Shown piece after piece: positions 1 through 64,000 of a stretch of DNA of 64,000 nucleotides. The position numbers and the translations under genes are program-made. Numbering within the stretch: the stretch's first letter is position 1; each line of letters begins with the position of its first letter. This stretch comes from Massilia soli (lineage in GTDB: Bacteria > Pseudomonadota > Gammaproteobacteria > Burkholderiales > Burkholderiaceae_D). A model generated the notes under the pieces. It had not been told where the DNA came from. It ran no database searches and was given only the letters and a program-made list of their open reading frames with translations. The DNA is taken from contig NZ_JAFBIL020000007.1 of assembly GCF_016809835.1 (NCBI RefSeq), positions 1-64,000 of the forward strand. Direction: 5' to 3'.

Positions 1-747
1 CGGCAAGCGCCTCAATGCGCGAGCAGGTTCAGAACCTGGAATCGACGGGTCGTTCCCGCGTAAGCGGGAACCGATACATCGCCGAACCGGATGAGCCGCA
101 TGGGTTCCCGCTTTCGCGGGAACGACGGCGGTCTTTGAACAGCGGCAAAAAGATCATCGTTGCGAGACGCGCCATATCCTGAAAGGCCGCCAGGCCGGCA
201 AGCGCCTCAATGCGCGAGCAGGTTCAGAACCTGGAATCGACGGGTCGTTCCCGCGTAAGCGGGAACCGATACTTCGCCGCCCCGGATGAGCCGCATGGGT
301 TCCCGCTTTCGCGGGAACGACGGCGGTCTTTGAACAGCGCCAAAAAGATCATCGTTGCGAGACCCGCCATATCCTGAAAGGCGGCCAGGCCGGCAAGCGC
401 CTCAATGCGCGAGCAGGTTCAGAACCTGGAATTGACGGGTCGTTCCCGCGAAGCGGGAACCGATACTTTGCCAACCAGGATGAGCCGCATGGGTTCCCGC
501 TTTCGCGGGAACGACGAAGGTCTTTGAACAGCGGCAAAAAGATCATCGCGCGAGACCCGCCACATCCTGAAAGGCGGCCAGGCCGGCAAGCACCTCAATG
601 CGCGAGCAGGTTCGGAACCTGGAATGACGGGTCGTTCCCGCGTAAGCGGGAACCGATACTTCGCCAACCAGGATGAGCCGCATGGGTTCCCGCTTTCGCG
701 GGAACGACGGAGGATCTTTGACCAGCGGCAAAAAGATCATCGTTGCA
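1..747. repeat. Tandem array of a ~195-bp repeat (about 3.8 copies)
   Basis: Copies begin at 1, 196, 391 and 584, each at CGGCAAGC. The spacing is 195, 195 and 193 bases and the copies are nearly identical, with a few substitutions and short indels. Every unit carries two hairpin-forming palindromes built on TTCCCGC/GCGGGAA, one with loop GTAA and one with loop TTTC. The array may begin before the window. No credible gene lies inside it; the short reading frames simply repeat with the array. The last copy runs into the gmk promoter region. Confidence 0.9.
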
Positions 748-768
748 ATCGGGCGGAAACGGTATACT
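743..768 (+). promoter_or_regulatory. Possible promoter of gmk
   Basis: TATACT at 763-768 is a good -10 box about 35 bases before the gmk start codon. The best -35 candidate is TTGCAA at 743-748, but the spacing is short (14 bases), so only the -10 is persuasive. It lies just beyond the last repeat unit. Confidence 0.3.
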
Positions 769-802
769 AGGCATTAACCCCTGGAATACTAAAAGGATAC
801 CC

Positions 803-1447
803 ATGCAAGCTCCCTCCGGCTTCTCCGGCAGCCTGTTCGTGGTCGCAGCGCCTTCCGGCGCCGGCAAATCTACCCTGGTCAATGCGCTGCTGGCGCAGGA
901 GCCAGGTATCAAGCTGTCGATTTCGACCACCACCCGCGCGCCCCGCCCGGGCGAAGTGGATGGCCGCGAGTACCATTTCACCACCGCCGAAGACTTCATC
1001 GAGCGCACCGCGCGCGACGAGTTCCTGGAATGGGCTGAAGTGCATGGCAACTATTACGGCACCTCGCGCCTGCTGGTCGAGAAGGAAATGAAGACCGGTA
1101 CGGATATTCTGCTGGAAATCGACTGGCAGGGCGCGCGCCAGGTGCGCAAGCAGTTCCCGGACGCGGCCGGCATTTTCATTTTGCCGCCGTCGATCGCCGC
1201 CCTGGAAGAGCGCCTGCACAAGCGCGGCACCGACGAACCGCACATCATTACGCGGCGCCTGCTGGCCGCCGGCGGCGAGATCGCTCACGCTCCGGAGTTC
1301 GAGTATGTTATTATCAATGAAGAGTTCAACGTCGCCCTGGCTGAGATAAGCGCGATCGTCAAAGCCACCCGCAGCCGTTTTGCCCAGCAAGCGGCGCGCA
1401 ACGCCTCGCTGTTTGCCCAACTGGGTATCCACGCGCAGCAAGCGTGA
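803..1447 (+). CDS. gmk: Guanylate kinase
   Basis: Converts GMP plus ATP to GDP plus ADP in the cytoplasm, an essential step in guanine nucleotide supply. The 214-residue protein has the family's P-loop PSGAGKST at about residues 17-24. The GMP-binding region with [11 protein letters not shown] and DGREYHF follows. The length is normal for bacterial Gmk. The ATG at 803 is chosen because AAAAGGA lies just upstream; an in-frame start at 743 would add 20 residues that the family lacks. It is followed by rpoZ and spoT. This is a conserved proteobacterial order that groups GTP supply, the omega subunit and (p)ppGpp metabolism. Confidence 0.97.
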
Positions 1448-1490
1448 CACGGCAAGCACACCCCCGTATAGACCGAATCTAGGAGTTACC

Positions 1491-1694
1491 ATGGCCCGTA
1501 TTACTATTGAAGATTGCTTGAAAAATATCCCTAACCGCTTCCAGCTGACCCTGGCCGCGACGTATCGCGCTCGTCAGTTGTTGCAAGGCCACACTCCGAA
1601 GGTCGATGCCAAGGACAAGCCAACCGTCGTCGCGCTGCGCGAAATCGCTGCCGGCAAGGTCGGCCTGGAAATGCTCAAGAAGGTCCCAATGTAA
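1491..1694 (+). CDS. rpoZ: RNA polymerase omega subunit
   Basis: A 67-residue omega subunit that helps assemble and stabilise RNA polymerase by clamping the beta-prime C terminus. In proteobacteria it also forms part of a ppGpp binding site. The protein begins [10 protein letters not shown] and carries the conserved [16 protein letters not shown] stretch. The ATG at 1491 has the strong ribosome site AGGAG nine bases upstream. It lies 43 bases after gmk and before spoT, the usual arrangement, so the three are probably cotranscribed. Confidence 0.97.
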
Positions 1695-1772
1695 GTGCCC
1701 GGGCGTGCCTGGACTTCGTCATCCGCTATTATGTTCTCCATTCATTACACTTGCGGCTGATTGAACTTGCGT

Positions 1773-4016
1773 ATGAGCCTGACTACACCGGATTCGACAC
1801 ATACCAGCACTCCCACCACCCGGGCTCCGCGCCCGGGCTCCAGGCAGCATGAACCTGCAACGCCAGCCCCTGCGCCCGGCGTTGCCTCGGTTACCCAGCT
1901 GTCGGCCAAGCTGGCCGAATACCTCAGCCCCTCCGAACTGAAGAAGGTCAAGGAAGCGTATCGTTTTTCCGACGAGATGCACCTGGGCCAGGTCCGCAAG
2001 TCGGGCGAACCTTATATTTCCCATCCGATCGCGGTCGCGGAAATCTGCGCCGACTGGAAGCTCGACGTCCAGGCGATCATGGCCGCCCTGCTGCATGACG
2101 TGATGGAAGACCAGGACGTCAAGAAGGACGAGCTGATCGAGCGCTTCGGCGCGCCGGTCGCTTCCCTCGTCGACGGCCTGTCCAAGCTCGAGAAAATCGA
2201 ATTCCAGAGCCTGATCGAAGCGCAGGCGGAAAACTTCCGCAAGATGCTGCTGGCGATGGCCTCGGATGTGCGCGTCATCCTGATCAAGCTGGCCGACCGG
2301 CTGCACAACATGCGCACGCTCGAGCACATGGCGGCGTCCAAAAAGCGCCGCATCGCCGCCGAGACGATGGAAGTGTATGTGCCGATCGCCCACCGGCTCG
2401 GCCTGAACAATATCTACCGCGAGCTGCAGGACCTGGCGTTCTCGCACCTGTACCCGCTGCGCTACCGCACCCTGGCCAAGGCCGTGAAGGCCGCGCGGGG
2501 CAACCGCCGCGAAGTGGTCACCAAGATCCTCGAATCGGTCAAGAACACGCTGGCCGGCGCGGGCATCCAGGCCGAAGTCTACGGCCGCGAAAAGACCCTG
2601 TACGGCATCTACAAGAAAATGCGCAACAAGCACCTGTCGTTCTCGCAGGTGCTCGACGTGTACGGCTTCCGCGTGGTGGTCGACGATTTCGCCAACTGTT
2701 ATGTGGCGCTTGGCACCCTGCACGGCATGTACAAGCCGATGCCGGGCAAGTTCAAGGACTACATCGCGATCCGCAAGCTGAACGGCTACCAGTCGCTGCA
2801 CACCACGCTGATCGGCCCGTACGGCACCCCGGTCGAGTTCCAGATCCGCACCCAGGAAATGCACCGCACCGCCGAATCGGGCGTGGCGGCGCACTGGCTG
2901 TACAAGACCGGCGACTCGAACATGTCGGACCTGCAGCAGAAGACGCATGCGTGGCTGCAGTCGCTGCTCGACATCCAGCAGCAAACCGGCGACTCGGCCG
3001 AATTCCTCGAACACGTCAAGGTCGACCTGTTCCCGGACTCGGTCTACGTGTTCACGCCGAAGTCGAAGATCATCGCGCTGCCGCGCGGCGCCACCGCGCT
3101 CGACTTCGCCTACACCATCCACACCGGCATCGGCGACCATACGGTCTCGGTCAAGATCAACAACGAGGCCGCGGCCCTGCGCACCGAACTGCGCAACGGC
3201 GACATCGTCGAAATCGAGACCGACCCGGATTCGCAGCCTAGCCCGACCTGGCTGGCGTTTGTCCGCACCGGCAAGGCGCGCTCGGCGATCCGCCACCACC
3301 TGCGCACGATTAACCTGACCGAGTCGGTTGAACTGGGCCACGAGCTGCTGGCGCAGGCGCTGACGCAGCTGAACATCAATCCCGACCTGCCCGATCCGAC
3401 CATCGAGAAGCTGCTCAACGAGTCGTCGGCCAAGTCGATGGAAGAACTGTATGCCGACATCGGCATCGGCAAGCGCGTCGCCGCGCTGGTGGCGCGCCAC
3501 ATCTTCGGCCTGATCGATGAATTCAATGGCCTGCAGCCGATGTCGCCGCTCGATGCCAACGAGCTCGAGCCGGTGACGATCTACGGCAGCGAAGGCGTGT
3601 CGGTCCAGCTGGCCGCATGCTGCCTGCCGATTCCGGGCGACCAGGTCATGGGCCAGCTGCGCCGCGACCAGGGGCTGGTGGTGCACACCACCGACTGCGT
3701 GCCGGCCAAGCGCCTGCGCGCCAAGGAGCCGGACCGCTGGATCCCGGTCAAGTGGGGCACTGAGCTGAACCGCCGCTTCGATTGCCGCATCCGCCTGCTG
3801 ATCAACAACGAAAAAGGCATCCTGGCGCGCGTGGCCGCCGAGATCGGCGAGTCCGATGCCAACATCACCTACGTGGGGATGGACGAGGACGACGAACACG
3901 TGATGACGCAGCTGCGCTTCACGATCCAGGTGAAGGACCGGGTCCACCTGGCCCACCTGATCCGCAACCTGCGCCGCGTGACCGGCGTCAACCGGGTCGA
4001 ACGCGAGCGCCCGTAG
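1773..4016 (+). CDS. spoT: Bifunctional (p)ppGpp synthetase/hydrolase (SpoT/Rsh type)
   Basis: A long RelA/SpoT homologue of about 747 residues that makes and degrades the alarmone (p)ppGpp. An N-terminal HD hydrolase domain is intact, with HDVMED near residue 107 and LADRLHNMRT further on. A synthetase domain follows, containing GREKTLYGIYKKM and the motif KFKDY near residue 326. This is the basic RxKD type of bifunctional enzymes rather than the acidic ExDD of RelA. TGS (ATALDFAYTIHT) and C-terminal ACT regulatory domains complete it. The ATG at 1773 is preferred to an in-frame TTG at 1761; the first ~45 residues are low complexity (Thr/Pro/Ala). It follows rpoZ by about 80 bases. Confidence 0.95.
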   Translation: MSLTTPDSTHTSTPTTRAPRPGSRQHEPATPAPAPGVASVTQLSAKLAEYLSPSELKKVKEAYRFSDEMHLGQVRKSGEPYISHPIAVAEICADWKLDVQAIMAALLHDVMEDQDVKKDELIERFGAPVASLVDGLSKLEKIEFQSLIEAQAENFRKMLLAMASDVRVILIKLADRLHNMRTLEHMAASKKRRIAAETMEVYVPIAHRLGLNNIYRELQDLAFSHLYPLRYRTLAKAVKAARGNRREVVTKILESVKNTLAGAGIQAEVYGREKTLYGIYKKMRNKHLSFSQVLDVYGFRVVVDDFANCYVALGTLHGMYKPMPGKFKDYIAIRKLNGYQSLHTTLIGPYGTPVEFQIRTQEMHRTAESGVAAHWLYKTGDSNMSDLQQKTHAWLQSLLDIQQQTGDSAEFLEHVKVDLFPDSVYVFTPKSKIIALPRGATALDFAYTIHTGIGDHTVSVKINNEAAALRTELRNGDIVEIETDPDSQPSPTWLAFVRTGKARSAIRHHLRTINLTESVELGHELLAQALTQLNINPDLPDPTIEKLLNESSAKSMEELYADIGIGKRVAALVARHIFGLIDEFNGLQPMSPLDANELEPVTIYGSEGVSVQLAACCLPIPGDQVMGQLRRDQGLVVHTTDCVPAKRLRAKEPDRWIPVKWGTELNRRFDCRIRLLINNEKGILARVAAEIGESDANITYVGMDEDDEHVMTQLRFTIQVKDRVHLAHLIRNLRRVTGVNRVERERP

Positions 4017-4030
4017 GCCGCCCTCCTTTC

Positions 4031-4579
4031 CTATCTCAGCGCAAGGATACGGTCGAAGGCATCGCAGGCGCCTGCGCAGGCCTCGGCCACCTCTTCCTCG
4101 CTGCTCACATTCTCTTTCAGCGCCAGCATGAAACTGCGCCAGCGCGGGCCCGGTCCGGCCGCTTCGCCGCGCAGGTAGCTCAGCGGATGCGGCGCCAGCT
4201 GGCTTGAGAGGCGCTGGTACAGCACCGCGCCGCCCAGCTGCGAGCCTTCCGCCACATACGCGACGCCCCAGCGGTAGGCGGCGCTGGCGTCTTCCGGCCA
4301 ACTGGTTTGATCGCTCAGCATGGATTCCCGCCTGGGGGCGAACGACACGTGGTTGAGGTCGGCATCAATCAGGGGGATGCGGCGCAGCGGAGGCAGCGCG
4401 TCGGCCGGGCCTGGCCCGCTGGCCAGCCAGTCTTCGATCGGCGCCAGCCAGGCGCGCAGCATGCGCAGGTGGCTGGCGTAGTCGTCCAGCGTCGGCGACT
4501 CGCCTGCCAGCGGCAGGCCGGTGTCCAGCAGCGTGTGGCGTTCGGCCGTGGCGGCGCGCAGCGCCTTCAGCGCGTCCAT
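4031..4579 (-). CDS. Heme oxygenase-like protein (biliverdin-producing)
   Basis: A 182-residue protein of the bacterial heme oxygenase family, which opens heme to biliverdin, CO and iron. The N terminus contains ATAERHTLLD, with His15 in the position of the axial heme ligand. The distal helix signature EGSQLGG is present in the second half. The ATG at 4579 is chosen because it begins exactly where the family starts; a longer frame would overlap greB. Such enzymes often sit beside a bacteriophytochrome and feed it chromophore, but none is visible here. Iron acquisition from heme or a phytochrome elsewhere are both possible. It lies 37 bases downstream of greB on the same strand. Confidence 0.8.
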   Translation of the reverse strand: MDALKALRAATAERHTLLDTGLPLAGESPTLDDYASHLRMLRAWLAPIEDWLASGPGPADALPPLRRIPLIDADLNHVSFAPRRESMLSDQTSWPEDASAAYRWGVAYVAEGSQLGGAVLYQRLSSQLAPHPLSYLRGEAAGPGPRWRSFMLALKENVSSEEEVAEACAGACDAFDRILALR

Positions 4580-4616
4580 GCCGGTGTCGGTTCGATGGTT
4601 GATGGTAGTTCCAGTG

Positions 4617-5183
4617 TCAGTCTTCGATCGGGCGCGGGTATTCCACTGCCAGGATCTCGAGTTCGTCCGCCCCAAGCGGGGTTTGCAGGGTAATGGTGTC
4701 GCCTTCGCGCGCCTTGGTCAATGCGCGCGCGACCGGCGAGACCCAGCTGATCTTGCCGTTGAGCGGGTCGAGCTCATCGATGCCGACGATGGTGACGGTG
4801 TGCTCTTCTCCAGCGGCGTTGCGATAGGTGACGGTGGCGCCGAAGAACACCTGGTCGTTGCCATGGTGGACGCCGGGATCGACCACGGCGGCCGAATCCA
4901 TGCGCTTGGTCAGGAAGCGGATGCGCCGGTCGATCTCGCGCAGGCGCTTCTTGCCATATATATAGTCGCCATTTTCGGAGCGGTCGCCATTCGACGCCGC
5001 CCAGTGCACCACGCGCACCACTTCCGGACGGTCGACGTCAATCAGCTGGAGCAACTCATCCTTGATGCGCTGGTAGCCGGCCGGCGTGATGTAGTTCTTG
5101 GCGCCGGCAGGAATGGCTTGCGCGAGGGCGAGCGCTTCCTCGTCGTCGTCGTTGTCGGTCTCTTTCACAAATGCCTTGTTCAT
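4617..5183 (-). CDS. greB: Transcription elongation factor GreB
   Basis: A 188-residue transcript cleavage factor that rescues backtracked RNA polymerase by inserting its coiled-coil into the secondary channel. The coiled-coil contains the acidic tip and ASNGDRSENGDYIYGKK, the signature of the GreA/GreB family; the length and NGDYIYGKKRLREID favour GreB. The C-terminal FKBP-like domain ends in ILAVEYPRPI. The ATG at 5183 is preferred over an in-frame GTG at 5207. An acidic insert, DNDDDEE, lies near the N terminus, before the coiled-coil. It is probably cotranscribed with the downstream heme oxygenase. Confidence 0.93.
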   Translation of the reverse strand: MNKAFVKETDNDDDEEALALAQAIPAGAKNYITPAGYQRIKDELLQLIDVDRPEVVRVVHWAASNGDRSENGDYIYGKKRLREIDRRIRFLTKRMDSAAVVDPGVHHGNDQVFFGATVTYRNAAGEEHTVTIVGIDELDPLNGKISWVSPVARALTKAREGDTITLQTPLGADELEILAVEYPRPIED

Positions 5184-5301
5184 CTGCCTATTGTAACGGC
5201 CAGCCACCCTTTATGCGCGTCCTGCACCCTGGTCCAAGGGCACGCCCCGGCCAGCTTGTTTTAACGTATCATTCTTGCGTCCCCAACAGAATGGCCGTTC
5301 G

Positions 5302-6390
5302 ATGACCCAAAGCCCGCCGCCCCACGCCGACGCGATGCCCAGCTTTGCCGCCAACACGCCCGGCCTGGTCTACCAATTCGCGCTGGATGCGGACGGCAGC
5401 GTCGCCTTCCCCTACCTGAGCGACGGCTGCGCCGCCCTGCTTGGCCTGCACGCGGGCGAACTGCAGGAGATGCCGGAGCGCTTCCTCCAGCTGATCCTTC
5501 CCCAGGACCGCAAGGGCTACCTCGATTCGATGAACGCCTCGGCCAGCGCGCTGTCGGTGTGGAACTGGGAAGGCCGCATCTTCATCGACGCCTGGAACGA
5601 CGAAAAATGGGTCAACCTGCGCGCCACCCCGCATGTGTCGGCCGCGGCGCCGGGCAGCGTGCAGTGGGACGGCATCATGAGCAACATCACGGCCAGCAAG
5701 CTGGAGCAGGAAGAAACGGCGCGTTCGCGCGCCCGCCTGGCCGAGCTGACCGCCCATATCGAGCAGGTCAAGGAAGAAGAACGCACCCGCATCGCGCGCG
5801 AAATCCACGATGACCTGGGCGGCAACCTGACCGCCATTAAGATGGCGCTGGCGATGCTGGTCAACCGCCTGCCGCCCGGCCAGCCGGACCTGGCCGACAA
5901 GGCCGCCTACGTCGATTCGCTGGTGGACCGCACGATTGACGCCATCCACCGCATCACGCTCGACCTGCGCCCGTCGATCCTCGACTTCGGCATCGTCGCC
6001 GCGCTCGAATGGCAGGTGGCCGAGTTCGACAAGCAGATGGGCATCCGCTGCAGCTTCAGCTGCGACGACAAGGACATCGAACTGGCCAGCGACCATGCCG
6101 CGGCGCTGTTCCGGATTTTCCAGGAAGCGCTGACCAATATCGCCAAGCATGCGAAGGCAAGCGCGGTCAATGTCACCTTGCAGCGGCGCCGCCACGAGAT
6201 TGTGCTGGCGATCGCCGATGACGGCGTCGGCATCGCGCCAGCGGACCGCCTCAAGCCGCAGTCGTTCGGCCTGCGCGGCATGCATGAGCGCGCCCGGGCG
6301 CTGGGCGGCACGATGGCCTTGTCGCAGGCGCGCGGAGGTGGCACGATAGTGACCATCAAGACCAAAGAACGTCAGCCACTCGCGAAATGA
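5302..6390 (+). CDS. PAS-domain sensor histidine kinase (NarX/DegS-like HisKA_3 class)
   Basis: A 362-residue soluble kinase without transmembrane segments, so it probably reads a cytoplasmic cue. Residues ~15-130 look like a PAS domain (LVYQFALDADG, then the YLSDGCAALLG region). A short helix leads into the HisKA_3 dimerisation domain with phospho-acceptor His169 in AREIHDDLGGNL. A HATPase_c domain follows, with DDGVGI and GLRGMHERARALGG. The ATG at 5302 is chosen over a TTG at 5275. The stop overlaps the start of the next gene by four bases (ATGA), so the pair is translationally coupled. The signal is unknown. Confidence 0.9.
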   Translation: MTQSPPPHADAMPSFAANTPGLVYQFALDADGSVAFPYLSDGCAALLGLHAGELQEMPERFLQLILPQDRKGYLDSMNASASALSVWNWEGRIFIDAWNDEKWVNLRATPHVSAAAPGSVQWDGIMSNITASKLEQEETARSRARLAELTAHIEQVKEEERTRIAREIHDDLGGNLTAIKMALAMLVNRLPPGQPDLADKAAYVDSLVDRTIDAIHRITLDLRPSILDFGIVAALEWQVAEFDKQMGIRCSFSCDDKDIELASDHAAALFRIFQEALTNIAKHAKASAVNVTLQRRRHEIVLAIADDGVGIAPADRLKPQSFGLRGMHERARALGGTMALSQARGGGTIVTIKTKERQPLAK

Positions 6391-7034
6391 ATCAAAAAGC
6401 AACTATCCGCGTATTTATCGCCGACGACCACGCCATCGTCCGGGAAGGGCTCAAGCAGATCCTGGCCGATTCTCCCGACATTATCGTCGCCGGCGAATCC
6501 GAAAACGGGCTCGACGCCATCAAGCTGTTTCGCAAATCCAAGTGCCACGTGATGCTGCTCGACATCTCGATGCCGGACAAGAGCGGCATCGACGTGCTCA
6601 AGCAGGTAAAAAAAGAGCATCCCGACATGGCGGTGCTGATGCTGTCGATGCACCGCGAGGACCAGTACGCGATCCGCTCGCTCAAGGCGGGCGCGGCCGG
6701 CTACCTGACCAAGCAAAGCGCGCCCAAGGAACTGGTGACGGCGATCCGCCAGGTCGCCTCCGGCCAGAAATACGTCAGCGCGGCGCTGGCCCAGGAGCTG
6801 GCGGCCCAGGTCGGCGAAGACCACGCGGTGGCGCTGCACGACACCCTGTCCGACCGCGAGTACCAGACCCTGACGATGATTGCCTCGGGCAAGACGGTCA
6901 GCGTGATCGCCGAAGAGCTGTCGCTGTCGGTGAAGACCATCAGCGAATACCGCGCGCGCTTGCTGGTGAAAATGAAGCTCAAGAACAGTGCCGAACTGAC
7001 CCATTACGCGATCAAGAACCAGCTGATCGAATAG
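6387..7034 (+). CDS. NarL/LuxR-family response regulator
   Basis: A 215-residue two-domain regulator and the partner of the kinase encoded immediately upstream. The receiver domain has the acidic pair in FIADDHAIVREG, phospho-acceptor Asp59 in LLDISMPDKSG, and a conserved Thr/Lys region (YLTKQSAP). The C-terminal GerE/LuxR helix-turn-helix reads LSDREYQTLTMIASGK then SVKTISEYRARLL. The gene overlaps the kinase gene by four bases. Targets are not visible; the downstream diguanylate cyclase and the flagellar cluster are plausible but unproven. Confidence 0.92.
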   Translation: MNQKATIRVFIADDHAIVREGLKQILADSPDIIVAGESENGLDAIKLFRKSKCHVMLLDISMPDKSGIDVLKQVKKEHPDMAVLMLSMHREDQYAIRSLKAGAAGYLTKQSAPKELVTAIRQVASGQKYVSAALAQELAAQVGEDHAVALHDTLSDREYQTLTMIASGKTVSVIAEELSLSVKTISEYRARLLVKMKLKNSAELTHYAIKNQLIE

Positions 7035-7056
7035 TTATTCGGCCGTCCATAGTAAT

Positions 7057-7093
7057 GCCGAGAAGTAAGGGGTGTTTACCTCTTCTTATCGGC
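7057..7093 (+). terminator. Imperfect stem-loop after the response regulator
   Basis: GCCGA at 7057 pairs with TCGGC ending at 7093, and the inner GAAGTAAGG can partly pair with CCTCTTCTTA. The stem is imperfect and no T-tract follows, so it may be only a weak terminator or an operator. Confidence 0.3.
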
Positions 7094-7155
7094 GCGATGG
7101 CAGCCTGGGAAGCGGATTATCATGAGGATAATTCAACGCCATCTTAGAGCGACCC

Positions 7156-8703
7156 ATGTCCAGCCCAGCCCAAAACCCAGCCGATATCGCCCGCGAGGCG
7201 TTTCGCCGCCTTGCCACGCGCCGCATTGCGCCAACGCCTGAGGCGTACCGCGAAATTTACAACGATATCGCCGGCATCGTCGAGCCCAAGGCCGCGGCGG
7301 GGGCCAGCGCCGAGCTGGCACTGGGGGAATTCACCGCCCGGCTGGGCGAAACCACGGGCGAAATGGGCGAAGCGGGGCGCCGGCTCGACCGCACCATCAA
7401 GGCACGCGACTGGGACGGTTTCGCGCGCGGCCTGACCCAGCTGCTGGAAAAGCAGGCCAAGAAGCCGGGGCCGTTCGAACTGGCGGTGCTGGCCGACGAG
7501 CCGGAAGCGCGCCTGCTGCGCGACCTGCTCAGCCGCACCCTGGTGTTTGCGGTCGCCTCCCTGCTGACCGGCTCGCCCGCGCTGGTCAGCGAAGCCGAAT
7601 CGCTGGGCGCGGCCGTCAAGACCGCCCACAACGAAGCGGCGCTCAACGACATCGCGCTGCGCCTGAAGCAGCTGTGCTACCAGATCGAGATTCGCGGCGG
7701 CGACGCGCAGGAGCAGCAGGAAATGCTGCTGCGCCTGTTCCGCCTGCTGCTGGAAAACGTCAGCGAACTGCTCGACGAAGACAGCTGGCTGCGCGGCCAG
7801 GTCGAGATGGTGCAGGAACTGATCGCCGGGCCGCTCGACCAGCGCGCGCTGGAGGACGCCATGCGCAGCATGAAGGAAGTGATCTACAAGCAGGGCCAGC
7901 TCAAGCACAGCCTGTCGGACGTCAAGCTCACCGTCAAGAACATGATGATGACCTTCATCGACCGCCTTAGCTCGGTGGCGGCGACCACCGGCGACTTCCA
8001 TGAAAAAATCGGCGGCTACTCCGAACAGATCAGCCAGGCGACCGATATCGACCAGCTCAACGCGGTGCTCGACAATGTGCTGCGCGAAACCCGCGCCGTC
8101 CAGGCCGAAGCGCTCAAGTCGCGCGACCGGATGATGGCCGCGCGCCAGGAAATGCACGATGCCGAGCAGCGCATCCACACGCTGGAAGAAAAGCTGCGCC
8201 TGATGAGCGAACTGGTGCGCGAAGACCAGTTGACTGGCAGCCTCAACCGCCGCGGCCTGGACGACGTGTTCGAGCGCGAAACCGCGCGCGCCGACCGCCG
8301 CGGCACCCCGCTGTGCATCGCGGTGCTGGACCTGGACGATTTCAAGCGCCTCAACGACACCTACGGCCACATCGCCGGCGACGGCGCGCTCAAGCACCTG
8401 GTGCAGATCGTCAAGGCCACCCTGCGCTCGATGGACGTGATCGCCCGCTTCGGCGGCGAGGAATTCGTGATCTTGCTGCCCGAAACCACCATCGAAGCGG
8501 CGGCGCAGACGATGACGCGGCTGCAGCGCGAGCTGACCCGCCACTTCTTCCTGCACGAAAACGAGAAGATCCTGATCACCTTCTCGGCCGGCGTGGCATT
8601 GCGCCTGCCGGACGAGCCGCAGGACGCGCTGGTCACCCGCGCCGACCGCGCAATGTACCAGGCCAAGCAGACCGGCAAGAACCGCGTCGTCGTCGCAGAA
8701 TAG
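7156..8703 (+). CDS. GGDEF-domain diguanylate cyclase
   Basis: A 515-residue protein that should make c-di-GMP from two GTP. The C-terminal GGDEF domain starts around DQLTGSLNRRG. It has the active-site motif GGEEF at residues 433-437 and an inhibitory-site RxxD (RSMD) at 424-427, so it looks active and product-inhibited. The N-terminal ~340 residues are helical and charged and match no domain I can name. A coiled-coil segment (residues ~310-355) precedes the GGDEF domain. No membrane segments are seen. The gene lies between a two-component pair and fliC, which makes a role in the motile/sessile switch likely. Confidence 0.9.
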   Translation: MSSPAQNPADIAREAFRRLATRRIAPTPEAYREIYNDIAGIVEPKAAAGASAELALGEFTARLGETTGEMGEAGRRLDRTIKARDWDGFARGLTQLLEKQAKKPGPFELAVLADEPEARLLRDLLSRTLVFAVASLLTGSPALVSEAESLGAAVKTAHNEAALNDIALRLKQLCYQIEIRGGDAQEQQEMLLRLFRLLLENVSELLDEDSWLRGQVEMVQELIAGPLDQRALEDAMRSMKEVIYKQGQLKHSLSDVKLTVKNMMMTFIDRLSSVAATTGDFHEKIGGYSEQISQATDIDQLNAVLDNVLRETRAVQAEALKSRDRMMAARQEMHDAEQRIHTLEEKLRLMSELVREDQLTGSLNRRGLDDVFERETARADRRGTPLCIAVLDLDDFKRLNDTYGHIAGDGALKHLVQIVKATLRSMDVIARFGGEEFVILLPETTIEAAAQTMTRLQRELTRHFFLHENEKILITFSAGVALRLPDEPQDALVTRADRAMYQAKQTGKNRVVVAE

Positions 8704-8863
8704 CAAAAATACAAGGTAGGGCGGATAAGCGAAGCGCATCCGCCGGGTTGAGCGTCAACATGGCGCACAATTCGGCGGATGCGCTTTCGCTTATCCGCCC
8801 TACGTTAGTTTTACGCCAACAAAAATCGACCTTGTCAGCCATCAAATTTAATTTATTTTGCCC
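8704..8863. repeat. Large inverted repeat (8716-8744 / 8774-8803) after the diguanylate cyclase
   Basis: GTAGGGCGGATAAGCG opens the left arm at 8716. Its complement closes the right arm at 8803, with a one-base length difference, so the arms pair over about 29 bases across a 29-base loop. Each arm is itself partly palindromic (GCGGAT...ATCCGC). The element can act as a terminator-like barrier between the cyclase gene and fliC. A related palindrome lies at 48396-48430. No gene is seen in the rest of this stretch. Confidence 0.75.
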
Positions 8864-8890
8864 TCAAGTTTGGCTTTTTCCTGTCGTTTA
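8864..8890 (+). promoter_or_regulatory. Putative sigma-28 promoter of fliC
   Basis: TCAAGTTT at 8864-8871, an 11-base spacer and GTCGTTTA at 8883-8890. The -35 box is identical to the one before flgK and the spacing matches the fliD and flgM promoters. The -10 box is weaker. It implies a 5' leader of roughly 185 bases before the fliC start at 9083. An 11-base perfect inverted repeat (8856-8866 and 8912-8922) brackets it. Confidence 0.6.
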
Positions 8891-9082
8891 GCGGGGCCGC
8901 TTGCGGAAATCTGAGGGCAAAAAAATGAAAAAAATAGTGTTTTTCTCCATCAACTTTTTCAGGGAGCCACCGTTACCAGATTCAACTGCGGTGTGATTGC
9001 TTCAAAACACAGAGGCACACCAAGGTGATCAGAGGCACGTCGCCCACCCCGAAATACAAGTAGCATCGTCTGGAGAATTACC

Positions 9083-10600
9083 ATGGCATCGACCATCAAC
9101 ACCAACACCGCATCCCTGAACTCGCAGCGTAACCTGAGCACCTCCCAGAGCTCGCTGGCTACCTCGCTGCAGCGCCTGTCTTCCGGCCTGCGTATCAACA
9201 GCGCTAAAGACGACGCAGCAGGCCTGGCGATTTCGGACCGCATGACCAGCCAGATCAACGGCCTGAACCAGGCAGCACGTAACGCCAACGACGGTATCTC
9301 GCTGGCTCAGACCGCTGAAGGCGGCCTGTCGACCGCAACCGACCTGCTGCAGCGTATGCGTACCCTGTCGGTACAAGCTGCCAACGGCACCAACTCGTCG
9401 TCGGACCGCGCTTCGGTTCAGCAAGAAGTCTCCCAGCTGCAACAGGAACTGAACCGTGTCGCTAACTCGACCCAGTTCAACGGCCAGAACGTCCTCGACG
9501 GCACCCTGAGCAACGCCCAGTTCCAGGTCGGTGCTAACGCCAACCAGACGATCAACTTCTCGATCGGCAGCGCCCAGGCTTCGGCAATCGGCAACAACAC
9601 GCTGGCCAAGAACACCGGCGGCACCATGGTTGACGCAGCCACCAAGACCACCGACGGCACCATCCCGGCAAACAACGTTTCGGCCGGCACCCTCGACATC
9701 CAGGGCAACGGCAATTCGACCAGCGTCACCGTGACCGCCGGCGATTCGGGCAAGGTCATCGCTGACGCAGTCAACGCAGCTGCAGGCCTGACCGGCGTAA
9801 CCGCGTCGGCACAGACCTCGGCAACCCTGAGCGGCTTCGTCGCTGGCGGCGTCTCGCTGACCCTGCAAGGCGCGCCAAAAGCTGACGGCTCGGCAAACCC
9901 AATCACTGTCGGCGCCACCCTGGCCAACAGCAAGGACGTCGGCGCACTGGCCAAGGCCATCAACGACCAGACTGGTTCGACCGGCATCACCGCCGTTGCC
10001 GACCTGTCGACCGGCGAAATCAAGCTGACCCAGGACAAGGGCTATGACATCGGCGTGAAGAACAACGATGCCACGACCAACAACGCGATCGCAGTCAAGG
10101 GCATGGGCACCACCGACGGCGGCACCGGCACCGCGGTGACCCTGGCGGCTGCCGACGAAGCAACCACCGTCGGCGCCAAGGTCACGTTCAGCTCGTCGTC
10201 GGCGTTCACCGCGACGGCAAGCGCAGCCGGCGTCCTGGACGACACCACCGTCAAGGGCAGCGCCCTGTCGTCGGTCGCGTCGATCGACGTCACCGCGATG
10301 ACCAACGGCATCCCAAGCGGCGCCAACGATGCACTGAAGGTGATCGATGCAGCTCTGGCAAACATCAGCAACGCCCGTGCGTCGCTGGGTGCGGTCCAGA
10401 ACCGTTTCACCAACACCATCAGCAACCTGCAAGCAACGTCGGAAAACCTGAGCAGCGCACGTAGCCGCATCCAGGACACCGACTTCGCAGCGGAAACGGC
10501 CAACCTGACCCGCGGCCAGATCCTCCAGCAGGCCGGCACCGCGATGTTGGCCCAGGCTAACTCGCTGCCAAACGGCGTACTGTCCCTGCTGCGTGGTTAA
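9083..10600 (+). CDS. fliC: Flagellin
   Basis: A 505-residue filament subunit exported by the flagellar type III apparatus. The N-terminal D0/D1 region (MASTINTNTASLNSQRNL, LQRLSSGLRINSAKDDAAG) and C-terminal D1/D0 region (SSARSRIQDTDFAAETANL ... ANSLPNGVLSLLRG) are classic. The middle ~250 residues are Thr/Ala/Gly-rich, as expected for the surface-exposed variable domain. Codon choice shifts toward CGT and GCT compared with its neighbours, which fits very high expression. The ribosome site GGAGAA lies seven bases before the ATG. A strong hairpin terminator follows. Confidence 0.97.
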   Translation: MASTINTNTASLNSQRNLSTSQSSLATSLQRLSSGLRINSAKDDAAGLAISDRMTSQINGLNQAARNANDGISLAQTAEGGLSTATDLLQRMRTLSVQAANGTNSSSDRASVQQEVSQLQQELNRVANSTQFNGQNVLDGTLSNAQFQVGANANQTINFSIGSAQASAIGNNTLAKNTGGTMVDAATKTTDGTIPANNVSAGTLDIQGNGNSTSVTVTAGDSGKVIADAVNAAAGLTGVTASAQTSATLSGFVAGGVSLTLQGAPKADGSANPITVGATLANSKDVGALAKAINDQTGSTGITAVADLSTGEIKLTQDKGYDIGVKNNDATTNNAIAVKGMGTTDGGTGTAVTLAAADEATTVGAKVTFSSSSAFTATASAAGVLDDTTVKGSALSSVASIDVTAMTNGIPSGANDALKVIDAALANISNARASLGAVQNRFTNTISNLQATSENLSSARSRIQDTDFAAETANLTRGQILQQAGTAMLAQANSLPNGVLSLLRG

Positions 10601-10628
10601 TCAGTAGACACAACGTAGCGTTGATGCA

Positions 10629-10664
10629 ATCCCCGGACGGTTTTACCGTCCGGGGAATTTTTCG
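10629..10664 (+). terminator. Rho-independent terminator of fliC
   Basis: CCCCGGACGGT at 10631-10641 pairs perfectly with ACCGTCCGGGG at 10645-10655 across a short TTT loop. AATTTTT follows. It separates highly expressed fliC from flaG. Confidence 0.9.
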
Positions 10665-10678
10665 TTGAGGAGATTGCC

Positions 10679-11044
10679 ATGCAAGTCCAGTCATTTGGTG
10701 GCGTAACACCAAAAACCGAATCCTACGACCGTCAGGCCAACCCGATTACCGCGCCCGCCGCGCGCCCGGTGCTGGCAACCGAGACCCGCAACCCCGTCAC
10801 CGCGGTCGATGCCGAGCCGGCCCCAGCCGAAGTGAACGACGCCCTCAAGACGATCAACAAGACCGTGCAGGCGATGTCGCCGAGCCTGGAATTCTCGATC
10901 GACACCGACAGCAAGCGCACCGTCGTCAAGGTGGTCGATATGGACACCAAGGAAGTGATCCGGCAAATGCCCAGCGTGGAAGCGCTGGAGATCGCCAAGG
11001 CGCTCGATCGCCTGCAAGGCTTGTTGATTAGGCAAAAGGCCTGA
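10679..11044 (+). CDS. flaG: FlaG family flagellar protein
   Basis: A 121-residue FlaG protein. Members influence filament length or stability and are commonly encoded between flagellin and the cap gene. The conserved C-terminal part reads LEFSIDTDSKRTVVKVVD then VIRQMPSVEALEIAKALDRL. The N-terminal ~50 residues are Pro/Ala-rich and disordered-looking. GAGGAG sits about 10 bases before the ATG. It follows the fliC terminator and precedes fliD, which has its own sigma-28 promoter. Confidence 0.9.
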   Translation: MQVQSFGGVTPKTESYDRQANPITAPAARPVLATETRNPVTAVDAEPAPAEVNDALKTINKTVQAMSPSLEFSIDTDSKRTVVKVVDMDTKEVIRQMPSVEALEIAKALDRLQGLLIRQKA

Positions 11045-11085
11045 GTTAATTGCCGAATACCCGAACTGGCAGGGATTATCCCCTC

Positions 11086-11112
11086 TAAAGTCGGGTTGAA
11101 TCCTGCCGATAA
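11086..11112 (+). promoter_or_regulatory. Sigma-28 promoter of fliD
   Basis: TAAAGTCG at 11086-11093, an 11-base spacer and a perfect GCCGATAA at 11105-11112. This matches the FliA consensus almost exactly. It lies 34 bases before the fliD start and should drive fliD-fliS-fliT and perhaps the genes beyond. Confidence 0.85.
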
Positions 11113-11145
11113 TAATTTACATTATCGTTTTCCGCAGGAGTTGTC

Positions 11146-13194
11146 ATGGCCCTTTCATCACCCGGCATTGGATCGAACCTCAACGTGACTGACATCGTCA
11201 GCCAGTTGATGGCTGTCGAAGCGCGGCCGCTGAACCTGCTTGCCAGGAAGGAAGCCAACTACCTGGCGAAAGTCTCGGCGTTCGGCACCCTCAAGGGCGC
11301 CCTGAGCACCTTCCAGAGCACGCTCGACGCGCTCAAGCTGCCGTCCAAGTTCCAGGGCGTCACGGCCACCGCCACCGACGCGAGCATCCTCAGCGGCACC
11401 GCCAGCAGCAAGGCGGTGGCCGGGTCGTACACGGTCGACGTCACCAAGCTGGCGCAGGCGCAAACCATCGCGACCGCCGGCAAGGCCACCACCACCGCGC
11501 CGATCGGCGACGGCGCCAAGACCACCCTGACCTTCCAGTTCGGCACCGTCACCGGCGGCAAGCTCGCCAACGGCGTGTATGTCGACGATCCGCTCGCCGT
11601 CCCGCCGCTCGACCCGCGCGCGTTCACCCAGGACTCGCTGCAGAGCGGCGGCAGCGTCGTCATCGACAGCACCAACAATTCGCTGCAAGGCATCCGCGAC
11701 GCCGTCAACAAGGCCAATATTGGCGTGACCGCCACCATCGTCTCCGACGGCAGCGGCAACCCGCATCACCTGGTCATGACCTCGAACGCCACCGGCGCGA
11801 CCTCGACGATGAAGATTTCGGTGGCGCGCGACGCCGCCGCGCCGGCCGGCGACACCGCGCTGGCCGACCTGCTGGCCTACGACCCGGCCGGCGCCCAGAA
11901 CATGACCCAGAGTACCGCCGCCCAGGACACCGCGCTGACCGTCAACGGCATTCCCGTGACCGCCAGGAACAAGACGGTGGCCGAGGCGATCCAGGGCGTG
12001 AGCCTGACCATCAACAAGATCGGCAGCACCACCGTCAATGTGGCGCGCGATACCTCGGCGATCCAGAATGGCGTCAGTTCGCTGGTCAAGGCTTACAACG
12101 ACCTCGACAAGACGATCAAGACGCTGACCGCCTACGACCCTGCCACCAAAGTGGGCGGCGCCCTGCTGGGCGAAGCATCGGTGCGTAACATCCAGAGCCA
12201 GGTGCGGACGATGCTCGGCGATTCGCTGACCGGCGGCGGCGCGCTCACCAACCTGACCCAGGTCGGCGTGACGTTCCAGCGCGACGGCTCGATGGCGCTC
12301 GACTCGGCCAAGCTGACCAAGGCGATCGAGACCAGCTTCGACGACCTGGCCGGCCTGTTCGCCTCGATCGGCACCTCGTCGGACAGCCTGGTCAAATACA
12401 TCGGCTCGGCCACCACCACCAAGCCGGGCACCGGCGCGCTGTTCGTCAGCGCGCTGGCCACCCGCGGCCAGGTCAGCGGCGGCGCCGCCGCCAACCCGGT
12501 CATCACGCTGGGCAGCAACGACCAGCTCAACCTGAGCGTCGACGGCGTCAGCACCAGCCTGACCCTGGCCCCGAACACCTATACCGCGCAATCGCTGGCC
12601 GCCTACCTGCAAAGCGCGATCAACGGCGCCTCCGAATTCAAGGCCGGCGGCGTGACGGTGGCGGTCAGCGCCGACGCCGACGGCAAGCTGACCATCATGT
12701 CGAACCGATATGGTTCGGCATCGAAAGTCGACGTCAGCGGCAACGCCGCCGACAGCCTGGTGCCGAGCCCGACCGATACCGACGGTACCGATGTGGCCGG
12801 CACGATCGACGGCGTCGCCGCCACCGGCTCCGGCCAGTTGCTGACCGCTGGCGCCGGCTCGACACTGTCGGGGCTGAAAATGGAAATCACCGGCGGGCCA
12901 TATCCAGCCGACCGCGGCACCGTCAGCTTCTCGCAGGGCTATGCCGACATCTTGACCCGCCTGATGGACAACTTCACCAGTTCGTCGGGCCTGATCAATG
13001 GCCAGACCAACAGCCTGCAAAACACCATCAAGGACATCGGCAAGTCGCGCGATGCGCTGAACCTCAAGCTGCAAGGCATCGAAAAACGGCTGACCAAGCA
13101 ATTTACTGCGCTGGACGTGACGATCTCGCGCATGACGTCGACCAGCAATTACTTAACGCAACAACTCGCCCAGCTGGCCAATCTGTCGGGCTAA
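11146..13194 (+). CDS. fliD: Flagellar filament cap protein FliD
   Basis: A 682-residue cap (hook-associated protein 2) that sits at the filament tip and helps flagellin subunits fold into place. The N-terminal FliD_N region reads SSPGIGSNLNVTDIVSQLM. The C-terminal FliD_C region ends with helical IEKRLTKQFTALDVTISRM and YLTQQLAQL. It is longer than the ~470-residue enterobacterial protein because of an enlarged Thr/Ser/Gly-rich exposed middle, which also varies elsewhere in the family. The GGAG ribosome site precedes the ATG. It is followed by its chaperone-type partners fliS and fliT. Confidence 0.95.
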   Translation: MALSSPGIGSNLNVTDIVSQLMAVEARPLNLLARKEANYLAKVSAFGTLKGALSTFQSTLDALKLPSKFQGVTATATDASILSGTASSKAVAGSYTVDVTKLAQAQTIATAGKATTTAPIGDGAKTTLTFQFGTVTGGKLANGVYVDDPLAVPPLDPRAFTQDSLQSGGSVVIDSTNNSLQGIRDAVNKANIGVTATIVSDGSGNPHHLVMTSNATGATSTMKISVARDAAAPAGDTALADLLAYDPAGAQNMTQSTAAQDTALTVNGIPVTARNKTVAEAIQGVSLTINKIGSTTVNVARDTSAIQNGVSSLVKAYNDLDKTIKTLTAYDPATKVGGALLGEASVRNIQSQVRTMLGDSLTGGGALTNLTQVGVTFQRDGSMALDSAKLTKAIETSFDDLAGLFASIGTSSDSLVKYIGSATTTKPGTGALFVSALATRGQVSGGAAANPVITLGSNDQLNLSVDGVSTSLTLAPNTYTAQSLAAYLQSAINGASEFKAGGVTVAVSADADGKLTIMSNRYGSASKVDVSGNAADSLVPSPTDTDGTDVAGTIDGVAATGSGQLLTAGAGSTLSGLKMEITGGPYPADRGTVSFSQGYADILTRLMDNFTSSSGLINGQTNSLQNTIKDIGKSRDALNLKLQGIEKRLTKQFTALDVTISRMTSTSNYLTQQLAQLANLSG

Positions 13195-13229
13195 GCAGTC
13201 GGATAACAACGGCATTTGGAAGGAAGACT

Positions 13230-13670
13230 ATGTTCGGATCAATGAAGAGCGGCGCGAATGCATACGCCAAGGTAGGCGTCGAGACCGGCGTGATGGCAGC
13301 CAGCCCGCACAAGCTGATCGTGATGCTGTACGACGGCGCCATCGTGGCAGTGCGCAACGGCTTGACGCATATGAAAGCCGGCAATATTCCAGCCAAGGGC
13401 GCGGCGATTTCGAAAGCGATCCAGATCGTCGAGAACGGCCTGCGCGCCAGCCTCGACCGTGAAGTCGGCGGCCAGATCGCCGAAGGCCTCGACTCGCTCT
13501 ACGAATACATGGGCCGGCGCCTGCTGACGGCCAACCTGAACAACCAGCCGGAAGTGCTGGAAGAAGTGCTGCGCCTGCTCAGCGAGCTGCGCGACACCTG
13601 GAACGCGATCGGCGCCACGCCGCCCCCGGCTGCCGAGCAGTCCAACGCCCCTGTCCTTGCGAGCGCCTGA
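13230..13670 (+). CDS. fliS: Flagellin export chaperone FliS
   Basis: A 146-residue cytoplasmic chaperone that binds the C terminus of flagellin and keeps it export-competent. The helical core is recognisable: AYAKVGVETGVMAASPHKLIV, MLYDGAIVAV, then LYEYMGRRLLTANLNNQPEVLEEV. Length and position immediately after fliD are typical. GGAAGGA lies upstream of the ATG. The last 25 residues are Pro/Ala-rich. Confidence 0.95.
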   Translation: MFGSMKSGANAYAKVGVETGVMAASPHKLIVMLYDGAIVAVRNGLTHMKAGNIPAKGAAISKAIQIVENGLRASLDREVGGQIAEGLDSLYEYMGRRLLTANLNNQPEVLEEVLRLLSELRDTWNAIGATPPPAAEQSNAPVLASA

Positions 13671-13673
13671 ACC

Positions 13674-14003
13674 ATGATGACCAGCCAAGAAGTGTTGTCG
13701 ACCTACGAATCGATGGTCGGCCTGACCGAACAGATGGTGGCCGCCGCCAGCGACAGCGACTGGGACCGCCTGGTCGAGCTGGAAAGCCGCTGCGCCGCCT
13801 GCGTCGAAACGCTGCGCCAGAACGAAGCGGCGATCGCGCTCAATGCCGACAGCCGCCAGCGCAAGGTCGAATACATCAAACGCCTGCTGGCCGACGACCG
13901 CAAGATCCGCGACCTGACCATGCCGTGGATGGCCCACCTGTCCGCCCTGATCAATAACACCGGAACCCAGCGCCGCCTGTCCAGCACCTACGGCGCGGTG
14001 TAA
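13674..14003 (+). CDS. fliT: Flagellar protein FliT
   Basis: A 109-residue small helical protein, three bases downstream of fliS, in the position of FliT, the export chaperone for FliD. The sequence has an acidic Trp-containing helix (ASDSDWDRLVELESRC) and a Lys/Arg-rich helix (RQRKVEYIKRLLADDRKIRD), typical of the betaproteobacterial family. Sequence conservation in FliT is low, so the call rests on size, helical character and position. Confidence 0.82.
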   Translation: MMTSQEVLSTYESMVGLTEQMVAAASDSDWDRLVELESRCAACVETLRQNEAAIALNADSRQRKVEYIKRLLADDRKIRDLTMPWMAHLSALINNTGTQRRLSSTYGAV

Positions 14004-14021
14004 GGACCGCCAGGTCCGGCC

Positions 14022-15119
14022 ATGGAACGCTTCAGCGTCAAGGCGGTCGACCGGATCGCCCCGGTCATCCCTGCGCTGCCGGCCGGCGACCTGCGCCAGG
14101 AAGCATTCGAGCGCCAGCTGCAAACCCAGGTCGGCAAATCAATGCCGGTCGCGGTGCTGGCGCGCCTGGCCGACGGCAGTTTCCTGGTCCGCGTGGCCGA
14201 GCAGCACGCCCGCATGGCGCTGCCTGCGGGCACCCAGCCCGGCACCGAGCTGCCGATGACCCTGGTCAGCACCAGTCCGCGTCCCGCATTCCAGCAAGCC
14301 GGCGCCGGGCAACTGATCCACCCTACCCTGGTCCACCAAGACCTGCCCGACCTGCGCGCGGGCGGCCCTGCCGCGCTGGCCGCCTTCAAGGCCCAGCTGG
14401 CGCCGGGCGCCGACCCGGCCGGGGCGGACCCGCGCAACGCCCATGTCTCGCTCAGCGATGCCGGGCGCAGCATCGCGCGCATCCTGGCCGCGGCCCAGGG
14501 GCCGGCCGGCGAGGCGGCGGCGATCCGCTCGGCGGCACCCCTGGCCGGTCCCGGCACGCCGGAGCCGGCGCGGCTGGCGCAGGCCCTGCAAGGCGCGCTG
14601 GCCCAGAGCGGACTGTTTTACGAATCGCACGTCGCCGAATGGGCCGACGGCAAGCGGGCGCTGCCAGAGCTGTTGCGCGAGCCGCAAATGCAGCGCGCGC
14701 TGGCCGACGGCGTGCCCAAGGGCATGCTGGCCGAGACCGACCCCGTCGCCGCCCAGCTCGTCAGCCAGCAGCTGGCCACGCATGAGAACGGCCGCGTCGC
14801 CTGGCAAGGGCAAGTCTGGCCCGGCCAGGACATGCAATGGGAAATCCACAAGGACGCACCTGAAGGCGGACGGCAGCAGCCGGGCGACGCCGAGCCCGGC
14901 TGGCGCAGCGGCCTGCGCCTGCGCTTCGCCGGGCTGGGCGAGATCGCCGCCAGCGTCGTGATCAGCGGCGACCAGCTGCACATCCAGCTCAAGGCCGACT
15001 CGGGCGAGACCCGGGCGCTGCTGCGCGCGCGCGCCGGCGAACTGGCGGCCGCGCTGGGCGCGGCCGGCAGCCCGCTCGCCTCGCTCGACATCCACAGCGC
15101 CAGGGAATCGGATGTCTGA
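14022..15119 (+). CDS. Second FliK-like hook-length control domain protein
   Basis: A 365-residue Ala/Gln/Pro-rich protein whose C-terminal ~90 residues match the Flg_hook (FliK C-terminal) fold: LRLRFAGLGEIAASVVI, then LHIQLKADSGETRALLRAR. The N-terminal 250 residues are low complexity, as in hook-length rulers. A second, canonical fliK lies at 22166 next to fliJ. Its stop overlaps the start of the FlhB-domain gene by eight bases, so it is coupled to a protein resembling FliK's normal partner. Whether it measures length or acts otherwise is unknown. Confidence 0.8.
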   Translation: MERFSVKAVDRIAPVIPALPAGDLRQEAFERQLQTQVGKSMPVAVLARLADGSFLVRVAEQHARMALPAGTQPGTELPMTLVSTSPRPAFQQAGAGQLIHPTLVHQDLPDLRAGGPAALAAFKAQLAPGADPAGADPRNAHVSLSDAGRSIARILAAAQGPAGEAAAIRSAAPLAGPGTPEPARLAQALQGALAQSGLFYESHVAEWADGKRALPELLREPQMQRALADGVPKGMLAETDPVAAQLVSQQLATHENGRVAWQGQVWPGQDMQWEIHKDAPEGGRQQPGDAEPGWRSGLRLRFAGLGEIAASVVISGDQLHIQLKADSGETRALLRARAGELAAALGAAGSPLASLDIHSARESDV

Positions 15120-15435
15120 CGCGCTCGCCAACCAGAAACAGCAGAGCGCCGTCGCGCTGGCCTACTCGGGCGACGATGCCGCGCCGATGGTGGTGGCCAA
15201 GGGCAAGGGCTTGCTGGCAGCGGAAATCATCAAGCGCGCCGGCGAAGCGGGCGTGTTCGTGCACGAATCGAAAGAACTGGTCGCCCTGCTCATGCAGATC
15301 GACCTCGACCGCCAGATTCCGCCGCAGCTGTACCGCGCGATTGCGGAACTGCTGGCATGGCTATATCATATTGAATCTGGGAAAACGTCCGGGGCGCCAG
15401 CGCCTGACTCGGCCCGGCTCATCGACACACCATAA
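15112..15435 (+). CDS. Small FlhB C-terminal-domain-like protein (export switch homologue)
   Basis: A 107-residue protein homologous to the cytoplasmic domain of FlhB downstream of its self-cleavage site. AVALAYSGDDAAPMVVAKGKG aligns with the segment of FlhB that directly follows NPTHY, and PPQLYRAIAELLAWLYHI with PEALYSAVAEVLAYVFQL. It has no transmembrane region and no NPTH motif; the residues at that place are QKQQS. It therefore resembles a freestanding, already-cut FlhB C-fragment. Family members exist in other flagellated bacteria and can partly stand in for this fragment. It is coupled to the upstream FliK-like gene. Confidence 0.88.
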   Translation: MSDALANQKQQSAVALAYSGDDAAPMVVAKGKGLLAAEIIKRAGEAGVFVHESKELVALLMQIDLDRQIPPQLYRAIAELLAWLYHIESGKTSGAPAPDSARLIDTP

Positions 15436-15453
15436 GAACAGCGGCAAACACTC

Positions 15454-16215
15454 ATGCAAGAATCCAACGGTCTCGAGCTCGATAACTGGCATGACTACCG
15501 CGTGCACTCGCGCAAAGAAATCATCGCACTGCTGCGCAACATTTCGGAAAAAAAGCAGCTCGTCACGATGCTGATCCGGGGCCAGGCGGAGACCTGCGTC
15601 ACCTCGATCCTGGCGGTCGACGGCGACAGCGGCAAGGTCTATCTCGACTGCGCGATCGACGCCGCGCAAAACCAGCGCATCGCGCAAGCCGAGCGCATCT
15701 CGTTCGAGACCTCGCTCGACAAGATCCGCATCCTGTTCGCTGCCGACGGCGGCGTCAAAGCGGCCAACCACGAAGGCACGGCCGCGTTTACGATGGCGCT
15801 GCCGGACTCGATGATCCGGCTGCAGCGGCGCGAGTTCTACCGCATGCCGACGCCGGTCAGCAACCCGGTGCGCGCGGTGATCCCGATGCCGTTCGAGCTC
15901 GGCGGCGGCAGCAACATCTTCCCGCTGGCCGACATCAGCTGCGGCGGCATCGCCATCCTCGACAACAAGTTCGTGCTCGGCAATACGATCGGCAACACCT
16001 ACGAAGGCTGCAAGATCGAGCTGCCGGAGATTGGCACGGTCACGACGACGCTCCGGATACGCAACTCGCTCGACCTGACGCTACTGAACAGCAAATCGAA
16101 CCGCCGGCTCGGCTGCGCCTTTGTCGACATCTCGCGTGGCAACCTGGCCAACGTCCAGCGCTACATCACCAAGCTCGAGCGCGAACGCAACGCCCGCCTC
16201 GCCGGACTGAACTAA
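15454..16215 (+). CDS. ycgR: Flagellar brake protein YcgR (PilZ domain)
   Basis: A 253-residue c-di-GMP effector that slows the motor when c-di-GMP is high by contacting the stator/rotor interface. An N-terminal YcgR (PilZN-like) domain begins around YRVHSRKEIIALLRNI. The C-terminal PilZ domain carries the ligand motifs QRREFYR (about residues 123-129) and DISCGG (about residue 160). Both c-di-GMP-binding motifs are intact. It lies last in the fliD-led block, 18 bases after the FlhB-like gene, and converges on fliE with a perfect palindrome between them. Confidence 0.92.
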   Translation: MQESNGLELDNWHDYRVHSRKEIIALLRNISEKKQLVTMLIRGQAETCVTSILAVDGDSGKVYLDCAIDAAQNQRIAQAERISFETSLDKIRILFAADGGVKAANHEGTAAFTMALPDSMIRLQRREFYRMPTPVSNPVRAVIPMPFELGGGSNIFPLADISCGGIAILDNKFVLGNTIGNTYEGCKIELPEIGTVTTTLRIRNSLDLTLLNSKSNRRLGCAFVDISRGNLANVQRYITKLERERNARLAGLN

Positions 16216-16238
16216 GCAACATTTCCAAAATAGGCTAA

Positions 16239-16306
16239 TTCCAAAATCGGGGACAGACCACCATTTTAGAACGTTCTAAAATGGTGGTCTGTCCCCGATT
16301 TTGGAA
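16239..16306. repeat. Perfect 68-bp palindrome (REP-type) between ycgR and fliE
   Basis: Each arm is 34 bases and there is no loop: 16239-16272 is the exact reverse complement of 16273-16306. The outer part of each arm contains TTCCAAAATCGGGGACAGAC, the same motif as the four 33-bp repeats flanking the transposase gene at 28254-28940. It lies between two convergent genes and could also stop transcription from both sides. Confidence 0.92.
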
Positions 16307-16335
16307 CATTGGCAGTTTGACTCGTTGCGGATTGT

Positions 16336-16686
16336 TTATACCTGCATGTTCATGATCTCTTGGTAGGCTGATACCAGCTTGTTGCGCACCTGTACCGTGG
16401 CCTGGAAGTTGATGCTCGATTTTTGCATCGCGATCATCACGTCCGACAGGCTGACGCTGTCGTCGCCCATCGAGAACGCCCGGCCCAGCTCCTTCGCCTT
16501 GCCTTGCACTTCGCTGACATGGTCGAGCGAGCTCTTGAGCGCGTCGGCGAAGTTGACCCTGGCCGCCGGCGCTTCGGCGCCAGGGCCGACCGGCGCGACC
16601 GGCGCGCCGGCCGGCTTGGTCGCCGCCGCTTTCAGCTGCGCCATCATTGACTGGATCCGGTCGGCACCTATCGATGTCACGTCCAT
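16336..16686 (-). CDS. fliE: Flagellar hook-basal body complex protein FliE
   Basis: A 116-residue protein that links the MS ring to the rod. The C-terminal half is highly conserved: VNFADALKSSLDHVSEVQ, SDVMIAMQKSSINFQATVQ, then VRNKLVSAYQEIMNMQV. The N-terminal half has an Ala/Pro linker. It is transcribed divergently from fliF, with a 239-base shared upstream region, and is alone on its strand here. The common arrangement in related bacteria is fliE directly before or divergent from fliF. Confidence 0.95.
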   Translation of the reverse strand: MDVTSIGADRIQSMMAQLKAAATKPAGAPVAPVGPGAEAPAARVNFADALKSSLDHVSEVQGKAKELGRAFSMGDDSVSLSDVMIAMQKSSINFQATVQVRNKLVSAYQEIMNMQV

Positions 16687-16925
16687 GTTGTTTTCTCCGA
16701 TTCATGCATTGTCAGGCCGCATCAATGCGCCTGCGCGCGGGTACAATTGCGTACACGCTATCTCAGGCTGCCAGAATAGCAGTGGACAGAGCGGCATTTC
16801 AGGCCGAGGAAGGGCCTAATCCCCCCCCTGTTCCTCCCTTTGAATGTTGCCGTACACCAGCATAATCCTGTCTAAGCCCCATTCCTCGCACAGGTCTGGG
16901 TCCACTTATTACCTCGGATACCAAC

Positions 16926-18608
16926 ATGGCAGCAGCAACAGCGGACGTACTTGTCGACACCCCGGAAGCAAAGCCGACGTTCCTACAGACACAGATGGGC
17001 AAGAATTTCTTGCTCGGCGCCGCAATTGCGTCTGTGCTGGCGATCATGGCTGCGATCTGGTTGTGGAGCCAGCAGCCCGACTACAAGGTGCTGTTCTCGA
17101 ACTTCTCCGACCGCGACGGCGGCGCGATCACCGCCTCGCTCGACCAGATGGCCATTCCGTACAAGTTTTCCGAAGGCGGCAGCGCGATCCTGGTGCCGTC
17201 CGAGCATGTGCATGACGCGCGCCTGAAACTGGCGTCGCAGGGCCTGCCGAAAGGCGGCAACGTCGGTTTCGAGCTGATGGAGAACCAGAAGCTGGGCGTG
17301 TCGCAGTTCCATGAACAAGTCAACTACCAGCGCTCGCTCGAAGGCGAACTGGCGCGCTCGATCGAGTCGCTGGCCGCCGTCGGTTCGGCGCGCGTGCACC
17401 TGGCGCTGCCGAAGCCGTCGGTGTTCGTGCGCGAACAGCAGCGGCCGACCGCGTCGGTGCTGCTGAACCTCCAGCAGGGCCGCGTCCTCGACATCGCCCA
17501 GGTGTCGGCGATCGTCCACCTGGTCGCCTCCAGCGTGCCGGAACTGCCGGTGTCGAACGTCACCGTGGTCGACCAGGCCGGCAACCTGCTGTCGGAGAAC
17601 GGCAAGCCGGCCGGCGGCACCAAGCAGCTCGACCCGAACCAGCTGAAGTATGTCGCCGAGATCCAGCAGCGCATCATCAAACAGGTCGAATCGCTGATCA
17701 CCCCACTGGTCGGCCAGGGCAATGTGCGCGCCGAGGCCACCGCCGATATCGATTTCGCCCAGGTCGACACCGCCGCCGAAAGCTACAAGCCGAATTCGCC
17801 GCCGGAAGCGTCGGCGATCCGCAGCCAGCAAGTGTCGGAGGCGAACGGCCCGGGCGGCGCCAACGCGTCGGGCGTGCCGGGCGCGCTGTCGAACCAGCCT
17901 CCGGGCGCGGCCACCGCGCCGCTCGACGGCGCCGGGGCCCCTGCGGCAGGCGGCGCTACCGCCGCCCCTACCCGCAAGGACTCGACCACCAATTATGAAG
18001 TCGACAAGACCGTGCGCTACGAGCAGCGCCCGATGGGCGGCATCAAGCGCCTGACCGTCGGCGTGCTGGTCAACTACCGCCGCATCGTCGATGCGAAGAC
18101 CGGCAAGGTGACCGTCAAGGCGCTGACCGCGGCCGAAGTCGTCCAGATCAATAACCTGGTCAAGGAGGCGATGGGCTATTCGCAGGCGCGCGGCGACACC
18201 CTGAACGTGACCAACGCGCCGTTCGACGGCGTCGACAAGCCGGCCGCGCCGGAACTGAAGCTGGCCTGGTGGGAAGATCCGGACAACCTGCCGCTGGCCA
18301 AGGAGCTGGGCCGCTACCTGCTGCTGGCGCTGGTGCTGGGCTTCCTGTACTTCCGCCTGCTGCGTCCCCTGCTGCGCCCGGTGCTGCGCAGGTTCGACGA
18401 GATCACCGTGCCGCCGGTGTCGAGCGAACCGGAAATGACGAAGGAAGAGGCGGTGAAGGCGGAAGTCGAGCGCATCCAGCTGGAAGAGGCAGAAACCAAT
18501 ATCGCGCGCGGTTACCGCGAAAACCTGGCCATGGCGAAGACGCTGGCCAAGGACGATCCGCGCGTCGTGGCAAACGTAGTGAAAGCATGGGTAGGCGCAA
18601 ATGAATGA
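16926..18608 (+). CDS. fliF: Flagellar MS-ring protein FliF
   Basis: A 560-residue inner-membrane protein that forms the MS ring, the first structure of the flagellum. A transmembrane helix lies near residues 23-45 (LLGAAIASVLAIMAAIWLW) and another near 460-480 (LLLALVLGFLYFRLL). Between them are the ring-building motifs, including GGNVGFELMENQKLGVSQF and ELARSIESLAAVGSARVHLA. The C-terminal tail binds FliG. The stop overlaps the fliG start by eight bases. The ATG at 16926 lies after a possible weak ribosome site. Confidence 0.96.
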   Translation: MAAATADVLVDTPEAKPTFLQTQMGKNFLLGAAIASVLAIMAAIWLWSQQPDYKVLFSNFSDRDGGAITASLDQMAIPYKFSEGGSAILVPSEHVHDARLKLASQGLPKGGNVGFELMENQKLGVSQFHEQVNYQRSLEGELARSIESLAAVGSARVHLALPKPSVFVREQQRPTASVLLNLQQGRVLDIAQVSAIVHLVASSVPELPVSNVTVVDQAGNLLSENGKPAGGTKQLDPNQLKYVAEIQQRIIKQVESLITPLVGQGNVRAEATADIDFAQVDTAAESYKPNSPPEASAIRSQQVSEANGPGGANASGVPGALSNQPPGAATAPLDGAGAPAAGGATAAPTRKDSTTNYEVDKTVRYEQRPMGGIKRLTVGVLVNYRRIVDAKTGKVTVKALTAAEVVQINNLVKEAMGYSQARGDTLNVTNAPFDGVDKPAAPELKLAWWEDPDNLPLAKELGRYLLLALVLGFLYFRLLRPLLRPVLRRFDEITVPPVSSEPEMTKEEAVKAEVERIQLEEAETNIARGYRENLAMAKTLAKDDPRVVANVVKAWVGANE

Positions 18609-19596
18609 TAACGGCATCCACAAGGCTGCGATCCTGATGCTCGCCATCGGCGAGGAGGAAGCGGCGGAAGTGATGAAATTCCTCGGCCCGCGCGAGGTGC
18701 TCAAGCTGGGCGCCGCGATGGCGACCATGAAGAGCGTGCAGCACGAGCAGGTGGTGACGGTGCTCGAGTCGTTCCGCGAACAGACCGAACTCAATTCGAC
18801 CGTCGGCCTCGATTCGGACGAGTACATCCGCCAGGTGCTTACCAAGGCGCTGGGCGACGACAAGGCCACCGTGCTGCTGTCGCGTATCCTGGGCGGCAAG
18901 GACGCGTCGGGCATCGAGAGCCTGAAGTGGATGGATGCGTCGTCGGTGTCTGAATTGATCCGCAACGAACACCCGCAGATCATCGCGACCATCCTGGTCC
19001 ACCTCGAGCGCGACCAGGCCTGCGAGATCCTCGGCAATTTCACCGACCGCCTGCGCAACGACGTGGTGCTGCGCATCGCCACCCTCGACGGCGTGCAGCC
19101 GGCCGCGCTGCGCGAGCTCAACGACGTGCTGACCAAGCTGTTGTCGGGTAACGAGAACATCAAGAAGTCGTCGCTGGGCGGCGTGCGCGCCGCAGCCGAG
19201 ATCCTCAACTTCATGAGCGGCGACCAGGAAAGCTCGGTCATGGACAACATCAAGAACTACGATAACGACATGGCGCAGAAGATCATGGACGAGATGTTCG
19301 TGTTCGATAACATCATCGACATCGACGACCGCGGCATCCAGTTGCTGCTGCGCGAAGTGCAGTCCGAAATGCTGATCATCGCGCTCAAGGGCGCCTCGCA
19401 AGACCTGCGCGAAAAGATCTTCCGCAATATGTCGCAGCGCGCCAGCGAGATGATGCGCGAAGACCTGGAATCGAAAGGGCCGGTGCGCCTGTCGGAAGTG
19501 GAATCGCAGCAGAAGCAGATCCTGCAGATCGTGCGGCGCCTGGCCGATGAAGGCCAGATCGTCCTGGGCGGCAAAGGCGAGGATTCGTTCATCTGA
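18601..19596 (+). CDS. fliG: Flagellar motor switch protein FliG
   Basis: A 331-residue rotor protein that transmits stator torque and sits on FliF. It starts with KAAILMLAIGEEEAAEVM. The middle domain carries the EHPQIIATIL motif (the EHPQR-type FliM-binding site), and the C-terminal torque helix contains LREVQSEMLIIALKGAS and MREDLESKGPVRLSEVE with the conserved charged residues. The length is standard. It overlaps fliF by eight bases and its stop shares one base with the fliH start (TGATG). Confidence 0.97.
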   Translation: MNDNGIHKAAILMLAIGEEEAAEVMKFLGPREVLKLGAAMATMKSVQHEQVVTVLESFREQTELNSTVGLDSDEYIRQVLTKALGDDKATVLLSRILGGKDASGIESLKWMDASSVSELIRNEHPQIIATILVHLERDQACEILGNFTDRLRNDVVLRIATLDGVQPAALRELNDVLTKLLSGNENIKKSSLGGVRAAAEILNFMSGDQESSVMDNIKNYDNDMAQKIMDEMFVFDNIIDIDDRGIQLLLREVQSEMLIIALKGASQDLREKIFRNMSQRASEMMREDLESKGPVRLSEVESQQKQILQIVRRLADEGQIVLGGKGEDSFI

Positions 19597-20261
19597 TGGC
19601 GACCATTCCAAAAGAGATGCAGACCGCGTACCAGCGCTGGGAGATGAACTCATTCGACCCGCGCCCGGTGGCGGTGCCGGCCGACGACCAGCCCGAAGAA
19701 ATGCTGCTGGACCCGGCCTCGATGCTGCCGACCGTCGAAGAACTGGCCGGCATCCGCGAGCAGGCGCGCGTGGAAGGCTACGACGAGGGCCACGCCGCTG
19801 GCTACGCCGACGCGCTGGCGGTCGGCCGCGCCGAAGCGGCGGCCGAACTGGAACACGTGAAGGCGCTGGCCCTCACCTTCGGCGCGGCGCTGTCGCAGGC
19901 CGACGAGAACATCGCCGGCGACGTGCTGGAGCTGGCCCTGCACCTTGCCAAGGGCATGCTGCGCACCGCGCTCGAGGTCAAGCCCGAACTGCTGATCCCG
20001 TCGGTGCGCGAAGCGATAGGCTACCTGCCGGTGCTGCAGCAGCCGGCCATCCTGATGCTCAACCCGCAAGACACTGCGCTGGTGCGCGAGGCGATCGGCG
20101 AAGAACTCGACAAGGGAGGCTGGCGCGTGGTTGAAGACGCCGGCGTGGCGCGCGGCGGCTGCAAGATCGACACGGCCAGCAACCAGATCGACGCGCAGGC
20201 CGCCTCGCGCTGGCAGCGCCTGTCGCAGTCGCTCGGCAAAAACGTCGAGTGGCTCGGCTGA
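19596..20261 (+). CDS. fliH: Flagellar export ATPase regulator FliH
   Basis: A 221-residue FliH that binds and restrains the FliI ATPase and docks it on the C ring. The protein has the expected acidic N terminus, a Glu/Ala-rich helical middle ([20 protein letters not shown], a GxxxG-type helix) and a conserved C-terminal domain ([20 protein letters not shown]). Start and stop both overlap neighbours (TGATG), so fliG-fliH-fliI are translationally coupled. Confidence 0.94.
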
Positions 20262-21661
20262 TGACCGGCCAGGCCGACCGCCACACCGCGCGCTGGCGCG
20301 CTTACCTGCGCGACTGCGACGCGCTGGTGGGCTTCGTCGAACCGATGCAGGTATGCGGCAGGGTCACGCGCGTGGCCGGCCTGGTGATGGAGTGCGTCGG
20401 CCTGCGCCTGGCCGTGGGCAGCGCCTGCACCGTCCCCCTGCCCAGCGGCGCCCGGGTTGAGGCGGAAGTGGTCGGCTTCGACGGCGACCGTTTGTTCCTG
20501 ATGCCGCAAAGCGATGTCGAAGGCATCGTGCCGGGCACCCGCGTGTACCCGGTCGAAGCCTCGGTGCCGCGTCCCGGCAGCGTGCCGCATCCGCGCCGCC
20601 GCCCAAGCGACCGTGCGCGCCACCTGCCGGTCGGCGACAAGCTGCTGGGCCGCGTGGTCGACGGCGCGGGCCGCCCGCTCGATGGCCTCGGCCCGCTCGG
20701 CAGCGACGAAGTCGCGCCGATCAACGCGCGCCCGGTCAATCCGCTCGACCGCGCGCCGATCACCGAGACGCTGGACGTGGGCGTACGCGCCATCAATTCG
20801 ATGCTGACGGTCGGCCGCGGCCAGCGCCTTGGCCTGTTCGCCGGCACCGGCGTGGGCAAGTCGGTGCTGCTCGGGATGATCGCCCGCTACACCACCGCCG
20901 ACGTGATCGTGGTTGGCCTGATCGGCGAGCGAGGCCGCGAGGTCAAGGAATTCATCGAGCAAATCCTCGGGCCGGAAGGCCGCGCGCGCTCGGCCGTGGT
21001 GGCGGCGCCGGCCGACAGCCCGCCGCTGATGCGCCTGCAGGGCGCCGCGTATGCGACCGCCATCGCCGAGCACTTCCGCGACCAGGGCAAGAATGTCATG
21101 TTGATCATGGACTCGCTGACCCGCTATGCGATGGCGCAGCGCGAGATCGCGCTGGCGATCGGCGAGCCGCCGGCCACCAAGGGTTATCCGCCGTCGGTGT
21201 TCGCCAAGCTGCCGGTGCTGGTCGAACGGGCCGGCAACGGCCTCGAGGGCGGCGGCTCGATCACCGCCTTCTACACCGTGCTGTCCGAGGGCGACGACCA
21301 GCAGGATCCGATCGCCGATGCGGCGCGCGGTATTTTGGACGGCCACATCGTCCTGAACCGCCACCTGGCCGAGGCCGGGCACTATCCGGCGATCGACATC
21401 GAACAGTCGATCAGCCGCGCCATGCATACGATTACCTCGCACGAGCACCAGATGAAGGCGCGCCGCCTGAAGCAGCTGTATTCGCGCTACGAGCGTTCGC
21501 GCGACCTGATCAGCGTGGGCGCGTACGCGTCCGGCAGCGACCCGGTGCTGGACCAGGCCATCACGCTGCATGACAAGATCGAGTCCTTCCTGTGCCAGGA
21601 AATCCACGAGAACACCGGCATGCAGCAGAGTTTGGCCCAACTTACCTCTCTGTTCGACTGA
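20261..21661 (+). CDS. fliI: Flagellum-specific export ATPase FliI
   Basis: A 466-residue hexameric ATPase that energises substrate unfolding and delivery to the export gate. It has the Walker A motif AGTGVGKS near residue 195, Walker B region [19 protein letters not shown], and the conserved [14 protein letters not shown] and [13 protein letters not shown] segments. The ATG at 20261 overlaps the fliH stop; an in-frame GTG at 20249 would add four residues. A domain of about 100 residues precedes the ATPase core, as in homologues. Confidence 0.96.
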
Positions 21662-21698
21662 TTGGGTCGCCGTGGCGGCGCCTATAATCTGATCCAAC

Positions 21699-22139
21699 AT
21701 GCCTAAATCCTCAGCACTTGACACCCTGATCGAGCTCGCGCAGCGCGAGACCGACGAAGCAGCCAAGCGCCTCGGCGCCGCGCTCAAACTGGTCGAGGAC
21801 GGGCAAGCCAAGCTGGAGATGCTGCTCGGGTACCGCGACGACTACGCGAACCGTTTCGAGCAGGCCCAGATGGCTGGCATCACCCCGATGGCGCACCGGA
21901 ATTTCGTGGCCTTCGTGGACAAGCTGGACAACGCCATCAACGGCCAACGCGAAGTGATCAAGCATGCCGAGTACAAGAGCGGCATCGAGAAGACGGCGTG
22001 GCAGGCAAGTGAGCGCAAGCGCCTGTCGTACCGTACGCTGAATGAACGCGCGGCGGCCGAGACGCTGCGGCTCGAGAACAAGCGCGACCAGAAGGCCATG
22101 GACGAACACGCAGCACGGCAGGCGCACTTCAAGCGCTGA
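21699..22139 (+). CDS. fliJ: Flagellar export chaperone FliJ
   Basis: A 146-residue coiled-coil protein, the central stalk of the export ATPase ring. The sequence is almost entirely heptad-rich helix with many Gln, Glu, Lys and Arg residues (LDTLIELAQRETDEAAKRL, LLGYRDDYANRFEQAQMAG). Size and position between fliI and fliK are diagnostic. The conserved FQ/FHxxxxA-like contact region MAHRNFVAFVDKLDNAI is present. Confidence 0.92.
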   Translation: MPKSSALDTLIELAQRETDEAAKRLGAALKLVEDGQAKLEMLLGYRDDYANRFEQAQMAGITPMAHRNFVAFVDKLDNAINGQREVIKHAEYKSGIEKTAWQASERKRLSYRTLNERAAAETLRLENKRDQKAMDEHAARQAHFKR

Positions 22140-22165
22140 CCAACAACGAACCGACGGACAGCATC

Positions 22166-23425
22166 ATGCAAACACAGAATCTCCTGCCCCAGATTTCCAG
22201 CGCCGCGCCGGCGCCGGCGCGCCAGAACACCCCGGCTCCCGGCCAGTCCGACAAGGGCGCCGCGCAGTTCAGCCAGGCGCTGTCGCGCGAGATCAACCAG
22301 CGCCAGAACGCCGCCCCGGCGCCTGCCCAGGCCAGGCCGGCCGCGCAGTCCAGGCCGGCCGAGAAAGCCGCCGCGCCAAAGCAGGACCCGGGCCGTCCGG
22401 CGCAAGCCGACAGCCCGCGCCAGGCCGACGCCAAAGCCGACAGCCAGGACAAGACCGCGACGGCAGCGCCAGCGGGAAAGAAGACCGCCGACAGCGTTGA
22501 CGATGCGGACGCACGCCCGGCCGAGCTGCCGGTGACCGACATGCTGGCGCTGGTGGCCAGTTTCAACCAGCTGCAGGGCGTGGCAAAAGATGTTCCCGTA
22601 ACGCCGGTGGCCGCCGGCGGCGCCGCGGGCGCGCAGGCGCCTGGCCTGGGTGCCGATGGCAGCGCCGCGCTGCCGCTCGACCTCGCCGGGCAGTTTGCCC
22701 AGGGCGCCGTGCAGGCGCTGGGCGAACAGCCGGCAGCCGACGGCGCCGCCAGCACGCCACGCCAACGCGCCGATGCGACGTCGGCCGCGACCGCGACCGT
22801 GGCCGCCGCTGCCGCCGCCGTGCAGCCGGAAGCCGAAGCCGGCGCCACGGCCTTCGCCGGCCTGCTCGCGCAGGAACGCGCCGAGCCGGCAGCGCTGAAG
22901 GACACGGCCGCCGCGGTGTCGCCTTTGAGCTCGCCGATTCAACAGGCGTCGCTGAACATCGCGCAGGCCGCGGCCGGCGTGGCGGGCGACCGCATCGCGG
23001 CACGGGTCGGAACGCCGGCCTGGGATAACCAGGTGAGCCAGAAGATCGTGTGGATGGTCGCAGGCCAGGAACAGAGCGCGACCCTGACCCTGAACCCGCC
23101 CGACATGGGCCCGATGCAGGTGGTCCTCAGCGTGACCAACGACCAGGCCACGGTGACCTTCTCGGCCAACCAGCTGGAAGTGCGCCAGGCGCTGGAAAAC
23201 GCGATGCCGAAACTGCGTGAAATGATGAGCGAGAGCGGTATCGCGCTGGGCAATGCGACGGTCGACGCCGGTACGCCGGACCAGCGCCAGGCCCCGGGCG
23301 ACCAGCCTGGCCGTCCGGGTGGCCGCGCAGGCGCTGGCGGCACCCCGGTCGATGTGGCCGAGCATCAGCCGGGACGGCCGATGCGCAGCGGCGGATTGCC
23401 AGGAATGGTTGACACATTTGCATGA
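22166..23425 (+). CDS. fliK: Flagellar hook-length control protein FliK
   Basis: A 419-residue molecular ruler that is exported during hook growth and flips FlhB specificity to filament substrates. The first ~270 residues are Ala/Pro/Gln-rich low complexity. The C-terminal Flg_hook domain is clear: GQEQSATLTLNPPDMGPMQ then VTFSANQLEVRQALENAMP. The tail is Gly/Pro-rich. It follows fliJ, the usual site of the canonical gene, which distinguishes it from the extra FliK-like gene at 14022. Confidence 0.93.
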   Translation: MQTQNLLPQISSAAPAPARQNTPAPGQSDKGAAQFSQALSREINQRQNAAPAPAQARPAAQSRPAEKAAAPKQDPGRPAQADSPRQADAKADSQDKTATAAPAGKKTADSVDDADARPAELPVTDMLALVASFNQLQGVAKDVPVTPVAAGGAAGAQAPGLGADGSAALPLDLAGQFAQGAVQALGEQPAADGAASTPRQRADATSAATATVAAAAAAVQPEAEAGATAFAGLLAQERAEPAALKDTAAAVSPLSSPIQQASLNIAQAAAGVAGDRIAARVGTPAWDNQVSQKIVWMVAGQEQSATLTLNPPDMGPMQVVLSVTNDQATVTFSANQLEVRQALENAMPKLREMMSESGIALGNATVDAGTPDQRQAPGDQPGRPGGRAGAGGTPVDVAEHQPGRPMRSGGLPGMVDTFA

Positions 23426-23431
23426 TCACAC

Positions 23432-23455
23432 AGGGCGGGCCGGCCGGCCCGCCCT
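23432..23455. terminator. Perfect 24-bp GC palindrome after fliK
   Basis: AGGGCGGGCCGG is followed at once by its reverse complement. It begins seven bases after the fliK stop. There is no T-tract, so it is a stable hairpin rather than a textbook terminator. It marks the boundary between the fliF-K and fliL-R groups. Confidence 0.6.
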
Positions 23456-23597
23456 TCGCCGCCGCAGGCAAGCTTGGAGGTGGGCATTCTTAGTGCCTCT
23501 TTTCAAGCAATTCGCCGCCGCGTTTATTCCCGATAATGACATAATGACGGCGTGAATCACTAAAGCCGGTTGAGTTCCTTTGAAAGCAAATGACAAA

Positions 23598-24092
23598 ATG
23601 AAAGCTGATCCGAAAGCAGATGCGGCAGCAGTTCCAAAATCTTCTCCGAAGAAGCTGATCATCATCATCGTTGTTGCCGTCCTGGTATTGATTGCCGGCG
23701 GCGGCGGCGCGGCCTGGTACTTCATGCAAGGCGGCGCCGACGGCAAGGCCGCGGTCAAGGAAGCTGCGCCGGCGGAGCCGCCAGTGTACGTGCCGCTTGA
23801 AAAGTTTGTCGTGAACCTGCAACCTGAAGACGGCGAGCAATATCTTCAGATCCAGTTTACGCTGCAGGTGCCGACGCTGGAACAGGTCGACCTGATCAAG
23901 GCCAACATGCCGAAGATCCAGAGCCGGGTGCTGCTGCTGCTGTCGTCCAAGCGCGCCTCGGAACTGAATACGCCGGAAGGCAAGCGCCAGCTGTCGAGCG
24001 AGATCATCGCCGCGGTCAACGAGCCGTTCGTCGACAAGGGCGCACCGCAGCTGGTGTCCGACGTGCTGTACACCAGTTTCATCATTCAGTAA
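23598..24092 (+). CDS. fliL: Flagellar basal body-associated protein FliL
   Basis: A roughly 164-residue single-pass inner-membrane protein that supports stator function around the rotor. A Lys-rich N terminus leads to one transmembrane helix (LIIIIVVAVLVLIAGG), then a periplasmic domain with VPLEKFVVNLQ and YLQIQFTLQV, ending VSDVLYTSFIIQ as in the family. The start is uncertain: ATG at 23598 or an in-frame TTG at 23580, neither with a good ribosome site. It opens the fliLMNOPQR run. Confidence 0.92.
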   Translation: MKADPKADAAAVPKSSPKKLIIIIVVAVLVLIAGGGGAAWYFMQGGADGKAAVKEAAPAEPPVYVPLEKFVVNLQPEDGEQYLQIQFTLQVPTLEQVDLIKANMPKIQSRVLLLLSSKRASELNTPEGKRQLSSEIIAAVNEPFVDKGAPQLVSDVLYTSFIIQ

Positions 24093-24105
24093 CAGTCAGC
24101 AGAAC

Positions 24106-25086
24106 ATGGCCGATAATTTCCTCTCACAGGAAGAAGTCGATGCCCTCCTGAAGGGCGTCAACGGCGATCAGGACGACGCCGACGCGCCCGAGGAAGCCTC
24201 AGGTGTACGCACGTACAACCTGGCGACCCAGGAGCGCATCGTACGCGGCCGCATGCCGACGCTCGAAATCATCAACGAGCGCTTCGCGCGCTTGCTGCGC
24301 GTGGGCCTGTTCAACTTCATCCGCCGCAGCGCCGAGGTGTCGGTGGGCTCGGTGCGGGTATCGAAGTACAGTGAATTCATCCGCAACCTGGTGGTGCCGA
24401 CCAACCTGAACCTGGTGCACATGAAGCCGCTGCGCGGCACCGGCCTGATCGTGTTCGATCCAGGCCTGGTGTTTTTGCTGGTGGACAATCTGTTCGGCGG
24501 CGACGGGCGCTTCCACACCCGCGTCGAAGGACGCGATTTCACCCAGACCGAGCAGCGCATCATCCTGCGCATCCTCGATATCGTGTTCGAGGCCTACACC
24601 AAGTCGTGGGAACCGGTCTACCCGGTCGAGTTCGAATATATCCGTTCAGAGATGAACACCCAGTTTGCCAACATCGCCACGCCGAACGAGGTGGTGGTGT
24701 CGTCCACGTTTACGGTCGAGCTTGGCTCGGTGAGCGGCCAGATCCACATCTGCATGCCCTACTCGATGATCGAGCCGATCCGCGACACCCTGACCTCCAG
24801 CCTGCAGGGCGAGGCGCTGGAAGTGGACAAGCGCTGGATCCGCCTGATGACCCAGCAGATCCAGATCGCCGAAGTGGAACTGGTGGCGACCCTCGGCCAC
24901 GGCCGCGCCTCCTTCGACGAAATTTTGAACATGAAGGTGGGCGACATCATTCCGCTCAACGTCAACGAACAGATTGAAGCGACGGTCGACGGCGTGCCGG
25001 TGATGGAATGCACGTATGGCGTGCTGAACGGCCAGTACGCGCTCAAGGTCGAGAAGCTGCTGGCCAATTCAGACAACTTGAAGTAA
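24106..25086 (+). CDS. fliM: Flagellar motor switch protein FliM
   Basis: A 326-residue C-ring protein that binds phospho-CheY and changes rotation direction. The N-terminal peptide NFLSQEEVDALLKGV is the CheY-binding segment. The middle CheC-like domain contains LNLVHMKPLRGTGLIVFDP and VDNLFGGDGR. The C-terminal SpoA domain (VGDIIPLNVNEQIEATVDG) pairs with FliN. Although no chemotaxis genes lie in the window, the intact CheY-binding peptide suggests they are elsewhere. Confidence 0.97.
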   Translation: MADNFLSQEEVDALLKGVNGDQDDADAPEEASGVRTYNLATQERIVRGRMPTLEIINERFARLLRVGLFNFIRRSAEVSVGSVRVSKYSEFIRNLVVPTNLNLVHMKPLRGTGLIVFDPGLVFLLVDNLFGGDGRFHTRVEGRDFTQTEQRIILRILDIVFEAYTKSWEPVYPVEFEYIRSEMNTQFANIATPNEVVVSSTFTVELGSVSGQIHICMPYSMIEPIRDTLTSSLQGEALEVDKRWIRLMTQQIQIAEVELVATLGHGRASFDEILNMKVGDIIPLNVNEQIEATVDGVPVMECTYGVLNGQYALKVEKLLANSDNLK

Positions 25087-25134
25087 AGCGAGTCCGGCGC
25101 CTGTTGCGCCGGCATGGAAACACAGGAGAGCAAC

Positions 25135-25554
25135 ATGTCCGATAATCAAGACGACCAGAGCATGGACGATGACTGGGGCGCCGCCATTGCCGAGCAGGCC
25201 AAGGCGGAAGCCGACGCGCTCGAAAAGCAGCAAGCGGCCACTGCCGCCGTGTTCAAGGACTTCTCGAACAAGGGCGCCAAGAACGACACGCCCAACGATA
25301 TCGACTTCATCCTCGACATTCCGGTCCAGCTGACGGTGGAACTGGGGCGCACCAAGATCGCCATCAAGAACCTGCTGCAACTGGCGCAAGGTTCCGTGGT
25401 CGAGCTCGACGGCCTGGCCGGCGAGCCGATGGACGTGCTGGTCAACGGCTGCCTGATCGCCCAGGGCGAAGTGGTGGTGGTGAACGACAAGTTCGGTATT
25501 CGCCTGACGGACATCATCACGCCGTCGGAACGGATTCGGAAACTCAACAAATGA
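25135..25554 (+). CDS. fliN: Flagellar motor switch protein FliN
   Basis: A 139-residue C-ring protein. The C-terminal SpoA domain holds the signature IPVQLTVELGRTKIAIKNLL and GEVVVVNDKFGIRLTDII. The N-terminal ~50 residues are acidic and Gln-rich, longer than in some homologues. The ATG at 25135 is chosen for AGGAGAG upstream; an earlier in-frame ATG at 25114 has none. The stop overlaps the fliO start by four bases (ATGA). Confidence 0.96.
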   Translation: MSDNQDDQSMDDDWGAAIAEQAKAEADALEKQQAATAAVFKDFSNKGAKNDTPNDIDFILDIPVQLTVELGRTKIAIKNLLQLAQGSVVELDGLAGEPMDVLVNGCLIAQGEVVVVNDKFGIRLTDIITPSERIRKLNK

Positions 25555-26174
25555 CGCTGCGCCTGCTTACCGCGGCTGCGCTGCTGTGCGGCCTGGCCGC
25601 GCCGCTCGCCGCCGTCGCCGCTCCCGCTCCCGCCGCCGCTCCCGTCCTGTCACCGCCTGCCGTCAACGCCGCAGCCGCGCCTGCCGTCACCACGCCTGCC
25701 GACGCGACTGCCGCTCCCGCGGCGACTGCCGCTGGCGCGCCGGCGCCGGCGCCTGCCGAATCGCAGTTCGTCACGCCGCGCCCTGCCCAGCCGGCCCTGC
25801 AGCCGGCCGCGCAGCCAACCGCCTCGGCGGCGGGCAGCCTGATGCAAACCACCTTCGCCCTGCTGCTGGTGCTGGCCCTGCTGGCCGCGCTGGCGTGGTT
25901 CCTGAAACGCTACGGCCCGAAAGCGGCTGGCGGCAGCGCCAACCTGCGCATGGTCGGCGCGCTCAACCTGGGCGGACGCGAGCGCATCCTGGTGGTCGAA
26001 GTCGGCGACCAGTGGATCGTGGTCGGCGCTTCGCCAGGCCGGGTCAACGCGCTCGCCACCATGCCCAAGCAACACAGCGTCGACACCCAACCGATGGTGC
26101 AGCCTGGCCTGCCGATGGCGGGCGGCTTCGGCGACTGGCTCAAACAAACGATCGACAAGCGCAATGCAAAGTAA
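25551..26174 (+). CDS. fliO: Flagellar biosynthetic protein FliO
   Basis: A 207-residue membrane protein that helps assemble the FliP ring of the export gate. An N-terminal signal-like helix ([19 protein letters not shown]) is followed by about 70 residues made almost only of Ala, Pro, Thr and Val. One transmembrane helix ([17 protein letters not shown]) and a cytoplasmic domain with [20 protein letters not shown] follow. The length of the Ala/Pro region is unusual, but such linkers vary widely. It overlaps fliP by 11 bases. Confidence 0.92.
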
Positions 26175-26931
26175 GCAGCACCTGATCCCCAGCGCCTCGA
26201 CGGCGCTCAAATGCCTGCTGGTAGCAGGCGCGATCGCGCTGCCGGTGGCCGCCATCGCCCAGATTCCTGCCTTCACCAGCGCCCCGGCGCCAGGCGGCGG
26301 CACCGCCTACTCGCTGCCGGTGCAAACGCTGCTGCTGATGACGGCGCTGTCGTTCCTGCCGGCGGTGCTGCTGATGATGACCAGTTTTACCCGCATCATC
26401 ATCGTCCTGTCGCTGCTGCGCCAGGCGCTCGGCACCCAGAGCGCGCCGCCCAACCAGGTGATGATCGGCCTTGCGCTGTTCCTGACACTGTTCGTGATGG
26501 GGCCGGTGTTCGACAAGATTTACGTCGATGCCTACCAGCCGCTGCAGAAAAACGAAATCCAGATAGGCGAAGCGATGGACCGCGCGGTGGCGCCGCTCAA
26601 GACCTTCATGATCAAGCAGACCCGCCAGGCTGACCTGGCGATGTTCGTCAAGATCTCGCGCAGCCCAGCGCTGCAGGGGCCGGAAGACATTCCGCTGCGC
26701 GTGCTGATTCCGGCGTTCGTCACCAGCGAACTGAAGACCGCGTTCCAGATCGGCTTTGCGATCTTCATCCCGTTCCTGATCATCGACATGGTCGTTGCCA
26801 GCGTGCTGATGTCGATGGGTATGATGATGATGTCGCCGGCGGTCATCGCGCTGCCCTTCAAGCTGATGCTGTTCGTGCTGGTCGACGGCTGGCAGCTGCT
26901 GCTCGGCTCCCTGTCGCAAAGTTTCTACTAG
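26164..26931 (+). CDS. fliP: Flagellar export gate protein FliP
   Basis: A 255-residue export gate subunit with a cleavable signal peptide ([15 protein letters not shown], cut probable after AQ). Four transmembrane segments follow. Conserved motifs include [44 protein letters not shown] and [20 protein letters not shown]. It is followed nine bases later by fliQ. FliP, FliQ and FliR form the FliP5Q4R1 channel. Confidence 0.97.
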
Positions 26932-26940
26932 GAGACGCCG

Positions 26941-27210
26941 ATGACCCCGGAAAGCGTCATGACGATGGGCCGCACGGCGATGGAAGTCACGCTGATGGTG
27001 GCTGCGCCGATGTTGCTGGTCGCGCTGATCATCGGCCTGATCGTCAGCATCTTCCAGGCCGCCACGCAGATCAACGAAGCGACGCTATCGTTCATCCCCA
27101 AGCTGGTCGGCATTTTTGTCGCGCTGCTGATTGCGGGGCCATGGATGCTGGCCGTCATGCTCGACTACATGCGCGGCGTCTTCAGCGGCATCCCGGGACT
27201 GATCGGCTGA
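26941..27210 (+). CDS. fliQ: Flagellar export gate protein FliQ
   Basis: An 89-residue protein with two transmembrane helices (MLLVALIIGLIVSIFQAATQ and the segment after FIPKLVGIFVALLIAGPWM). ATQINEATLSFIPK is the conserved loop. AGGAGA precedes the ATG. It has the standard size and sits between fliP and fliR. Confidence 0.97.
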   Translation: MTPESVMTMGRTAMEVTLMVAAPMLLVALIIGLIVSIFQAATQINEATLSFIPKLVGIFVALLIAGPWMLAVMLDYMRGVFSGIPGLIG

Positions 27211-27241
27211 TGCCGGCCCGGCGTTGCGCGGGAACAGCGCG

Positions 27242-28069
27242 ATGATCACGCTCACCTCCGGCGAAATGAGCGCCTGGATCGCGGCCCTGCTGTGGCCGCT
27301 GACGCGCATCCTCGCGCTGATCGCCTCCAGCCCCCTGTTCGGCAACAAGAGCGTCCCTGCGCGCGTCAAGATCGCGCTCGGCGTGATGCTGGCGCTGATC
27401 ATGGCCCCCGCGATCCCTGCCGCGCCGGCGGTCGACCCGCTGTCGTGGTCGGGGCTGCTGATCCTGATCCAGGAAATGCTGATCGGCCTGGCGATGGGAT
27501 TTGCCATCCGCATCGTGTTCGCCGCCGTCGAGATGGCCGGCGAAGTTGCCAGCCTGACCATGGGCCTGGGATTCGCGAGCTTCTTCGACCCGATGACGCA
27601 GGGGCGCTCATCGGCGGTCAGCCAGTTCTTGGCGCTGGTCGCGACGATGGCCTTCCTCGCTGTCAACGGCCACCTGATCCTGCTCGAAGCGCTGGCCGAA
27701 AGCTTCTTCACGCTGCCGGTTTCCGCCACGCCGATCTCGGTGGGCGCGCCCTATGAAATGGTACGCTGGGGCGCCAAGATTTTCAGCGCCGGGCTGCAGC
27801 TATCGCTGCCGATCGTCGCCGCCCTCCTGATCTGCAACATCGCGTTAGGCATCCTCACGCGCGCCGCCCCGCAGCTCAACATTTTCGGCATCGGCTTCCC
27901 GATATCGCTGGGTGTGGGGCTGCTGGTGATCAGCATCGTGCTGCCCTACCTTGGCGGGCCGATCCAGACGCTCTTCAACCAAGGCATCGAAGCGAGCCGC
28001 CTGATTCCGAGGAGCGCGGCGCAACGCACGGCGCCGACGTTGCCGGCATTGCCAGCGGCGGCCCCCTAG
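27242..28069 (+). CDS. fliR: Flagellar export gate protein FliR
   Basis: A 275-residue polytopic protein of the export gate. Conserved segments include FGNKSVPARVKIALGVMLA, IQEMLIGLAMGFAIRIVF, GFASFFDPMTQGRSSAVS and GILTRAAPQLNIFGIGFP. The ATG at 27242 follows GCGGGAAC; an upstream TTG at 27224 is less likely. It ends the fliLMNOPQR operon and is followed by a run of 12 C residues and REP elements. Confidence 0.96.
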   Translation: MITLTSGEMSAWIAALLWPLTRILALIASSPLFGNKSVPARVKIALGVMLALIMAPAIPAAPAVDPLSWSGLLILIQEMLIGLAMGFAIRIVFAAVEMAGEVASLTMGLGFASFFDPMTQGRSSAVSQFLALVATMAFLAVNGHLILLEALAESFFTLPVSATPISVGAPYEMVRWGAKIFSAGLQLSLPIVAALLICNIALGILTRAAPQLNIFGIGFPISLGVGLLVISIVLPYLGGPIQTLFNQGIEASRLIPRSAAQRTAPTLPALPAAAP

Positions 28070-28078
28070 CCTGCAATT

Positions 28079-28090
28079 CCCCCCCCCCCC
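28079..28090. repeat. Run of 12 C
   Basis: A homopolymeric C tract starts ten bases after the fliR stop codon and abuts the first REP copy. Such tracts are prone to slippage. It is outside any gene here. Confidence 0.9.
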
Positions 28091-28095
28091 AAACA

Positions 28096-28173
28096 TTCCA
28101 AAATCGGGGACAGACCACCATTTTGGAACATTTCGAATTATTCCAAAATCGGGGACAGACCACCATTTTGGAA
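28096..28173. repeat. Two direct copies of a 33-bp palindromic REP element
   Basis: Copies at 28096-28128 and 28141-28173 are identical, each starting TTCCAAAATCGGGGACAGAC and ending TTTTGGAA. The ends pair (TTCCAAAAT/ATTTTGGAA) around a GGGGACAGACCACC core. They lie on the left of the transposase gene; two inverted copies lie on its right. Confidence 0.93.
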
Positions 28174-28253
28174 CATTATGAAAATCTGGCCAGGCTTGCT
28201 CCGACTGCGCCTCTGTTGGAATAATCGTCGGTTTTAGTCCGGTCCGGGGACGA

Positions 28254-28940
28254 TCACCATCGCCGCGGCCTGCCCACGGTCCGCGGCGTCACATACTTTT
28301 CCAGCACCTCCGCCGCCGACTTTATGAAGGGCATGTCGCCAACGGCGAAATTTCCGTTGGTCGCGCGCCGAATAAAATCCACCTGCTCTGATGGCAATTC
28401 TTGCTCGAACAGATCGCGATAAGCCTTTTGGCGCTCGTTACTGTCGCGACCAAGGTTCATATAGAGGTGATGCGGCGTGACCAGGGCGTTCACGGCCCCC
28501 TCTGCATTGGCCCGATAACTTGACCAGGCGTGGTGCACAGGGTGATCAACCATGCCCGCGCGAACCGGATTTAGCTCAACGTAACACTGGCAAATGAAAA
28601 GATACTGTTCATCATCGACGATGCACGACCGGAAACGCCCTTCCCACAAGCTGCCCGTTCTTCCATATCGTCGATTGACGTATTGCACGTAGCGCTGCCC
28701 GAGTGCCTTCATCAACATGCCCGGGGAATGAGGGGCCTCAGGCGTGATCAACAGGTGCACGTGATTGGTCATTAACACGTAGGCGTGGACAGCACAGCAA
28801 GCGTCGATGGCGCACGCGTGCAACATCCTCAAATAAACGAGGTAGTCGCGTTCCGAGAAGAAGCACGCCTGGCGGTTGTTCCCGCGTTGAATGAGATGGA
28901 GGGGTACCCCGGGGATCACAAGTCGAGCGCGCCGTGCCAT
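28254..28940 (-). CDS. REP-associated tyrosine transposase (RAYT, Y1_Tnp/TnpA_REP family)
   Basis: A 228-residue HUH-type single-strand transposase. The start RARLVIPGVPLHLIQRGNN is a family hallmark. The metal-binding HUH pair is HVH at residues 60-62, and the candidate catalytic Tyr is in RYVQYVNRRYGR (84-92). GSLWEGRFRSCIVD and YVELNPVRAGMV are also typical. These proteins cut and mobilise REP palindromes. Four 33-bp palindromes flank the gene, and a larger palindrome with the same core lies at 16239. All key residues are intact, so it may be active. It sits between the fli and flg blocks, convergent with fliR. Confidence 0.93.
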   Translation of the reverse strand: MARRARLVIPGVPLHLIQRGNNRQACFFSERDYLVYLRMLHACAIDACCAVHAYVLMTNHVHLLITPEAPHSPGMLMKALGQRYVQYVNRRYGRTGSLWEGRFRSCIVDDEQYLFICQCYVELNPVRAGMVDHPVHHAWSSYRANAEGAVNALVTPHHLYMNLGRDSNERQKAYRDLFEQELPSEQVDFIRRATNGNFAVGDMPFIKSAAEVLEKYVTPRTVGRPRRW

Positions 28941-28993
28941 GACGACTCCAGAAGTTGGACGCTTCGACTTTACACACGGTTTGGGCAGCGCAC

Positions 28994-29119
28994 TCCCCCT
29001 GCGTCAACTGAACAGCAAAACTTCCAAAATGGTGGTCTGTCCCCGATTTTGGAAGTACTCTCCCTGCGTCAACTGAACGACGAAAGTTCCAAAATGGTGG
29101 TCTGTCCCCGATTTTGGAA
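28994..29119. repeat. Two REP copies in inverted orientation, inside a ~65-bp direct repeat
   Basis: TTCCAAAATGGTGGTCTGTC copies lie at 29022-29054 and 29087-29119. They are the reverse complement of the copies on the other side of the transposase gene. Each is preceded by CTGCGTCAACTGAAC, so a unit of about 65 bases is tandemly duplicated. The pair is next to the 3' end of flgL and could stop transcription. Confidence 0.9.
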
Positions 29120-29141
29120 GTTTTAGAGTGGTGCTGCGTTA

Positions 29142-30374
29142 TTAGCGCAGGTAGTTGAACAGCGATAGCCCCGACAGCGATTTGAAGGACATTTGCGATG
29201 CTTCCAAGGTCATCTTTTGCTGCTGGAACAGCGAGTAGGCCTTGACCATGTCGAGGTCTTGCAGGTCCGATAGCGCTTCCGAATATTGGATGTTGCGGTC
29301 CTCGCCGGCGCCGTCGAGGTAGTCGAGCTCCTTCAGGCTGGAGCCGACCCCGGCGCGCACCGACAGCACGTTTTCAAGCGCGGCGTCGAGGTTGTCCATC
29401 GCCATGTTGAGACCGTTGGAGAGCGCGGCTTGCTTGGGACCGTTGGCCGGCAGCCCGAGCGTGTCGATCAGCTGGCTGAGCGTGGTGAAGATCGATTGCT
29501 TTTCGCTCGGCTTGACGTTGAAGATGTCACCGCTGGCCGGCGCGCCGGCAATGTCGAACACCACGCCTTCAAAGGCGATCTGCTTGCCGCTTTCGAACGG
29601 CACGTTCAGCGCCACCGGCGCCGGTACCGGAACTTCGGCCGCGCGCGACAGGTCAGTCACCGTGTAGGTGGTGACCGCCGGCGTGCCCGTCACCGTGAAT
29701 TCGATCTGGTAGTCGTGCCCCTTGATCAGCGAGGCGTCGGTGATCGCGCCCGACGAGACCACGCCCGCTCCCTTGTTGGCGCTGGCGGCCGAGGTCTGGA
29801 AGGTGCCGTTGCCGGTCGCGATGTTTTCAAACACCGAGCTGCCCGAGTCGCTGACGGCGATCTCGCGCGACGAGGCGACCTGCAGTTTGCGGATGCCCTG
29901 GTCGCCATGGTAGGCGGCGCCGCCGTCGACCAGCGAGAATGGCGGCGAGCCGGTGCTGTAACCCGAGAACAGGTAGCCGCCCACGCCGTCGGCGGTGTTG
30001 GCCACGCCAAGCAGGTCGTTGAGGCGGCCCTTCAGGTCGATGGCGAGCGCCTGGCGGTCGGCCGGCAGCATCGTGCCATTGCCGGCGCTGACGGCGATCG
30101 TCTTGATGTCGTGGATCAGCTGGGTCGTGCTGGCCAACGCTTGCTCGACCTGCGACAGCGAGGAGCGCGCGTTCTGGCGGTTGACGCCGTACTGCGTGTT
30201 CACCGCTTGCGATTGCGTCACTTCCAGCGCGCGCGCCGAGGCGACCGGGTCGTCCGACGGCGTCAGGATGCGCCGGTTGGTGGACAGCTGCATCTGGGTG
30301 CGCGCGAGCTGGCTTTGCAGCGAGCCCATCTGATTGGTGCCCGTTTCGAACATGGTGTTGGTACTGATGCGCAT
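29142..30374 (-). CDS. flgL: Flagellar hook-filament junction protein FlgL
   Basis: A 410-residue junction protein (HAP3) between hook and filament. It starts MRISTNTMFETGTNQMGSL and keeps the flagellin-like N-terminal helix LARTQMQLSTNRRILTPSDD. The C-terminal helix ends KSLSGLSLFNYLR. The ATG at 30374 is chosen by homology; a longer frame reads back into flgK. The gene follows flgK by 19 bases and is probably driven by the same sigma-28 promoter. Confidence 0.95.
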   Translation of the reverse strand: MRISTNTMFETGTNQMGSLQSQLARTQMQLSTNRRILTPSDDPVASARALEVTQSQAVNTQYGVNRQNARSSLSQVEQALASTTQLIHDIKTIAVSAGNGTMLPADRQALAIDLKGRLNDLLGVANTADGVGGYLFSGYSTGSPPFSLVDGGAAYHGDQGIRKLQVASSREIAVSDSGSSVFENIATGNGTFQTSAASANKGAGVVSSGAITDASLIKGHDYQIEFTVTGTPAVTTYTVTDLSRAAEVPVPAPVALNVPFESGKQIAFEGVVFDIAGAPASGDIFNVKPSEKQSIFTTLSQLIDTLGLPANGPKQAALSNGLNMAMDNLDAALENVLSVRAGVGSSLKELDYLDGAGEDRNIQYSEALSDLQDLDMVKAYSLFQQQKMTLEASQMSFKSLSGLSLFNYLR

Positions 30375-30393
30375 GATGACTCCGAGCGTGCGT

Positions 30394-32367
30394 TTAACGT
30401 AACGACAACAGCGTGTCGAACAGGGTGCTGGCGATCTGCATGACTTTACCGGCCGCCTGGTAGGCTTGCTGGTACTTGAGCAGGTTGGTGGCTTCCTCAT
30501 CGAGGTTGACGCCCGAGACTTCCTGCTGCGAGGCGGTCACCTGGCCAAGCAGCGCCTTGCCGGCTTCGCTGTTGACCTGCACTTCGCGCGTCTTGTTGCC
30601 GATAAAGCTGACCAGCTCGGCGTAGGCCGACTGGTAGGTGGCCCGGCCGCCGTCGAGGATGTTCTTGGTCTGCAGCTTGCCGAGCGCCTGGGCGTTGCGG
30701 TTGTCCGAGGCGCCATTCGGGTTGGCGCTGATGGTGAATTTGTCGCCCTCGGCCGGCTTGCCGCTGAAGCTGACGTTGACGCCGCCGATGTTGTAGTTGT
30801 CGCCTGCCTTGTACAGGATCGGGTCGGTGCCGACCACGAACGGTTGCGGCGCGCCGCCGTTCGAGCTGACGTAAACCGTCGCGCCGGCCGGGAAGCCCTG
30901 CAGTTCGCCCGAGGCCTCGTCGAACGTCAGCGTCAGCGGCAGCGCCGGTGCGCCGCCCAGGTATTCGCTGGAAATCGAGCCTTCGCTGATCTTGGCGCTG
31001 CCCTTGTTGTCGAGCGGCGTATTGGTGACCACCGGCGCACCGGCGGCAATTCGCGCAATGTCCTTGACGACCACGTTGAAGTTGGCCGCGCCGCCGATGG
31101 TGGGACGCACGACGAAGTAGTCGCCTTCGGTGGCGGCGTTCTCGATGTCGAAAGCGATGCCGTCGATGACTTGCGGCTCGGTTTGCGGGAACGGATTGAT
31201 CTGGACCGGGGTGCCGCCCGAGGTGGTCGACACCCAGTACGAACCGCTGCGGTATTCGACCTTGTAGTCGCTGTTGGTCAGCTTGGTCGAATCGACCACG
31301 CTTGCCTTGACCGACGGCGCGGTGGCGGGGTTGGCCACCGGCGTATTGGTCAGGCTGGCGCCGACGACCGCTTCGCCGATCGAGAAGAACTTGCCCCCCA
31401 TCTCGGCCTTGCTGTCCTGCCCCAGCGCGTGCTGGGCATTGAACGTCTCCGCGATGCCGATCGCGATGCGGCCGAGCGAATTTTGCGCGCGGTCGAGCGT
31501 GTTGTTGCGAAATTCGAGAATGCCGCCCAGCGCGCCGCCTGGCAGCGAACTATCGGACAACACGGTTATCTTGCTGCCAGTCATGTAACCAATCTGCACA
31601 CGGCTCAGATCGGTTGGCGAGGTCGCCACCGCCAGCTCGAACGGCTTCGAGCCGACCACCAGCGGCATGCCGACGCCGATCGAGACAGTCAGGCTGTTGT
31701 TGGCGCCCGGCGTGACGTTGGCCTTGACCTCCTTGTTCAGCTCAAGCACCAGCTGGTCGCGCGCGTCCATCAGGTCGTTCGGCTTGGCGCTGCCGTTGGA
31801 CAGCGTGAACTTGCCGATCTGTTCGTTCAGCTCGGCGATCTGGGAAGCGTAGGAATTGATTAAGGTAACTTTGGTCGTGATCTGCGAATTGACGCCGTCG
31901 CGGATCTCCTGCAGGCGGCCGTCGAGCGACTGGAAGCGCGACGCCAGCGATTCGGCATTCGACAGCACCGCCTGGCGGGCAGCGGTCGAGCTCGGATTGG
32001 CCGCGAGATCCTGGATGCCCGCGAAGAAATTTTTCAGGGCCGGCGACAGGCCGGCGCTGGTGTCGGCAAGCAGGTTGTCGATCTGGCTGATCTGGCTGTT
32101 GTAGGCATCGGTCGCGCTCAGCGAGGCTTGCGCATTGCGCACCTGGGTGTTCAGGAACTGGTCGGAATAGCGCTTGATGTCGGCAATCTGGGTGCCGCTG
32201 CCGACAAAGCCGTAGCCGAAGTCCTGGGCGATCCCGGACGACTGCACCACCACCTGGCGGCTGTAGCCGGCCACCGACGCGTTGGCGATGTTATGGCCGG
32301 TCGTCGACAGTCCCGCTTGCGCCGCGAACAGTCCGCTCTTGCCGATACTGAGGAGATTTCCAGCCAT
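30394..32367 (-). CDS. flgK: Flagellar hook-associated protein FlgK
   Basis: A 657-residue junction protein (HAP1). The N terminus (LLSIGKSGLFAAQAGLSTTG, HNIANASVAGYSRQ) and the C terminus (SGVNLDEEATNLLKYQQAYQ, then VMQIASTLFDTLLSL) are characteristic. It is longer than the ~550-residue enterobacterial protein, owing to extra beta-rich outer domains in the middle. A near-perfect sigma-28 promoter precedes it at 32399-32425. Confidence 0.96.
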   Translation of the reverse strand: MAGNLLSIGKSGLFAAQAGLSTTGHNIANASVAGYSRQVVVQSSGIAQDFGYGFVGSGTQIADIKRYSDQFLNTQVRNAQASLSATDAYNSQISQIDNLLADTSAGLSPALKNFFAGIQDLAANPSSTAARQAVLSNAESLASRFQSLDGRLQEIRDGVNSQITTKVTLINSYASQIAELNEQIGKFTLSNGSAKPNDLMDARDQLVLELNKEVKANVTPGANNSLTVSIGVGMPLVVGSKPFELAVATSPTDLSRVQIGYMTGSKITVLSDSSLPGGALGGILEFRNNTLDRAQNSLGRIAIGIAETFNAQHALGQDSKAEMGGKFFSIGEAVVGASLTNTPVANPATAPSVKASVVDSTKLTNSDYKVEYRSGSYWVSTTSGGTPVQINPFPQTEPQVIDGIAFDIENAATEGDYFVVRPTIGGAANFNVVVKDIARIAAGAPVVTNTPLDNKGSAKISEGSISSEYLGGAPALPLTLTFDEASGELQGFPAGATVYVSSNGGAPQPFVVGTDPILYKAGDNYNIGGVNVSFSGKPAEGDKFTISANPNGASDNRNAQALGKLQTKNILDGGRATYQSAYAELVSFIGNKTREVQVNSEAGKALLGQVTASQQEVSGVNLDEEATNLLKYQQAYQAAGKVMQIASTLFDTLLSLR

Positions 32368-32398
32368 GGTGTCAGTGTCTTTCCATTGTTGTATCTAT

Positions 32399-32425
32399 AT
32401 AACGGCAGCCGCGCGCAAAACTTGA
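32399..32425 (-). promoter_or_regulatory. Sigma-28 promoter of flgKL
   Basis: On the minus strand TCAAGTTT (32425-32418), an 11-base spacer and GCCGTTAT (32406-32399). It ends 31 bases before the flgK start and marks flgKL as late genes, separable from the upstream flgB-J run. Confidence 0.85.
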
Positions 32426-32474
32426 CTTATCAAGATTGCAAGCCCTGCTTGCCGGGGTCGACTTGCCCCCGGGG

Positions 32475-33434
32475 TCAGGCCAGCGAGTGCTTGATGATGC
32501 GGGTTAATTTTGCCGCGTACATCGGGTCGGTTGCGTAGCCGGCGCGCTGCAAGCCCTGGGCGAAGCCGCTGGCGTCAGTGGCGTTGGCCAGCACCTTTTC
32601 GTAGCGCGGGTTGTGCGTGATGAGCTTGGCGTAGTCCTTGAAACTGTCGGCGTAGCTGTCGTAGGCACGGAATTTCTCCACCCGGGTGCGCGGCACGCCG
32701 TTGACATACTCGGTGGTGACGGCGGTGGCAACCTTGCCTTTCCAGCCAGGGCCGGCCTTGATGCCGAACAGGTTGTGGCTGGTGCTGCCGTCGGCATTCT
32801 TGATCTCGCGTTTGCCCCACCCGGTCTCGAGCGCGGCCTGGCCGAGCATGAACTTGGCCGGAATCCCGGTGGCGCGGCTGGCTTCGTCGGCGTGGCTACC
32901 CAGCTTGTCCTGGAAGTTGCGCACGTGGCTGGCCTGGCTGCGGCCGCTCGCGGTGACGCCCGGGGTGGCGGCCACCGCCGAGGCGAACGGCGTCGCGTCC
33001 GCTTTCGGCAGCGCCAGCGCGGCGGCCGGCTTGGTCAGCGCGGCGGCGTCGAATGCGGGCGGCAGCGCGTTGATGGCAGGCGCCTGGGCGCCGGGCTCGC
33101 TGCCGATGGCCATCGCCTGGGCGTTCATTTGCTGGTTCGACAACTGGCGGATCAGCATGTCGGCCAGGCCGACGCCGCGCTTGGCCAGGTTCTGGCTCAG
33201 CTGCTGGTCGAGCATCGTGGTGAAGGTCTTGGTCTGCTGGTTGTCCGTCATGCCCTCTTGCGGGGTGGCGTCGCGCGCGCTTTTGAGCATCATGTTGATG
33301 AACATGGCTTCGAACTGGGTCGCGGCGGTTTTCAGCGCTTCCGGCGAGCCGGCCTTGGCCGATTGCTTGAGTTCGCCGAGTCCCTTGGTATCGAACGCGA
33401 GCTTGCTCGACAGGTCGTTGGTCTGGATGGCCAT
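32475..33434 (-). CDS. flgJ: Rod-cap and peptidoglycan hydrolase FlgJ
   Basis: A 319-residue bifunctional protein. The N-terminal rod-binding domain contains AATQFEAMFINMMLKSARDA. A ~70-residue Ala-rich linker follows. The C-terminal glucosaminidase-type muramidase has LGQAALETGWGKREI (catalytic Glu) and HNLFGIKAGPGWKGK, then FRAYDSYADSFKDYAKLI. It opens the peptidoglycan layer for the growing rod in the periplasm. It lies nine bases after flgI. Confidence 0.95.
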   Translation of the reverse strand: MAIQTNDLSSKLAFDTKGLGELKQSAKAGSPEALKTAATQFEAMFINMMLKSARDATPQEGMTDNQQTKTFTTMLDQQLSQNLAKRGVGLADMLIRQLSNQQMNAQAMAIGSEPGAQAPAINALPPAFDAAALTKPAAALALPKADATPFASAVAATPGVTASGRSQASHVRNFQDKLGSHADEASRATGIPAKFMLGQAALETGWGKREIKNADGSTSHNLFGIKAGPGWKGKVATAVTTEYVNGVPRTRVEKFRAYDSYADSFKDYAKLITHNPRYEKVLANATDASGFAQGLQRAGYATDPMYAAKLTRIIKHSLA

Positions 33435-33443
33435 GGCGTTGCC

Positions 33444-34553
33444 TTAGATGATCTCGAGCTCGGCGCGCAGCGAACCGGCGGCCTTGAGCGCCTGCAGGAT
33501 GGCCAGCAGGTCTTGCGGGGTGGCGCCGATGGCGTTCATCGCCTTGACCACCTCCGACAGTGAGGCGCCGGCCTTGACCATGATGACCTTGCCCGGTTCT
33601 TTCTTGATGTCGATGCTCGGGTTGCGGGTGACCACGGTCTGGCCGCCGGAAAGGGGGTTTGGCTGGCTGACCTCGGTATCCATGCCGACGCTGACCGACA
33701 GGTTGCCGTGCGAAATCGCGCAACTGTCGAGCGTGACGGCCTGGTTCATCACCACCGAGCCGGTGCGCGCATTCATGATGACCTTGGCGGCCACCTTGGC
33801 CGGGTTCACTTCCAGGCCTTCCAGGATGCCGATGAACGACACCCGCTGGTCGCTCGACGAGGGCGACATCACGCGCACGACGCGGCCGTCCAGCGCGGTG
33901 GCAATGCCGGGGCCGAAATGGTTGTTGATCGCCTCGACCATGCGGCTGACGGTCTGGAAGTCGGTTTCCTTCAGTTCCAGCCGGATCTGGTTGTTTTCAC
34001 CGAGGTTCGAGGCGACTGCGCGCTCGACGGTTGCGCCGCCGGAAATCTTGCCGACCGCGAGGTGGTTGACCTGGACTTGCGCGCCGCCGGCGGCGGCGCC
34101 GACGCCGCCGACCAGCAGGTTACCCTGCGCCATGCCGTAGATCTGGCCGTCGGCGCCTTTCAGCGGCGTCATCAGGAGCGTGCCGCCGCGCAGGCTTTTG
34201 GCGTTGCCGATCGACGAGACCGTGATGTCCATGGTCTGGCCCGGCTGCGCAAAGGCGGGCAGCGATGCCGTCACCGTCACCGCCGCCACGTTCTTCAGCT
34301 GCAGGCTGGTGCCCGGCGGCAGGCTCACGCCCATCTGCTGCAGCATCGAGACGATCGACTGCACCGTGAACGGGGTCTGGGTGGTCTGGTCGCCGGTGCC
34401 GTCGAGGCCGACGACGATGCCGTAGCCCATCAGCTGGTTCTGGCGCACGCCGGCAATGCTGGCGAGGTCCTTGATGCGGTCGGCGTGCGCCAGTTGCGGC
34501 AGCAGCATGGCGGCGCACAGGCCGACGGCGGAGAGAATTTTTTGCATGGTCAT
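33444..34553 (-). CDS. flgI: Flagellar P-ring protein FlgI
   Basis: A 369-residue periplasmic P-ring subunit with a signal peptide (ILSAVGLCAAMLLPQLAHA). Conserved blocks include DRIKDLASIAGVRQNQLMGY, GIVVGLDGTGDQT and FTVQSIVSMLQQMGV; VKAGASLSEVVKAMNAIGA is near the end. The length is standard. It lies six bases after flgH. Confidence 0.97.
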   Translation of the reverse strand: MTMQKILSAVGLCAAMLLPQLAHADRIKDLASIAGVRQNQLMGYGIVVGLDGTGDQTTQTPFTVQSIVSMLQQMGVSLPPGTSLQLKNVAAVTVTASLPAFAQPGQTMDITVSSIGNAKSLRGGTLLMTPLKGADGQIYGMAQGNLLVGGVGAAAGGAQVQVNHLAVGKISGGATVERAVASNLGENNQIRLELKETDFQTVSRMVEAINNHFGPGIATALDGRVVRVMSPSSSDQRVSFIGILEGLEVNPAKVAAKVIMNARTGSVVMNQAVTLDSCAISHGNLSVSVGMDTEVSQPNPLSGGQTVVTRNPSIDIKKEPGKVIMVKAGASLSEVVKAMNAIGATPQDLLAILQALKAAGSLRAELEII

Positions 34554-34559
34554 ACCCGA

Positions 34560-35210
34560 TCAGAACGGCAACAGCGACAGGAAGAAACGCGATGCCATGG
34601 CGGTGATTTCGGCCCGGTCGATCTTGCTGTTGGTACGGTATTCGACGCGCGCGTCGGCCACCTGGGTCGAGGACACCATGTTGCCGGTGGTGATAGTGTC
34701 CGGGCTGACCATGCCGGAGAAGCGGATGAACTCGGTTCCCTTGTTCATCGCGATCTGCTTTTCGCCGGCGACGATCAGGTTACCGTTCGGCAGCACTTCG
34801 GTGACCGTCACCGCCATCGTGCCGCTGAAGGTGTTGCTGGCGCTTTGCTTGTCCGAATCGGCGAACTTGGTGGCCGCGTCGGTGGCGACGGCCGCGCCGA
34901 GCGCATTGCGCAGCACGCCAGGCGGCGTGAAGCTGACGGTGCCGGTCTTGTCGCCCGAGCTGGCGCCTGCCTTGACGGCCGAGGTGCGCTCGATGATGTT
35001 GATCGTCAAGAGGTCGCCGATGTGGCGGGCGCGGCGGTCTTCGAAGACCGGGCGGTAGCTGGCGCTCTGGAAGATGGCGCCGTTGTTGGCCGCCGGCAGG
35101 TCCGACGGGATCGGGCGCGCGCTGGTGGGCACCTGGACGATCGAGGTCGGGGTGGCCGCGCAGCCGGCCAGCGCCAGCGCCAGCGCTGGAAGGAAGATGA
35201 TTGCCTTCAT
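34560..35210 (-). CDS. flgH: Flagellar L-ring lipoprotein FlgH
   Basis: A 216-residue outer-membrane lipoprotein that forms the L ring. The signal peptide ends in the lipobox LALAGC. The conserved part includes RPVFEDRRARHIGDLLTINI, and the C-terminal region has GNMVSSTQVADARVEYRTN. The ATG at 35210 is chosen because it places the lipobox correctly; a longer frame would add 11 residues before it. Confidence 0.96.
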   Translation of the reverse strand: MKAIIFLPALALALAGCAATPTSIVQVPTSARPIPSDLPAANNGAIFQSASYRPVFEDRRARHIGDLLTINIIERTSAVKAGASSGDKTGTVSFTPPGVLRNALGAAVATDAATKFADSDKQSASNTFSGTMAVTVTEVLPNGNLIVAGEKQIAMNKGTEFIRFSGMVSPDTITTGNMVSSTQVADARVEYRTNSKIDRAEITAMASRFFLSLLPF

Positions 35211-35229
35211 GAGGATTCTCCGGCCCGGC

Positions 35230-36012
35230 TTAGAGCTGGGCAAGCTTGGCCAGCATCTGGTCGGACGTGGTGATGGCCTTGCTGTTGATTTCGTAAGCGC
35301 GCTGGGTCTGGATCATGTTGACCATTTCCTCAACCACATTCACGTTCGAGGTCTCGACATAGCCCTGCATCAGGGTGCCGGCGCCGTTGGTGCCCGGGGT
35401 GTTGGTGTTCGGGTTGCCCGACGCGCCGGTTTCCACGTACAGGTTCTCGCCCTTCGACTCCAGCCCGGCCGGATTGACGAAGGTGGACAGCTGCAAGGTG
35501 CCGATCTGCGAAGGCGCGTTGGTGCCGGGCAAGGTGACCGAGACGGTGCCGTCGCGGCCGACGGTCAGCGACTGCGCATTGGCCGGTACGGTAATGGCAG
35601 GCTGGACAACGTAGCCGGACGAGGTCACCAGCTGGCCATTGGCGTCCGACTGGAACGAACCATCGCGGGTGTAGGCGGCGGTGCCGTCCGGCAGCAGGAT
35701 CTGGAAGAAGCCGGGCCCGTTGACCATGACGTCCTTGGAGTTGCCGGTCTGCTGGGGATTGCCCTGGGTGTGGATGCGTTCGATCGCGACCGCGCGCACG
35801 CCGGTACCGATCTGCGCGCCCGACGGCAGCGCGGTCTGTTGCGACGATTGGGCGCCCGGCTGGCGGACATTCTGGTACAGCAGGTCTTCGAACACCGCGC
35901 GCGAGCGCTTGAAGCCATTGGTGCTGACGTTGGCCAGGTTGTTGGTGATGACGTCGAGGTTAGTCTGCTGCGCTTCGAGGCCGGTTTTCGCGATAAAAAG
36001 GGAACGGATCAT
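35230..36012 (-). CDS. flgG: Distal rod protein FlgG
   Basis: A 260-residue distal rod subunit. It begins [20 protein letters not shown] followed by [20 protein letters not shown], and ends with MLAKLAQL. The internal [19 protein letters not shown] segment is the family core. The standard 260-residue length fits the rod length-determining role. AGGAGAA precedes the ATG. Confidence 0.97.
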
Positions 36013-36086
36013 TTTCTTCTCCTGTTTCGGCTGCCGACGAAATCGACCAAGCCTTGCACAATAGAATCATTATCCGCCCCGGCCTA

Positions 36087-36827
36087 TCAATTCAAAGCGA
36101 GGATCTGGGTTGCTTTCGCGGCGTTATTCTCGGCATTCTTCAGCAGGCTCATTTGGGTTTCGAACGAGCGCGCCAGCGAGATCATGGTAACCATCGACTC
36201 GACCGGGCTGACGTTGCTGCCTTCGAGGGCGCCGCCGGCCACCACCACGCGCGGGTCGGCCGGGGCGGCGCTGCCGTCCTTCAGGCGGAACAGGCCGTCG
36301 TCGCCGCGCACCAGGTCCTGCTCGTTCGGATTGACCAGCTTGATCCGGCCCAGCACCGTCGGGGCGCCGGGCTTGGTGGTGGTGGCAATGGTCGAAATGG
36401 TACCGTCGCCGCCGATCGTCACCGTCACTTCGGGCGGGATGGTGATGGTGCCGCCATCGCCCTGCACCGCCTGGCCCTTGGCCGTTTGCAGCAAGCCGTT
36501 TTCATTCATCTGCAGGCCGCCGGCGCGGGTGTAGGCTTCGCTGCCGTCCGCCATCTGCACCGCGATCCAGCCCTTGCCCTTGACGGCCACGTCGAGGTCG
36601 CGGCCGGTCAGCTGCAGCGGGCCGGACGCGAAGTCCGAACCGACGGTCGAATTGACCACGAAGGCGCGCGTCGGCAGGCCATCGGACACCACCGGCACCG
36701 CGCGGAACGAGTCGAGCTGGGCGCGAAAGCCGGTGGTGGTGACGTTGGCGAGGTTGTTCGACGTCGTCGCCTGCTGCTCGAGGATGTGTTTGGCGCCGCT
36801 GGCGGCGGTGTAGATTAAGCGATCCAT
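36087..36827 (-). CDS. flgF: Proximal rod protein FlgF
   Basis: A 246-residue rod subunit related to FlgG. It begins MDRLIYTAASGAKHILEQQA and then TTSNNLANVTTTGFRAQLDS. WIAVQMADGSEAYTRAGGLQ and SNVSPVESMVTMISLARSFE are conserved. It lies between flgE and flgG in the standard order. A GCGGGAA-type hairpin lies in the gap before it. Confidence 0.96.
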   Translation of the reverse strand: MDRLIYTAASGAKHILEQQATTSNNLANVTTTGFRAQLDSFRAVPVVSDGLPTRAFVVNSTVGSDFASGPLQLTGRDLDVAVKGKGWIAVQMADGSEAYTRAGGLQMNENGLLQTAKGQAVQGDGGTITIPPEVTVTIGGDGTISTIATTTKPGAPTVLGRIKLVNPNEQDLVRGDDGLFRLKDGSAAPADPRVVVAGGALEGSNVSPVESMVTMISLARSFETQMSLLKNAENNAAKATQILALN

Positions 36828-36841
36828 GATGACCTCCTCCG

Positions 36842-36867
36842 GTCGTTCCCGCGAAGGCGGGAACGAC
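36842..36867. repeat. REP-like hairpin between flgE and flgF
   Basis: GTCGTTCCCGC at 36842-36852 pairs with GCGGGAACGAC at 36857-36867. It is the same palindrome that occurs twice in each unit of the array at 1-747. It could modulate mRNA stability inside the flg operon. Confidence 0.85.
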
Positions 36868-36896
36868 GGCTAAATTACGACGTGAGTATTAACGAT

Positions 36897-38417
36897 TTAA
36901 CGCAGGTTCACCAGGGTCTGCAGCACCGAATCCTGGGTCTTGATGGTCTGCGCGTTGGCCTGGTAGACGCGCTGCGCGGTGATCATGTTGACCAGTTCAG
37001 CGGTCAGGTCGACGTTCGAGTTCTCGACCGCGGACGACTGCAGCACGCCCAGGCTGCCAGTGGTCGGCGCGCCGGTCAGCGGCGAACCCGACATCGACGA
37101 TTCGGCCCACGCGTTGTTGCCCAGCGGCGTCAGGCCGTTCGGGTTGGCGAAGTTCGACAGCACGATCTGGCCCAGCGCCGCGGTCCTGCCGTTGCTGTAC
37201 TGGCCCAGGATGATGCCGTCGGCGCCGGCGCTGAAGCGCTGCAGCTGGCCGGCGGTGTAGCCGTCCTGCACGATCTTCTTTTCGCTCGTTTCGGTGCCGT
37301 ACTGGGTCGATTTGGTGAAATCTATTTCCATCGGCAATGGCGTCGAGGCGCCGGTCGCAGGGAAAATCGGCAGGTTGATGGTGAACGGCATGGCGGTGGT
37401 CAAGCCGCCATTGCTGTCGAACGCCAGCTCGCCAACCCGGGTGGCGCCGACGCGGACCGCGCCGGCGATGGCCTGGTCGACGTCTTCCGGGGTATTGCCG
37501 ACGACGCCAGCGGCGGTCGTGCCTGCCGTGGTGATGGCGGTCTGGTTGGCAGGGGTGGCGCCGGCGGTGCCGGCCGCTGCCGACACCATCGCCGATGCGG
37601 CATTGGCATAGGTCAGCAGGGCCGCGGCGATGGTTGCCGGCACCGGCGGCACCGCCAGCGTCGCCGTGGTCCAGGCGTCGCGTGCATTATTGACGGCGGT
37701 AAACGCCGCGCCGGTGCCTTGCGAGGCGGTGGCGACGGTCAGGTTGTTCGCTTCGACGCCGTTGTTGGCCACATACACATCCCACTTGCCAGCGGCCGTC
37801 TTGACATAGAAGGTCGACAGCACATGGGCATTGCCCAGGGTATCGAACACGTCGACAGGAATCTGCTTGTTGTAGCTTTCCGGATCGTCCACGTCGAACG
37901 GGGTGTTCTTCGGCGGCAGCTCGCGCGAGTCGAGGTTGAGCTGGATATCGATCTCGCTGGTCGCGACCGGGGTCAGGTCGCCGGCGTTGATCTGGATAGG
38001 CGCCGGGGCGCCAGCCATGATGCCGCCGCCGACGCCGGCCTGGTAGCCGGTCAGCTTGGCGCCCTGGGCATTGACCATGAAGCCGGATTTGTCGAGCTGG
38101 AACTGGCCGTTGCGCGAATACTGGGTGGTGCCGTTGACCACGGTGCGGAAGAAGCCGGCGCCGTTGATCGCGATGTCGAGCGGGTTGTTGGACGATTCGA
38201 TATTGCCCTGCGTGAATTGCTGGGCGATGTTGGCCACTTTCACGCCGATACCGGCGGTGTTGCCGGTGACGCCGTTCAAGGACGCGGCATACACGTCGGC
38301 GAACTGGGCCTGCGAACCCTTGAAGCCGACCGTGCTGGCGTTGGCGATGTTGTTGCCGATGACGTCGAGCGATTTTGCAGCGCCGTTCAAGCCGCTAAGA
38401 CCTTGTTGGAAAGACAT
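36897..38417 (-). CDS. flgE: Flagellar hook protein FlgE
   Basis: A 506-residue hook subunit. It begins MSFQQGLSGLNGAAKSLDVI, then GNNIANASTVGFKGSQAQFA. It has GAGFFRTVVNGTTQYSRNGQ and ends with IKTQDSVLQTLVNLR. It is longer than the 402-residue Salmonella protein, with an extra Ala/Thr-rich segment around residues 225-300 in the outer D2/D3 part. It lies 29 bases after flgD. Confidence 0.96.
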   Translation of the reverse strand: MSFQQGLSGLNGAAKSLDVIGNNIANASTVGFKGSQAQFADVYAASLNGVTGNTAGIGVKVANIAQQFTQGNIESSNNPLDIAINGAGFFRTVVNGTTQYSRNGQFQLDKSGFMVNAQGAKLTGYQAGVGGGIMAGAPAPIQINAGDLTPVATSEIDIQLNLDSRELPPKNTPFDVDDPESYNKQIPVDVFDTLGNAHVLSTFYVKTAAGKWDVYVANNGVEANNLTVATASQGTGAAFTAVNNARDAWTTATLAVPPVPATIAAALLTYANAASAMVSAAAGTAGATPANQTAITTAGTTAAGVVGNTPEDVDQAIAGAVRVGATRVGELAFDSNGGLTTAMPFTINLPIFPATGASTPLPMEIDFTKSTQYGTETSEKKIVQDGYTAGQLQRFSAGADGIILGQYSNGRTAALGQIVLSNFANPNGLTPLGNNAWAESSMSGSPLTGAPTTGSLGVLQSSAVENSNVDLTAELVNMITAQRVYQANAQTIKTQDSVLQTLVNLR

Positions 38418-38446
38418 AATATTCTCCTGAGATTTGTTGTGGCGGC

Positions 38447-39139
38447 TTAAAGGATTTGCTTGATGTCGGCCATCGTGACGACACCTCGGGACGGCAGGTT
38501 CAGCTTGACCCCGTCCTTGGCACTGGTGGTGACGCTGGCGACGCTGTCGAAGGACAGGGTGCGCGCGTCGTCGATTTGCTCGCCGCCGCGGGTGGCGACG
38601 ACACGGATCAGGTATTCGCCGTTCTTCATGGTGATCGGCTTGCCCTCGGCATCGACGTTCTTCGGGTCGAGCACTCCGTCCCAGACGATCGGGAAGACGC
38701 CGGCTTCATTCTTGCCCAGGTCAATCGTCTGGATATCCTTGCCGGTGGTCGGGTCGGTGATGATGATCTCGACCTTGTCTGCCGCGCTGTCGAGTTCGAC
38801 GCCGAGGATGGACTTGCCGTCCGCCAGCTGGACCCGGTCGCCGTTGACCAGCACGCCGTGGCCGATCATGTTGGCCGCCTGCAGCGCCTCGGACGCCTGG
38901 TAGCTCGCCTTCAGCGATTCCAGCGTCGTGTTCAGCTTGTTGACGCCGGTGACCGTCGACAGCTGGGCCAGCTGGCTGGTGATCTGGGCGTTGTCGAGCG
39001 GGTTCAGCGGATCCTGGTTCTTCAGCTGGGTGACCAGCAAGGTCATGAACTTGTCGGTGGCTTCCTCGACGCTGCCGGTGGCGGCCGGTTTCTTGCTTGG
39101 GTTGACCGCGTTGAGCAGGTCGTTCGAGATCGTTGTCAT
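38447..39139 (-). CDS. flgD: Hook assembly (capping) protein FlgD
   Basis: A 230-residue scaffold that caps the growing hook. The N-terminal region has FMTLLVTQLKNQDPLNPLDN and AQITSQLAQLSTVTGVNKLN. The C-terminal FlgD Ig-like/Tudor part contains VFPIVWDGVLDPKNVDAEGK. The order flgC-flgD-flgE is conserved. Confidence 0.96.
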   Translation of the reverse strand: MTTISNDLLNAVNPSKKPAATGSVEEATDKFMTLLVTQLKNQDPLNPLDNAQITSQLAQLSTVTGVNKLNTTLESLKASYQASEALQAANMIGHGVLVNGDRVQLADGKSILGVELDSAADKVEIIITDPTTGKDIQTIDLGKNEAGVFPIVWDGVLDPKNVDAEGKPITMKNGEYLIRVVATRGGEQIDDARTLSFDSVASVTTSAKDGVKLNLPSRGVVTMADIKQIL

Positions 39140-39155
39140 GGTGGCTTCTTATTGG

Positions 39156-39557
39156 TTACTGACCGAGCGTCAGCGTTTTGAGCAGCAGGGATTTGGCGGC
39201 GTTCATGGTTTCCACATTGGTCTGGTAAGAACGCGACGCCGACAGCATGTTGACCATTTCGTCGACCACGTTCACATTCGGCATCGACACATAGCCCTTG
39301 TCGTCGGCGGCCGGATGTTTCGGGTCGTACACCTGTTTCAGGGGCGATGCATCCTCGATCACTTGCTGCACCTTGACGCCGGTGCCGCCGCCGGCGGTTG
39401 GCACCGCTTCGAACACGACCTGTTTGGCACGGTAGGCTTCGCCGCTTGCGCTGGTGGCGCTGTCGGCGTTGGCGAGGTTGCTGGCCACGGTGTTGAGGCG
39501 CTGGGCCTGGGCGCTCATGGCTGAGCCGGAAACGTTAAAGATATTAAATAGCGACAT
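39156..39557 (-). CDS. flgC: Proximal rod protein FlgC
   Basis: A 133-residue rod subunit. It begins [20 protein letters not shown], then [16 protein letters not shown]. It has the conserved [20 protein letters not shown] and ends [12 protein letters not shown]. The ATG at 39557 lies two bases after the flgB stop; a longer open frame upstream is only the shadow of flgB. Confidence 0.97.
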
Positions 39558-39559
39558 GA

Positions 39560-39979
39560 TTATTGCCCCTGGATGGCTGCCAGCATGCCGCGGATTTGCG
39601 AGTTGATCAGCGTGATGCCCGCTTCGTAGCGGATCGCGTTGTCGGTGAACTGGTTGCGCTCGACGTCCATGTCGACCGTATTGCCGTCGACCGCGCCCTG
39701 GACGGTGCCGCGGTACTGCACCGGCGTGCCGTTGGGCAGGATGTCCGGGTTGCCGGCGGCGCCGCCCATGTGGTTGGGCGCGGTGGCCTTGAGCACGCCA
39801 GCCGGCGGCGTATTGCGCGCCAGCGCACCCTGCAGCGCAGCGCTGAAATCGATATCGCGGGCCTTGTAGTGCGGCGTGTCCGCGTTCGCGATGTTCGATG
39901 CCAGCAGCTGCTGGCGCTGCGAGCGCAGGCTCAGCGCCGTTTCGTTGAACCGCAGGTAATCGTCGAGTTTGCCAATCAT
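39560..39979 (-). CDS. flgB: Proximal rod protein FlgB
   Basis: A 139-residue rod subunit and the first gene of the flgBCDEFGHIJ run. It begins [20 protein letters not shown] and has [20 protein letters not shown]. The ATG at 39979 is chosen because GGAGG lies at the right distance; another ATG 12 bases earlier would make that site part of the coding sequence. It is divergent from flgA with a 181-base shared control region. Confidence 0.96.
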
Positions 39980-40160
39980 GCCAGCCTCCATCTGTCCGTT
40001 GCCGGCCGGTTTGGCGCAACGGTCTTGTTATGACAGGATCGATAGTACGTCCGGGCAACACCAGTCAATCGATGGATAAGGGCATGCAAAAGGGGGCTAT
40101 TCAAGGATTCAGGCAGCCGCCGCGCGCCCTAAGATGTTCTCATTCCACAAGGCCGAGCCA

Positions 40161-40856
40161 ATGAAATCGACGCTAGTTACCGTATTACTCCTGACCTCCC
40201 CGCTGGCGCTGGCGCAGCAGCCGGCGGCGGCGCGCCAGGACCTCGGCGCGCTGCGCCAGGTGGTCGCGCAGTACCTGACGACCCAGAGCGCCGGCCTGCC
40301 GGGCAAAGTCGGCATTAATGTAGGCAAGATCGACCAGCGCATGAGCCTGGCGGCCTGCCCCGCTCCCGAAGCCTTCCAGCAGCCCGGCGCGCGCGCCTGG
40401 GGCAAGACCACGGTGGGCGTGCGCTGTGCGGCGCCAGCGGCGTGGACGGTGTATATTCAAGCCCAGGTGAGCGTGGTGGGCGAGTATGTCGCCGCCGCCG
40501 TGCCACTGGCGCAAGGCAAGGAAATCGACAAGTCGCAACTGGCCGTCGTCAGCGGCGACCTTGCCGCCCTGCCGAACGGCGTGGTAACCGATATCGCCCA
40601 GGCGGTCGGACGCACCAGCGCGGTATCGCTGGCTTCCGGGGCGCCGCTGCGGCTTGACATGCTCCGCAGCAAACCAGTCGTGCAGCAGGGCCAGCTGGTC
40701 AAAGTAGTGTCGTACGGCAATGGTTTCAGCGTCTCGGCGGAAGCGCGGGCGATCGGTACCGCGGCCGACGGCCAGGTGGTGCAGGCACGCACGCCGGCAG
40801 GCGCGATCATCAGCGGCCTGGCGCGCGCGGGCGGCCAGGTCGAGGTGGCATTCTGA
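40161..40856 (+). CDS. flgA: Flagellar P-ring assembly chaperone FlgA
   Basis: A 231-residue periplasmic protein needed for P-ring formation. It has a signal peptide (STLVTVLLLTSPLALAQQ). Conserved parts are VGVRCAAPAAWTVYIQAQVS and, in the SAF domain, LAQGKEIDKSQLAVVSGDL; the C terminus has VQARTPAGAIISGLARAGGQ. The ATG at 40161 places the signal peptide at the N terminus. It is divergent from flgB and upstream of flgM. Confidence 0.95.
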   Translation: MKSTLVTVLLLTSPLALAQQPAAARQDLGALRQVVAQYLTTQSAGLPGKVGINVGKIDQRMSLAACPAPEAFQQPGARAWGKTTVGVRCAAPAAWTVYIQAQVSVVGEYVAAAVPLAQGKEIDKSQLAVVSGDLAALPNGVVTDIAQAVGRTSAVSLASGAPLRLDMLRSKPVVQQGQLVKVVSYGNGFSVSAEARAIGTAADGQVVQARTPAGAIISGLARAGGQVEVAF

Positions 40857-40880
40857 ATGTTCCGATTTCTCAGGTTTGGC

Positions 40881-40907
40881 TAAAGTTTACCGGTAAAGCG
40901 CCGTAAC
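40881..40907 (+). promoter_or_regulatory. Sigma-28 promoter of flgMN
   Basis: TAAAGTTT at 40881-40888 is a perfect -35 box. An 11-base spacer and GCCGTAAC at 40900-40907 follow. It lies 48 bases before the flgM start and gives FliA-dependent production of its own antagonist. Confidence 0.85.
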
Positions 40908-40955
40908 ATACGCATACCCGAAGGAGTTTCTGCTCCGCCAGAGAAGGACGATGCT

Positions 40956-41261
40956 GTGAAAATCAACGATACACTTAAAAACAACACCTCCCTGCCAGTG
41001 TCCAATGCGCCTTCTTCGGGCGCCAAAGGGACTGACAAGGCAGCGCCAATGTCGACGCCGGCGGCGACCGACAATGTGCGCCTGTCGTCGCAGGGACAAG
41101 CCCTGGCCAGCGTGGCCGGCAGCGGTGCTGTGTTCGACACCAAGAAAGTCGAACGCATCAAGCTCGCCATCGCGGATGGCCAGTTCCAGGTAAATTCTGA
41201 AAAAGTAGCGGACGGCTTGCTGGAAACAGTGCGCGACCTGCTGCATTCTCGCAAACGCTAA
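40956..41261 (+). CDS. flgM: Anti-sigma-28 factor FlgM
   Basis: A 101-residue protein that holds FliA inactive until the hook is complete, when it is exported. The C-terminal FliA-binding part reads FDTKKVERIKLAIADGQFQV and NSEKVADGLLETVRDLL. The N terminus is disordered and polar, as in the family. The start is GTG at 40956, with GAGAAGGA upstream; there is no in-frame ATG before the conserved part except in the middle. It is paired with flgN. Confidence 0.94.
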   Translation: MKINDTLKNNTSLPVSNAPSSGAKGTDKAAPMSTPAATDNVRLSSQGQALASVAGSGAVFDTKKVERIKLAIADGQFQVNSEKVADGLLETVRDLLHSRKR

Positions 41262-41268
41262 AGACCCC

Positions 41269-41736
41269 ATGGCAAGCCCACTCGATACCCTGCACGACGA
41301 ACAACAGCTGGTTTCTTCCCTGCTCGACCTGATGCAACAGGAACAGCAATGCCTGATCGGCGCGGATATCGAGAGCCTGAACGCCATCACCCCGCGCAAG
41401 GCGGAGCTGATGAACGAACTGGCGGTGCTGGCCAACCGGCGCCACGAAGCGCTCGCCCTGGCCGGATTCCCGGCCGAAGAAACCGGAATGCAGGAGTGGG
41501 TCGCGCAGCCGGCCAATGGCGGCGCCCTTGCGGCCTGGAACGAGCTGCTGGCGCGTACCCGCGAAGCCAAGGAAGTCAACCGCGTCAATGGCATGCTCAT
41601 CAACAAACAGATGACGCACAATCAGGGTTTGCTCAACGCCATGCGCCAGCCGGCCAACGCCGGCGATGCCGCAGTCTACGGGCCGACTGGCCAGACCGCG
41701 CCCGGCGGCCCGTCGCGGCGCTTCGTGGTCGGTTAA
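41269..41736 (+). CDS. flgN: Flagellar export chaperone FlgN
   Basis: A 155-residue helical chaperone for FlgK and FlgL. The sequence is helix-rich, with LHDEQQLVSSLLDLMQQEQQ and ITPRKAELMNELAVLANRRH. The C-terminal VNRVNGMLINKQMTHNQG precedes a Gly/Pro tail ending in ALRQ-like low complexity. It lies seven bases after flgM and is followed by a hairpin terminator. Confidence 0.92.
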   Translation: MASPLDTLHDEQQLVSSLLDLMQQEQQCLIGADIESLNAITPRKAELMNELAVLANRRHEALALAGFPAEETGMQEWVAQPANGGALAAWNELLARTREAKEVNRVNGMLINKQMTHNQGLLNAMRQPANAGDAAVYGPTGQTAPGGPSRRFVVG

Positions 41737-41757
41737 ACGCCACGCCCCGGGATAGTG

Positions 41758-41784
41758 AACGGCCGCAAGCTGCGGCCGTTTTGC
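41758..41784 (+). terminator. Terminator of flgMN
   Basis: AACGGCCGCA at 41758-41767 pairs with TGCGGCCGTT at 41771-41780 across a 3-base loop. TTTTG overlaps the 3' arm. The T-tract is short but the stem is strong. Confidence 0.75.
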
Positions 41785-42205
41785 ATTGCCCCTGCTGTTT
41801 GACATATCTCAACAGCACGCAGGATTGGCCTACATCCCGGTTTACTTAGCGGTCCGAAACTGTGACCATGGCTGTTCAGTTCGCCACGACGCCCCCCCCC
41901 TGCAAGACGCCCCCTCCGGATATGTTCAGAATTTAACATTCTGTTGTCACACTCATCAGTTCATTTCCGCACGTACAAGCTTGATTTCAAAGAAGAAAAA
42001 TAAAATTTCACTTAAGAAACATGCCGATGCAAATACGTGGAGTATTCGCCGAAATGACACAATTTCCAACTATTCAATGTTTACATGGAAACCGCAAAGT
42101 GTGAGGATGGTTCCGTTGAGTTCGCCAATTTCAGCGCAGCACTCGCGCCTTCCGGCATCGACGACCTCGGCGATCAAAATAAGAAACCTTACTCGGAGAA
42201 ACTAC
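41785..42205. other. AT-rich non-coding stretch before the metallopeptidase gene
   Basis: About 420 bases without a convincing gene. It contains a run of nine C at 41892-41900. An unusually AT-rich part from about 41930 to 42090 contrasts with the GC-rich surroundings. A possible weak promoter, TTGATT at 41981 and TAAAAT at 42001 with a 14-base spacer, is the only signal I can name. The AT-richness may mean a silenced or horizontally acquired control region. An open frame runs through it in phase with the peptidase but lacks protein-like character. Confidence 0.5.
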
Positions 42206-43294
42206 ATGAACTGGAACCATTTGGTCAAGGCAGGGGTGTCCATCGTTGCCGTTGCGGCGTGCTTCTCAGCACAGGCCGCGTCGAACGGCGTGACTGTCAG
42301 CATTGCGCCGGAAAAAAGCTCGCTCAACAAGGATGACGACGTGTTCGTCCGCGTCACCATCACCAACACCTCGGCCACCCCGCAATATATCCTCAAGTGG
42401 CACACGCCGTTCGACGGCGTCGAGGAGGCATTGTTCGACGTCACGCGCGACGGCGCGCCGGTGCCTTACCTGGGGGCGCACTACAAGCGCCCTGCCCCGA
42501 CCGCCAAGGATTACTACCTGCTCAAGCCGGGCGCTTCGCACACCGCCAAGGTGGAGCTGACCGGCCTGTACGACATGAGCGTCACGGGCGACTACACGAT
42601 CCGCTATCACTCGGCGGCGATGAACATATTCTCGAACCTCCAGGGCGGCGTCGCCAAAACCACGGCGCGCGGTGTGGACGAGATCGAATCGGCGCCGGTC
42701 GGCCTGTGGATCAATGGCCGGCTGGCACGCGGCACCGTGGTCGGCAGCCCGTTCGAGCTGCAAAAGGCGCCGTCGCAGCCGGGCACCGCGTCGCTGGGCT
42801 TCAGCAACTGCACCGCATCGCAGCAGTCCACCATCACCTCGGCGATCACGGCGGCCAAGACGATGGCCAATGGCAGCGTCACCTACCTGGCCAACGGCAC
42901 GGCCGGCGCCCGCTACACCAAGTGGTTCGGCGCCTACACGGCGGCCCGCTATGCCACCGTGCAGTCGAATTTCAACGCCATCAAGGATGGCTTCGACAAC
43001 AAGCCGGTAGTGGTCGATTGCAAGTGCAAGCAGAACTACTACGCCTACGTGTATCCAACCCAGCCTTACAAGATCTACGTCTGCAAGGCGTTCTGGACCG
43101 CGCCGATGACCGGCACCGATTCCAAGGGCGGCACCCTGATCCACGAGATGAGCCACTTCAACGCGGTCGCCGGCACGGATGACTGGGTGTATGGCCAGTC
43201 GGGCGCGGCCAGCCTGGCGATCAGCGATCCTGCCAAGGCCATCGACAACGCAGACAGTCACGAATACTTTGGCGAAAATACGCCAGCGTTGTAG
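42206..43294 (+). CDS. Secreted aspzincin metallopeptidase (M35-like, peptidyl-Lys/deuterolysin type)
   Basis: A 362-residue exported protein. A signal peptide (AGVSIVAVAACFSAQAA) leads to an N-terminal beta-rich domain of about 130 residues, then a catalytic domain. The zinc motif HEMSH is at residues 313-317, followed by GTDDWVYG (323-330). This is the aspzincin GTxDxxYG with Asp326 as third ligand and matches Lys-specific and deuterolysin-type peptidases. Conserved Cys residues (NCTA, CKCKQNYYAYV, KIYVCKAF) suggest disulfides. The ATG at 42206 has GGAGAA upstream. It is predicted to act outside the cytoplasm. The N domain is homologous to the small protein encoded convergently at 43366-43839. 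Confidence 0.88.
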   Translation: MNWNHLVKAGVSIVAVAACFSAQAASNGVTVSIAPEKSSLNKDDDVFVRVTITNTSATPQYILKWHTPFDGVEEALFDVTRDGAPVPYLGAHYKRPAPTAKDYYLLKPGASHTAKVELTGLYDMSVTGDYTIRYHSAAMNIFSNLQGGVAKTTARGVDEIESAPVGLWINGRLARGTVVGSPFELQKAPSQPGTASLGFSNCTASQQSTITSAITAAKTMANGSVTYLANGTAGARYTKWFGAYTAARYATVQSNFNAIKDGFDNKPVVVDCKCKQNYYAYVYPTQPYKIYVCKAFWTAPMTGTDSKGGTLIHEMSHFNAVAGTDDWVYGQSGAASLAISDPAKAIDNADSHEYFGENTPAL

Positions 43295-43327
43295 TCAAGT
43301 AAGGGCAAACGGAAAAGCCTGAACCAG

Positions 43328-43347
43328 GGCCGGCAGCAATGCCGGCC
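43328..43347. terminator. Hairpin between convergent genes
   Basis: GGCCGGCA at 43328-43335 and TGCCGGCC at 43340-43347 form a stem with a GCAA tetraloop. The T-tract is weak. It probably serves the peptidase gene and perhaps the opposing gene. Confidence 0.65.
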
Positions 43348-43365
43348 TTGTCCATTCTGGCGCGC

Positions 43366-43839
43366 CTATTTGCGGAAAACGAAGCTGACCGGCATCACCG
43401 GCAGCCCCCGCGGCGCGTCGATCTGTGCGAGATCGTTGATGACGCTGCCCGGGAAGGCCAGCGTGTAGGCATGTTCGCCCGCCAGGAAATCGTAGCTCGA
43501 AGTGATGTCGATGCTGTTGCTTGCGGTGGCGCCCGGTTTAACCTGGAGGTAATCGTCTTTGGTAATCGGACCGCGCTTGACCTTGCGGCCGATGTACGTG
43601 ATGTTCTTGCCGGTCCTGGCGTCGCGGATGTCGAACACCGGTGCGATCAGTTCGTCGTCCTGGTAGATCGCCTTCGGCACATGGACCGGGTGGGTGCCGT
43701 GGTTCGCGACGGCCAGCCGCACGACGACCTTGCCACCGGCCGTGTCGACAGCTACCTGCTCGTTCACGCCTGTCATTTTGCCTCCAGCCAGGGCCGACGC
43801 GATCACCAGCGCCAGCGCGGCGAACATTGCCTGTTTCAC
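43366..43839 (-). CDS. Small secreted protein homologous to the N-terminal domain of the neighbouring metallopeptidase
   Basis: A 157-residue protein with a signal peptide (QAMFAALALVIASALAG). Its body matches the peptidase's N domain. FDIRDARTGKNITYIGRKVK and TKDDYLQVKPGA here correspond to FDVTRDGAPVPYLGAHYK and AKDYYLLKPGA there, and YDFLAGEHAYTLAF to YDMSVTGDYTIRY. No catalytic motif is present. The start is GTG at 43839 with AAGGAG upstream. Only 11 bases separate it from the motD stop, so it is probably cotranscribed with fliA-motC-motD. A propeptide-like inhibitor or folding aid is a reasonable guess, but the function is not established. Confidence 0.8.
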   Translation of the reverse strand: MKQAMFAALALVIASALAGGKMTGVNEQVAVDTAGGKVVVRLAVANHGTHPVHVPKAIYQDDELIAPVFDIRDARTGKNITYIGRKVKRGPITKDDYLQVKPGATASNSIDITSSYDFLAGEHAYTLAFPGSVINDLAQIDAPRGLPVMPVSFVFRK

Positions 43840-43850
43840 TGATTGTCTCC

Positions 43851-44585
43851 TTAGCGCGGCTCCGCGAAGGACGACATGATGGTGACGGCAACCCGGCGGT
43901 TGCGGTTGCGCCCTTCCGGCGTGTCGTTCAGCGCGATCGGCACATTGGCCGCGTGCCCGACAGCGGTCAGGCGCGCCGGCGGCATGCCGCTGTCGATGAA
44001 CAAGCGTACCACGCTGCTGGCGCGGGCGGCGGACAGCTCCCAGTTCGACGGGAACACCGAATTGCTGATCGGTATCGAGTCGGTGTGGCCTTCCACCTGC
44101 ACCGCGTGGTTATCGTCGGCCAGCAGCTGGGCAATCGCGTACAGCGGCTGGCGCGCCTCGGGGGTGATGGCGGCGTCGGCCGGCGCGAACAGCGCGTTGG
44201 CATTGATGTCGACCGTCACGCCGCGTCCGGTCTGGGTGACGCTGACCTTGCCGGCCTTGACCAGCGGCGACAAGGTGGTATCGAGCTTTTTTGCCAGCAA
44301 GCCCAGGCGCGACTGTTCGCGCCGGATCGCTTCCAGCTTGCGGCGCGCGGCGATGTTGTCCATCGGGATCAGCGGCTCGATGGCGGCGCTGCCGGGGGGG
44401 GCTTTTTCCTTGCGCCCGAAGGCTTCGCCAACCGATTCCGAAAACACCTTGTACTTGCCCTGGTTGACCACCGAGATCGCGTACATCACCACGAAGAACG
44501 CGAACAGCAAGGTGATGAAATCGGCGTACGAGATCAGCCAGCGCTCGTGGTTCTCGTTGTCCTCCTGGTATTTCTTGCGCGCCAT
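43851..44585 (-). CDS. motD: Flagellar stator protein MotD (MotB family)
   Basis: A 244-residue peptidoglycan-anchored stator subunit. The N terminus has WLISYADFITLLFAFFVVMY, in which the Asp of the YADF motif is the proton-binding residue in the single transmembrane helix. A plug/linker follows. The C-terminal OmpA-like domain has VQVEGHTDSIPI, NWELSAARASSVVRLFIDSG and RNRRVAVTI. The ATG at 44585 is preferred. A run of eight C (coding strand) at 44394-44401 lies within the linker. It is coupled to motC, with ten bases between them. Confidence 0.93.
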   Translation of the reverse strand: MARKKYQEDNENHERWLISYADFITLLFAFFVVMYAISVVNQGKYKVFSESVGEAFGRKEKAPPGSAAIEPLIPMDNIAARRKLEAIRREQSRLGLLAKKLDTTLSPLVKAGKVSVTQTGRGVTVDINANALFAPADAAITPEARQPLYAIAQLLADDNHAVQVEGHTDSIPISNSVFPSNWELSAARASSVVRLFIDSGMPPARLTAVGHAANVPIALNDTPEGRNRNRRVAVTIMSSFAEPR

Positions 44586-44594
44586 GGGCAGCAA

Positions 44595-45341
44595 TCAGGG
44601 ACGCGACAGCAGGCTGGCGACGCGCTCTTCCACCACGCGCGAATGGTCTCCGCTGGCAATGTCGTAGAACACTTCGGTCAGGATTTCGTATTGCGTGACG
44701 GTCTCGGCGACGATGCCCTTGAGCTTGTTACCGATCGGATAGAAGAACAGGTTGGCCAAACCGACACCGTAGATCGTGGAGACGAACGCCACCGCGATGC
44801 CGCTGCCCAGCCGCGACGGATCGCTGAGGTTTTCCATCACGTGGATCAGGCCGAGCACGGCGCCGAGGATGCCGATGGTCGGCGCGTAGCCGGCCGCCGA
44901 TTCCCAGATCTTGGCCGCCTGGCGCTGGCTGAATTCGTAGGCCGTCAGTTCAATTTCAAGGATGCCGCGCAGCTTGGTCGGGTGGATGCCGTCGATTACC
45001 AGGCGCAAGCCCTTCTGGATGAACTTGTCGCTGGTACCCTGCATATATTGTTCGAGCGACAGCAGGCCGTCGCGGCGCGCCTGCGAACTCCAGGCGGTGA
45101 TTTCGCGCGCCAGCTTGATGCGCCGGCTCGGCGGCGGCTTGAATACCCAGCGCAGCATGCGCAGGCCGCGCATGAAGGTGGCCGCTTCGTTTTGCAGCAG
45201 CACGGCGCCAAAGGTGCCGACCACCACGATGGAAAACGCCGCCGGCTGTACCAGCGATGCAAACTTTCCGCCATCCATGCTGTGGCCGAGCAGCAGCCCG
45301 GCCAGCGCGATGACGACACCCGCTATGCTGGCCCAGTCCAC
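44595..45341 (-). CDS. motC: Flagellar stator protein MotC (MotA family)
   Basis: A 248-residue inner-membrane stator subunit with four transmembrane segments. The first helix is WASIAGVVIALAGLLLGHSM. AGYAPTIGILGAVLGLIHVM and GIAVAFVSTIYGVGLANLFF form the conserved pore pair with essential Pro residues. The cytoplasmic loop has the charged torque-generating region. MotC-MotD rather than MotA-MotB is chosen because the pair follows fliA, as in Pseudomonas. It overlaps fliA by 19 bases. Confidence 0.92.
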   Translation of the reverse strand: MDWASIAGVVIALAGLLLGHSMDGGKFASLVQPAAFSIVVVGTFGAVLLQNEAATFMRGLRMLRWVFKPPPSRRIKLAREITAWSSQARRDGLLSLEQYMQGTSDKFIQKGLRLVIDGIHPTKLRGILEIELTAYEFSQRQAAKIWESAAGYAPTIGILGAVLGLIHVMENLSDPSRLGSGIAVAFVSTIYGVGLANLFFYPIGNKLKGIVAETVTQYEILTEVFYDIASGDHSRVVEERVASLLSRP

Positions 45342-46051
45342 GCCTGCTCCCGTAGTTGCGCGCGCAGCCGCGACACCGCCTGGGTGTGCAGCTGCGAAAC
45401 GCGCGATTCAGATACGCCCATGACGGCGCCGATTTCCTTCAGGTTCAATTCTTCTTCGTAGTACAGGCTCATCAGGATCTTTTCGCGCGGCGGCAAGCCG
45501 TCGATCGCATCGATCACGGCCTGGCGGAAGTCGCCTTCCATCAGCGTGGCGAGCGGATCGGCGTCGTCAACCGCATAGCGGTCGAGGAAGCTGTCGCTGC
45601 CTTCCTCGGAATGGAAATCTTCATAGTAGACCAGCTGGTGGCCGCCGCCGTCGGACAGCATGTCCTGGTACTCGGCCAGCGACATCTTCATGTACTTGGC
45701 CACTTCCGACTCGGTCGGCGGCTGGCCCAGCTTCTGCTGCAGGGTGGCCATCGCGGTTTCGATCTTGCGCATGTTCTGGCGCATCGAGCGCGGCAGCCAG
45801 TCGCTGTTGCGCAGCTCGTCGAGCATCGCCCCGCGGATGCGCAGCACCGCGTAGGTTTCGAATTGCGCGCCGTGGGTTTCTTCGTAGCGGCTGATCGCGT
45901 CCAGCAGGCCGATCATGCCGGCCTGAACCAGGTCATCGACTTCCACACTTGGCGGCAGCTTGGCCTTCATGTGGTGGGCAAGACGCTTTACCAACGGCAT
46001 GTGCTCCGTCAGTAAATGGTTCTTGTCCGCTTTGCCTTTGACCGTGTACAT
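45323..46051 (-). CDS. fliA: Flagellar sigma factor FliA (sigma-28)
   Basis: A 242-residue sigma factor for late flagellar genes. Region 2 contains VDDLVQAGMIGLLDAISRYE and RIRGAMLDELRNSDWLPRSM. Region 3 has LGQPPTESEVAKYMKMSLAE. Region 4 has LPPREKILMSLYYEEELNLK and SESRVSQLHTQAVSRLRAQL. The ATG at 46051 fits the family start. Its target promoters in this window are at fliC, fliD, flgK and flgM; FlgM (40956) is its antagonist. Confidence 0.97.
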   Translation of the reverse strand: MYTVKGKADKNHLLTEHMPLVKRLAHHMKAKLPPSVEVDDLVQAGMIGLLDAISRYEETHGAQFETYAVLRIRGAMLDELRNSDWLPRSMRQNMRKIETAMATLQQKLGQPPTESEVAKYMKMSLAEYQDMLSDGGGHQLVYYEDFHSEEGSDSFLDRYAVDDADPLATLMEGDFRQAVIDAIDGLPPREKILMSLYYEEELNLKEIGAVMGVSESRVSQLHTQAVSRLRAQLREQAWTGPA

Positions 46052-46064
46052 GTTCAATTGTTTG

Positions 46065-46892
46065 TTAAGCGCCCAGTTGGATATTGCCGCCGGTCCGGCC
46101 AAGTTGTGGCATGCCAGGCAGCGCGAAGCGGCCCGCCAGGCGGCGGAACGCCACCGATGCCCCGGCCAACGGGAACGCATCCACCACCGAACGGCCCAGC
46201 CGCGCTGCGCGGTGCAGGTGTTCGTCGGCGGGCACCGAGCCCATCGACGTCAGCTGCACTGCCAGGTAACGGCTTGCCGCGGTTGCCATATTATCGTATA
46301 CCACCTTCGCCTCTGTCTCAGAAGCATTAGTTACCAGGATTCCGAACGGGCGGCGGCCATATTGCTGGGACAAGCGCTTGATCAGGGAGTAGGCATTGGT
46401 GATCGATTCGGCGCTGGTGGACACTTGCACCACGATCTCGGATTCGGCCATCACCGGCAACGGGAAACTGTCGTCGCTGGCCAGCTCGCCATCGACCATG
46501 ACGATGCCGGACTGCTTGACCAGCACGTCGAAGGTCTTGGCCACGCGGCGCGCGTCATTGGCGTCGTAGCGCACGCCGTGCAGCATGGTGACCACGCCGA
46601 AACCCTGCGGGGCCTGGTGAATCACCTGGTTCAGCGCGCATTCCTGGCGCGCCACCGACAGCAGGCTGTGCTCGCTGTCGATGCCGAGGCGGCGCGTCAC
46701 GCCGTAGCCGCGCTCGCAGGCGTCGACCAGCAGCACGTCGCTGCCGGCGTGGGCCAGCGAGGCGCCCAGGTTGACCAGCATGGCGCCCTTGTCGTCTTGC
46801 TCGGTGGCGGACAGGAAAGTGACGATGCGCGGCTTGGGACCGGCCAGCATGCGCCGCAGGCCTTCGGCCTGGTCGAAGTCGAAGTTAGCCAA
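46065..46892 (-). CDS. flhG: Flagellar number regulator FlhG/FleN-like (degenerate MinD-type ATPase)
   Basis: A 275-residue MinD/ParA-fold protein next to flhF. The N-terminal motif DQAEGLRRML is the conserved FlhG activation segment. The deviant Walker A motif expected after FLSA (KGGxGKT) is missing: residues 29-38 read ATEQDDKGAM. LLVDACERG replaces the usual LLxDAD. The fold is otherwise kept (VNLGASLAHAGSDVLLVD, IVMVDGELASDD, ILVTNASETEAK). A TTG start at 46892 with GAGGTG upstream overlaps the flhF stop; an ATG at 46919 is possible. Related proteins limit flagellar number at the pole. Loss of the P-loop suggests altered or absent ATPase activity. Confidence 0.85.
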   Translation of the reverse strand: MANFDFDQAEGLRRMLAGPKPRIVTFLSATEQDDKGAMLVNLGASLAHAGSDVLLVDACERGYGVTRRLGIDSEHSLLSVARQECALNQVIHQAPQGFGVVTMLHGVRYDANDARRVAKTFDVLVKQSGIVMVDGELASDDSFPLPVMAESEIVVQVSTSAESITNAYSLIKRLSQQYGRRPFGILVTNASETEAKVVYDNMATAASRYLAVQLTSMGSVPADEHLHRAARLGRSVVDAFPLAGASVAFRRLAGRFALPGMPQLGRTGGNIQLGA

Positions 46893-48207
46893 GATGCACC
46901 TCGCGCAGCGAACGGTCATTGCGCGCGGTGCTGGTGGCGGCCATCAACAGCGGCAGCTCGGCATCGGAGAATTGGGTGGCGGCGGCGTCGCGCTTGAGGC
47001 GGAAGGCGCGGTCGACCAGCATGCCACGGTCGGCCAGGTGCAGGTCTTCCGGCACGCGCTGGCCGTTCGAGATATAAAACAGGTTCAGCTTCTGGCGGAT
47101 GATCACGTCGAGCACGTTGCCGATCGAGGCCGCTTCGTCCAGCTTGGTCATGATGCAGCCGGCCAGGCCGCTGCCCTGGTAGGCGCGCACGACTTCGTTG
47201 AGGGTTTCGTTGGTCGAGGTGGCGTTCAGGCACAGCAGGCGCTTGACGTCGGCGCCGGTGCCCGACAGCATCGCGACCTGCTCGGCCACGTTCTGGTCGC
47301 GCTGCGAGACGCCGACGGTGTCGATCAGCACGGTGTGCTTGTTGCGCAGTTCTTTCAGGGCGATGCGCAGGTCGGCTTCGTCCTTTACCGAGTGCACCAT
47401 CACGCCGAGGATCTTGCCGTAGATGCGCAGCTGCTCGTGGGCGCCGATCCGGTAGGCGTCGGTGGTGATCAGGGCCAGCTTCTCCGGGCCATGGCGCATC
47501 ACGCAGCGGGCCGCCAGCTTGGCGGTGGTGGTGGTCTTGCCGACCCCGGTCGGGCCGACCAGCGCGAACACGCCGCCCTTTTCCAGGATCTCGTCTTCGT
47601 TCTCGAGGGTGGTCAGGTTGCGGTTCAACACCGTCTTGATCCAGCGAAGGCTGTCTGCCGCGTCCTTACCAGCCGGCAGCTTTTCAATCAGGTAGCGCGA
47701 CAGGCTGGCCGAGAAGCCGGCCGCCAGCATTTCGCGCAGCACGCCGGCCTTTTGCGGCTCGCGCTGGGCGGTCGCGCCCCAGGCGATTTCTGCCAGCTGG
47801 GCTTCCATCTGGCCGCGCATGGCGCGAATTTCTTCCATCATGCCGCTCATTTCGGCGGCGGCGCTGTCCTTGGCGTGGGCGATGGCCGCCTGCATCAGCG
47901 ACGACATCTGGGCCATGTCGAAGGCCGGCGCCGGCGCCGCGTGCGAGACATACGGATCTTGCGGCGCGGCGGCGCGGCGGTTGACGAACGGCTCGGCGGG
48001 AATCTGCAGGCTCGGGCGCGGCTGGGCCATTTCGGTGTCCGGCGCCGGCGCCGAGACCGAGGCGGCGTCGTCGCTGGCCAGGGCCAGGATCTCGACCACG
48101 CCATCGACCGGGCGGTTCGACAGGATGACGGCGTCCGGCCCGAGGGCATCGCGTACCTTGCGCAGGGCTTCACGCGACGTAGTGGCGGTAAATTTCTTGA
48201 CGTTCAT
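46885..48207 (-). CDS. flhF: Flagellar biosynthesis SRP-like GTPase FlhF
   Basis: A 440-residue GTPase that sets the polar site of flagellum assembly. The N terminus is MNVKKFTATTSREALRKVRD and ALGPDAVILSNR. A Pro/Ala-rich basic linker follows. The SRP-type GTPase domain has P-loop LVGPTGVGKTTTTAKLAAR near residue 216, DAYRIGAHEQLRIYGKILGV, and IDTVGVSQRD. The ATG at 48207 has GGAG upstream. A polar or subpolar flagellum is therefore expected. It lies after flhA, with a ~230-base gap. Confidence 0.96.
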   Translation of the reverse strand: MNVKKFTATTSREALRKVRDALGPDAVILSNRPVDGVVEILALASDDAASVSAPAPDTEMAQPRPSLQIPAEPFVNRRAAAPQDPYVSHAAPAPAFDMAQMSSLMQAAIAHAKDSAAAEMSGMMEEIRAMRGQMEAQLAEIAWGATAQREPQKAGVLREMLAAGFSASLSRYLIEKLPAGKDAADSLRWIKTVLNRNLTTLENEDEILEKGGVFALVGPTGVGKTTTTAKLAARCVMRHGPEKLALITTDAYRIGAHEQLRIYGKILGVMVHSVKDEADLRIALKELRNKHTVLIDTVGVSQRDQNVAEQVAMLSGTGADVKRLLCLNATSTNETLNEVVRAYQGSGLAGCIMTKLDEAASIGNVLDVIIRQKLNLFYISNGQRVPEDLHLADRGMLVDRAFRLKRDAAATQFSDAELPLLMAATSTARNDRSLREVHLG

Positions 48208-48395
48208 TTTGCTCAACTCCCGGATACCTGCTTAACGTGCCGCCACATGGCGCACATTGTCGATCACATAGGAATCATTATTGACGATGCCTTGAAGAAA
48301 CCATCGGGGGAAAAGGCGGGGAAATGGGGGTTATTTCAGTGCCGCGGAGGCGCGGGCCTCGAATATCAAGGACTTAGGCGATGCGGGGGCGGGAA

Positions 48396-48430
48396 ATCGG
48401 CGGATAAGCGCGCAGCGCGCATCCGCCGAT
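48396..48430. terminator. Palindrome after flhA
   Basis: ATCGGCGGAT at 48396 and ATCCGCCGAT ending at 48430 pair perfectly around a GC-rich middle that is itself self-complementary. It begins six bases after the flhA stop on the minus strand. It resembles the element at 8716-8803. It may separate flhA from flhF or protect the mRNA end. Confidence 0.6.
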
Positions 48431-48435
48431 GTTGA

Positions 48436-50541
48436 TTAACCAGGAACGCCCACCAGGCTGGTGACCTTGATGGTCTTGGTCTCAGGCACTTCGTTATGCG
48501 ACAGCACCTTCAACTGCGGCAAGGCGCGGCGCAGGAAGCGCGACAGCAATGGACGCAGCGGACCTGGCACCAGCAGCACCGGCGTCAGCCCCAGCGCTTC
48601 CTGCTGCTGGGCGGCAGCGCCAGCCTGCTGGGCGATGGTGTCGGCCAGGCCGGGCTCGATGCCGCTGCCGTCGCCGCCCGCCCCCATCGCCTGCATCAGC
48701 AGGCGTTCCAGGCGGTTGTCCAAGGTCATCACCGACAGCTCATTGGTGCCCGGGAACAGTTGCTGGACAATGGCGCGGCCCAGCGCGATACGGACCAGCG
48801 CGGTCAGCTCGTTCGGGTCTTGCGTCTGCACGGCATATTCGGCCAGCGTTTCGACGATCGAGCGCATGTCGCGGATGTGCACGCCCTCGACCAGCAGGTT
48901 CTGCAACACTTTCTGCAGCGTCGACAGCGACACCAGCTTCGGCACCAGGTCTTCGATCAGCTTCGGCGATTCCTTGCCCATGTGATCGAGCAATGCCTGT
49001 ACTTCGCCGCGGCCCAGCAGTTCGGACGCGTGGGTGGTGATCAGGTGGTTCATGTGGGTGGCAACCACGGTGCCGGCGTCGACCACGGTATACCCCATGC
49101 TCTGCGCTTCGTCGCGCAGGCCGGCGTCGATCCAGGTGGCCGGCAGGCCGAACGCCGGGTCGGTGGTGACCAGGCCCGGCAGGTTGCCGGTGGCCATGCC
49201 AGGATTGATCGCGAGGAACTGGCCGTTGAGCGCTTCGCCGCTGCCCACTTCCACGCCCTTGAGCGTGATGCGGTAAGCCGACGGCTTCAGTTCGAGGTTG
49301 TCGCGGATGTGCACCGGCGGCGCCAGGAAGCCGACTTCCTGGGCGAATTTCTTGCGGATGCCCTTGATGCGCTTGAGCAGCTCGCCGTTCTGGGTCTTGT
49401 CCACTAGCGGGATCAGGCGGTAGCCGACTTCCAGCCCGAGTGTGTCGACCGGCATGATGTCTTGCCAGGTCGCTTCTTCCTGCTCCGGCGCGGCGGTGGA
49501 GGTGGTCGTTGCCGCCGCGGCGGCAGCGGCGGCCTCGTCCACCTTGGGCGCCTTGTCGCGCATCGAAACGGCGTAGCCTGCGCCGCCCAGCATGGCAGCG
49601 AGCAGCAGGAACACCAGGTTAGGCATGCCCGGGATCAGGCCCATGCCGCCGACGATGACGGCGGTGATGTACAGCACTTCCGGCTTGGCGAACAGCTGCC
49701 TGACGAGCTGGGTGCCGACGTCCTGGTCGCTGGCCACGCGCGAGACGACGATACCGGCCGCGGTCGAAATGATCAGCGATGGAATCTGCGCCACCAGGCC
49801 GTCACCGATGGCCAGCAGGGTGTAGGTCTGGGCGGCGTCGCCGAAGGCCATGTCGTGCTGCAGCATACCGACCAGCAAACCGCCGATCATATTGATGACG
49901 GTCACCATGATGCCGGCGACGGCATCGCCGCGCACGTACTTCGAGGCACCGTCCATGGCGCCGTAGAACTCGGCTTCCTGGGCCACTTCGGTACGGCGGC
50001 GGCGCGCCTCGTCTTCCGGGATCAGGCCGGCGTTGAGGTCGGCGTCGATCGCCATCTGCTTGCCTGGCATCGCGTCCAGGGCAAAACGGGCGCCCACTTC
50101 AGCGATACGGCCGGCGCCCTTGGTGACGACGGTAAAGTTAATGATGGTCAGGATGATGAAGACGATGATACCGACCGCGAAGTTACCGCCGATCAGGAAG
50201 TGGCCGAAGGCCTCGATGACTTTACCGGCAGCGCCGGCGCCGGTGTGGCCTTCGGTCAGCACCACGCGGGTCGAGGCCACGTTGAGCGACAGGCGCAGCA
50301 TGGTCGAAACCAGCAAGATCGCCGGAAACGCCATGAAGTCGAGCGGCTTGACGGTGTACAGCGCGGTCAGCAGCACGATCACCGACAGGGCGATGTTAAA
50401 GCTGAAGAACAGGTCGAGCACGAATGCCGGCAGCGGCAGAATCATCATCCCCAGCAGCATGATGATCAGGATCGGCGCGGCCATCGAGGTCGCGCCGCCC
50501 TTCATGTTGGGCATCCAGGCTGGAAGTTTCATGCTGTTCAT
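48436..50541 (-). CDS. flhA: Flagellar export gate protein FlhA
   Basis: A 701-residue inner-membrane protein forming the nonameric export platform. About eight transmembrane helices fill the N-terminal half; SLNVASTRVVLTEGHTGAGA, AGRIAEVGARFALDAMPGKQ, MAIDADLNAGLIPEDEARRR and AEFYGAMDGASKYVRGDAVA are the FHIPEP signatures. The C-terminal cytoplasmic domain binds chaperone-substrate complexes. The start at 50541 has GGAGCACC upstream and overlaps the flhB stop (ATGA). An Ala-run linker near residue 340 is the joint of the two halves. Confidence 0.97.
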   Translation of the reverse strand: MNSMKLPAWMPNMKGGATSMAAPILIIMLLGMMILPLPAFVLDLFFSFNIALSVIVLLTALYTVKPLDFMAFPAILLVSTMLRLSLNVASTRVVLTEGHTGAGAAGKVIEAFGHFLIGGNFAVGIIVFIILTIINFTVVTKGAGRIAEVGARFALDAMPGKQMAIDADLNAGLIPEDEARRRRTEVAQEAEFYGAMDGASKYVRGDAVAGIMVTVINMIGGLLVGMLQHDMAFGDAAQTYTLLAIGDGLVAQIPSLIISTAAGIVVSRVASDQDVGTQLVRQLFAKPEVLYITAVIVGGMGLIPGMPNLVFLLLAAMLGGAGYAVSMRDKAPKVDEAAAAAAAATTTSTAAPEQEEATWQDIMPVDTLGLEVGYRLIPLVDKTQNGELLKRIKGIRKKFAQEVGFLAPPVHIRDNLELKPSAYRITLKGVEVGSGEALNGQFLAINPGMATGNLPGLVTTDPAFGLPATWIDAGLRDEAQSMGYTVVDAGTVVATHMNHLITTHASELLGRGEVQALLDHMGKESPKLIEDLVPKLVSLSTLQKVLQNLLVEGVHIRDMRSIVETLAEYAVQTQDPNELTALVRIALGRAIVQQLFPGTNELSVMTLDNRLERLLMQAMGAGGDGSGIEPGLADTIAQQAGAAAQQQEALGLTPVLLVPGPLRPLLSRFLRRALPQLKVLSHNEVPETKTIKVTSLVGVPG

Positions 50542-51716
50542 CGAGGTGCTCCGTTATTCGTCTCTGGTTTCTTTTGCGATGCCGGGTCGTGCGGATCGAG
50601 CTCTGGCGGTACAGGCAGCTTGCCCGGACGGTCGGGATGCTTGCCGTCGCCCTTCTTGAAGGCACGCAGCTGGAACACGTAGGCCAGCACTTCGGCCACT
50701 GCCGAGTACAGCGCTTCCGGGATCTCGTCGCCGATTTCGGTATGCTTGTGCAGCGCACGGGCCAGTGCCGGCGCTTCCAGCATCGGCACATTGTTTTCCT
50801 TGGCCAGTTCGCGGATGCGCGCCGCGATCACGTCGGCGCCCTTGGCCACCACGCGCGGCGCGCCGCGCTCGCCATCGGCGTATTTCAGTGCCACAGCATA
50901 GTGGGTCGGGTTGGTGACGACCACGTCGGCGGTCGGGATCGCGTCCATCATGCGGCGCTGGGCCATCTCGCGCTGCAGCTGGCGGATCTTGCCCTTGATC
51001 TGAGGGTTGCCGTCCGATTCCTTCGATTCCTGGATCACTTCCTGGCGCGTCATCTTCAGCTTGTCGCCGTAGTGCCACATCTGGTAAGGACCGTCGATCG
51101 CTGCCACCAGGCCGAGGCCGCCGACGATGAACAGGAACGCCGATCCCATCAGGTCAACCAGGTGCGCGCTGGCCGAGCGAATTTCCTCGACGGCCAGGCC
51201 GATCACGGCGTCTTTCTGGCTGACCACGACGAGGTAAGCGACCGCACCGACCACAACGGTCTTGGCGATCGCCTTGAACAGCTCGACGAGGGCATTCTTG
51301 GAAAACATGTTGCCGATACCCTTGATCGGGTTGAGCTTGCCGAAGTTCGGCATGAACGCCTTGCTGGAGAACAGCCAGCCGCCGATCAGCAGAGGCGAGC
51401 ACAGCGCGACGACCATGATGGCGATCGCCAGCGGCAGGCAGGCCAGCATGACCTGGGCGATATCGGAGGCGACGCGTTCGATCAGCAGGGTTGGGTTGTA
51501 GATTTGTTCACGGGTAAGCGCCAGGCCCGACACCATGGTGGCATTCAGCTGGCGCACCAGCCCGCCGCCGGTCAGCCACAGGCCGGCGCCGGCCGCCATC
51601 AGGACGGTAAACGTCGCGACTTCGCGCGAGCGCGGCACATCGCCTTCCTCACGCGCTTTCTCCAGTTTTCTGGCTGACGCGGGTTCGGTCTTTTCTGCGT
51701 CGCTTTCGTCTGACAT
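50538..51716 (-). CDS. flhB: Flagellar export switch protein FlhB
   Basis: A 392-residue inner-membrane protein that changes export specificity from rod/hook to filament substrates. It starts SDESDAEKTEPASARKLEKA and has four transmembrane helices. The autocleavage motif NPTH is present near residue 270 (VVTNPTHYAVALKYADG), followed by PRVVAKGADVIAARIRELAK. The C-terminal Pro-rich tail is long. It overlaps flhA by four bases. A freestanding C-domain homologue is encoded at 15112. Confidence 0.97.
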   Translation of the reverse strand: MSDESDAEKTEPASARKLEKAREEGDVPRSREVATFTVLMAAGAGLWLTGGGLVRQLNATMVSGLALTREQIYNPTLLIERVASDIAQVMLACLPLAIAIMVVALCSPLLIGGWLFSSKAFMPNFGKLNPIKGIGNMFSKNALVELFKAIAKTVVVGAVAYLVVVSQKDAVIGLAVEEIRSASAHLVDLMGSAFLFIVGGLGLVAAIDGPYQMWHYGDKLKMTRQEVIQESKESDGNPQIKGKIRQLQREMAQRRMMDAIPTADVVVTNPTHYAVALKYADGERGAPRVVAKGADVIAARIRELAKENNVPMLEAPALARALHKHTEIGDEIPEALYSAVAEVLAYVFQLRAFKKGDGKHPDRPGKLPVPPELDPHDPASQKKPETNNGAPR

Positions 51717-51739
51717 CTGACACTCCTGTTGGCATTTCG

Positions 51740-51774
51740 CCTGAAGGTCACATTATTCGTGATATTGCTTCAGG
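51740..51774. promoter_or_regulatory. Inverted repeat upstream of flhB
   Basis: CCTGAAG at 51740-51746 and CTTCAGG at 51768-51774 enclose TCAC...GTGA (51748-51762), giving nested symmetry about a common centre. It lies 24 to 58 bases before the flhB start. This could be an operator for a flagellar regulator; the regulator is unknown. Confidence 0.45.
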
Positions 51775-51852
51775 ACAATCGCAGGAACAGGGGTGCAAAG
51801 GCCGGTTATATCGGCGCCAGTTGCGGAGGCTTGTTAGCGAATCGGCAACTTC

Positions 51853-52749
51853 TCAAGCGAACAGCTGATGCCGGGCGGCCTGGCTGATGGCGACGGTGGC
51901 CGGATGGCTCAGGCGGCGCTCGGTGGTGATCGCATAGACTTGCTCGACGATGCCATCGATCCGCCCCACCTCGACCACGCCGTATTGCCTGCATACCTGC
52001 GCCGCGATGACCTTGGGGGCGAAGAACAACCCTGCCCCCGACTGGCCGAAGGTTTTCATCATGGCGCTGTCGTCGAATTCGCCGACGATGCGCGGGTGCA
52101 GGTTGTTCGCCCCGAACCATTGCAGCAGCCGGTGGTGGATGGCGAAATCTTCGCCGGGCAGCAACACGGGGGCGCCGTCCAGGCAGGCCGGAAACGGTCC
52201 GGCCAGCGTGGCCGCCAGCGCGGCGGTCGCGAACACGGTCATGCCGCTCTCGCCCAGCAGGTGGTTATAGCCGCGCACGCTCAGGTGGGCCGGGATCGGC
52301 CGGTCGGCCAGGACCATGTCGAGCCGGTGCACCGCCAGGTCGGCAAGCAGCCCGGCCAGCCGGCCTTCGCGGCAGACCAGGTAGACCGCGTCGGGCAGGC
52401 TGAGCGCGGGCTCGACCAGCCGGCAGGCGATCAGTTTCGAGACCGAGTCGGCAAAGCCCACCCGGAACGTGGTGGTGGCGCGCGACTGGTCGCGCACCGC
52501 CTCCAGCAAGGCGTCCTCGGTGCTGAAAATGTCGTCCGCATAGGCCAGGATGCGGCGCCCGGTATCGCTCAGTTCAAGGTTGCGCCCGCTGCGGCGGAAC
52601 AGTTCGACGCCGAGCGACTCGGCAAATTCGCTGAGCTGGCCGGAAATCGTCTGCGGCGTGACGTGCAGCTGCTGGGCGGCGCGCGCGATGCTGCCGGTCC
52701 TGGCCACGATCCAGAAATAGCGCAGGTGTTTGAAATTGATGGCTGCCAT
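51853..52749 (-). CDS. nhaR: LysR-family regulator, NhaR-like
   Basis: A 298-residue LysR protein. The helix-turn-helix HLRYFWIVARTGSIARAAQQ and LHVTPQTISGQLSEFAESLG closely fits NhaR, the Na+-responsive activator, rather than other LysR groups. The effector domain includes LVCREGRLAGLLADLAVHRL. No nhaA gene is visible in the window. It is divergent from the TerC/Alx-family gene, with a 115-base shared region carrying an inverted repeat, so that gene is the likely target. Confidence 0.85.
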   Translation of the reverse strand: MAAINFKHLRYFWIVARTGSIARAAQQLHVTPQTISGQLSEFAESLGVELFRRSGRNLELSDTGRRILAYADDIFSTEDALLEAVRDQSRATTTFRVGFADSVSKLIACRLVEPALSLPDAVYLVCREGRLAGLLADLAVHRLDMVLADRPIPAHLSVRGYNHLLGESGMTVFATAALAATLAGPFPACLDGAPVLLPGEDFAIHHRLLQWFGANNLHPRIVGEFDDSAMMKTFGQSGAGLFFAPKVIAAQVCRQYGVVEVGRIDGIVEQVYAITTERRLSHPATVAISQAARHQLFA

Positions 52750-52765
52750 CGGTCCCCCTTCTGCA

Positions 52766-52819
52766 ATACATCGTATTTTTCGATGAATAGAACAAGTATA
52801 TTCGATTTGCTCGATGTAT
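52766..52819. promoter_or_regulatory. Possible LysR operator between nhaR and terC
   Basis: ATACATCG at 52766-52773 is the exact inverse of CGATGTAT at 52812-52819, and a partly related TCGATGAAT lies between them. The region is AT-rich and sits between the divergent genes, the expected place for an NhaR-like site. Confidence 0.4.
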
Positions 52820-52864
52820 CCAAAGCGCTTAACATCGTCCTGTCAAATCAATAAGGGGGATGCC

Positions 52865-53842
52865 ATGGATGGCACAACAGCAGTCAATGGTCTCGAGACC
52901 ATCGCCACCGGCCCGATGTGGGCCGGTTTTGTGGTCTTCGTGCTGGTCATGCTGGCGCTCGACCTGTTCGTCTTCGGCGGCAACAAGGCGCACAAGGTCA
53001 AGGTCAAGGAAGCGGCGATCTGGTCGGGAGTCTGGGTCAGCCTGGCGCTGCTCTTCAACTTCGGGCTGTGGTGGTACCTGAACGGCACCGTGGGACGCGA
53101 GATCGCCGACCAGAAGGCACTCGAGTTCTTCTCCGGCTACCTGATCGAAAAGGCGCTGTCGGTTGACAACGTGTTCGTCTTCCTGCTGATCTTTACCGCT
53201 TTCCAGGTCCCGCAGCAGTACCAGCGCCGCGTGCTGCTGTACGGCGTGCTGGGCGCGATCGTCATGCGCGCCATCATGATCATGGCCGGCGCCTGGGTGG
53301 TGAGCGAATTTAGCTGGGTGCTGTACGTGTTCGGCGCATTCCTGCTGATCACCGGCCTGCGCATGCTGGTCGCGGTCGACGCCAAGCCGGACGTTGAAAA
53401 CAACCCGGTGCTCAAGCTGGCCCGGCGCTACCTGAAGGTGGCCGACGGCGACCACGGCGAGCGCTTTGTCGTCGTCAAGAATGGCGTGCGTTACGTGACG
53501 CCGCTGTTCCTGGTGCTGCTGCTGATCGAAGCGACCGACCTGGTCTTTGCGGTCGACTCGATCCCGGCGATCTTCGCCATCACGACCGATCCGTTCATCG
53601 TGTTCACCTCGAACCTGTTCGCGATTCTCGGCTTGCGGGCGCTGTACTTCCTGCTGGTGGACGTGGCTGACCGTTTCCACCTGCTCAAGTATGGCCTGGC
53701 GATGGTATTGGCCTTCATTGGCGCCAAGATGCTGATCATGCCGTGGTACCACCTGCCGGTGCAGGCATCGCTGATGGTGGTGGCATTCCTGATCGCGTCG
53801 AGCTGCTTCGCCAGCGTCTGGGTCACCCGCCAGAAGAAGTAA
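52865..53842 (+). CDS. TerC/Alx family membrane transporter
   Basis: A 325-residue polytopic protein with about nine transmembrane segments. It closely resembles E. coli Alx in my recollection, with LLFNFGLWWYL, GYLIEKALSVDNVFVFLLIF, RRVLLYGVLGAIVMRAIMI and FAVDSIPAIFAITTDPFIVF. Acidic residues in EKALSVDN and EATDLVFAVDS are conserved in the family and are thought to bind metal. Alx is alkali-induced and linked to manganese export. The ATG at 52865 follows AAGGGGG. It is divergent from nhaR and followed by a terminator and a TerB-like gene. Confidence 0.88.
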   Translation: MDGTTAVNGLETIATGPMWAGFVVFVLVMLALDLFVFGGNKAHKVKVKEAAIWSGVWVSLALLFNFGLWWYLNGTVGREIADQKALEFFSGYLIEKALSVDNVFVFLLIFTAFQVPQQYQRRVLLYGVLGAIVMRAIMIMAGAWVVSEFSWVLYVFGAFLLITGLRMLVAVDAKPDVENNPVLKLARRYLKVADGDHGERFVVVKNGVRYVTPLFLVLLLIEATDLVFAVDSIPAIFAITTDPFIVFTSNLFAILGLRALYFLLVDVADRFHLLKYGLAMVLAFIGAKMLIMPWYHLPVQASLMVVAFLIASSCFASVWVTRQKK

Positions 53843-53846
53843 GCGC

Positions 53847-53875
53847 TGGGCCCTGCATGCCAGGGCCCATTTTTT
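53847..53875 (+). terminator. Rho-independent terminator of the TerC/Alx gene
   Basis: TGGGCCCTG at 53847-53855 pairs with CAGGGCCCA at 53861-53869, followed directly by TTTTTT. It is the most canonical terminator in the window. Confidence 0.93.
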
Positions 53876-53901
53876 CAGACCACGTTTAAGATAGGAATAC
53901 C

Positions 53902-54303
53902 ATGCGCGCCTACCCGCCCGACAGTCCGGACGCCGCCGGCCGACTGCTTGCCCTGACGATGATCGTTGACGGCAAGCTGGCGGTCTCCGAGCTTGCCGCC
54001 CTCGACAGCAGCAAGATCCTCGACCATATCGACATCGACCTGGCCCGCTTCCAGGGCATGCTGCAAGACTTGTGCGACGACCTGCTGTCGTCGCAGCTTG
54101 ACGATGCGGTCCAGCTGGACGACGCGGCGATCGACCGCGTGCTGGCGGAAATTGCCGATCCGGATTTGCGCCGCCAGTTATTCGATGCCATGTGGTGCAT
54201 TGCCGATGCCGACAACTTGCTGGCCGATGCCGAGGCAGTGCTGTTGACACGGGCCAGCAATGCCTGGTCGGCGGAGCGTAACTTTCGCGCCGCCGTAGCT
54301 TAG
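53902..54303 (+). CDS. TerB-like (DjlA/TerB helical domain) protein
   Basis: A 133-residue acidic helical protein that fits the TerB/DjlA fold: RLLALTMIVDGKLAVSELAA, then LRRQLFDAMWCIADADNLLA, with the DG/ADxxxxxxE pattern seen in that family. It starts 59 bases after the TerC/Alx stop, beyond a strong terminator, so it needs its own promoter or read-through. Tellurite-type modules often group TerC and TerB. Its stop overlaps the DUF4153 gene on the other strand by four bases. Confidence 0.72.
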   Translation: MRAYPPDSPDAAGRLLALTMIVDGKLAVSELAALDSSKILDHIDIDLARFQGMLQDLCDDLLSSQLDDAVQLDDAAIDRVLAEIADPDLRRQLFDAMWCIADADNLLADAEAVLLTRASNAWSAERNFRAAVA

Positions 54304-56132
54304 TCCGGGCAGGTAAACAGCTCGGGCTCCCAGTGCGGACGCACGGCCAGGCGCATGTCGCCGATGTCGAGCTCACGCATGACGGGTGCCGCCAGGGTGT
54401 ATTTGCCGTCGATCAAGGCTTGCCTGAGTGAGGCGCATGCAGCAAGGCTCGACGGCAGCGTGCCGAGCGGCCGCCACTGTCCGGGTTTGACCTCGCTCAC
54501 CACCACGGCATTTGGCTCCGGCAAGGCGCCAAGCATGACGATTTCCGGTTTGCCGTCGCCTGTGAGATCGAGCAGTACCAGGTCGCACGCGCCGCGCTCG
54601 CCGCGCAGGCAGGCCGGATAAGGCGATCCGGATAACAGATTCAGGTTGGTCGTGAGAAAGCTTGCGGGTAAGCGGCTCCCCTTTGGCCACACGCGCGCGT
54701 TCTCGCTGAGCCGGACAGGCACCGGCTGCGCCAGCAGATCGGCTTGCTGGTGTACAGGCCCGTTCATTTTCTGGACCGCTGCGATCTTGTCGCGTACCAG
54801 CTGCGCATCCTGGCCCTGGAAATTAGCGCGCAGTTGTTCCAGCGCCACGTGGCCATGGCGTTTTCCTTCAAACCTCAGGTAGGCGAAGTCGAACTTGTCG
54901 GGCGCGACCTTGCCCGACTGCAGACGTGCCACCTGGCTTGCCACGGACAGGCGCGCCGGGTCGCCCAAGGGAGAGAACAGCGTCAACAGCATTCCAAGTA
55001 CCACAAATGCATTGGTAATGTTGGTGGTGGAAATGGCGATGCGGCGATCCGGCCGCAGCGCCGCCCATGCATAACCGGCGGCATAGATCGATGCCACGGC
55101 CAGGCATGCGGCCGCGACGATGCGGCTGGTAGTCCAGCCGTAATCGCCCACACGCAGGCTCAGCGCGTACAAGCCAATGAGCACAATCGGCGCAAGCAGG
55201 ACCGAGGCCACACGCACGCTGCCCTGTACTACCGGCGCCGCGGCGACATCCGGCGCGCCGTCCTGATACGCCGCATTGACCAGTACGACCAGCACGGCGG
55301 CCGCGCCGAGCAGCACCGCGGTGGCGCTGCGCGTGGCCCACAGCGGTTCAAGGCCGGTGAATGGCAGGCTTGCCAGGAATCCGCCGATGACCAGCACTGC
55401 GACCGGCAGTATCCATGACAGCAGCACCAGCAGCAAGGTGCGGATGCCGCGCACGATGGCCGGGCGCACGTCGGTAATGTGCATCGCGCACGAGAACGCC
55501 AACGCGATCATCGGAATGACGAACCACGATTCGCCGATTACCTGGCGCAGGAAGTCGAGCTTGATCAGCATGAACAGTTCGGAACCGAGCAGCAGCACCA
55601 GCCAGGTGACGCCGACGAACAAGGCACTGAAAGAGAGCTGGACGAACTGCTTCCATGCGGTTTCAAAATAGGCCGGATAGGAAGCGATGCGGCGCCGTTC
55701 GCCGGCGCCGGCCATCACCAGCGACTGCGCGATGAAGAACCCGGAGATGCAGACCACGATCAGCTGGCCGGTCAGGTTGGACGGATTATCGTTCGACGGT
55801 GAAGCGACGGCGCCCGGGCCGGCCGCGCGCCAGACATCGTAGGCGCCGAGCGCGCCGAGGATCGCCGCGGCAACCGGGATCCAGGTCAGCAGCTGGCGCC
55901 GATTCAGCGCACCGATGCTGGCGATGAAGAGGATGGGCACGATCAGCCACACCAGCACCAGCGGCCCGGCCAGCAACGGCTCAGACGATGGCCATGCCTT
56001 GGCCTTGAACGACTGGTACAGCAGATACAACACCAGCCCCTGGACTAGCCCGGCGGCGACGCGGATCGCGCCGATGTTGCTGGAAGGTAGGGATTGAGCC
56101 GGCCAGTTGCTGGCCATATCGGACGTCAGCAT
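54300..56132 (-). CDS. DUF4153-family membrane protein
   Basis: A 610-residue protein with about ten to eleven transmembrane helices in the first 400 residues. MAGAGERRRIASYPAYFETA and WKQFVQLSFSALFVGVTWLV, then SWFVIPMIALAFSCAMHITD, are the DUF4153 pattern. The last ~210 residues are soluble, probably periplasmic or cytoplasmic, and contain FDFAYLRFEGKRHGHVALEQ and DLVLLDLTGDGKPEIVML, the latter resembling a VCBS/FG-GAP-like calcium loop. The function is unknown. The start at 56132 follows AAGGGGAAG; an ATG at 56117 is an alternative. It lies alone between terB and the hydrolase gene. Confidence 0.75.
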   Translation of the reverse strand: MLTSDMASNWPAQSLPSSNIGAIRVAAGLVQGLVLYLLYQSFKAKAWPSSEPLLAGPLVLVWLIVPILFIASIGALNRRQLLTWIPVAAAILGALGAYDVWRAAGPGAVASPSNDNPSNLTGQLIVVCISGFFIAQSLVMAGAGERRRIASYPAYFETAWKQFVQLSFSALFVGVTWLVLLLGSELFMLIKLDFLRQVIGESWFVIPMIALAFSCAMHITDVRPAIVRGIRTLLLVLLSWILPVAVLVIGGFLASLPFTGLEPLWATRSATAVLLGAAAVLVVLVNAAYQDGAPDVAAAPVVQGSVRVASVLLAPIVLIGLYALSLRVGDYGWTTSRIVAAACLAVASIYAAGYAWAALRPDRRIAISTTNITNAFVVLGMLLTLFSPLGDPARLSVASQVARLQSGKVAPDKFDFAYLRFEGKRHGHVALEQLRANFQGQDAQLVRDKIAAVQKMNGPVHQQADLLAQPVPVRLSENARVWPKGSRLPASFLTTNLNLLSGSPYPACLRGERGACDLVLLDLTGDGKPEIVMLGALPEPNAVVVSEVKPGQWRPLGTLPSSLAACASLRQALIDGKYTLAAPVMRELDIGDMRLAVRPHWEPELFTCPD

Positions 56133-56187
56133 GCACTTCCCCTTTTGTCGGTCAGATCAATTCGGCGATTCCACCAGCCTTGTTCGC

Positions 56188-57186
56188 TTAGCGCGAGCGC
56201 TTCGCCTCCAACTGCTTCACGGTCTGATCGATCGCGCCGAAGATCGACTTTCCGGCCGCATCGAGCATCTCGATCTTGATGGCGTCGCCAAACAGCATGA
56301 ACGGCGTGCTGGCAATGCCATCGGCGATCATCTCCAGGCAACGCTTCTCGGCGATGCACGAGTAGCCGCGGCTGGCGTCCTTGTTCGACACGGTGCCCGA
56401 GCCGACAATGGTGCCGGCGCGCGCATTGCGCGATTTGCACAGGTGTGCGACCAGCTGCGGGAAATTGAACACCATGTCGACGCCGGCATGCGGCTGGCCG
56501 ACCAGCTTGCCGTTCCAGGTCGAGCGCAGCGGCAGGTGCACCTTGCCGCCCTTCCAGGCGTCCCCCAGTTCATCGGGCGTGACCGCCACCGGCGAAAAAC
56601 TCGACGCCGGTTTCGATTGCAGGAAGCCGAAACCCTTCGCCAGTTCCGGCGGGATCAGGTTGCGCAGCGACACATCGTTGACCAGCATCAAGAGCCTGAT
56701 CTGCTGGTGCGCTTCGTCCGGTGTCGCGCCCATCGGCACGTCGCCGGTGATCACCGCCACTTCCGCTTCAAAGTCGATGCCCCACTCTTCATGCGCCAGC
56801 ACGATGTCGGCCATCGGCCCCAGGAAATCGTCGCTGCCGCCCTGGTACATCAGCGGATCTTCCCAGAACGACTCGGGCATCTCGGCGTTGCGCGCCTTGC
56901 GCACCAGTTCGACATGGTTGACGTAGGCCGAGCCGTCGGCCCATTGATAAGCGCGCGGCAGCGGCGCCATGCACCTGGCCGGGTCGAAGTCGAAGGGCCG
57001 ATGGGCACGGCCGCTATTTAATAGCTGCGACAGTTCGTTGAGCTGCGGCGCGATGAAGGCCCAGTCGTCGAGGGCGGCCTGCATGGTCGGGGCGATGCCG
57101 TCGGCCAGGTGCGCGGTTTTCAGGTCGCGCGCAACGACGGCAAGCTGGCCGTCGCGCGAACCGTCGTTGATGGTGGCCAGTTTCAT
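56188..57186 (-). CDS. Fumarylacetoacetate hydrolase family protein
   Basis: A 332-residue enzyme of the FAH superfamily. The metal-binding acidic residues are in HEEWGIDFEAEVAVI, and SSFSPVAVTPDELGDAWKGG and GTIVGSGTVSNKDASRGYSC are characteristic of the bacterial fumarylacetoacetase branch. It could hydrolyse fumarylacetoacetate in tyrosine breakdown or a related acylpyruvate. No other tyrosine-degradation gene is in the window, so the substrate is open. The start overlaps the stop of the pseudouridine synthase gene (ATGA), so the two are translationally coupled despite having unrelated roles. Confidence 0.88.
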   Translation of the reverse strand: MKLATINDGSRDGQLAVVARDLKTAHLADGIAPTMQAALDDWAFIAPQLNELSQLLNSGRAHRPFDFDPARCMAPLPRAYQWADGSAYVNHVELVRKARNAEMPESFWEDPLMYQGGSDDFLGPMADIVLAHEEWGIDFEAEVAVITGDVPMGATPDEAHQQIRLLMLVNDVSLRNLIPPELAKGFGFLQSKPASSFSPVAVTPDELGDAWKGGKVHLPLRSTWNGKLVGQPHAGVDMVFNFPQLVAHLCKSRNARAGTIVGSGTVSNKDASRGYSCIAEKRCLEMIADGIASTPFMLFGDAIKIEMLDAAGKSIFGAIDQTVKQLEAKRSR

Positions 57187-57914
57187 GCTGTCGCCGGGCC
57201 TTGCGGGACGAGCAGGTCGAGCTGGGCTTGTTCCAGGAAACACCACTCGCCTTCGGCCAGGCCGAGCGCCTCGAGCGTCAGGTTGCCGATGGCCGAGCGG
57301 TGCAGCGCGCTGCAGTGGTTGCCGGCCGCAGCCAGCATGCGCTTGACCTGGTGATACTTGCCCTGTTCAAGGACGATCTCGAGCAGCTTGTCGCCGCGCT
57401 GCACGCACGACACGGCCGCCAGCGGCGCCGGTTCGTCATGCAGCTGCACGCCGGCGAGCAATTGCCCGATCAACTCGGACGTGACGGCGTCGGCCGTCGT
57501 CGCCTGGTAGATCTTGGGAATGTGCCGCTTTGGCGACGACTGGGCATGGATGAACGGGCCGTCGTCCGACATCAGCAGCATGCCCGTGGTGTCGTGATCG
57601 AGGCGGCCGACGGGTTGCACATCGCGCCAGGTAAATTGCTCGGGCAACAGCGTCAGCACGCCAGGATGGTGGCTCGGCTTGCGCGAACACTCGAAATTGG
57701 CTGGCTTGTTCAGCGCGATATAGACGCGTTCGCGGTACTTCCACTCTTCGTCGAAAACCTGCAGCACCAGGCCGTCGGTGTCGACGATGGTCTTGAACTT
57801 GTCGTGAGTCTCGCCGTTGATCGCCACTTCGCCATCTTCGATCAGCGCGCGGCAGTATTTGCGGGTGCCGAAACCCTGCGATTGCAGGATGCGGTCCAGG
57901 GATAATTTGCTCAT
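57183..57914 (-). CDS. rsuA: 16S rRNA pseudouridine synthase (RsuA family)
   Basis: A 243-residue enzyme that isomerises a uridine in 16S rRNA, U516 if it is true RsuA. An N-terminal S4-like RNA-binding segment (LDRILQSQGFGTRKYCRALI) leads to the synthase domain with VGRLDHDTTGMLLMSDDG, in which the Asp is catalytic. GKYHQVKRMLAAAGNHCSAL is also conserved. The ATG at 57914 fits the family N terminus. It is coupled to the hydrolase gene downstream. Confidence 0.9.
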   Translation of the reverse strand: MSKLSLDRILQSQGFGTRKYCRALIEDGEVAINGETHDKFKTIVDTDGLVLQVFDEEWKYRERVYIALNKPANFECSRKPSHHPGVLTLLPEQFTWRDVQPVGRLDHDTTGMLLMSDDGPFIHAQSSPKRHIPKIYQATTADAVTSELIGQLLAGVQLHDEPAPLAAVSCVQRGDKLLEIVLEQGKYHQVKRMLAAAGNHCSALHRSAIGNLTLEALGLAEGEWCFLEQAQLDLLVPQGPATA

Positions 57915-58159
57915 GGGCGAGACTTTAACAGAACGCCAGACGCCTCGAAAGCATGCCGTAAGAAGTGCCGCCGGGAAAGTTCATTGTTTTGGAGAATTTG
58001 AGTCGGCACAAGCTGCACGTTTGAGGAGGATCAAGAGTAACCAGTTTCGGGTTGTTACACTGAAACTTCATTAGGAATCGGCTGAATGATTCTGGTAAAA
58101 ATACCTAGCTCGTCCTTAAGACGAACGCGAAGCCGACAACATACAAAAGGGGAAACAGC

Positions 58160-58510
58160 ATGAGCTTCAAACAAGATTCTGCGCCCCATCTTGATGCCTC
58201 CAGGGACCTTGCGAATATGGGCTGTGCTGACGAAACGTGGACGGAAGACGAGGCGGCATGCAGCCATGCCGCCCAGGTTGTCGCGAAATTCGTGATCCAG
58301 CGCTGGCAGGATGGCAGCCGCCAACAGTGCGCCGACATGGCGCTGCCGCACAATCAGTCCGCCCGCGCACGCTGGCTGGTGAAAACCCAGCAAGGTTTGC
58401 AAGACTGGATAGAACGCGGCGGTTTTTCGCTGCCGGTCGACGCCCACGATGCCGCTGCCCTCGCCGGAACGGGCATCGTCCGTCCGACCCTGTACCAATT
58501 CCCCCGCTGA
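58160..58510 (+). CDS. Small protein of unknown function
   Basis: A 116-residue soluble protein I do not recognise. It has no signal peptide or membrane segment. It contains a helix-rich part (ACSHAAQVVAKFVIQRWQDG), a polar middle and a C-terminal segment with Pro and Trp (LQDWIERGGFSLPVDAHD). AAAAGGGG lies 10 bases upstream of the ATG, which makes it likely to be real. It is the only gene between rsuA (divergent) and sppA (convergent). Confidence 0.6.
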   Translation: MSFKQDSAPHLDASRDLANMGCADETWTEDEAACSHAAQVVAKFVIQRWQDGSRQQCADMALPHNQSARARWLVKTQQGLQDWIERGGFSLPVDAHDAAALAGTGIVRPTLYQFPR

Positions 58511-58555
58511 TACCCCCACCCGCCGCTGGCCCACCCTGGCGCCAGCGAAAACCCA

Positions 58556-58594
58556 CGCAAAAAAATGAAAACGACGGCATTGCGCCGCCGTTTT
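58556..58594 (-). terminator. Intrinsic terminator serving the sppA operon
   Basis: On the minus strand GAAAACGGCGGC pairs with GCCGTCGTTTTC across a GCAAT-type loop and is followed by an ATTTTTTT tract (plus-strand A-run at about 58558-58566). It lies about 190 bases beyond the sppA stop. On the plus strand the hairpin also ends the small gene at 58160, with only a weak T-run. Confidence 0.7.
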
Positions 58595-58786
58595 CAAGTC
58601 CCTTCACAGGACGCACTACGAGGAATGAGAATTCTCTCAGTACCGCATTTGGTATGCAGCGGTAGTTCGCTTCAATTGAAATGATGCCAACACGGTGGAT
58701 TGGTAATAGCGTCCCCCTTAGAATGAACTACAGGATTAAATATAGAACACCTGTCTGAACATACAAGGAAAATATTCGGTGGTAAA

Positions 58787-59782
58787 TTACCGCAGTTGCG
58801 GAAGATTGCCCGGGCCCATAGCTTTCACGGCCCCCTGGCCGACTGCCGCGCCGAATTTCTTCAATACCCGCTCAGGCAGGCCTTCGTGGGCCGTGTAATC
58901 GACAATGTCTTCCACCTTGACGATATCGCGGGCGACGGTGTCGACGGTTCCGAAACCATCCGCCAGGCCCATTTCGACCGCTTTCGCACCGCTCCAGTAC
59001 AGGCCGGAGAAGGTCTCCGGCGTTTCCTTCAAGCGCGTGCCGCGGCCGGCGCGCACCACCGCGATAAACTGCTGGTGAATTTCATTGAGCATCGCCTGGG
59101 CGTGCGCCTTATGTTTATCGGACTGGGGGCTGAACGGATCAAGGAAACCCTTGTTCTCGCCGGCAGTCATCAGGCGGCGCTCGACACCCAGCTTCTCCAT
59201 CGTGCCGGTAAAGCCGAAGCCGTCCATCAGTACGCCAACCGAGCCCACGATGCTCGCTTTGTTGACGAAAATGCGATCGGCCGCGGCGGCGATATAGTAC
59301 CCGCCGGAGGCGCACATCTCGTCCACCACCACGTACAGCTGCTTGGCCGGATACCCCAGCCGCAAGCGCTTGATTTCATCGACAATAATGCCGGCCTGGA
59401 CTGGACTGCCGCCCGGGCTGTTGATGCGCAAGACGACCGCGACCGAGCCGCTATCGGAAAACGCCTTGTTCAGCGAAGGCACCACATTGTCGGCCGCACC
59501 GCTGCCTTCCTCGTCGATATTGCCTTCAATTTCAATCAGTGCGGTGTGACGGCCCAGTGTCTCGTCGTCCGACCCGGGGTAGCTCAGGTCGAAGAAAATC
59601 CACAGGCCAACCACCGCAATGCCGATCATCAGCAGGCGGAAGAAAATATGCCAGCGGCGCGCGGCGCGCTGCTCCTTCAAGGTGGCGAACATCAGCTTTT
59701 CCAGCGTCTCGCGCTCCCAGTTGGAGCTGATCTCGCGTGGCGTCCTGCGGCTGTCGGGTTGGTGGCTTGGGGTCTCGTTCAT
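58787..59782 (-). CDS. sppA: S49 family signal peptide peptidase (SppA/SohB type)
   Basis: A 331-residue membrane-anchored serine protease that cleaves leftover signal peptides. One transmembrane helix lies at residues ~44-66 (WHIFFRLLMIGIAVVGLWIF). The catalytic Ser is Ser159 in DEMCASGGYYIA and the general-base Lys is Lys211 in TAGENKGFLDPFSP. INSPGGSPVQAG is the family oxyanion region. It is a single-domain, half-size form. It ends the rluC-HAD-Rieske-sppA operon, 21 bases after the Rieske gene. Confidence 0.92.
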   Translation of the reverse strand: MNETPSHQPDSRRTPREISSNWERETLEKLMFATLKEQRAARRWHIFFRLLMIGIAVVGLWIFFDLSYPGSDDETLGRHTALIEIEGNIDEEGSGAADNVVPSLNKAFSDSGSVAVVLRINSPGGSPVQAGIIVDEIKRLRLGYPAKQLYVVVDEMCASGGYYIAAAADRIFVNKASIVGSVGVLMDGFGFTGTMEKLGVERRLMTAGENKGFLDPFSPQSDKHKAHAQAMLNEIHQQFIAVVRAGRGTRLKETPETFSGLYWSGAKAVEMGLADGFGTVDTVARDIVKVEDIVDYTAHEGLPERVLKKFGAAVGQGAVKAMGPGNLPQLR

Positions 59783-59803
59783 ACTCGCTTATGGTTCACA
59801 CAG

Positions 59804-60187
59804 TTACGTCGCTTGCGGCAGGCCGATCAGATCGTCCGGCTGCCAAAAAATCTTGTCATCATGCTCACGCACAGCAATCGGGCGCAGCCGTCCACCCTTG
59901 CACGGCCCGCCAGCGCACAGGCCGCTGTCGGGAACGTAGATCGCCCCATGGGTGGCGCACATCAGGTACAGTCCGCTCGACTCGAAAAACTCGCCCTCCG
60001 CCCAGTCCAGTTCGATCGGTACGTGGGCACAGCGATTCAAGTAGGCGTGGGGCTTGCCGTCGTAGCGCACCACGAAACCGGTGGCCGGGTCGCCAAAGGC
60101 CTGCACCGGAAAGCGCACGCCCTTGCCGCCTTCGGCCACGGCGTCGGATGCGCAGATGAACACTTCGTGCGCCGCGTCGCCAGCCAT
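59804..60187 (-). CDS. Rieske [2Fe-2S] domain protein
   Basis: A 127-residue single-domain Rieske ferredoxin-like protein. The cluster ligands are Cys53 and His55 in RCAHVPIEL and Cys77 and His80 in MCATHGAIY, so both boxes (CxH and CxxH) are complete. There is no signal peptide, so it acts in the cytoplasm, probably in electron transfer. The ATG at 60187 overlaps the phosphatase stop (ATGA). A standalone Rieske gene next to a HAD phosphatase and sppA is a common proteobacterial arrangement of unknown meaning. Confidence 0.9.
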   Translation of the reverse strand: MAGDAAHEVFICASDAVAEGGKGVRFPVQAFGDPATGFVVRYDGKPHAYLNRCAHVPIELDWAEGEFFESSGLYLMCATHGAIYVPDSGLCAGGPCKGGRLRPIAVREHDDKIFWQPDDLIGLPQAT

Positions 60188-60846
60188 CAGGCGTTCTCTG
60201 CCAGCCACTGGTGCAATTCCGCGACGCTGCTGGCCGAGTACATCGGCAAGCAAGCGTCGAGCTGGTCGACCGGATGGGCGCCGTACTGAACCGCGATGCC
60301 GGCCGCGCCGGCATTATTGGCCATAAGCAAGTCGTGCGTGGTGTCGCCGATCATAACGGTGCGGCGCAGGTCCTGGCCTAATTCCCTGGTCAATTCTTGC
60401 AGCATTGCAGGGTGCGGCTTGGAAAATGTCTCGTCGGCGCAACGAGTTGCATCGAACAGCGAGAGCAAGCCGACGGCGTTCAGCGCGCGGTTTAGTCCGA
60501 CCCGGCTCTTGCCGGTCGCCACCGCAAGGAAATAGGCTTGTTGCGACAGCTCGGTCAGCATCTCGCGTACGCCGTCAAATAGCACCAGATCGTGGTCTTT
60601 TGAGAGGAAATGGAAGCGATAGCGCTCCACCATCCGTGGATACATGGCCGGGTCGATGCCAGGCATGACGGCCTGCATGGCCTCGAACAGGCCCAGCCCG
60701 ATCACATGCGACGCCGCTTCATCGTTGGGAACCGGCAGGCCGAGATCCTTTGCTGCTGCCTGAATACATTTGACGATGGTGGCGGTGCTGTCCATCAGCG
60801 TGCCGTCCCAATCGAAGACGATCAGATCAAATTGCTTTCTTGCCAT
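60187..60846 (-). CDS. HAD-IA family phosphatase (phosphoglycolate phosphatase-like)
   Basis: A 219-residue HAD hydrolase. Motif I is VFDWDGTLMDS (nucleophile Asp12, acid/base Asp14). The cap domain contains HVIGLGLFEAMQAVM. The later motifs are VATGKSR (motif II), KPHPAML (motif III) and VMIGDTTHDLLMANNAGA (motif IV). Similarity is to Gph-like proteins, but the substrate is not deducible. The ATG at 60846 has GGAGA upstream. It is the second gene of the rluC operon. Confidence 0.9.
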   Translation of the reverse strand: MARKQFDLIVFDWDGTLMDSTATIVKCIQAAAKDLGLPVPNDEAASHVIGLGLFEAMQAVMPGIDPAMYPRMVERYRFHFLSKDHDLVLFDGVREMLTELSQQAYFLAVATGKSRVGLNRALNAVGLLSLFDATRCADETFSKPHPAMLQELTRELGQDLRRTVMIGDTTHDLLMANNAGAAGIAVQYGAHPVDQLDACLPMYSASSVAELHQWLAENA

Positions 60847-60923
60847 TTTCTCCGGCCGCGTCAGCGGCCAGCTCCTGTCCAAATAGGTGTCGGCGGGCCG
60901 AAAAATCAGCCCGCATTCTTGTT

Positions 60924-61928
60924 TTAGCGTTTCGCGGTGGTAAGCGGTTTTCCCAAGCTTACCAAGAAACGTTCGCATTCTGCCGGCAGCGGTGCATTTA
61001 TCGTCATCGGCTTGCCGGTCTCGGGGTGGGTAAACGTAATCTGGTGCGCGTGCAGGAACATGCGCTTGAGCGCCCCACGACTGTCGTCGGCCTTGAGCAG
61101 GATCCGGTTGAGCGCGAAATCGCCGTATTTGTCGTCACCGAGAATCGGAAAGCCCGACGATGCGAGGTGTACCCGGATCTGGTGGGTACGCCCGGTCTTC
61201 AGCTCGGCCTCCAGCAGGGCGAAGCGCTGCCATTTGCGCAGCAGGCTGAACACCGTGTGCGACTCCATCCCGCCGGCCTGTACGCAGACGCGGCGCTCGC
61301 CTTCGGCGGTGGTGTATTTATGCAGCGGCAACTTGACATGCTGGCGCGCGTTCTGCCAGTCGCCCGCCACCATGGTCAGGTAACGCTTGTCGGTCAGGCC
61401 GTCGCGCATCTGCTCGTGCAGGTTAGTAAGTGCTGACCTTTTCTTCGCCAGCAGCAGCAGGCCCGAGGTCTCGCGGTCCAGCCGGTGCACCAGTTCGAGG
61501 AACTTGGCGTCCGGGCGCGATGCGCGCAGCTGTTCGATCACGCCGTAGGACACGCCGGAGCCGCCATGGACCGCGACGCCGCATGGCTTGTCGATGATCA
61601 GCAGATGCGCATCTTCATGGAGGATCGCGAATTCGGCGCCCGGAACGGCGGCCTGGCTGGCCTTCTCGGCGATCCGGACCGGCGGAATGCGGACCACGTC
61701 GCCGCTTTCGAGGCGGTACATCTGGTCGATGCGGCCTTTGTTGACACGCACCTCGCCCGAGCGCAGGATGCGGTAGACGTGGCTCTTGGGCACCCCTTTG
61801 CAGATGCGCAGCAGGTAGTTGTCAATACGCTGGCCTGCTTCTTCTTCGGTGATGGTGACGAACTGGGCTTGCGGTTGGAGTGGCGCCGGCTGTGATGAAG
61901 GGGGAACAACATCTTTTTGCATCTTCAT
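60924..61928 (-). CDS. rluC: 23S rRNA pseudouridine synthase RluC
   Basis: A 334-residue enzyme forming pseudouridines in 23S rRNA. An S4 RNA-binding domain (QRIDNYLLRICKGVPKSHVY, RILRSGEVRVNKGRI) precedes the synthase domain with the catalytic Asp in VHRLDRETSGLLLLAKKR. FALLEAELKTGRTHQIRVHL is also diagnostic. The ATG at 61928 (GGAAGAC upstream) is the best start; another at 61967 is not preceded by a ribosome site. It is divergent from rne, a pairing found in many proteobacteria. Confidence 0.94.
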   Translation of the reverse strand: MKMQKDVVPPSSQPAPLQPQAQFVTITEEEAGQRIDNYLLRICKGVPKSHVYRILRSGEVRVNKGRIDQMYRLESGDVVRIPPVRIAEKASQAAVPGAEFAILHEDAHLLIIDKPCGVAVHGGSGVSYGVIEQLRASRPDAKFLELVHRLDRETSGLLLLAKKRSALTNLHEQMRDGLTDKRYLTMVAGDWQNARQHVKLPLHKYTTAEGERRVCVQAGGMESHTVFSLLRKWQRFALLEAELKTGRTHQIRVHLASSGFPILGDDKYGDFALNRILLKADDSRGALKRMFLHAHQITFTHPETGKPMTINAPLPAECERFLVSLGKPLTTAKR

Positions 61929-62611
61929 TTGCTCTGTCTTCCCAGAAATTCTCTCTAAGTCCTTCATTTTGAATATATAATCGACAGGCGGCGGTCAAAC
62001 CTCTGCTGGTGTAAGAATTAAAACGATATTTTACACAGGGGCGTCTCCATCGGCCTCGCCAAATTGCAAATTCGATGGAAAAAAATGTGTACGCACATTC
62101 CTGCGCGAATCAGGGTTGCACCGTAGTTGTAATCGGATACCGCGCATGAGTGCTGAATTGGATTGCTTGGAATTTTAAGGATAAGTACCGGCAAGCCGGC
62201 CTGTAGGCGGGCTCGCCGGATGATGGCGTCGATAACGCTTGTCGTTTTCGCCCGACCGGATTTTCGCTTCGTACTTGAGGCTTGTGAGGTAAAGGCAGCA
62301 ATGCCTGGGTATCCAAGCCTTTGTATGTTCGCCAAACCGCGGTCTGGCCATTGATTTGCTCACCGCCTGGCTGTTAGCCGTGCCCCACGTTCGACCGGGC
62401 TGCATTCGGCAAGTTGCAGGTGATGCGTGCACTCGGCATGTCGATCGACCCCACAGCGCCTGTTACGGCCATGACGCGCAGCGTCAGCGCGCCGTACGCT
62501 TAGGCATACCCACATCCGGCATCTCCACTTCTAGCGTACATCCCGTGTACTTTTTGCCGCTTTAACAAGCGGCACTGGATCGGCCCTCGCGGGCCGCGGA
62601 GTTAATAAAAA
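61929..62611. other. Long rne/rluC intergenic region and probable rne leader
   Basis: About 680 bases without a convincing gene. Visible structures are a perfect inverted repeat AATGTG/CACATT (62084-62099), a GC-rich stem CCGGCAAGCC / GGCTCGCCGG (62188-62219, one mismatch), a TGCCGC/GCGGCA stem around 62553-62572, and GGCCC/GGGCC near 62582-62595. Enterobacterial rne has a long structured leader through which RNase E controls its own mRNA; a similar role here is inference. A minus-strand reading frame at 62018-62335 has no protein-like features. Confidence 0.5.
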
Positions 62612-64000
62612 ATGAAACGTATGTTATTTAACGCTACGCAGCAAGAAGAGCTGCGCGTAGCGATCGTCGACGGTCAGAAACTGATCGACATCGATATCGA
62701 AACGGCCGGCCGCGAACAGCGCAAGTCGAATATCTACAAAGGCGTCATCACCCGTATCGAGCCGTCGCTGGAAGCCTGCTTCGTCAGCTACGGCGAAGAC
62801 CGCCACGGTTTCCTGCCATTCAAGGAAGTGGCCCGCACCTATTTCCGCGAAGGCGTCGATGTGCGCAATGCGTCGATCAAGGATGCGCTGCGCGAAGGCC
62901 AGGAAATCATGGTCCAGGTCGAGAAAGAAGAACGCGGCAACAAGGGCGCTGCCCTGACCTCGTTCATCTCGCTGGCCGGCCGCTACCTCGTCTTGATGCC
63001 GAACAACCCGCGCGGCGGCGGCGTATCGCGCCGCGTCGAAGGCGAAGAACGCCAGGAACTGCGCGAAACGATGGACAAGCTCGACCTGCCGCAAGGCATG
63101 TCGGTGATCGCCCGCACCGCCGGCATCGGCCGCAACGTCGAAGAGCTGCAGTGGGACCTGAACTACCTGATGCAGCTGTGGCGCGCGATCGAAGGCGCCG
63201 GCAAGCAAGGCAACGGCGCTTTCCTGATCTACCAGGAATCGTCGCTGGTGATCCGCGCAATCCGCGATTACTTCCAGCCGGACATCGGCGAGATCCTGAT
63301 CGACACCGACGACATCTACGAGCAGGCCCATCAGTTCATGAGCCACGTGATGCCCGACATGGTGCACCGCGTAAAGCGCTACAGCGACGACGTGCCACTG
63401 TTCTCGCGCTTCCAGATCGAGCACCAGATTGAAACCGCGTATTCGCGCACCGTGCCGCTGCCATCGGGCGGCGCCATCGTGATCGACCACACCGAAGCGC
63501 TGGTCTCGGTCGACGTCAACTCGGCGCGCGCAACCCGCGGCTCGGACATCGAAACGACCGCCTTCAACACCAACTGCGAAGCGGCCGAAGAAGTGGCGCG
63601 CCAGCTGCGCCTGCGCGACCTTGGCGGCCTGATCGTCATCGACTTCATCGACATGGAAGTGGCGAAGAACCAGCGCGAGGTGGAAACCCGCCTGAAAGAC
63701 GCGCTGCACCACGACCGCGCGCGTGTCCAGATGGGCAAGATTTCGCGCTTCGGCCTGATGGAACTGTCGCGCCAGCGCCTGCGTCCGTCGCTGTCCGAAG
63801 GCAGCCACGTGACCTGCCCGCGCTGCTCCGGCACCGGCCACATCCGCGACACCGAATCGTCCGCCCTGCAAGTCCTGCGCATCATCCAGGAAGAGGCGAT
63901 GAAGGAAAACTCGGCCACCATCCACGTGCAAGTGCCTGTGGACGTCGCCGCCTTCCTGCTCAACGAAAAGCGCGGCGAAGTGCTGAAGATCGAGAACCGT
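62612..64000 (+). CDS. rne: Ribonuclease E, N-terminal part (cut by window end)
   Basis: The first 463 codons are in the window; the rest lies beyond. The protein starts [20 protein letters not shown]. The S1 domain spans about residues 40-120 ([20 protein letters not shown]). The catalytic DNase I-like part holds the metal-binding Asp residues in [12 protein letters not shown] and [10 protein letters not shown]. The Zn-link CPRCSGTGH is intact. No internal damage is seen. RNase E processes rRNA and tRNA and starts mRNA decay; the C-terminal degradosome scaffold cannot be judged. It has a long leader and is divergent from rluC. Confidence 0.96.

What the first reader, a model, noticed from the sequence alone, without database searches (positions are those of the whole stretch)
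42206..43839. Secreted aspzincin peptidase next to a stand-alone copy of its N-terminal domain, the latter directly behind motD
Seen in the sequence: the peptidase has an N-terminal beta-rich domain before the HEMSH...GTDDWVYG catalytic part. The protein encoded convergently at 43366-43839 aligns with that domain over ~90 residues (FDV/FDI, PYLGAHYK/TYIGRKVK, KDYYLLKPGA/KDDYLQVKPGA, YDMS/YDFL) and keeps a signal peptide but has no catalytic region. It starts 11 bases after the motD stop with a good ribosome site, so it probably rides on the fliA-motC-motD transcript. Inference: the small protein may be a trans-acting inhibitor, a chaperone or a competitor for the peptidase's partner, made when the cell is motile. 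The upstream region of the peptidase gene is unusually AT-rich.
Basis: partly seen in the sequence, partly recalled or inferred. Interest (0 to 1): 0.75.

Follow-up and report, generated by a model that had tools for sequence, protein, structure and literature searches.

The report
Separate propeptide-like inhibitor beside its peptidase
A Massilia-like bacterium carries, next to a secreted protein-cutting enzyme, a small secreted protein that looks like the enzyme's own safety catch made as a separate part, probably a built-in antidote related to proteins that sit beside enzymes which bacteria inject into each other.

Summary
The 362-aa peptidase (42206-43294) is an AsaP1-type aspzincin (M35). 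The 157-aa secreted protein (43366-43839, minus strand) is homologous to its N-terminal domain by sequence (28% over 104 aa) and by predicted fold, with AsaP1 chains as the four best PDB hits. The pair is conserved: of 294 family genomes, 53 hold a strong small-gene match and 51 of these an AsaP1-type peptidase. Gene order varies: convergent in Oxalobacteraceae, a same-strand operon elsewhere, including Aeromonas caviae. Eleven genomes carry the pair away from motD, so a motility role is unlikely. Only G84, K88 and R89 are invariant in 54 stand-alone proteins; the matching residues are invariant in 52 peptidase prodomains. Best reading: a trans-acting propeptide-like inhibitor or immunity protein whose Lys-Arg loop fills the Lys-specific S1' pocket. 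Binding and inhibition are inferred, not shown.

The parts
42206..43294 (+). AsaP1-type aspzincin (M35) peptidase gene, 362 aa, signal peptide + prodomain + catalytic domain
42278..42625 (+). N-terminal beta prodomain (residues about 25-140); homologous to the small protein
   Evidence: the role 'propeptide' for the AsaP1 domain is recalled, not read
42485..42490 (+). Lys94-Arg95 of the prodomain loop, invariant in 52 of 52 (A4); K 106 of 107, R 107 of 107 in the wider count
43142..43156 (+). HEMSH zinc-binding/catalytic motif (residues 313-317)
43253..43255 (+). Asp350, aligns without gap to residue 154 of Grifola peptidyl-Lys metalloendopeptidase (S1' Lys-binding Asp by recall)
   Evidence: role recalled (Hori et al. 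2001)
43325..43350 (.). 11-bp hairpin between the two convergent genes, possible bidirectional terminator
   Evidence: z -1.66; weak; not listed by the terminator scan
43366..43839 (-). stand-alone prodomain-like protein, 157 aa, signal peptide by eye, no catalytic part (proposed inhibitor/immunity protein)
43573..43578 (-). Lys88-Arg89 of the small protein, equivalent of peptidase Lys94-Arg95
43851..44582 (-). motD, 11 nt upstream of the small gene
41930..42135 (.). AT-rich upstream block of the peptidase gene, with runs identical in four Massilia species

Best explanation
The small protein is a secreted, trans-acting inhibitor (immunity protein) of the neighbouring AsaP1-type peptidase. It is a stand-alone homologue of that enzyme's inhibitory propeptide. 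Shown here: homology, same predicted fold, conserved pairing, and near-invariant retention of one loop (Gly-x-x-x-Lys-Arg) shared with the prodomain. Inferred: it docks on the catalytic domain as the propeptide does and puts Lys88 into the Lys-specific S1' pocket (Asp350). That would block any mature enzyme left in or re-entering the periplasm, and so protect the producer and its kin.
For: Linkage: 51 of 53 family genomes with a strong small-gene match also hold an AsaP1-type PF14521 match above 100 bits (in G013, a 48% complete genome, that frame has a stop). Of 56 small genes in fetched family regions, 47 are convergent with the nearest full-length peptidase, 1 divergent, and 8 have none in the region; the 48 spacings have a median of 84-91 nt and reach 10.7 kb. 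Of 77 named peptidase loci (the best 80 of 448 matched stretches), 61 carry a small gene: 54 convergent, 6 same strand downstream, 1 divergent. Same-strand peptidase-small operons occur in 9 of 14 hit genomes of the order outside the family, in A. caviae and in Pseudoalteromonas. Loop: only G84, K88 and R89 are invariant in 54 stand-alone proteins, and K94, R95 are invariant in 52 peptidases. The two of 57 family proteins that lost the loop lie in genomes without an AsaP1-type peptidase (by hand, 6/1596). Immunity slot: homologues lie directly behind VgrG-M35 (G731), PAAR-M35 (G664) and a VgrG/M35 locus (G1126) with 67, 68 and 46 bits, Cronobacter VgrG-M35 (43.8 bits) and E. coli PAAR-VgrG-M35 (36.0 bits; best of 2000 shuffles 6.2). 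For that kind of pair, an immunity protein that binds and neutralises the M35 domain in the periplasm is reported (PMC6899460, passages; PMC10673891, passages). Foldseek rank 5 is a bacterial proteinase inhibitor, 3isy (E 7.5e-4, but rmsd 8.0).
Against: No binding, inhibition or complex model was possible. M. kyonggiensis (L180) lost the Lys although a peptidase sits beside it; L192 and L194 also lack it. T6SS-slot homologues of Cronobacter, E. coli and G1126 lack the Lys-Arg pair, so the loop mechanism cannot hold for all. Genomes G104 and G246 keep the loop but no AsaP1-type peptidase was found. 14 of 65 family genomes with such a peptidase have no strong small-gene match, and 16 of 77 named loci show none (some are contig ends). 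None of 20 fetched distant (non-AsaP1) M35 loci has a credible homologue nearby (best E 0.67), so it is not a general M35 partner.
Confidence: 0.72

Rival explanations
1. Trans-acting chaperone (foldase): the small protein helps the catalytic domain fold in the periplasm, as a propeptide does in cis.
For: Propeptides of subtilases often do both (PMC6993865, abstract and passages). In the T6SS-slot loci the M35 ORF has no prodomain match.
Against: The 52 peptidases of A4 keep their own prodomain. 14 of 65 family genomes have the peptidase without a strong small-gene match, and the named loci of Myxococcaceae, Iodobacter and two Shewanella species show none.
Confidence: 0.12
2. Orphan or kin-directed immunity: the small protein protects mainly against peptidases or T6SS M35 effectors of other cells, not its own enzyme.
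For: Homologues in T6SS immunity slots. Small genes without an AsaP1-type peptidase match in G104, G120, G148, G246.
Against: Pairing with the resident peptidase in 51 of 53 genomes; loop decay in two of those four peptidase-less genomes.
Confidence: 0.1
3. Motility accessory: the protein acts with MotC/MotD and the peptidase is a chance neighbour.
For: Directly behind motD in genera g1, g4, g18.
Against: In 11 of 11 g40/g6 genomes the pair sits away from the flagellar genes searched for, while motD exists elsewhere. The neighbours examined of the T6SS-slot homologues are T6SS genes.
Confidence: 0.03
4. Competitor or decoy for a third partner of the prodomain (sorting factor or substrate) rather than an inhibitor of the active site.
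For: Shared fold and loop would also serve a shared partner.
Against: No third partner came to notice, but none was searched for systematically; neighbours in one g40 locus (L125) are unrelated genes.
Confidence: 0.03

Closest known systems
Propeptide of AsaP1 (Aeromonas salmonicida aspzincin, PDB 2x3a-c)
   Same: Homologous in sequence (E 1.1e-4 in PDB) and predicted fold (TM 0.60-0.65); Lys88 aligns with AsaP1 Lys85 (counted by hand from the alignments).
   Different: Encoded as a separate secreted protein without a catalytic domain. The inhibitory role of the AsaP1 propeptide is recalled (Bogdanovic et al. 2016); a DOI recalled for that paper was not held.
Stand-alone propeptide-like inhibitors of subtilases (MEROPS I9: POIA1, yeast PBI2, AtSPI-1; also TgMIC5, Plasmodium SUB1-ProM)
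   Same: Small separate gene product with the propeptide fold; SUB1-ProM is also encoded next to subtilase genes (PMC6993865, abstract and passages).
   Different: Those target subtilisins; this one belongs to zinc aspzincins, in bacteria, with a Lys-Arg loop.
T6SS metallopeptidase effector-immunity pairs Tpe-Tpi (VgrG2b-PA0261, ACIAD0053-0054; E. coli M35-PAR)
   Same: Immunity protein encoded directly behind an M35 domain, secreted or lipoprotein or membrane-anchored, binds the catalytic domain (PMC6899460 and PMC10673891, passages).
   Different: Here the partner is a secreted zymogen with its own prodomain, not a T6SS cargo. Homology to PA0261 or Tpi1 was not tested. PMC6560169 (passages) reports PA0261 as homologous to Tsi6 and as immunity also to the lipase Tle3, which speaks for caution.
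Bacillus intracellular proteinase inhibitor IPI/BsuPI (PDB 3isy)
   Same: Ig-like all-beta proteinase inhibitor (PMC3901451, abstract and passages); Foldseek rank 5.
   Different: E 7.5e-4 with rmsd 8.0; its Pfam family is not among the 25 of 27 families shown for the 54 members. It inhibits a subtilisin.

Membership tests
AsaP1-type aspzincin peptidase (M35, PF14521) - the large gene | HEXXH and GTxxDxxYG motifs, PF14521 above cut-off | tested here: met
   159.3 bits against cut-off 30; H313, E314, H317, T324, D326, Y329 invariant in 52
AsaP1-type aspzincin peptidase (M35, PF14521) - the large gene | N-terminal AsaP1-like prodomain | tested here: met
   phmmer match to 2x3a over residues 42-361; model TMt 0.90 to 2x3b
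Propeptide-like protease inhibitor (kind) - the small gene | Homologous to the propeptide of its target and encoded alone | tested here: met
Propeptide-like protease inhibitor (kind) - the small gene | Inhibits the cognate peptidase | not testable with these tools
   no assay; no complex prediction offered
Known inhibitor families I9 / I29 / BsuPI | Match to a Pfam or NCBIfam family | tested here: not met
   window protein: one Pfam match, E 0.075, below cut-off, and no NCBIfam match; 54 members of A3: best Pfam E 0.0014, to DUF4232, 25 of 27 families shown. MEROPS itself was not searched
T6SS M35 immunity (Tpi-type) | Gene directly behind a T6SS-delivered M35 domain | tested here: not met
   the window partner has a signal peptide by eye and no VgrG/PAAR match; met by homologues L256, L257, L258, L307, L312
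T6SS M35 immunity (Tpi-type) | Homology to proteins in that slot | tested here: met
   SMALL profile, built from A1 (Oxalobacteraceae rows only): Cronobacter 43.8 bits, E. coli 36.0 bits, 2000 shuffles at most 6.2
T6SS M35 immunity (Tpi-type) | Homology to PA0261 or Tpi1 themselves | not tested
   sequences not fetched by name; PMC6560169 passage reports PA0261 homologous to Tsi6
Flagellar stator accessory | Retained behind motD wherever present | tested here: not met
   11 of 11 g40/g6 genomes carry it elsewhere

The most novel reading that the evidence does not exclude
The zymogen propeptides of secreted aspzincin peptidases, the stand-alone proteins beside them, and immunity proteins of T6SS metallopeptidase effectors (Tpe-Tpi kind) are one protein family. 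An intramolecular safety catch and an intermolecular antidote have been interconverted during evolution, so a secreted digestive or toxic protease and an interbacterial weapon share one control part.
Probability: 0.45. Interest if true: 0.82.

Novelty: new variant of a known kind. Interest (0 to 1): 0.68.

Why it matters
It gives a likely function to a protein family for which no Pfam or NCBIfam family was found, seen in Oxalobacteraceae, other Burkholderiales, Shewanella, Rheinheimera, Aeromonas, Pseudoalteromonas, Cronobacter and 135 of 5426 E. coli genomes. It proposes where some immunity proteins of T6SS metallopeptidase effectors come from: propeptides. It makes a precise prediction, a Lys-Arg loop in the Lys-specific S1' pocket, that one biochemical assay can test. 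A natural inhibitor of AsaP1-type enzymes would also be of practical interest, since AsaP1 is a virulence factor of a fish pathogen (PMC12924839, passage).

Tried and rejected
Motility role: rejected, as the pair is away from the flagellar genes searched for in 11 of 11 g40/g6 genomes. FliA-type promoter at either gene: none within the mismatch limits used; hits lie at 11086, 20736, 24090, 30765, 32399, 40881 and 51808 (consensus recalled). Sigma-70-like promoters: 0 found in 41650-46300; 3 terminator-like sites against 4.7 in shuffles, none between the two genes. Single versus several origins of stand-alone proteins: the two careful trees need 4 and 3 changes and 0% of 200 bootstrap trees have one clade, but the AU test on the first set does not reject one clade (p 0.18), so repeated origin is not claimed. 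The grouping of T6SS-slot proteins with the Massilia proteins (100/100) involves long branches and is not relied on. G306 (L190/L201/L248) was dropped because of masked bases and a broken frame. Apparent lack of a prodomain in L192/L193 came from short loci and was dropped. Lipoprotein signals: only 3 of 67 and 3 of 56 small proteins by a strict pattern that may miss some, so no general claim is made. E. coli DNA search with the Cronobacter gene found nothing; the window small protein and the G664 homologue had no hit in the plasmid set. Literature: the titles and abstract starts listed by the 10 paper searches show no stand-alone aspzincin propeptide; most lists were capped and the library lacks most subscription journals. 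One AsaP1 paper (PMC2612443) and a DOI recalled for another were not held.

Rows dropped before counts: A3 uses 53 of the 61 small proteins found in named loci plus the window (left out: L110, L113, L114, L128, L162, L166, L173, L180, near-copies or short starts; L180 lacks the Lys). The wider count keeps them. A1 uses 43 of 57 family proteins; A2 has 38 and A4 52 peptidases. Trees: 94 rows, thinned to 66 rows. The distant-M35 control fetched 17 of 19 such places and 3 of 4 (G282, G074 and G460 not fetched).

Full report
Observation. The window lies in a flagellar cluster of a Massilia-like genome (nearest named relatives found: Massilia agrisoli and M. polaris, 91 and 88% identity of the peptidase). 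Between flgN and motD stand two convergent genes. The first (42206-43294) encodes a 362-aa secreted peptidase with Pfam Aspzincin_M35 (E 1e-46), homologous over most of its length to AsaP1 (E about 1e-91). The second (43839 down to 43366) encodes a 157-aa secreted protein. It matches the peptidase's N-terminal domain (28% over 104 aa, E 3e-10 for that one comparison). Among PDB sequences it matches only AsaP1 below E 1 (E 1.1e-4). AlphaFold2 on an alignment of 54 sequences gives a confident all-beta model (pLDDT 89.8, pTM 0.80) whose four best Foldseek hits in the PDB are AsaP1 chains.

Conservation of the pair. In the genus, 16 of 17 genomes have both a small protein and a second, weaker match that fits the peptidase prodomain; G011 has neither. 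In 294 genomes of the family, 53 have a strong small-protein match (E below 1e-18), and 51 of these have an AsaP1-type PF14521 match above 100 bits (in the 48% complete G013 that frame has a stop). Fourteen genomes have such a peptidase without a strong small-gene match (one, G110, at a contig end). Two have the small gene without one (G104, G120); G148 and G246 hold weaker small-gene matches and no PF14521 match. I fetched regions for 56 small genes: 47 are convergent with the nearest full-length peptidase, one is divergent, and eight have none in the region; the median spacing is 84-91 nt, the largest 10.7 kb. In 77 named peptidase loci (the best 80 of 448 matched stretches), 61 carry a small gene (54 convergent, 6 same strand downstream, 1 divergent). 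Sixteen do not, among them Myxococcaceae, Iodobacter, and Shewanella chilikensis and indica; some of the 16 are short contigs.

Not a motility gene. In genera g1, g4 and g18 the small gene follows motD. In g40 (10 genomes) and g6 (1 genome) tblastn with 12 flagellar proteins of the window found none in the fetched regions of several kb on each side, while all 11 genomes have a strong motD match elsewhere. In one of these loci (L125) the neighbours are a PAS-domain hybrid kinase, a FtsW/RodA-like protein and PhaC. The gap behind motD is 11-14 nt in the window and its two closest relatives, and -4 to 617 nt over all. Co-transcription in this strain is possible but untested.

Wider distribution. 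A class search with the small-protein alignment hit 13 of 369 genomes, an order search 19 of 300 and a phylum search 11 of 398; many of these matches are peptidase prodomains. Outside the family, nine of the fourteen order-level hit genomes have a same-strand peptidase followed by a small gene (L229, L231-L237, L242). Aeromonas caviae, from the genus of AsaP1, and Pseudoalteromonas xiamenensis have the same order (104.7 and 95.8 bits with the broad model). In unnamed families f145 and f125 the small gene precedes a peptidase.

The T6SS slot. Three hits are not beside AsaP1-type enzymes. In G731 the small gene lies directly behind a VgrG with a C-terminal M35 domain, in G664 behind a PAAR-M35 protein, and in G1126 behind a short M35 gene that follows a VgrG gene. 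The gene behind the Cronobacter VgrG-M35 gene on pESA3 and the gene behind the E. coli PAAR-VgrG-M35 set (Nissle 1917; gene present in 135 of 5426 E. coli genomes) also match the profile built only from Oxalobacteraceae small proteins (43.8 and 36.0 bits; best of 2000 shuffles 6.2). This is the immunity position. For such pairs it is reported that the immunity protein is periplasmic, a lipoprotein or membrane-anchored and, for VgrG2b-PA0261, binds the M35 domain (PMC6899460, passages), and that an E. coli M35 toxin is neutralised by its immunity protein (PMC10673891, passages). The words AsaP1 and propeptide do not occur in PMC6899460. Against too quick a union: PMC6560169 (passages) calls PA0261 homologous to Tsi6 and shows it as immunity to the lipase Tle3 as well. 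As a control, 20 distant M35 loci (17 of the family, 3 of the class) had no credible homologue nearby (best E 0.67 with the broad model and 0.75 with the prodomain model), so the match is specific to some M35 lineages.

The loop. Among 54 stand-alone proteins the only invariant residues are G84, K88 and R89. The aligned residues of the peptidase prodomain, G90, K94 and R95, are among its invariant residues in 52 peptidases. In wider counts K is kept in 66 of 69 and R in 69 of 69 named and distant proteins, and each in 55 of 57 of the family set; in prodomains K is kept in 106 of 107 and R in 107 of 107. The two family exceptions (L086, L099) are in genomes with no AsaP1-type peptidase match. 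Four of the 57 rows are from such genomes, so by hand the chance of this is 6/1596, a small and after-the-fact count; the other two such rows (L071, L100) keep the loop. Against it: L180 lost the Lys beside a peptidase, L192 and L194 lack it, and the Cronobacter, E. coli and G1126 versions have no Lys-Arg.

Mechanism. The catalytic domain aligns with the Grifola peptidyl-Lys metalloendopeptidase, of a kind that cleaves before lysine (PMC11985622, passages). Window Asp350 aligns to residue 154 of that enzyme, which I recall as the lysine-binding residue of S1'. The simplest model is that the prodomain presents Lys94 to the enzyme's own S1' pocket and the small protein presents Lys88 in the same way in trans. 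I recall that the AsaP1 propeptide inhibits intramolecularly (Bogdanovic et al. 2016), but could not read it. A separate inhibitor makes sense where a mature enzyme could act on the producer's envelope. A chaperone role is less likely because the aligned peptidases keep their own prodomain and several lineages lack the small gene.

Comparison with the known. Stand-alone propeptide-like inhibitors are a known kind for subtilases, including SUB1-ProM, encoded next to subtilase genes (PMC6993865, abstract and passages). T6SS metallopeptidase immunity proteins are known. What seems new is the bridge: a stand-alone aspzincin propeptide family, paired with secreted enzymes in several groups of Pseudomonadota and also found in T6SS immunity slots. 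No Pfam or NCBIfam family was found for the members tested beyond weak matches. Trees of 126-128 columns cannot settle how often prodomains and stand-alone forms were exchanged.

Verdict. Observation confirmed; interpretation partly supported; inhibitor/immunity function likely but not shown. New variant of a known kind, with a bold and testable evolutionary reading.

Noticed in passing
41930-42135: Non-coding AT-rich block upstream of the peptidase gene with runs identical in four Massilia species; likely a regulatory region.
   Followed up: partly
11086-11112, 24090-24116, 40881-40907: Sequences like FliA (sigma-28) promoters on the + strand; the first is an exact match to the recalled shorter consensus (TAAA, 15 nt, GCCGATAA), the last lies just upstream of flgM.
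   Followed up: no
43325-43350: 11-bp GC-rich hairpin between the convergent stop codons, possibly a shared terminator.
   Followed up: partly
L066, L068, L082, L143 and others: Two or three peptidase genes in tandem beside one small gene in many Massilia genomes.
   Followed up: no
L240:175-1845 + and L243:1039-1842 +: Prodomain-like stretches in larger ORFs with no M35 match in the fetched locus; the domain may have other uses.
   Followed up: no
L312:6962-7645 + (E. coli Nissle 1917): A 'hypothetical protein' behind PAAR-VgrG-M35, present in 135 of 5426 E. coli genomes, is a distant member of this family; in one strain (hit H33) the match is in two pieces with an IS1 transposase between.
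   Followed up: partly
L049: The peptidase and several flagellar frames of G013 (48% complete) are split in many places, which looks like sequence or assembly error rather than gene decay.
   Followed up: no
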